A stretch of 20,172 nucleotides of DNA. Source: a virus. Location of the stretch: positions 1 to 20,172 of the IMG/VR virus record IMGVR_UViG_3300035181_000042, one strand, 5' to 3'. The translations under genes and the position numbers were made by a program. Every line of letters starts with the position of its first letter. Position 1 is the stretch's first letter. The notes below the pieces were generated by a model, which worked only from the letters and a program-made list of their open reading frames with translations, made no database searches and was not told the origin of the DNA. This document shows, one piece after another, positions 1 through 20,172 of this stretch.

Positions 1-879
1 GGCATATGTTGCTGCATTGCCAGCACCAACACCCATGGAGTTTAGCTTCCCTGCTACATTAAACTTGTCAACAGCATCACCAGCAGTATTCCCACCAGCT
101 ACCGCAGCGCCAATATTTATGAGTGCAGATACACCTTTGTTTGCGCCAAGGTCAGTTGCGGCGTCACCGCTGCCACCATCATATTTGCTGTACGCATCAG
201 CAGACATTTTTGATGCAAGAGCGACATTCCCAGATATGGCAGTGGCAAATATCTTTGCAGCAGTTACCCCTTTTTCTTGTGCTTCGGTCGTTTCTCTTGA
301 TAGCTTTTCGTCCCCAGTAATTTCTTGTACTCCATCACCAGAGCCACCAGTCCATCGACTATAAGCATCGGCATATGGTTTTGCACCCGCTAAAACAGAA
401 GCGGTATACATTCTTCCTACGTTTGAAAATGCTTTGGTTGGGTCTGTCTTTACGTCTTGATAAGCAGAATCAACCTTTTCTCCCCACTTAGATAGCCCAG
501 TTTTCCCGCGCTTCCACATATCGGCTGCATTAATATTTCTTGCGCCATCTACAGCGCTATCTCTTGTGTCTTGCCATGCGCGATTAGTTGAGTCACGACC
601 ATTTTTATAAACGTCATTGGCACTATTTGCACCATTTTTGTAAATATCATTCACGCCTTGGCCGAGGTTTGTAAAACCTTTTGATGGATCACGAACACCA
701 TCAATGAATGCGTTTGTAGAATGTTCAATCTGCTTTCCTGCAACTGACCCAGCATGTTCAAGGTCTTTGCCGGCACTGTCGGCAATTCGCGCAGCAGCCG
801 ATTCCGCTTCTTTACGCTTTTCATTCCAGTTATCTACTGTGCCAGTTATACTCCCACCCGGATCAGACCAAAAGCTCAT
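1..879 (-). CDS. Probable ejection/internal virion protein, partial (C-terminus beyond the window)
   Basis: The frame is open from an ATG at 879 to the left edge, giving 293 residues with no stop. AAGGAG lies 5 nt before the ATG, and the gene starts 9 nt after the stop of the 309-aa gene. The protein is rich in Ala, Gly, Asp, Ser and Asn. Residues about 60-120 carry a loose repeat (NDIYKNG, NDVYKNG, then DSTNRAW and DSAVDGARN). A second repeat, DAYSxxxGGSGD, occurs at about residues 171-182 and again 57 residues later. There is no signal peptide. Position after the nozzle-like and repeat-bearing genes, and the low-complexity helical character, suggest a protein stored in the head and ejected with the DNA. 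This is inference; no catalytic domain is visible in the part present. Confidence 0.85.
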   Translation of the reverse strand, partial: MSFWSDPGGSITGTVDNWNEKRKEAESAAARIADSAGKDLEHAGSVAGKQIEHSTNAFIDGVRDPSKGFTNLGQGVNDIYKNGANSANDVYKNGRDSTNRAWQDTRDSAVDGARNINAADMWKRGKTGLSKWGEKVDSAYQDVKTDPTKAFSNVGRMYTASVLAGAKPYADAYSRWTGGSGDGVQEITGDEKLSRETTEAQEKGVTAAKIFATAISGNVALASKMSADAYSKYDGGSGDAATDLGANKGVSALINIGAAVAGGNTAGDAVDKFNVAGKLNSMGVGAGNAATYA

Positions 880-888
880 AACGACTCC

Positions 889-1818
889 TTATGTTTGAGT
901 TGGATCAACAAGTAGGCTCGCCAAGCTTTCGCCGGTAGAAGTTTTAAGCCCACCAATCTCGCCCAATATCTTCATAGTATCGGACATACCGCGATACAAG
1001 TTTTGAATGTCTGCGGTCTTCTCGGCTTCTGTACCCGTGCCATTTTGAACCTTTTGAATTTGTTCGAGGTATGTCATAAATGAAGATGCCGCTGACGCGC
1101 TAGACTGAACCAGCATCTTTGTATTCGCATCCATCCTAGAAACAAGCTCTTTAGTCTGGCGGTCAGCATTTGCAGTGTAATCAGTCAACGAAAACTTGTT
1201 TGCGCTCTCCGCGTTGAATTGCGTTGAATTATTTAACGACGCTGTATTAACCTGATTGATGTTATTTACTGACGCAGCGTCAGCCTGTGCAATTGGAGTT
1301 GCCGCATCCATCACCGCGCCTTGTGCTGCACCGACAGCCATTGACGAATTAAGCAATCCACGCGAGTTTGCCTGCATGTTTGCACGGTCAGCAGCACGTT
1401 GCATTAACGGGGAGTTTTGATCAATTATGTCATTAACCTGCCCTTTTACAGTGCCATCAACACCTTGGACAGTTTGTGCATTAGGCGCTTGATAAATGGT
1501 GCCAAGCATACCTGGTTGTGTTGGCGCTGGCGTTGCTACCGGAGCGGCATTATTAGTCGAATTGGTTACTGAAGCAGTTTGCATCCCTGTTGGCTTAGTC
1601 ATTTCTGGCAAAAGCGATTTGGCTGGTGCCAATGGATCAAACTTCTTGTTTGCTTGATAATTTTGCATCTCTTTTGATGCGGTCATTTCTGGCTCAAGCG
1701 AGTTGGCTGGTGCCAATGGATCAAACTTCTTGTTTGCTTGATCATTTTGCATTCCTATTGGCTTAGTCATTTCTGACTCAAGCGGTTGGGTTGCTGTCAA
1801 TGGTTCATTTGTTGCCAT
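889..1818 (-). CDS. Probable internal virion/ejection protein with N-terminal 28-aa repeats
   Basis: A 309-residue protein whose ATG at 1818 follows AGGAG (6-7 nt spacing). The first 80 residues hold about 2.7 copies of a 28-residue repeat: (E/D)PLxxxxSLxPEMT, then MQNxQANKKF. The rest is Ala/Asn/Gln-rich and predicted mostly helical. It includes a segment near residues 135-170 (SPLMQRAADRANMQ, then RGLLNSSMAVGAAQGAV) of a type I recognise from phage structural or internal proteins encoded next to the tail completion genes. The gene lies 27 nt after the nozzle-like gene and 9 nt before the next ejection-type gene. The function is inferred from context. It could instead be a minor tail protein. 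The repeats are nearly identical in DNA, which points to recent duplication. Confidence 0.85.
   Translation of the reverse strand: MATNEPLTATQPLESEMTKPIGMQNDQANKKFDPLAPANSLEPEMTASKEMQNYQANKKFDPLAPAKSLLPEMTKPTGMQTASVTNSTNNAAPVATPAPTQPGMLGTIYQAPNAQTVQGVDGTVKGQVNDIIDQNSPLMQRAADRANMQANSRGLLNSSMAVGAAQGAVMDAATPIAQADAASVNNINQVNTASLNNSTQFNAESANKFSLTDYTANADRQTKELVSRMDANTKMLVQSSASAASSFMTYLEQIQKVQNGTGTEAEKTADIQNLYRGMSDTMKILGEIGGLKTSTGESLASLLVDPTQT
1621..1752 (-). repeat. 84-bp-period direct repeat inside the 309-aa gene
   Basis: A 48-bp block at 1621-1668 recurs at 1705-1752 with a single base difference. The period is 84 bp, exactly 28 codons, so the reading frame is kept. A third, more diverged copy covers the start of the gene (to about 1800). 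The near identity at DNA level suggests recent duplication or continuing unequal recombination, so copy number may differ between relatives. Confidence 0.9.
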
Positions 1819-1827
1819 AATGCTCTC

Positions 1828-1840
1828 CTGTCGTCTCGAC
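1828..1840 (-). promoter_or_regulatory. Leader element GTCGAGACGACAG before the 309-aa gene
   Basis: On the coding strand this reads GTCGAGA C GACAG and runs directly into the AGGAG ribosome-binding site. The same GTCGAGA(0-1 nt)GACAG string stands before the capsid gene and before the 162-aa gene. It can form a short stem (GTC/GAC) closing a GAGA-type loop. The role is unknown: it may be an RNA structure, a processing site or a promoter part. Confidence 0.5.
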
Positions 1841-1845
1841 GGTGA

Positions 1846-3897
1846 TTATCGTAATGCTCTGCGCTGACTATAATGAATGATCGCGCTGTTTACTGTGTAC
1901 TCGTTAAAATAAGCTGATCCTGACCTTATTGTAATCGCAACATTCTCTGCTGTCCCGCTCATTTGGCACTCATTTGGCATAATTGTTTGGCCGTCCCAAG
2001 TGAAATTATCCCAAGTGAAATTATCCCAAGTAGGAAACTGAATATTATTCTCATAAGTCTGGCTGTTTGCCTGAGATATATCAGAAGACCCATAGCCAAG
2101 CTGATAAGAAAAATTGATTGCGCAATAGCCTGTTCCAGATATTTCAATCGCCGCCTTGCGATAACGCTTCAATATCCTTGCAGATGCAACTGAATGGAAC
2201 TTTAGGGTGAAAAACGCATTAATTGCCTGCCCGTCAAAAGACGTCCCTTTGTCTAATTGATAAACAAAACCATCTGTCCCACAAAAAAACATTACATCTT
2301 CGCCAGTTGAAAACTTACCTTCCTCACAAGCATAAGCAGGAGTTGGAAAGTAAATCGGCATGGTTCCAACAAGATTGCCGTTGACGATAGTGATATACAA
2401 GGCAAAGCCATCATTAAAAAATAGCCTGTACTGACTTTTGCGCCTAGCTAATGTAGCGCAAGAGGCTTTAGTTCGATGCAGCTCTATGAATTTATTGATG
2501 TTGAAAGTAAGGGTGGATTGATCAAAGTTGCCATAATTCAACGAAGCCTTTAATGAAACAACCCCTCTATCATCCATCATGTAGGAATCTGATAGATTCT
2601 GAATCGTGTAATCAATCGCGCCAGACCCAGAGTTATATGCCACAAAGTTGAATAACTGCGGGTCTGTTCCATACAAGATAAACGTATTGTCTCTTGAGGT
2701 GACTAATAAAGCCGCTGTCGTGGATGATCCTGCCATTACCTTTAAACCAGTAACGTCTTCACCAGTGCCAATTTCCCCAGCGTATGATATTGCCTGCCAG
2801 TTATATGGAAGCCCCGGCGCGGAATACAGAATAGAAGCGCCCTGAGAAACAAATAATATATTCTTGTGAATAACAATATGTTTTGGCTTATCTACTACTG
2901 CACCTGTGTCTATTGGCACAAGTATATCGCCGTCAAATTCAAAAGATCTGTTTTTGTTATCGCATCCGTAAACTCGATTAGTTGCCGCACTACCATAAAA
3001 ATTACCCGTACTAAATTCAAAATTCCCGCCAATAGCGAATGAAATCTGCACTTGAATTCCGGCCAGAGTAAGTGGATAAGCAAGTGACGTAGCGGCACCC
3101 GCCGCAAAATTGCCACCCGAAGGTGTGTCAATAATCAGCTTCCCTTGAGCGTTAGTTCCCCATGCGCCTTTTTGCAGTACAACGCGCTTAACCAAAGCCG
3201 TTACGCCACCTTGGGTTAAGGTATCCCCTTCCTTTGGAATCGCAGCAGCAGAAGTGCCGGAGGTGAAATAAACCTCTTTGTAATATGGCACATTAACCCA
3301 TCCAGCAGCACTTGATTTGTAAAGATTAACTTGTGTTCCGCCGGCATTGGCACGGAAAGCATATAACGTATCTTTATATAGAACTGCGCCAAGCGCCGCG
3401 CCTGAACCTGGTACGGCAGTAATATTTGCACGATATACATTTGCTGCCAGTCCCAAATATGTCGAATTCTGAATTGCAGAAATGCCTTGTGTTGCGGCAA
3501 TTGATGTACCAACAACATTAGCGCCGACTTTTATCACATTGCCAACGCCAAACACTCCAACGCGATTAGTGATTGCAATCCTATTGCCGCCGGTAACGCC
3601 GTCATATCCAACAACGACACCAGTTCCGCCTGTTGTTATATCTGTAATAACGTCACCGGACACAGGGATATAAGTAAACGCCCCAACAAAAACCGAATAA
3701 TATATAGCACTTGACGGTGACAATCTCCCATCGAAACGCTCATACCCTCCAATACGCGAATAACCTCCTGTTGGACTGCACTCAAAATTAAGCGCATCCC
3801 TGACAACGCCAGAAGGTAATTCTTGTATTGGCGTATTTTGATCCCATCCACCTTTTAGCTGGATAACATCAAAACCTACCTTTGGCATTGAAATCAT
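1846..3897 (-). CDS. Large tail protein, nozzle/beta-propeller-like
   Basis: A 683-residue protein. Its ATG at 3897 overlaps the adaptor stop as ATGA, so translation is probably coupled; an in-frame ATG at 3888 is the alternative. The N-terminus (GGWDQNTPxQELPSG, then a Gly-Gly-Tyr-Arg-like GGYERFDGR near residues 50-57) is typical of large tail tube or nozzle proteins of short-tailed phages, which enter their fold with a Pro-Gly turn followed by a Gly-rich strand. The body is beta-rich with aromatic repeats and fits a propeller or beta-sandwich fold. Near the C-terminus is a pentapeptide repeat, TWDNF-TWDNF-TWDGQ, then a CQMSGTAEN segment and a basic end. The position directly after the adaptor fits a tail nozzle that closes the DNA channel. 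The name is by pattern and context only. Confidence 0.88.
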   Translation of the reverse strand: MISMPKVGFDVIQLKGGWDQNTPIQELPSGVVRDALNFECSPTGGYSRIGGYERFDGRLSPSSAIYYSVFVGAFTYIPVSGDVITDITTGGTGVVVGYDGVTGGNRIAITNRVGVFGVGNVIKVGANVVGTSIAATQGISAIQNSTYLGLAANVYRANITAVPGSGAALGAVLYKDTLYAFRANAGGTQVNLYKSSAAGWVNVPYYKEVYFTSGTSAAAIPKEGDTLTQGGVTALVKRVVLQKGAWGTNAQGKLIIDTPSGGNFAAGAATSLAYPLTLAGIQVQISFAIGGNFEFSTGNFYGSAATNRVYGCDNKNRSFEFDGDILVPIDTGAVVDKPKHIVIHKNILFVSQGASILYSAPGLPYNWQAISYAGEIGTGEDVTGLKVMAGSSTTAALLVTSRDNTFILYGTDPQLFNFVAYNSGSGAIDYTIQNLSDSYMMDDRGVVSLKASLNYGNFDQSTLTFNINKFIELHRTKASCATLARRKSQYRLFFNDGFALYITIVNGNLVGTMPIYFPTPAYACEEGKFSTGEDVMFFCGTDGFVYQLDKGTSFDGQAINAFFTLKFHSVASARILKRYRKAAIEISGTGYCAINFSYQLGYGSSDISQANSQTYENNIQFPTWDNFTWDNFTWDGQTIMPNECQMSGTAENVAITIRSGSAYFNEYTVNSAIIHYSQRRALR
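1958..1979 (-). repeat. Perfect 11-bp tandem duplication in the tail gene
   Basis: Two adjacent copies of an 11-bp unit (coding strand TGCCAAATGAG) lie about 40 codons before the stop of the 683-aa gene. The length is not a multiple of three, so loss or gain of one copy would shift the frame and replace the C-terminus. Confidence 0.85.
1995..2032 (-). repeat. 15-bp tandem repeat encoding TWDNF units
   Basis: Two perfect copies and one partial copy of a 15-bp unit encode the pentapeptides TWDNF, TWDNF and TWDGQ near the C-terminus of the large tail protein. The period is in frame. Trp/Asp-rich repeats of this sort are familiar in this class of tail protein and are probably structural. Confidence 0.85.
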
Positions 3898-4571
3898 ATA
3901 AAGCTACCGCCGCGAGAGATTGATGGTGCCTGATCAAATCTTATTTTATTCAGAATTTCCTTATAGCCCTTTTCTCCGCGTTGATAAACTTCAGACGCAG
4001 CTTCGAATGCGCCGTAACTCATCATCGCCCGGTACACAATCGCCATATGGAAACGTGAAGGCATATCAGGTGTATCAGTATCAAGTACAAGATCAACCGG
4101 ATCTTTGTAATATTCACCGCTAACGGTATAAACTGCATCCGGCGAAAACCCAAGCAGCAAGTTTCTATTGGGCGCGATACTTACTTCAATAGGACGGGTA
4201 TAAGTCGTATTTCTGGTTGAGAACAAATAAAAGTTACGGAAGTCCTCGTAGTTTTTAAAATCCAAAAGCATTTCATTACCTACGCCGGCAGACTTTAGAT
4301 AAGCTCTGAATGAGTCCTCTTTCCAAATACCAAAGTCAGTCAAAAGAATATCAGTTTCTGCGTTATATTCTCCCTTCTGCGCAACCGTATCAAAGGTAAC
4401 ATTCTTGCGCATCCATTCCCAACCCTTATTATCTTCCTGAATCTCATGCCAAGATGTAGCAATCCAATTACACAATCGCGCCCATTCGCCAGTGGCAGAG
4501 ACAACAGTGCTATCTGTTCCTGATGCCCCGCATTCATCACGGAGCGTTGTTACGAGCTTGATAAAATTCAT
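3894..4571 (-). CDS. Head-to-tail adaptor protein (SU10-like)
   Basis: A 225-residue protein starting at an ATG preceded by AAGGT. Features that match phage adaptor proteins are the N-terminal helical part with WARLCNWIATSWHEIQ (about residues 30-45), the aromatic GWEWMRKN segment just after it, a beta-rich middle (about 60-165) and a C-terminal helical part with MAIVYRAMMSYGAFE. In related phages this protein forms a ring that joins portal to tail nozzle. The gene sits directly before the nozzle-like gene, with ATGA overlap, which fits that role. Family assignment is from pattern recognition and was not searched; I am fairly sure of the adaptor role and less sure of the exact family. Confidence 0.85.
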   Translation of the reverse strand: MNFIKLVTTLRDECGASGTDSTVVSATGEWARLCNWIATSWHEIQEDNKGWEWMRKNVTFDTVAQKGEYNAETDILLTDFGIWKEDSFRAYLKSAGVGNEMLLDFKNYEDFRNFYLFSTRNTTYTRPIEVSIAPNRNLLLGFSPDAVYTVSGEYYKDPVDLVLDTDTPDMPSRFHMAIVYRAMMSYGAFEAASEVYQRGEKGYKEILNKIRFDQAPSISRGGSFI

Positions 4572-4574
4572 GGA

Positions 4575-4862
4575 TTACCTTAATGATGCTTTGATTGCAT
4601 CAATTTTCTTTTCCATTTCCTCATCGGCATCTACTGCCAAATCAGTCAGGCGCAATAAAAAAGACTTACGTGCTTCAGCGAAACGCTCAACCGTATAAGC
4701 CAACTCGTAACCAAGGCCGACAGTATCAGCAGACTTAGCCTCATCAAGAATTCGCTCTAATTGCGAACTCTCGACTACATTCTTTTTGACCATAGGCGCT
4801 TCCATTGGCACAGCCTTTGGAAGTTCATAGCTGTCAATATTGCTAGACTCTTTCTTAGCCAT
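4575..4862 (-). CDS. Small conserved-looking structural-region protein, unknown function
   Basis: A 95-residue protein whose ATG at 4862 lies just after the stop of the 162-aa gene (TAA ACC ATG). The ribosome-binding site is weak, so coupled translation is likely. The N-terminus is polar and Pro-containing (about residues 1-30); the rest is charged and predicted helical, with a Lys/Glu-rich C-terminus (DEEMEKKIDAIKASLR). I do not recognise a family. It lies between capsid-associated genes and the adaptor, so it may be a minor head or joining component. Confidence 0.8.
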   Translation of the reverse strand: MAKKESSNIDSYELPKAVPMEAPMVKKNVVESSQLERILDEAKSADTVGLGYELAYTVERFAEARKSFLLRLTDLAVDADEEMEKKIDAIKASLR

Positions 4863-4865
4863 GGT

Positions 4866-5354
4866 TTACCACGCGTTTTTGCATTGATGCTGAAACCAGC
4901 GGCTGCCAATCTGACCAGCAGGGTCATAGATAATGCTCAGTGGGTATTTAAGCGCAGGTATTTTGTCAATACGAGTCTGGTCAACGCCATCAGAATCTTT
5001 GTACTGAACGGTCTTAATCTTGTCTTCGCGCTTGATCAGAGAGTCAACGAATTTACGTTGCAGCTTGTATTCCTGACCGCGAGTCAATAAACGCTTCTCA
5101 CCATTACAGCCAGCGGGAACTGGATTCTCAGCGTTTACATCGGTTGTCTCACCAACAACAACAGTGAGCATATCTTCCATAAATTTCAAATCTTTCACAT
5201 ATTCAGACACGACTGGCGAATCTAAACTTTCGCCTGTCACCATTGCCAAATCAGGACGCTCAACGTCTTTGATATTGGAAGATAAATCAATGGATGATTT
5301 GGCTGGGCCTTCAACGTCACTGGTTTGAATAGATGCTCGTTTGTTATTTGACAT
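4866..5354 (-). CDS. Head-region protein of unknown function, 162 aa
   Basis: The ATG at 5354 follows AGGAG at a longish spacing (about 11 nt). The N-terminal 40 residues are Ser/Asp-rich and probably disordered. The middle and C-terminal parts contain EYVKDLKFMEDMLTVVVGE (about residues 51-69) and a segment ending YDPAGQIGSRWFQHQCKNAW. That basic and aromatic C-terminal end looks like a conserved binding surface, but I do not recognise a named family. The gene is preceded by an unusually long and highly structured leader (5355-5465), which suggests its expression, or that of the genes behind it, is adjusted relative to the capsid block. It is probably a minor structural protein. Confidence 0.82.
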   Translation of the reverse strand: MSNNKRASIQTSDVEGPAKSSIDLSSNIKDVERPDLAMVTGESLDSPVVSEYVKDLKFMEDMLTVVVGETTDVNAENPVPAGCNGEKRLLTRGQEYKLQRKFVDSLIKREDKIKTVQYKDSDGVDQTRIDKIPALKYPLSIIYDPAGQIGSRWFQHQCKNAW

Positions 5355-5376
5355 GGCTTTTGTTTCTCCTAAAATT

Positions 5377-5389
5377 CTGTCTTCTCGAC
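5377..5389 (-). promoter_or_regulatory. Leader element GTCGAGAAGACAG before the 162-aa gene
   Basis: The coding strand reads TGTCGAGAAGACAG. TGTC and GACA can pair around GAGAA. It lies 22 nt before the ATG at 5354 and upstream of the AGGAG site. The same core is found before the capsid gene and before the 309-aa gene. Confidence 0.5.
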
Positions 5390-5393
5390 ATGA

Positions 5394-5457
5394 AGGGCGG
5401 TTGCCCTCGTATTGCCCAATTTCTTTACATCGGACAATACGGGGATAATCTCCCGTA
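5394..5457 (-). promoter_or_regulatory. Structured leader: strong stem-loop pair with a competing third stem
   Basis: The 111-nt gap between the 167-aa and 162-aa genes holds three inverted repeats on the transcript strand. Stem A pairs TACGGG with CCCGTA (5438-5457, 8-nt loop). Stem B pairs CGTATTGTCC with GGGCAATACG (5408-5441), 10 pairs including one G-U, with a 14-nt loop. Stem C pairs AGGGC with GCCCT around AACC (5394-5407). A and B share bases and exclude each other; B and C are adjacent. No U-run follows, so a classical intrinsic terminator is not supported. An RNase III-type processing site, a translational switch or an attenuator is possible. Confidence 0.6.
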
Positions 5458-5465
5458 CTACTTTA

Positions 5466-5969
5466 TTACACAGTTACCAAGCGGTCAGGCAGACATGCGA
5501 TGTTCTTTATTGTTGAGCAAGTAATACCTGATGCTGTCCATGATGTTGTACCAGCGGTGAATGTTGCGCCTGTAGGCGAAACACGTACCAACTGATAAGC
5601 AACCGGGCAGAAGTCTTCGGGCAACGAAGGGAACTGAGGTGCAGAAATAAATGCACCAACAGTTGTCGTCACGCCAACTTCGGTAGGAACGATAGAGCCT
5701 TGGGCAATTTTCATTGCGCCGGCAGCATTTACGCCCCAAATTAAAACAGTTGCTTGGTTAGCAAGTACAGGCGCGAAAGCAGTGCCGGTCACTGCGTCAG
5801 TGGTAGGCGTAACGCCAGCGTTTGCACCCTGAATACCCAAAGGCGTACCAAAGGCACCGCGAATTGAGCAGCTAGTCGCCGCAGGCATTGTGTAAGTTGT
5901 AGTAGTTCCAGCAACAACACCAGCATTGATGTGGTTGAATGTAGTACCTGCATTAAGCATTTTATCCAT
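5466..5969 (-). CDS. Virion structural protein, second of a related pair (167 aa)
   Basis: The ATG at 5969 follows TAGGAG with 6 nt spacing. The protein is rich in Thr, Ala, Gly and Val and is predicted to be almost all beta strand, with few charges and no signal peptide, as expected for a capsid decoration or head-surface protein. It resembles the 170-aa protein encoded just upstream: the segment FPSLPEDFCPVAYQLVRVSP followed by TGATFTAGTTSW aligns with WPVVPSSRTILGFAIINP followed by TGTGNFVGGTTAL, and the strands before it (NQATVLIWGVN versus NAKFNVFVFSIGV) also match in place. The pair probably arose by duplication. The exact role is not known to me. Confidence 0.85.
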   Translation of the reverse strand: MDKMLNAGTTFNHINAGVVAGTTTTYTMPAATSCSIRGAFGTPLGIQGANAGVTPTTDAVTGTAFAPVLANQATVLIWGVNAAGAMKIAQGSIVPTEVGVTTTVGAFISAPQFPSLPEDFCPVAYQLVRVSPTGATFTAGTTSWTASGITCSTIKNIACLPDRLVTV

Positions 5970-5990
5970 GTGATTCTCCTAAATTTAAAA

Positions 5991-6503
5991 TTATTGAACG
6001 GTTGCGGCAGGGTCAAATGCACCCAATGGGCTAACATAAACTGCGTTTGGAACAACAGTTGCGTCGCCCAATGCAGTTGTGCCGCCTACAAAGTTGCCAG
6101 TGCCAGTTGGGTTGATAATAGCAAAGCCAAGTATCGTGCGTGAAGATGGAACAACCGGCCATTTAACAGCAGCAAATGTTGAACCTTCAACTCCCATTGT
6201 CGTGTACGTTGTACCGTCAACACCAATTGAGAACACAAACACGTTGAACTTCGCATTAGTCACAGTGCCAACCAAAACAGGCATATCTACACCAGCAGCA
6301 ACAGAGCGAAGAATGCCCTGTACTGACAAGTAGCAAATAGCGGCACCTGTTTTAACTTTGGTTGTCGTTGCACTAATAACCAGGCCGGCAGTAGATAAAG
6401 TCACACAACGAAGGCGCTCATAAATATCAGTAAACACCTTCATCAATGCGGTTGCTTCTGCCTTGTCAGACAGCGACAGGATTCGGCGTGATAGATTTTC
6501 CAT
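5991..6503 (-). CDS. Virion structural protein, first of a related pair (170 aa)
   Basis: The gene starts at an ATG with AAGGAG 6 nt upstream, shortly after the capsid gene and a strong stem-loop. The first 40 residues are helical and charged (SRRILSLSDKAEATALMKVF), a part the 167-aa partner lacks. The rest is Thr/Gly/Val-rich and beta-structured. Residues about 110-150 align with the C-terminal half of the partner. Position directly after the major capsid suggests a capsid decoration, vertex or minor head protein; this is inference from context. Confidence 0.85.
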   Translation of the reverse strand: MENLSRRILSLSDKAEATALMKVFTDIYERLRCVTLSTAGLVISATTTKVKTGAAICYLSVQGILRSVAAGVDMPVLVGTVTNAKFNVFVFSIGVDGTTYTTMGVEGSTFAAVKWPVVPSSRTILGFAIINPTGTGNFVGGTTALGDATVVPNAVYVSPLGAFDPAATVQ

Positions 6504-6519
6504 ATTTCTCTCCTTAAGC

Positions 6520-6537
6520 GAGGGGATTACTCCCCTC
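6520..6537 (-). promoter_or_regulatory. Stem-loop with GNRA-type loop after the capsid gene
   Basis: On the transcript strand GAGGGGA pairs with UCCCCUC (7 perfect pairs, GC-rich) and closes a GUAA tetraloop. It sits 6 nt after the capsid stop and directly before the AAGGAG of the next gene. No U-run follows, so it is not a standard terminator. It may block 3' decay of the capsid message or reduce read-through into the less needed genes downstream. Confidence 0.65.
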
Positions 6538-6543
6538 TAGTGA

Positions 6544-7623
6544 TTAGGCTGACAGTGCGTTTGTTGCTACTTCATACACAGCCATCTGAAGGTTGTTCAG
6601 AATAACTGCATTGTAGTAGAACTTAGCGCCAACATAACCGCGTTGACCTTGTGGGTCGGCTTTGTCTTTCTGGCCTGGTGGCAAAGCAGTAATGTCTTTA
6701 CCGCCAACATTCACGCCGATATGACCCCAAGCATCAGCAGAGCCGACGATTACTTGGTACACGTCCGAGTAAGTGCCAGTTGTTGACAACAGAGCAGGAA
6801 CAGTGCCAGCAACAGCCGCGCCACCATCTTGAACTGCTACCAACTCAGGGCTAGAGATAAAGCGGAACTCTTCGCATGAACCGAACTCACCAGCTACAGC
6901 CTTGGTTGCAGAGCTGTATCTAGCAACAGGAACGAAGCCGGGCAAGTCACGCACGTCAGGGTGCAAGTCAGAAGAAATGAACACTGGGAAAGAACGCTCA
7001 ACAGCACTTGTGCCATACATACCAGTAGCTTCGATACGCTGAACCATTTGGCTGATTGGCTCGGCATGGTTAGCCGCCAAAGAACGTGCAATCTTACGCA
7101 GGCCAATTAAGCTGATAACGCCGTTTACAGTGGCGCGAGAGCTACCAGTGCCGCCGTAAAACTTGTTAGTGCAACCTTTCAATACGCCAAACAGAGCCAT
7201 TTCATGCACCAGACCAACACGCTCACCAGCCAATTCAGTCATTGCTTTTGGAATATCGTCTTCGTACAGTGAAAAAGTCTTATCTGTGTAGCCGTACAGT
7301 ACGTTGTACTGATTCAGCGTTGCAGTAATGTCTTGCACGGTTACTGTTTCAGCATTAGAAGTAACGCCTTCAGCAGTCAGATGATCGTTTGCGTATGAGT
7401 TTGCACGGTCTCCAGCGCCATCTTGGAAGAAGCGGTTAGGCTGCGCAGCAGTGGAACCTTTGCTTAGGAAACGACGATATTTAACTGTATCGCCACTGTT
7501 TGCTTTGAAGTCGTCATTTTGACCAACAGTACCCAAAACAATCTTGGGCATTGCATGTTTAAGAATACGACCTTTGATGATACCGACACGTTGAGGTGTC
7601 AAACTATAGGATTGAATTGCCAT
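6544..7623 (-). CDS. Major capsid protein, N4-gp56-like family
   Basis: A 359-residue protein starting at an ATG with GGAG 8 nt upstream. The N-terminal part has the pattern I know from the N4-gp56 group of HK97-fold coat proteins: an early KHAMPKIVLGTVGQ segment, then GDTVKYRRF (about residues 44-52), then LTAEGV (about 82-87) before a strand reading ETVTVQDITATLNQYN. The middle helix region (about 120-190) includes GLRKIARSLAANHAEP and the late part contains a surface-type VFISSDLHPDVRDLPGF. The C-terminus is hydrophobic. It forms the icosahedral shell. It follows the scaffold gene by 42 nt, a usual order, and its leader contains the GTCGAGA element. Confidence in the coat role is high and in the family name moderate to high. 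Confidence 0.93.
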   Translation of the reverse strand: MAIQSYSLTPQRVGIIKGRILKHAMPKIVLGTVGQNDDFKANSGDTVKYRRFLSKGSTAAQPNRFFQDGAGDRANSYANDHLTAEGVTSNAETVTVQDITATLNQYNVLYGYTDKTFSLYEDDIPKAMTELAGERVGLVHEMALFGVLKGCTNKFYGGTGSSRATVNGVISLIGLRKIARSLAANHAEPISQMVQRIEATGMYGTSAVERSFPVFISSDLHPDVRDLPGFVPVARYSSATKAVAGEFGSCEEFRFISSPELVAVQDGGAAVAGTVPALLSTTGTYSDVYQVIVGSADAWGHIGVNVGGKDITALPPGQKDKADPQGQRGYVGAKFYYNAVILNNLQMAVYEVATNALSA

Positions 7624-7638
7624 GATTAATACTCCATT

Positions 7639-7650
7639 CTGTCTCTCGAC
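7639..7650 (-). promoter_or_regulatory. Leader element GTCGAGAGACAG before the capsid gene
   Basis: The coding strand reads TGTC GAGA GACA, a 4-bp stem closed by a GNRA-type GAGA loop, ending 15 nt before the capsid ATG and just upstream of the GGAG site. This is the cleanest of three copies of the element in the window. The role is unknown; RNA stability or processing is the simplest guess. Confidence 0.5.
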
Positions 7651-7665
7651 ATGATTTAATTAAAA

Positions 7666-8529
7666 TTAACGTCTTGCCATTTCGGCTCTGTATGCGGCCT
7701 CTTCTTCGTCTGTCTCAGTCGATATTGCACGACCCTGAACACCACGCGGAATGATTGCCGACTCTAATGATTGCTTCTTCACTGCCTTTGGCTTGGTAGC
7801 TTCTTTAAACTCAGTTAGCTTGTCAGATATAAAATCAGCATCCCAACCGCTTATGAGTTGCTGCCTTACATCTTCCGGCTGACCATTTACCCACTGGCCG
7901 AACGCTGGATTTTTCCAGTTTACTCGTCCGTCCTGCATAGGCTCAAAAGCTGCCACCTCTCGCCAATCACGGTGATTACGGTTTAACGACCTTAGTTCTA
8001 ATGCTCGCTCTTTTTGTTCAATTCGATCCTCCAATGCTTGTACCTTTGGATTAACGTATTGATCAACCTGCGCAGCATCAAAACCTTGACCTCCGCTGCC
8101 CATGACGTCATTCAGGTCTTCGGCAAGCATTTCAGCAATTTCAGGAAACTCCTGGCTTAATCGCTTCAACTTGTCCGGCGACAACGAACCAACACGTTGC
8201 TGCTGAAGTTGTTCAATAATGCGCTGTTGATCAGCAAGTCTGCTTCCAAAAGTACCATTGGTCGTGTCAAGTGATTTTTGTAGCTTTGGCAGCATCGCCA
8301 ACGCAGAACCCAACTCTTCCTCTGTATAACCCTTAAAAATTTCCTTGCGCTCAACTACTGGTTCAATCACTTCAGGCTCTACTTGTGGCTCTGTCTCAGC
8401 TACCGGCGCTGGTGCGTCCTCGCTAAAGTCCTGTTGTGCCATCTCAGCTATATAAGCATCTTGCTCCGCCTTCTCTGCTACTTGTTCCGCGCTCATTTCT
8501 ACAACTTCATTTCCCTCTTTGATACTCAT
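7666..8529 (-). CDS. Scaffolding protein
   Basis: I place the start at the ATG at 8529, which has AGGAG 5 nt upstream and gives 287 residues. A GTG at 8556 would add nine residues but has no good site. The protein is acidic, low in aromatic residues and predicted mostly helical: an Ala/Glu-rich N-terminus, a Pro/Glu-rich linker (about residues 38-65), coiled-coil helices (about 95-195) and a basic stretch (KPKAVKKQS) before the C-terminal tail. Placement between portal and coat genes and this composition are typical of internal scaffolds that guide procapsid assembly and then leave. The motif AYxAEM is present near the N-terminus (residues 25-30) and again at the very C-terminus, a point discussed in the findings. 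Confidence 0.87.
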   Translation of the reverse strand: MSIKEGNEVVEMSAEQVAEKAEQDAYIAEMAQQDFSEDAPAPVAETEPQVEPEVIEPVVERKEIFKGYTEEELGSALAMLPKLQKSLDTTNGTFGSRLADQQRIIEQLQQQRVGSLSPDKLKRLSQEFPEIAEMLAEDLNDVMGSGGQGFDAAQVDQYVNPKVQALEDRIEQKERALELRSLNRNHRDWREVAAFEPMQDGRVNWKNPAFGQWVNGQPEDVRQQLISGWDADFISDKLTEFKEATKPKAVKKQSLESAIIPRGVQGRAISTETDEEEAAYRAEMARR

Positions 8530-8545
8530 TGACACTCCTTTTTCT

Positions 8546-8767
8546 TCAATTTTCACTAGCCTCTCGGTCAGTGATTGTTATAGCCGGATCGTTAAAACCC
8601 AGCAATTCTTTATAGGCTTCTATGCGCCCACGAAGACGGGCGGTGTCAAACTCGCTCAAGTCTCCGTCATTTCGTTTTCGTGCAACCTCAAGTCTTGACT
8701 CAAGATGCCCTGTTATTTTTTGCCACAAAGCAGAATCAAGCTCCTGATTGCTTAATTCAAAACTCAT
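8546..8767 (-). CDS. Small helical protein between portal and scaffold
   Basis: A 73-residue protein. Its ATG overlaps the portal stop as ATGA, so translation is probably coupled to the portal. The sequence is charged and helical, with LSNQELDSALWQKITGHLES followed by RLEVARKRN and a TARLRGRIEAYKELL helix. I have seen small proteins of this type (a W-containing helix, then a TARLRG helix) in this same slot in other short-tailed phages, always without a known function. A head assembly helper or portal-associated role is possible. Confidence 0.85.
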   Translation of the reverse strand: MSFELSNQELDSALWQKITGHLESRLEVARKRNDGDLSEFDTARLRGRIEAYKELLGFNDPAITITDREASEN

Positions 8768-11076
8768 TGCTGAAACGCCTTACCATCCTCGGCGCGGCCA
8801 CTCGGCTCAGTCGGCGGCGTCAATACCTGCTTTGAATGCCCGTCCATCATAGCAAGCTCTTTCTGTGTGCGAATTTTCATCGCAGTGTCAGCAAGCTTTG
8901 CCTTAACATCCTCAAGCTGCATTTTATTTTTATTCGCGTAATCCAGCATTGCAAGACGTTCACGCAGTTGCATCTCAGCCATACGCGCCTCGTAAGCATT
9001 CCGGTCACGATTTGCAATTGATTGGGTGTAAATCGTATCGCGGTCAGTGTCGTTCTGATCCATCTGCTCATCGTGATCAAGCTGCGCAACCATAATTTCC
9101 TGATCACTCTTAAGCTTTGCCGCAGAAAGCTTCTCAGCAGAAGCAGCACGAATCTGCGCGGCTTGAATCTGAGGTGCCGGCGCTGGCTGTTTCTGTGCGA
9201 TGGCTTTCTTCTCTTCGTCATCCATATCAAACTTGGAAGGTTCAAAGCGCCATGCACGTAACAACTCGTCCTTTGCTTTCTTGGGTGACATTTCAAATGC
9301 AGGGTTAAGTGACATTTGCAGAATTTGATTAGCCTGAACAGCTTGAATCTCACGCTCGACAAGAGCAGTTGAGCCAATAGCTTCAATCTTCAAGTCGCCC
9401 TTTTCGTCATCTTCACCATGGATCAATAGCCAATCGTGATAGCGACGAATATGCGGCTCGGTAACGCACTCATCGAATACGCGAGAAATACGACGCAATA
9501 GTGCGGAAGAGTTTTTATGCAACAACTCCATACCGCCAACTGTATCAGGGGCAGATCCTTGTTGACCTTGAAGCAGGAATGAAACGCCTGTAGCATCCTC
9601 CATCATCTTGTAAGCAAGTTGGATAACGCCGTTGATTTCAGCCTGCATTGATGGTATGACAACAGATAAGAATGCGTCGGCCACGCTCTTAACGTCAGCC
9701 TCTTCAGTCGCAATCCAGATTTTCCCAGCTACTAATGCCCAACTTCCGTCGGCAGGTCGAACAGCAGATTGACGAACGATTATCTGAGGCGCAGAACTTA
9801 GTCCCATATTGCTCATCAGCGCACGAGCCGAAGCATTCAGCATATCTTGAGGTACACGGCCTTGACGTGAAATACCAACACCCCAAGGTGAGTCAGGGAT
9901 GCGCTGCCAAGGCATAATGTCATACGGGAATTCACCGTTATCCAAAGGGTTCAAGAAACCCTTAACAACAGTGTCATTGATCATTACGATAACAGCAGGA
10001 ACAGCATCGCGCTCTATGTTATCTTCTTTAACAAATTTTGGGTCACACGCTTCAAGGTCATCAATATTTATGTCGCCAAAGAAGTAGAACACCTCAAAGC
10101 GGTCATCATCCTTAGTTGTTCCGTCTTGCCAAATACCGCCCTCTTTATTCTTTTTGCCGGGGCCTTCCTTTAATACCTTGTCGATATTCTCAGACAGATA
10201 ATCCGGCAACCCCTTCATATCACGCAATTGCCGCGCAGAAGCATAATCACGTTCGATTACATAGCCGCCATTCTGGATATTGTCACCACAATTTGAGTCA
10301 GGGAAGAAATTCCATGGACTAATACTCTTGCTTGACGGGACAATCTTCTCGCTGATTGCAAGCTGGCCGTTTAATACCACGCGGGATTTGCTTTTGCCCG
10401 GATACGCACCACGGATAATTCCAGTGCCAATCTTGGCAGAGCCATCAATAACCTTGCGCAGCTCAGAGTGATAACTACACTCTGTCAACCAGTCACGAAT
10501 GCGTGTCTCGCCCTTCTTTACCTTTTTAGATGCGTCCGCAAGTTCAGCTTCCGCAAACTGCCCCATTGTGTAAGGCGACCCATCTGGATTTGCTTTAGGC
10601 TGACCACTTGCAGGATCAACAACTTGCTGTGTGCTTTTCTTAATTGATTCCAGCTCTGGGACAGGAGTTGGCTTAATGGCGAAGTTCCAGTCGCCAGCAG
10701 GCAACAGAATGTCGCCCATACGTGCAGACGCAGAGTCAACAAATTGCCGTGTGATATTAAAGAATGCAGTTGCGCGTCCGCCGGTCTGCTTTTTATCGCC
10801 ACCGGATAGACCGCCTTCAGTTGACATTGATTTTGTAAAGACATTGCCTTGACGGTTTAGATCGTCAATGCCAAGGTAGTATTCTTCGTCTTCTTTCCAG
10901 ATACGCTCGATTCCAGATTGCTTTCGAGCGTCAACAGCCTCATCGCGTTTCTTCGCAACGATAGTGCCAAGCGCATTGATACGCTCGGCTTTCTTTAATC
11001 TTTTGAGTTCAATTACCTGCCGAATTTCTTCTGGCAGGTCTTCAAACTTTGCTGATTGTGTAGCGGCTGCATTCAC
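8764..11076 (-). CDS. Portal protein
   Basis: A 770-residue protein starting at a GTG (11076) with AAGGA about 8 nt upstream. It forms the dodecameric ring at one capsid vertex through which DNA is packaged. Supporting features: the N-terminal helical part with RIWKEDEEYYLGIDD (about residues 62-76); RQFVDSASARMGDILLPAGD (about 112-131); a SPWNFFPDSNCGD core segment; the MPWQRIPDSPWGVG turn; a FLLQGQQGSAPDTVGGMELL stretch in the stem or crown region; and a long charged helical C-terminus (about 629-745) like the barrel helices of P22-type portals. Length matches large podovirus portals. It follows a promoter-like element by about 70 nt, and its stop overlaps the next gene. The out-of-frame long ORFs inside it are shadows. 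Confidence 0.93.
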   Translation of the reverse strand: MNAAATQSAKFEDLPEEIRQVIELKRLKKAERINALGTIVAKKRDEAVDARKQSGIERIWKEDEEYYLGIDDLNRQGNVFTKSMSTEGGLSGGDKKQTGGRATAFFNITRQFVDSASARMGDILLPAGDWNFAIKPTPVPELESIKKSTQQVVDPASGQPKANPDGSPYTMGQFAEAELADASKKVKKGETRIRDWLTECSYHSELRKVIDGSAKIGTGIIRGAYPGKSKSRVVLNGQLAISEKIVPSSKSISPWNFFPDSNCGDNIQNGGYVIERDYASARQLRDMKGLPDYLSENIDKVLKEGPGKKNKEGGIWQDGTTKDDDRFEVFYFFGDINIDDLEACDPKFVKEDNIERDAVPAVIVMINDTVVKGFLNPLDNGEFPYDIMPWQRIPDSPWGVGISRQGRVPQDMLNASARALMSNMGLSSAPQIIVRQSAVRPADGSWALVAGKIWIATEEADVKSVADAFLSVVIPSMQAEINGVIQLAYKMMEDATGVSFLLQGQQGSAPDTVGGMELLHKNSSALLRRISRVFDECVTEPHIRRYHDWLLIHGEDDEKGDLKIEAIGSTALVEREIQAVQANQILQMSLNPAFEMSPKKAKDELLRAWRFEPSKFDMDDEEKKAIAQKQPAPAPQIQAAQIRAASAEKLSAAKLKSDQEIMVAQLDHDEQMDQNDTDRDTIYTQSIANRDRNAYEARMAEMQLRERLAMLDYANKNKMQLEDVKAKLADTAMKIRTQKELAMMDGHSKQVLTPPTEPSGRAEDGKAFQQ

Positions 11077-11123
11077 TATTTTTATCCTTCTGCGGGAGCC
11101 ACAATTTGCATTGCGTTCAAGCG

Positions 11124-11136
11124 CGTTATCACAACG
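11124..11136 (-). promoter_or_regulatory. Stem-loop at predicted transcript start, portal promoter
   Basis: The transcript strand reads CGTT GTGAT AACG: 4 pairs and a 5-nt GTGAT loop. It begins about 6 nt after the predicted start of transcription. The counterpart near 16815 has CGCT GTGAT AGCG, so one pair has changed from C-G to T-A while pairing and loop were kept. Confidence 0.5.
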
Positions 11137-11148
11137 GGCTTGTGTCTG

Positions 11149-11176
11149 ATTGTAGTCAGGTAAAATTAAAATGCAA
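11149..11176 (-). promoter_or_regulatory. Predicted sigma70-type promoter for the portal/capsid block
   Basis: On the minus strand a -35-like TTGCAT (11176-11171) and a -10-like TACAAT (11154-11149) are separated by 16 bp, with CTGAC before and CAG after the -10. The element lies in the only real gap between the tail cassette and the portal gene. It matches two other sites in the window in hexamers, spacing and flanks. The start of transcription would be near 11142, giving a leader of about 65 nt. Confidence 0.65.
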
Positions 11177-11188
11177 TAGATTAATCAA

Positions 11189-11305
11189 CTATCTGCGCCC
11201 CATTTTCCTTGCCAGCCAGACACCACTAACAACCTCAATGATGCCGCCAAAGAAATTCCAAGCGTCTGTGCTAAATGAGCTAGTGCTAAACGAATTATCA
11301 TCCAC
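11189..11305 (-). CDS. Small protein downstream of the tail fibre, 38 aa
   Basis: An open frame starting at GTG 11305, which overlaps the end of the tail fibre gene by 8 bp, and ending at TAG 11189. GGGGAT lies about 9 nt upstream of the GTG. The protein has a Ser/Thr/Phe repeat (SFSTSSFST, residues 5-13), a hydrophobic amphipathic stretch from W16 to A32 with WNFFGG, and a basic end (RKMGRR). It could be a short membrane or virion-associated peptide. I do not recognise it. Support comes from the tight overlap, the plausible start site and the fact that it fills most of an otherwise unexplained gap. It is short enough that chance cannot be excluded. Confidence 0.5.
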
Positions 11306-14300
11306 GCCATTTATCCCCAGAAGTTCCCGTACCTAATACCGTGGCACCATTCATCTTCTTAACATCAGCCTGCAAAGCTGTACCTGTAAATGTCAATGGG
11401 TTTGTCTTCGACTCCACCGCCGTTAGCTGCGCCGCCTGCCCTGCTGTTAATCCTGAGCCACTGGAATAAGGTATGGCGTGATCTGGTGACGGGAATATAC
11501 TACCGCCGGTTGTGTCAATAATATCCTTGACCAAGCCAGTTGATGAACTGCGCCCGTACCCGCCTGTTATTGTCAAAGCCGCTACCGGACTAGAGGTATT
11601 CTTTATCTTAAATGAGGATACCAGGTAATTAGCGGTATCAGGGGAGCTGATAAAGTTACCTTGGTCAATAATACCAGCCGAAGTTGATAGCCAGTACGCT
11701 TGGTATGCGTATATCTGAGGCCATGTTACGCTGGCGGCTGTAATGTTCAATAGGAAGCTGGAATCAATAATCGACATTCCAGTAATCAAAGACCCATCGA
11801 GAGCATTTGTGTTGTATGTTGTATCTAGTGTCTGAGACGCCAGATAGGTTAAGTCTTTATTTGTGGACAATATCCCTACAGTTCCAATCGCCGCATCTAC
11901 AAATTGATACGCAGTTGCGCCTGACACGTTCGCCAGCCGGATACGAATAGCACGAGATGCTGTGGCAGCAGCCGTATCTGTCCATGTAGCCGTAGTGCCT
12001 GCAACCACTGCGTTATAAAGTTCCGTTCCAGTTGTAGTGCTATACACTTGTACTCGACTACCTGCTACCAATCCGTTGACTGTGACAGACTGATACAAAA
12101 CTACAGCGGGAACGAATGTCGTACCATCATCAGCCGTGAAAGTATCGAAACTCGCATGAGGTGTTACACCGTCAGCCCGTACTACTCTAACGCCCTTGGT
12201 CGCTGCACCTGTACCCCCGTAAGTAGCTCCGTTTACAGTCTTGAAGCTGGAACCGTTCTTTTGTACTAAGTCGTGATAGTTGAAGTTATTTAGTCCTCTG
12301 AAATATTGGAGCACCTGGGTTCCACTGAGCGCATCACCTGTGTCTGTGATGGTCAGGCTAAACACTTTACCATTCCATGTGACGGGAGTAGCGCCATGGT
12401 CTGTTAGTGTTGCGCCAGTGATTGTTGCAGCGCCGATACCGTTTGCGACTGGGTTTAGTCCAACTACATAAAGCTGGTCTTCGAGATTGCCATATAGCGA
12501 GACTGCGTTTGCCTCTCCTTGGTCGTAACCGTTCTCTTGTGCTTTCAGCGCCAAGAACCCACGATAGTCATAGCCGTCTGTGTAAATCCCATCCCCATTT
12601 GGGTCGCTCAGTATTTGTACGAGCTGATCTATATTGCCTGTAGTCGCCGCGCTTGATACCGCGCCGCCGTTGATTTGTTCGAACCTTACTTGTCTACCAG
12701 ATGGTACGCCAGACGATAGAACTGCTGCCCATATCGCCGTTACATTGCCCGAAGTATTTAGGTAGCGTAATCCGTCACGACTAAGTAGGGCTATGCTTGG
12801 TGCGCCGAATACCCAACCACTGCCTAGCGTGAACGAGTTAGGGCCATTCACTAGAAGTGGGAAGGCTGTATTCGCCAGCGCTGACTGATTGCGCCATGAC
12901 TGAATCATAAAACTATACCAATTTTGTACGGTACTCGCTACGGTAATGGTAAACGTCTTTGTGCCAGTAGTAACAGTTGCGGTAGTCCCGAAGGTTAGGC
13001 CACTTGGCGTTACGTAAGTTCTGTCAATTACATGGTTAATTGGTGTAGCCAGTACACTCGTGGTCAGTAAAATCCCAGTTACACGAATTGGCACGTACCC
13101 ATCTTTGAAGATGGTGTAGTCAACTGTTATATCAGTAACGCGGGTCTGGGAGAATGTCTCACTCGTTGCGCTGTTGGTTGTGCTGAATAGCTCTGTAGTT
13201 GTCGCGGTAGTAAATACTTTTACCTGCGAGCCAGCAGTTAATCCGGTGAATGCTAGTCCTTGCGAGACAACGGGGGCACTCACTGTTATTGCGCCGCCTG
13301 TATTATTCGAAGTTATGTAAGTCGTCCCTGCTGGCAGTTGTACCGTAATTGCATAAGCATTTTTATTGCGCAGATCAACTGTGCCAGTAAATGTGCCGGA
13401 ACTCATATTGTAAGTGCTTGCGGCAGTCGGGGCCATGGAGTAGATTGTAGATCCGCCCATACCCAAAGTATAAGTACCCGCCGCACCGATATTTAACTGC
13501 CCACCGTTTACCGTTGGAACAGTAGTAAGTTGTGACCAAGTGCCGCCTGTGTATGTGTAAGCAATCAGCCCAGCTAGTTCAGAGCTTAATGTGTATGACC
13601 CCATGCTGATTGAGCCAGCACCGTTTAGCTTATATCCTGTGGTGATTGTAACATTACCTTGTGCGGATAATGCGGGGCTTCCAGCTACACCAGCGCCTGT
13701 AAGAGGTGGAGCACTAGCAAGGTTCAAACATGCTTGATATTGGGTGTAGTCGTATAAATACTGAAATGTTTTATCTGCACTGAATGCCGTAATACTTGAG
13801 GTTGCGCCCCATGAAACAGTAACCCCAGAATAAGTTTGCGCTGTGGCTTCGTTTGCGCTAGTGGTGATATTCACTGTGCGCTTGGGGTTGGCCTCATCAA
13901 ATACAAACCCATAATGCCGGGCTTTTGTAACCATTGGGTCGAGCGCTATGCCATCCCAATAGACCTTACCTGTAGTAACAGCAGACTGAACTGAAAAAGT
14001 AATCGTAATCTGGCCGTCTGCGCCACTTGAGTTAGTGATTGACTTATCAATCAAGTTCCACACGCCTGCGTTAGCTGACGCTGCTGTATATACAACAGGA
14101 GTCAGAATAACACCATTGATAGTGCCTGATAGAGTCATTGTTGGTGCGACAAAACCTGTGCCTGCGTTGTAATAGGCTGAGTCATACTGACAATAACCCA
14201 CTATACGTACTGTCTCACCATTCGAGACGTTTATAACAGTAGCCTTAGTGAATGAAGTATTGGTTGTGGACGGCTTCATACTCATTGATGAAGTTGATCG

Positions 14301-15767
14301 TTTAGCCGTGCTATTATTGCGCTCTACGGTTCCGTCTCGATACCACTCTTCTTGCAGGGTAACGTCTGAATTTCTATTTTTTACTATAATGTAGCCAACA
14401 GACGAAAGGAGTTTTTGTGATGCTTGATCCAGCATTGCTGGGATTGTGCCCATGGCACAATCAGTAAAGGATGCTTTGCAGCTAGTTGCGTAGGACTGTG
14501 TTGCTACTAGGTTTGCAAGTCCACCTCCAAACGACGTCATGTCGCAGTTCCTATAATCTATCTGTATAAAATACGCTACCAATGCTCTTACCACTCTTGC
14601 GTTCGTCGCAGTACACACTACCTTTACTGAGTCTATGACGGCCCCTGCGCCAGCCCCTTCGTACGAAGAAACAGAGCCGTTTGAAGAGGTGCATATATAC
14701 CCACCTGTGATTGTAGTCCCCAGCATACTACGGCTATCTAATGGGTACATTGCAGCGAACATACAGTTGTTAAATTGACAGTAACCACCGTCAAAAAGTG
14801 CTTGTGTTGATTCTCCTGCCCCAACTGATAAAATAGCGCAGTTATCAAACTTCAGTCTTGTAGCACAAGAACCGCTGTAGGTGTGTGGGTACAGGCTATA
14901 TCCAGAGGTGCTCCTATTGACGTAGGCCACGCTCTCCATGTACTTAAACAAGTTCGGCCAAGGGGTATCTGTGTAGTTTGCGTCCTGCCCAAACTCGACA
15001 CCATAAGTCTCGTAAACGCTACCAACACTATCTACTGAACAATACCCCCATTCGAGTGAAGCCGCGATTGTTGAGGTATTAATCTCCACATAAAATGTGT
15101 ATGGATAAGTTCTGTTGAATGCGTCGATTGTTACGTTACTGGTAATATTTGATACTGGCGCATTTATCGCGTGGGCATACGTTGTAGCTACTGTTAGCGG
15201 GACGGTTGTGCCACCCCCGTAGGTTCCAGCAATAATTCTCACGTCAACAGAGTTACCTGTCGTAGATGTGCTTGGTAGATAAACTTCATCACCTATCTTC
15301 CATCCTGTAGCGTCTGCAACAGTGATGCTGGTAGCGCTCGCTGCTACTGCTGAAGCTAGAGTTGTTATTCTCTTCTTGGTAGCCCCGAATATTTTACTGA
15401 TTGAGCCGGCCTTATACTGGATACCAAATTCATTCTCTTGTAGCGTCGCTGACTTGTTAAGCAATATTTTAGCGGTATATGGCAGAGGTATTGGTGAAGC
15501 GAATGAACCCATATCATGCGTAGAGCCCAGCGCGAATATAATTTTACCAACACATGTAAGCTGAGTGGACGCAGATCGACTGTGTGACAATGTACCGTTT
15601 ACTGTAATGGCAGAGGATGTATCATCCCCCCACTCAAAAGTTCCATTCAATGTGACCACATGGCCTGCTGCAATAGTTACGTTGTCGCCTGTAACAGGGA
15701 CAACCCCGCCTACCCAAGTTCCAGTGGCAGACGCAAGACCTGTAGCGGCAGATGTTATGGATGCCAT
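11298..15767 (-). CDS. Large tail fibre/tailspike-like protein (1489 aa)
   Basis: This is the largest gene in the window. The ATG at 15767 overlaps the stop of a 15-codon ORF as TAATG and has no clear ribosome-binding site of its own. The N-terminus has a beta-solenoid entry pattern ([25 protein letters not shown]; residues about 16-43). Residues about 230-460 look like a right-handed parallel beta-helix with recurrent Asn/Asp-Cys turns (FDNCAIL, FNNCMFA, YRNCDMT, FTDCAMG). Residues about 500-605 resemble a jelly-roll carbohydrate-binding domain ending in [11 protein letters not shown] module with GLxAGSxVxVxxTxTxTEL occurs twice, near residues 840 and 1230. The C-terminus ends with [21 protein letters not shown] broken by Gly, like other fibre ends. 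It probably binds or cleaves a host surface glycan. I cannot point to catalytic residues. Confidence 0.88.
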
Positions 15768-15814
15768 TAGCTAACTACCGTTGCGATGATAGGGGTTATG
15801 AGTGAGACTGGCAT
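15767..15814 (-). CDS. 15-codon leader ORF coupled to the tail fibre gene
   Basis: ATG at 15814 is preceded by AAAGGA with about 6 nt spacing, a good ribosome-binding site. The frame encodes [15 protein letters not shown] and its TAA shares its last base with the first base of the tail fibre ATG. The tail fibre start itself has only a weak site. The arrangement fits a translated mini-ORF that delivers ribosomes to the large gene. The peptide is hydrophobic, but its sequence may not matter. An alternative is a remnant of a deleted gene. Confidence 0.45.
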
Positions 15815-15875
15815 GGGTTATCCTTTATGCGTCAGAGAGTCGTGAGGTAGCTAGATAGCTGCCGTGCAGGACTAC

Positions 15876-16403
15876 TTAAGCAGCCAGCTTTGCAATATCA
15901 GCCTTAACTTTAGCCAAGCGCTTCTCAGCGGAATCAGCCTCAGCAAGAACAAGTGCCTTGTTATTCGCTAACAACACAACATCACCAGCTAGTGCTTCGA
16001 TCTTACTGGTTAGGCTTTCGATCTTGGAATTCAGCTCGGACACTTTAGTTTGCGCAGTTGCTACCGCGTCAGTCTTCATCTTCTCGGCCTTCTCAGCAGC
16101 ATCAACCAGCTTGCCGGCAACAGCGGTATCAGCAGTCGCAAGAACGTCAGAAGCTTTCTCATTGGCTTTTGCAATAATATCAGCCGCATCAGCCTTTGCT
16201 TTCTTAACCTGCTCTTTAACCTTGACCATTTCATCAAGGTTTTCATCGCGCTCTTTCAGCGCAGCATTGGCTTGCAGCTTGTATTCTTTCGCGGCCTGCT
16301 CAAGCGAGCCAACCTCATCGAGCACTTTTGCAGCGCCCATCATTGCTTCATATTTCACGGCGGCACGTTTCAGCGTATCGGCAGCTTCTTTGTATTTGCT
16401 CAT
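15876..16403 (-). CDS. Coiled-coil protein of the tail cassette, 175 aa
   Basis: The ATG at 16403 follows AAGGAAAATCCC. Nearly the whole protein is Ala/Lys/Glu-rich helix with few aromatic residues or prolines, a typical long coiled coil; the segment SELNSKIESLTSKIEALAGD (about residues 122-141) shows clear heptads. No signal peptide or membrane segment is present. It lies between the 122-aa protein and the giant fibre gene and probably shares their transcript. It may be an assembly helper or oligomerisation partner for the fibre, or a minor virion protein; nothing in the sequence decides this. The long plus-strand frames opposite it reflect its biased composition. Confidence 0.85.
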   Translation of the reverse strand: MSKYKEAADTLKRAAVKYEAMMGAAKVLDEVGSLEQAAKEYKLQANAALKERDENLDEMVKVKEQVKKAKADAADIIAKANEKASDVLATADTAVAGKLVDAAEKAEKMKTDAVATAQTKVSELNSKIESLTSKIEALAGDVVLLANNKALVLAEADSAEKRLAKVKADIAKLAA

Positions 16404-16413
16404 GGGATTTTCC

Positions 16414-16782
16414 TTATGTTCTCAATGGAGTTGCACGGCGAGCGACAATTGACACAGTGACAGCGGCAGCAGTGCCGGGTATGGTCAGACGCGGTTGAAC
16501 GTATCGCGTTAATTCAACGATAGACTCAATGTCGTTTGCGGATTTTGAAATTGCAACGCCCTGAATATCAGTAAGCGGCACATAAACCGAGCCATCGTTC
16601 GATCCCTCAATGGCAGCAGTAGCGCCACCCCATGAGAGTGACTGGAATAATGCAGTTCGATCCGCCCAAGAGATGCCGATAATCGGCGCGCCAGTAGTAT
16701 CAGCGGTTGTTAGATTCCAAGAGATTAGAAAGACCGAGCCATCGCCCGATATATCTTTGGTTGTTGGTGCGACAATAGCCAT
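16414..16782 (-). CDS. Probable beta-sandwich virion protein, 122 aa
   Basis: The first gene after the predicted promoter at 16859-16832; its ATG at 16782 follows AAGGA with 8 nt spacing. The protein is beta-rich and has a pattern I recognise from small phage proteins found near tail fibre genes: ISWADRTALFQS, then an IEGSNDGSVYVPLTDIQG block (about residues 58-75), then ESIVELTRYVQPRLT, and a final short strand ending in Arg-rich residues. Such proteins are normally annotated hypothetical. A surface or decoration-like domain is likely from the fold type. It is separated by 10 nt from the coiled-coil gene. Confidence 0.85.
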   Translation of the reverse strand: MAIVAPTTKDISGDGSVFLISWNLTTADTTGAPIIGISWADRTALFQSLSWGGATAAIEGSNDGSVYVPLTDIQGVAISKSANDIESIVELTRYVQPRLTIPGTAAAVTVSIVARRATPLRT

Positions 16783-16807
16783 AATAATTTTCCTTCGAAG
16801 GGATTAG

Positions 16808-16822
16808 TCGCTATCACAGCGA
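16808..16822 (-). promoter_or_regulatory. Stem-loop at predicted transcript start, tail cassette promoter
   Basis: The transcript strand reads TCGCT GTGAT AGCGA: 5 pairs with a GTGAT loop. It lies within a few nucleotides of the predicted transcription start (about 16825). A second, related stem-loop with the same loop stands in the same place at the portal promoter. Confidence 0.5.
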
Positions 16823-16831
16823 GTTGTCCTG

Positions 16832-16859
16832 ATTGTAGTCAGGAGTAATTGAATTGCAA
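16832..16859 (-). promoter_or_regulatory. Predicted sigma70-type promoter for the tail cassette
   Basis: On the minus strand TTGCAA (16859-16854) and TACAAT (16837-16832) are separated by 16 bp. The -10 lies inside an inverted repeat, TCCTGA-CTACAA-TCAGGA (16844-16827), which could be an operator or just part of the promoter. It occupies the 84-bp gap after the terminase large subunit, and matches the sites at 11176 and 19627. Confidence 0.65.
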
Positions 16860-16866
16860 GCGTTAT

Positions 16867-18375
16867 TTAGTAGCCCATTGAACTAACTGAAACCTCGTAT
16901 TCAGGGATATTTAATTGAAGCAAAGCATCTGGTCTAATAGGCATTGCCCAAGTCAAAGCGAGAGCATCCCCAAAGTCGGGAGACCTAATGCCGCGCTTCT
17001 TTGCATCGTCCTTGCTTTCTAGTTTTAGCCGGCCATGGCTGTCATAGCTGTAGCGCAAGCCGCATAAATCAGCCTGCAATGCGTCATCATCAGGAAGTTG
17101 AACAGGTGGAGAACTTAGCCATTCCTTCATCAACCCCCACATTTCAGCGCGTTTGTTCACAAACTTTGTCTGGTCAAGCGCCTTCTCGCCAAAGTTTACA
17201 GCCCGACACTCTTTGTAATTCAACTCTTTTAGCCTGTCATATACTCCGGCACCAATTCCGCCAACGTCAATAAATACGGCGTCAGGCTTAAACTTCTTGA
17301 TGGATTGCAGCACAAGACCAACAACCTGCATCGTGTCCTTCCCTTGAACCGTCTCAATTATCTCAACGGTTCTGCCTTGCCTGATTACGATTACAGTCCT
17401 GTCCTCACCGAATCTTGCAGGATCAACGCCTATAATCTTGGCTCCATCGGCAACAGCTACCGCCTTTCTTGCTCTTGCTACCATGTCATGCTGAATAAGA
17501 GTCTTGTCGTCCGACACGCTAAATGCTTCTGCCGGAGTTGACGGGTACTCTTTCATAAACTGCTTTTCATCAGCCATTTCACTGATTTTCAGCCTACGCC
17601 ACATCATTTGTTGCTCATCTAAATCATATAGCTCACCGTAAGCGCGATCCTCTTCGCTTAGTACAACACCTTCTGCACGATACTCTTGTTGCCAGTGCCA
17701 CGGCACAAATATAGCCTGCCATCCTCCGCCACCGACCTCGCCCTGCTGCCATATTTTATGGAATACGTTACCTATCCCGTCTGCCGTAGATTCGAATATA
17801 ACCTCTGTGCCAGGCAATCTTGGGACGGTCTGCATAATTCCGGCTAAATGTTCCTCGGCGCTCGGCCAGTACGCGACCTCCGAACCAAGTAGATATTGCG
17901 CGGTAGCTGACCGGCCTGCACCTCTATTGCCAGCCGTGGCAACTTTATACCCACTATCCAGCTTTGAAAATGATAATTCCTTTGCGTTAGCTGCCCCCAG
18001 TGTCGGACGCATATCCTCTGGGTAGTTCTCTAAGTAACGGTTGGTCATACCGAACAGGTTATCGGTTGCGCTCTGCTCGTGAGTCAGTATGTAAGTCTGC
18101 TTGCCAAAGTTCATTACAGTTTTCCAGAAGAACCGGCCAGTGACATAGGTTGAGCAACCCTGCTGCCGCCCCTTAAGAATGACAGCGCGAACCATCCCTG
18201 TCTCTTTAAGCTGCGCCTCTAGTCTTTCGTGAATATACAACTGTGCTTTATTAAAGCTGAACGGCGAGATTTCGCCAGATTTGTTACGTATCTTCAGGAA
18301 GTTTCTGGCGTACTGTTCAAAGTCGCCCTTTAGTACGCGCAGCTTATCTCTTACCGCTAACTCAGATGATGTCAC
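16867..18375 (-). CDS. terL: Terminase large subunit
   Basis: A 502-residue packaging ATPase and nuclease. It starts at GTG 18375, overlapping the small subunit by 14 bp, with GAGG about 9 nt upstream. The ATPase domain has a deviant Walker A KGRQQGCST (residues 68-76), a Walker B-like YLLGSEVAYW (161-170, with E166 the likely catalytic Glu) and a coupling motif ESTADG (195-200). The nuclease domain shows the RNase H-type acidic residues D318 (IIGVDPARFG), D370 (AVFIDVGG) and D467/D470 (SPDFGDA). It docks on the portal and drives DNA into the procapsid, then cuts it. All expected motifs are present, so it should be functional. Length is normal for the family. Confidence 0.96.
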   Translation of the reverse strand: MTSSELAVRDKLRVLKGDFEQYARNFLKIRNKSGEISPFSFNKAQLYIHERLEAQLKETGMVRAVILKGRQQGCSTYVTGRFFWKTVMNFGKQTYILTHEQSATDNLFGMTNRYLENYPEDMRPTLGAANAKELSFSKLDSGYKVATAGNRGAGRSATAQYLLGSEVAYWPSAEEHLAGIMQTVPRLPGTEVIFESTADGIGNVFHKIWQQGEVGGGGWQAIFVPWHWQQEYRAEGVVLSEEDRAYGELYDLDEQQMMWRRLKISEMADEKQFMKEYPSTPAEAFSVSDDKTLIQHDMVARARKAVAVADGAKIIGVDPARFGEDRTVIVIRQGRTVEIIETVQGKDTMQVVGLVLQSIKKFKPDAVFIDVGGIGAGVYDRLKELNYKECRAVNFGEKALDQTKFVNKRAEMWGLMKEWLSSPPVQLPDDDALQADLCGLRYSYDSHGRLKLESKDDAKKRGIRSPDFGDALALTWAMPIRPDALLQLNIPEYEVSVSSMGY

Positions 18376-18757
18376 GTAGCAATTCCTCGATCCCTACCGT
18401 TATCTTGCCGGAGTGTTCGACCAACTGCTTATCAAGTCCGGCCAACTTCGCCTTCCCCATTGTTGCGGCAACCGCAGCGCTACTTTGTGGAGTCGGGGCA
18501 GTCATTGCAACTTGCCGCGCCTCTTCTAGCTCTGCCATAAGTGAATCAACTGTCACGTCATTACGTTTTGCAGCTTGATTCCTTAAAAAATCAAGACGTT
18601 CCGTTATATTACCGCCTTGCATTAATTCAAAAGCTTTAACTCGTATTGTTTCATCCTTCATTTTGCTGGCATTATATGACTTACGATACGCCTCGCTTGC
18701 ATTGCCTAACTCCATGAATGCAAGGCAGAAATTCTCTTGCTTTTGTGTCAGCGCCAT
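18362..18757 (-). CDS. terS: Terminase small subunit
   Basis: A 131-residue protein whose ATG shares one base with the stop of the DUF551-like gene (TAATG); AAGGAA lies upstream. The N-terminus LTQKQENFCLAFMELGNASE followed by AYRKSYNA is the classic DNA-binding helix-turn-helix entry of the Terminase_2 type. A central helical region (ERLDFLRNQAAKRNDVTVDS) and a Glu/Ala-rich oligomerisation helix follow, and the last part (KITVGIEELLRDII) probably contacts the large subunit. It recognises the packaging site in phage DNA. Its place directly before terL fits. Confidence 0.92.
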   Translation of the reverse strand: MALTQKQENFCLAFMELGNASEAYRKSYNASKMKDETIRVKAFELMQGGNITERLDFLRNQAAKRNDVTVDSLMAELEEARQVAMTAPTPQSSAAVAATMGKAKLAGLDKQLVEHSGKITVGIEELLRDII

Positions 18758-19017
18758 TACTCAGCTTCCTTTAATGCAACGGGTAAGTTAGGCAGCGGCA
18801 TCCAGTGGGATGGCTCATAAGTATCCCCCGAAATATCGCGCCACTGCCCTATTGAATCATCCCACCACAATACGACACGACATAAACAATCTACACACAA
18901 TATTGAATCACCATCCTTCGGCGCTGTTTCAATAGGTTGCCACGCTGGGGCTACATCAAAATCCAGATACTCACAACCCTCTGTGAGCTTGAGAATGTCT
19001 TTACAGGCTATACGCAT
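18757..19017 (-). CDS. DUF551-like protein
   Basis: An 86-residue protein whose ATG lies 2 nt after the stop of the 68-aa gene. The pattern WQPIETAPKDGD (residues about 26-37), then a VVLWWDD strand and a final PSHWMPLPNLP (about 69-79), is characteristic of the DUF551 group of small phage and prophage proteins. Their function is not known. There is no strong ribosome-binding site close by (GGAG about 14 nt away), so coupling with the preceding gene is likely. The N-terminal 25 residues (ACKDILKLTEGCEYLDFDV) are outside the recognisable domain. Confidence 0.85.
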   Translation of the reverse strand: MRIACKDILKLTEGCEYLDFDVAPAWQPIETAPKDGDSILCVDCLCRVVLWWDDSIGQWRDISGDTYEPSHWMPLPNLPVALKEAE

Positions 19018-19019
19018 GG

Positions 19020-19226
19020 TTAAGCTTTCATCTCCGCACGATAAGCATCGTCTTCTTCAGCTTTTGCGCGTTTCTGGCTCGCAAGGAAGTCATCCATGCT
19101 CATGGGGTCTTCCCCATTTGTTTGGGTTTCGATCACATAGCGCTTGTATGCCTGGTCATTCTGAATTGAATTGGCCGCCTTGCGTACCATTCCCGTCCCC
19201 ATTGGTGCATCTGATGCTTTTGCCAT
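19020..19226 (-). CDS. Small polar protein, 68 aa, with scaffold-like C-terminal motif
   Basis: ATG at 19226 with TAGGAG 5 nt upstream, a good start. The protein is polar, Ala/Asp/Glu/Lys-rich and probably partly helical. The central part reads AYKRYVIETQTNGEDPMSMD. It ends in EEDDAYRAEMKA, nearly the same as the C-terminal end of the scaffold (EEEAAYRAEMARR). I recognise no family. The shared end suggests it may bind the same partner as the scaffold. Confidence 0.82.
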   Translation of the reverse strand: MAKASDAPMGTGMVRKAANSIQNDQAYKRYVIETQTNGEDPMSMDDFLASQKRAKAEEDDAYRAEMKA

Positions 19227-19260
19227 ATCGACTCCTAATTTGATTCGTAAATACTTTTGG

Positions 19261-19560
19261 TTATGCAGCCATTTCCTGTTCGAAAGCCTTCTGTTCTTCT
19301 TGCTTCGCCGGTGCGCCCATTTGATTTGTCAGGCTGTCGGCTATTTGCTTGATGATACTCAGCGCCTCATTAATATTTCTTGCAGGAGTTTTGCCCCCTT
19401 CCGCGCCTTCTTCACCCTCAAGGCCAACGGTCATTGATCCATCATCACCGATAACCAATTCAATGGTCGTACTGCCAGCTTCAGCCTGTTCTTGTGGTTC
19501 TTGTGGTTCTTGTGGCATTCCCTGTGGCATTCCTTGTGGCGCTTGTTGCGGCATGTCCAT
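19261..19560 (-). CDS. Pro/Gln-rich small protein, 99 aa
   Basis: ATG at 19560, with AAGGGA at about 9 nt, located in the last codons of the preceding gene. The first 27 residues consist of MPQ/GMPQ/EPQ-type tripeptide repeats, encoded by imperfect 9-bp DNA repeats, and are surely disordered. A short beta-type segment (TIELVIGDDGSMTVGLEG, about residues 32-49) and a helix (about 63-80) follow. The C-terminus EEQKAFEQEMAA resembles the tail of the 68-aa protein and of the scaffold. A predicted promoter lies shortly upstream inside the preceding gene. Function unknown. Confidence 0.82.
   Translation of the reverse strand: MDMPQQAPQGMPQGMPQEPQEPQEQAEAGSTTIELVIGDDGSMTVGLEGEEGAEGGKTPARNINEALSIIKQIADSLTNQMGAPAKQEEQKAFEQEMAA
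19491..19547 (-). repeat. 9-bp imperfect tandem repeats coding for PQ-type tripeptides
   Basis: The 5' end of the 99-aa gene holds about six imperfect tandem units of 9 bp with a GAACCACAA-like or GGAATGCCACAA-like pattern on the coding strand. The units keep the frame. Copy number is likely to vary between relatives. Confidence 0.75.
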
Positions 19561-19565
19561 GATAT

Positions 19566-19769
19566 TTATCCCTTGATTAAATTAATATTCTTCTGCTTGA
19601 TTGTAGTCACTGCCATTTGTTTTGCAAGCAGTTTCGCCTGTTTTCTCATGCGAATTATTTTAACAAGACACTCTTCGCAACAATGCCTTGTCACATTCTT
19701 TTTGGTTGTCGGCAGAAGTCTAAGATCAGACTCTTGCACCCCGCGCTTACACTCCATACAGTAGGCCAT
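19566..19769 (-). CDS. Small Cys-cluster (zinc-binding-like) protein, 67 aa
   Basis: I choose the ATG at 19769, which has a perfect GGAGG with 5 nt spacing; a TTG at 19781 would put the Shine-Dalgarno sequence inside the gene. The protein contains C4-x2-C7 and H29-C30-C31-x2-C34, which together could bind one zinc ion, followed by a basic helix (IIRMRKQAKLLAKQ). Zinc-binding plus a basic helix suggests nucleic acid or protein binding, but the family is unknown to me. It begins 2 nt after the stop of the DUF6378-like gene. Its last third overlaps a promoter-like sequence used by the genes behind it. Confidence 0.83.
   Translation of the reverse strand: MAYCMECKRGVQESDLRLLPTTKKNVTRHCCEECLVKIIRMRKQAKLLAKQMAVTTIKQKNINLIKG
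19600..19627 (-). promoter_or_regulatory. Predicted promoter inside the Cys-cluster gene
   Basis: TTGCAA (19627-19622) and TACAAT (19605-19600) on the minus strand, 16 bp apart, with GTGAC before and CAAG after the -10. Hexamers, spacing and the TGACTACAATCA core equal those of the two intergenic promoters, but it lies within coding sequence (codons for MAVTTIKQ). It would drive the 99-aa gene, the 68-aa gene, DUF551 and the terminase genes. There is no GTGAT stem-loop behind this copy. Confidence 0.5.
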
Positions 19770-19771
19770 AT

Positions 19772-20065
19772 CTACCTCCAAGCTTTCTCAAGGTTTTCTG
19801 CCATGCCAGCCTCGGCTTTTAGTGCTGAGTACGCTATCCCGTCCAGCAAGCTATCGGTATGATGCTTTTGGCCGGTGAAGTTGCGCACGTTCTTTAGCAA
19901 CTCCATCAGCAGCCATCCTTCCGACTCCCTGATGCTGTGGCCGGTGATGATGTTGAATGCCTGCACCGCCTTACCCATACTTCTTTCGCCATCTGCTTTG
20001 TCGTATTGCTTTCCGCGCTCCTGCATTACTTCGGCAGCTTGAATCAGTAAACTGTCAGCCTTCAT
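19772..20065 (-). CDS. DUF6378-like phage protein
   Basis: A 97-residue protein. Its ATG overlaps the stop of the preceding gene as ATGA. The sequence AAEVMQERGKQYDKADGERS, then a MGKAVQAFNIITGHSI helix and a LLMELLKNVRNF segment, with HTDSLLDGIAYSALKAEA near the C-terminus, is the familiar pattern of DUF6378 proteins, which are common small phage proteins often found near terminase or replication genes. The conserved acidic helices resemble those of the all-alpha NTP pyrophosphatases, but no activity can be claimed from the sequence. Confidence 0.88.
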   Translation of the reverse strand: MKADSLLIQAAEVMQERGKQYDKADGERSMGKAVQAFNIITGHSIRESEGWLLMELLKNVRNFTGQKHHTDSLLDGIAYSALKAEAGMAENLEKAWR

Positions 20066-20172
20066 CGTTCTAATCCCTTCACCAGTGAAATTACGTCGCT
20101 CAATCCCTCAACTACAAATAAACTACCCTTCCATTCATCATGGAATTTTTGCTCATCCTTTGTTAGTGATCT
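20062..20172 (-). CDS. C-terminal end of a gene cut by the right window edge
   Basis: The frame is open from the edge to TGA at 20062 and gives 36 residues, including DEQKFHDEWKGSLFVVEG and ending SLVKGLER. The stop overlaps the DUF6378-like start (ATGA), as between other genes here, which supports it as a real gene end. Too little remains to name it. Confidence 0.7.
   Translation of the reverse strand, partial: RSLTKDEQKFHDEWKGSLFVVEGLSDVISLVKGLER

Follow-up and report, generated by a model that had tools for sequence, protein, structure and literature searches.

A short acidic motif shared by both ends of an N4-type scaffolding protein and by small-protein tails as a putative docking tag for procapsid assembly

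A 20,172-base virus record (the window, meaning here the whole stretch of DNA that was analysed) encodes a scaffolding protein that carries the short motif A-(Y/F)-x-x-E-M near its N-terminus and again at its C-terminus, together with two small proteins, otherwise unlike it, that end in the same motif. Across relatives the motif is conserved and changes in concert in three places, namely the N-terminal region of the scaffold, its C-terminus and the tail of a small protein. We read the motif as a docking tag for procapsid assembly, which would take the form of a short acidic amphipathic helix. Its core follows Asp or Glu and opens with a residue that is aromatic or large and hydrophobic; two variable positions separate this from a small or acidic residue, and another hydrophobic one closes the core. 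With one tag per end, each on a flexible linker, a single scaffold molecule would bridge two coat subunits. Proteins of the family to which the 99-aa protein belongs, with a single C-terminal tag, would be brought to the scaffold's sites inside the procapsid and would occupy them without bridging, perhaps as minor scaffolds, regulators or enclosed cargo; the 68-aa protein of the window may use the scaffold's tag too. As the receiver of the tag, the basic N-terminal arm of the coat protein is the most likely candidate. We put the probability of this explanation as a whole, with the tag at both scaffold ends and on both small proteins and the coat arm as the likely receiver, at about 0.6. Its general form, a single shared and co-evolving docking partner, appears well supported by the sequences, and its specific form, in which that partner is the coat N-terminal arm, is likely but unproven.

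Carriers of the motif in the window

The genes of the window lie on the minus strand, where small genes are followed by those for the terminase small and large subunits, a large tail-fibre-like gene, the portal, a 73-aa gene, the scaffold, the major coat protein and head-tail parts. Between terminase and portal, positions 11298-15767 hold a gene for a 1489-aa repetitive, probably tail-fibre-like protein and two small genes, an unusual break in the head module. The scaffold gene (7666..8556, minus strand) lies between the portal and coat genes, a position that it keeps in about 70 relatives. Its product has no family match in Pfam or PHROGs, but fits a scaffolding protein because of its gene position and its acidic, helix-rich make-up, and the equivalent gene of StenR_269 is annotated as a scaffolding protein. 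A GTG at 8556 opens the frame, giving 296 aa; since the methionine at codon 10 is nearly invariant in 45 relatives, the true start is probably the in-frame ATG at 8529.

Within this protein, the putative N-terminal docking motif EQDAYIAEMAQQ (8466-8431, minus strand) comprises residues 31-42, at a position that is conserved in relatives, and the putative C-terminal docking motif EEEAAYRAEMARR (7707-7669, minus strand), also conserved and co-varying with the N motif, comprises the last 13 residues. In an AlphaFold 2 model the scaffold is an acidic helical protein with disordered linkers. Both motifs fall in predicted helices (residues 23-40, with a pLDDT of 81 for the block, and 281-295, with a pLDDT of 84-86), and low-confidence stretches separate each of these from the helical body, an arrangement that would suit a two-headed connector. 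A Foldseek comparison of the model with the PDB returned nothing significant. The remaining two copies, both likewise putative docking tails on the minus strand, are EEDDAYRAEMKA (19058-19023) on the 68-aa protein and EEQKAFEQEMAA (19299-19264) on the 99-aa protein. All four copies are thus present and placed as the preliminary description had them; the observation was right, if understated, as the motif extends well beyond the window.

The strength of the two small-protein tails was assessed using a motif profile derived from relatives' scaffold ends, with the tails of 5647 antisense open reading frames as the null set. The 99-aa tail scored 14.7 bits and the 68-aa tail 27.4 bits, the latter slightly favoured by the inclusion of the window scaffold's own motifs in the profile, against a 99.9% quantile of 4.3 for the null. 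The tail of a relative that lies outside the profile (L022) scored 26.1 bits, to the same effect as the 68-aa score. One null tail exceeded both small-protein scores; at 28.6 bits it equals the score of the window's scaffold, and it is most likely the scaffold itself, drawn from the window's own record (L001). No other open reading frame tail in the window scored above 1.6 bits with the profile. In almost all of the genomes scanned, only the scaffold and the small protein or proteins were among the best sense-strand matches, and in the wide-clade genomes examined (L036-L053) the scaffold and the homologue of the 99-aa protein were the two plus-strand frames with high-scoring tails.

Concerted change across relatives

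Relatives were gathered with the coat protein from viral contigs, annotated phages and bacterial genomes. Near-clade scaffolds carry A-[FY]-x-A-E-M in their N-terminal region and close with A-[FY]-[RK]-x-E-M after a stretch of acidic residues, and in the wide clade D-x-F-x-x-G-F is found at both ends. Further switches likewise affect both ends of a scaffold: GL occurs at both in one well-supported subclade of the coat tree (L035, L050, L063 and L068), EL at both in L027, and the aromatic residue is replaced by M at both ends in L028 and by L at both ends in L076; a W flavour of the motif is seen in L145, L150 and L151. Proviruses provide a series of N- and C-terminal pairs, including AFDEIAQSID and DFDAIAAEID in L147, VFAQAAGAADARL and AFSRAAADADKRL in L148, LWDEMAQKDNAA and SWNHFAAKDREAA in L151, and FDQAWNDVEE and FDEAWDEIDD in L153. 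Among 84 non-redundant representatives, the N motif matched the C motif of its own genome with a score of 27.3, compared with 20.0 for those of other genomes (z = 14.6), and the own-genome match held in the 32 proviruses taken alone (z = 9.4). When tails were shuffled within single genomes, the match was not significant one by one in 27 of 55 representatives, and the strength of the result lies in the cross-genome test, not in the single-genome shuffles. There are exceptions: the N motif is weak or does not match in L067, L073 and L102, and in some others (L049, L052) the F of the C motif stands opposite an L in the N motif.

Gene conversion between the scaffold ends was considered and rejected: identical residues are encoded by identical codons in 140 cases, with 136 expected from codon usage, and this lack of excess indicates that the likeness of the two ends is kept by protein-level selection and not by recent copying. 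The portal protein (8764..11076, minus strand; a match to the SU10 portal family) was likewise set aside as a further carrier. Its C-terminus, GRAEDGKAFQQ in the window (8767-8799), follows a pattern, GRAxxGxA(F/Y)xx, that is conserved in most relatives, is alike in the EM and GF clades and does not switch with the motif; it appears to be a separate C-terminal signal.

The 99-aa protein (19261..19560, minus strand) has a Pro/Gln-rich acidic start, a beta-hairpin (TIELVIGDDGSMTVGLE), a helix (NINEALSIIKQIADSL) and the putative docking tail, as judged from its sequence pattern. Homologues of the same architecture occur in about 15 divergent viruses: they are found in L016 and L022 and, by way of a profile, in the wide clade, and a widened search recovered relatives in L062, L058, L076, L084, L068, L125, L139, L005 and L002, together with phage Rollin (L098), in which an 82-aa protein of the family follows the coat gene. 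Two of these, in L068 and L098, are among those recognised by their tails and linked to the family by architecture, a weaker ground than a profile match. Their common pattern is a beta-hairpin around IxIxxxxDGxxxV, a helix and the tail, in most cases after an acidic start rich in Pro, Ala and Met. The window's protein has no match in Pfam or PHROGs and its relatives have only sub-threshold ones; on the basis of sequence, the 99-aa protein is a member of an unnamed, fast-diverging head-module family.

The tails of these small proteins follow the flavour of the scaffold in the same genome, whether EM, GF, GL, LxxGF or AFxxRR. Thus EM is found in L016 and L022, GL in L068 and LxxGF in L076, and the tail AADAAFKSRRGDK of L139 (AFKSRR) faces the scaffold end AADKAFQARRQR (AFQARR). 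The match of a tail to its own scaffold was 50.0, compared with 37.4 when permuted (p = 1e-5; 14 genomes, a set found partly by tail likeness, so that the test is somewhat favoured). For the profile-found members of L046 and L125, the own-scaffold match ranks only 6-7 of 14, and every profile-found member of the EM and GF flavours has a tail of the same class as the scaffold in its genome. Many relatives have no small tagged protein in the stretch covered. The agreement between small-protein tails and scaffolds supports one shared docking partner.

The suggestion in the preliminary description that both small proteins belong to head assembly therefore stands for one of them: the tails of the scaffold and of the 99-aa protein are conserved in relatives, the motif recurs at the C-termini of the 99-aa homologues in related phages, and such conserved, co-varying tails, together with the tracking of the coat N-terminal arm described below, place the 99-aa protein with head assembly and support the docking reading for it. 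The 68-aa protein (19020..19226, minus strand) is an orphan, with a tail as on the scaffold and with relatives among near-identical contigs only. It matches no known family in Pfam or PHROGs, and searches of phage records with the 68-aa and 99-aa proteins found no match. For the 68-aa protein, only the tail points to a possible role in head assembly and to possible docking. The same protein contains PMSMDDFLASQ (19074-19106), which resembles the MSDxDFL motif of N4-type scaffolds and is possibly a second copy, possibly chance.

The coat N-terminal arm and other readings

The major coat protein (6544..7623, minus strand) is of the N4 gp56 type with an HK97 fold (phrog_1357, E = 2.3e-52). It matches the solved coat proteins of N4, Moo19, B2 and DEV in sequence (PDB sequence E = 1e-15 to 1e-12), and its AlphaFold model matches the fold of solved N4-type coat proteins (Foldseek E = 1.7e-21). 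A candidate partner was sought by correcting the likeness of motifs between genome pairs for the overall similarity of their coat proteins and comparing it with every column of the coat alignment, using the scaffold body as a control. Of the 20 coat columns that best track the C motif, ten lie within residues 1-50 (in residues 14-48), as do six of 20 for the N motif and two of 20 for the scaffold-body control. When 686 portal columns were added, the strongest contiguous window for both motifs was coat residues 1-25. The charges tend to be opposite: no other 23 residues in a row of the window's coat protein are as basic as 8-30 (net charge +5), and among 68 genomes the arm is positive in 64 and the scaffold tail negative in 54. 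We therefore propose the arm (residues 1-50; 7474..7623, minus strand) as the most likely docking site, a choice that would agree with the way in which the scaffold C-termini of 80alpha and P22 meet the coat N-terminal arm (PMC5644958; PMC12005531). The effects are small (r up to about 0.2) and genome pairs are non-independent, so that p-values are too optimistic; we accordingly regard the arm as the best candidate, not as an established site. As for the earlier suggestion of a docking peptide for the coat protein or another head part, the conservation of the scaffold and 99-aa tails, their co-variation across lineages and the concentration of tracking residues in the arm give it strong indirect support; physical binding, the arm as partner and the role of the small proteins after docking are inferred.

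The tag might instead dock into a scaffold core, with the scaffold ends making scaffold-scaffold contacts and the small proteins travelling as co-packed cargo. The window's N motif, AYIAEM, resembles the hydrophobic-A-E pattern of the T4 capsid targeting sequence. That sequence is common to otherwise unlike internal proteins and directs them into the scaffolding core (PMC3012670). Such tags, however, are N-terminal on their cargo, whereas the small proteins here are tagged at the C-terminus, and motif similarity tracks columns of the coat arm, in a test in which the scaffold body served as a control variable only; we consider this reading unlikely. A partner at the unique vertex, such as the portal, to which the tag would recruit scaffold and small protein at the nucleation site, has a precedent in the P22 scaffold hooks, which touch both portal and coat (PMC12005531). 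A few columns of the portal also follow the motif, and window 97-121 of that protein comes close behind the coat arm, but the arm gives the strongest contiguous signal for both motifs and the portal's own conserved C-terminus does not co-vary, which makes such a partner improbable.

Two further readings concern the nature of the motif itself. A tag for a protease, raised in the preliminary description, or for degradation would find some echo in the EM clade, where YIAE and FLAE in the N-terminal copies are similar to I/L-x-E, the cleavage signal of the T4 prohead protease. That signal is not matched by YRAE, found in the C-terminal copies, or by the GF, GL and W flavours, and the motif is wholly different from one lineage to the next. 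Nor was a prohead protease recognised in the window's head module or in the gene tables of annotated relatives (the head genes of L002 and L096-L106; the 'peptidase' annotated in L002 lies downstream, among tail genes). We consider this proposal very improbable. A likeness arising from composition, in which acidic, Ala-rich C-termini have come to look alike by chance or because they aid solubility in general, seems to us the least credible: both scaffold ends are acidic and of low complexity, and shuffled tails sometimes equal the observed match, as noted above, but the idea is contradicted by the cross-genome permutation, by the antisense null and by lineage-specific switches such as W in L145, L150 and L151 and AFxxRR in L139.

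Docking to the coat arm remains our preferred reading. More tentatively, and as a proposal that we hold at somewhat short of even odds, N4-type viruses may use a private, lineage-specific address code inside the procapsid, in which the scaffold ends and the virus's own small proteins share an evolving tag read by the lineage's own coat. The tag would direct the small proteins to the head, where they would serve as cargo or assembly regulators, and a newcomer could enter the system by acquiring it, as the 68-aa orphan may have done.

Comparison with known systems

N4 gp57 (phrog_2120) resembles the window's scaffold in its position between portal and coat genes and in its matching end motifs, and differs in the sequence of those motifs, which at both ends of gp57 and its relatives is MSDE(D/E)(I/F) or a close variant. 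Its gene (L101:32884-34101), just upstream of the coat gene, is annotated as a 'tail length tape measure protein'. Because of gene position and the double-ended motif, gp57-type proteins are probably scaffolding proteins, and the tape-measure name looks wrong. No tagged small protein was found in the N4-type stretches scanned, and the virion RNA polymerases of N4 and StenR_269, considered as tagged cargo, have no matching C-terminus. In a faecal phage (L107:9041-11064), the scaffold N-terminus MKKELLKKLHTHMFDGE is nearly alike the coat N-terminus MNRDYLKKLHTQMFDVE, as if using the same site.

How N4-type scaffolds hold the coat appears to be undescribed in the literature. The capsid papers on N4, DEV and Moo19/B2 concern virions, and the DEV and Moo19/B2 texts describe no scaffold docking; the literature searched, with most subscription journals outside its coverage, contained no account of an N4-type phage with matching docking motifs at the two ends of the scaffold or with a small co-carrier of this kind. 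A co-varying tag would offer a testable docking site, name the scaffold for the whole group (N4 gp57 included), assign an unnamed small-protein family to the head and provide a natural peptide with which selected proteins could be packed into the procapsids of laboratory phages.

The T4 capsid targeting sequence is an N-terminal tag, aimed at the scaffold core and cleaved. Like the tag of T4 internal proteins (PMC3012670) and the capsid targeting region of P1 DarB (PMC9024508), the motif described here would bring otherwise unrelated proteins to the procapsid, but the small proteins bear it at the C-terminus and the same tag is found on the scaffold itself. The pairing of scaffold C-terminus and coat N-terminal arm by charge, proposed here from sequence, has its counterpart in P22 with the signs reversed: there a basic hook meets an acidic arm, whereas here acidic tails would meet a basic one. 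To our knowledge, P22 has no matching N-terminal copy of the motif and no small co-carrier. Its scaffold does contact the coat N-terminal arm through a C-terminal hook, by charge (PMC12005531).

The closest parallel in kind is that of 80alpha and the satellite SaPI1, in which the phage scaffold and CpmB share a C-terminal RIIK helix-and-hook that docks on the coat N-terminal arm and the A/P cleft (PMC5644958). As there, one short motif stands at the C-terminus both of the complete scaffold and of a small protein that is otherwise unlike it. CpmB, however, comes from a phage-hijacking satellite, whereas the small proteins here are the phage's own; the motif sequence, its charge, the two-ended scaffold and the lineage-wide co-variation also differ, and no size redirection is apparent here. 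The tails contain no RIIK, and are acidic with AYxxEM or a related motif. By analogy, these tags would work like the RIIK tail of 80alpha and CpmB and the T4 targeting sequence, and are a member of neither by sequence or tag position. The kind of device is thus known, and its use with a double-ended scaffold and the phage's own small co-carrier appears to be new.
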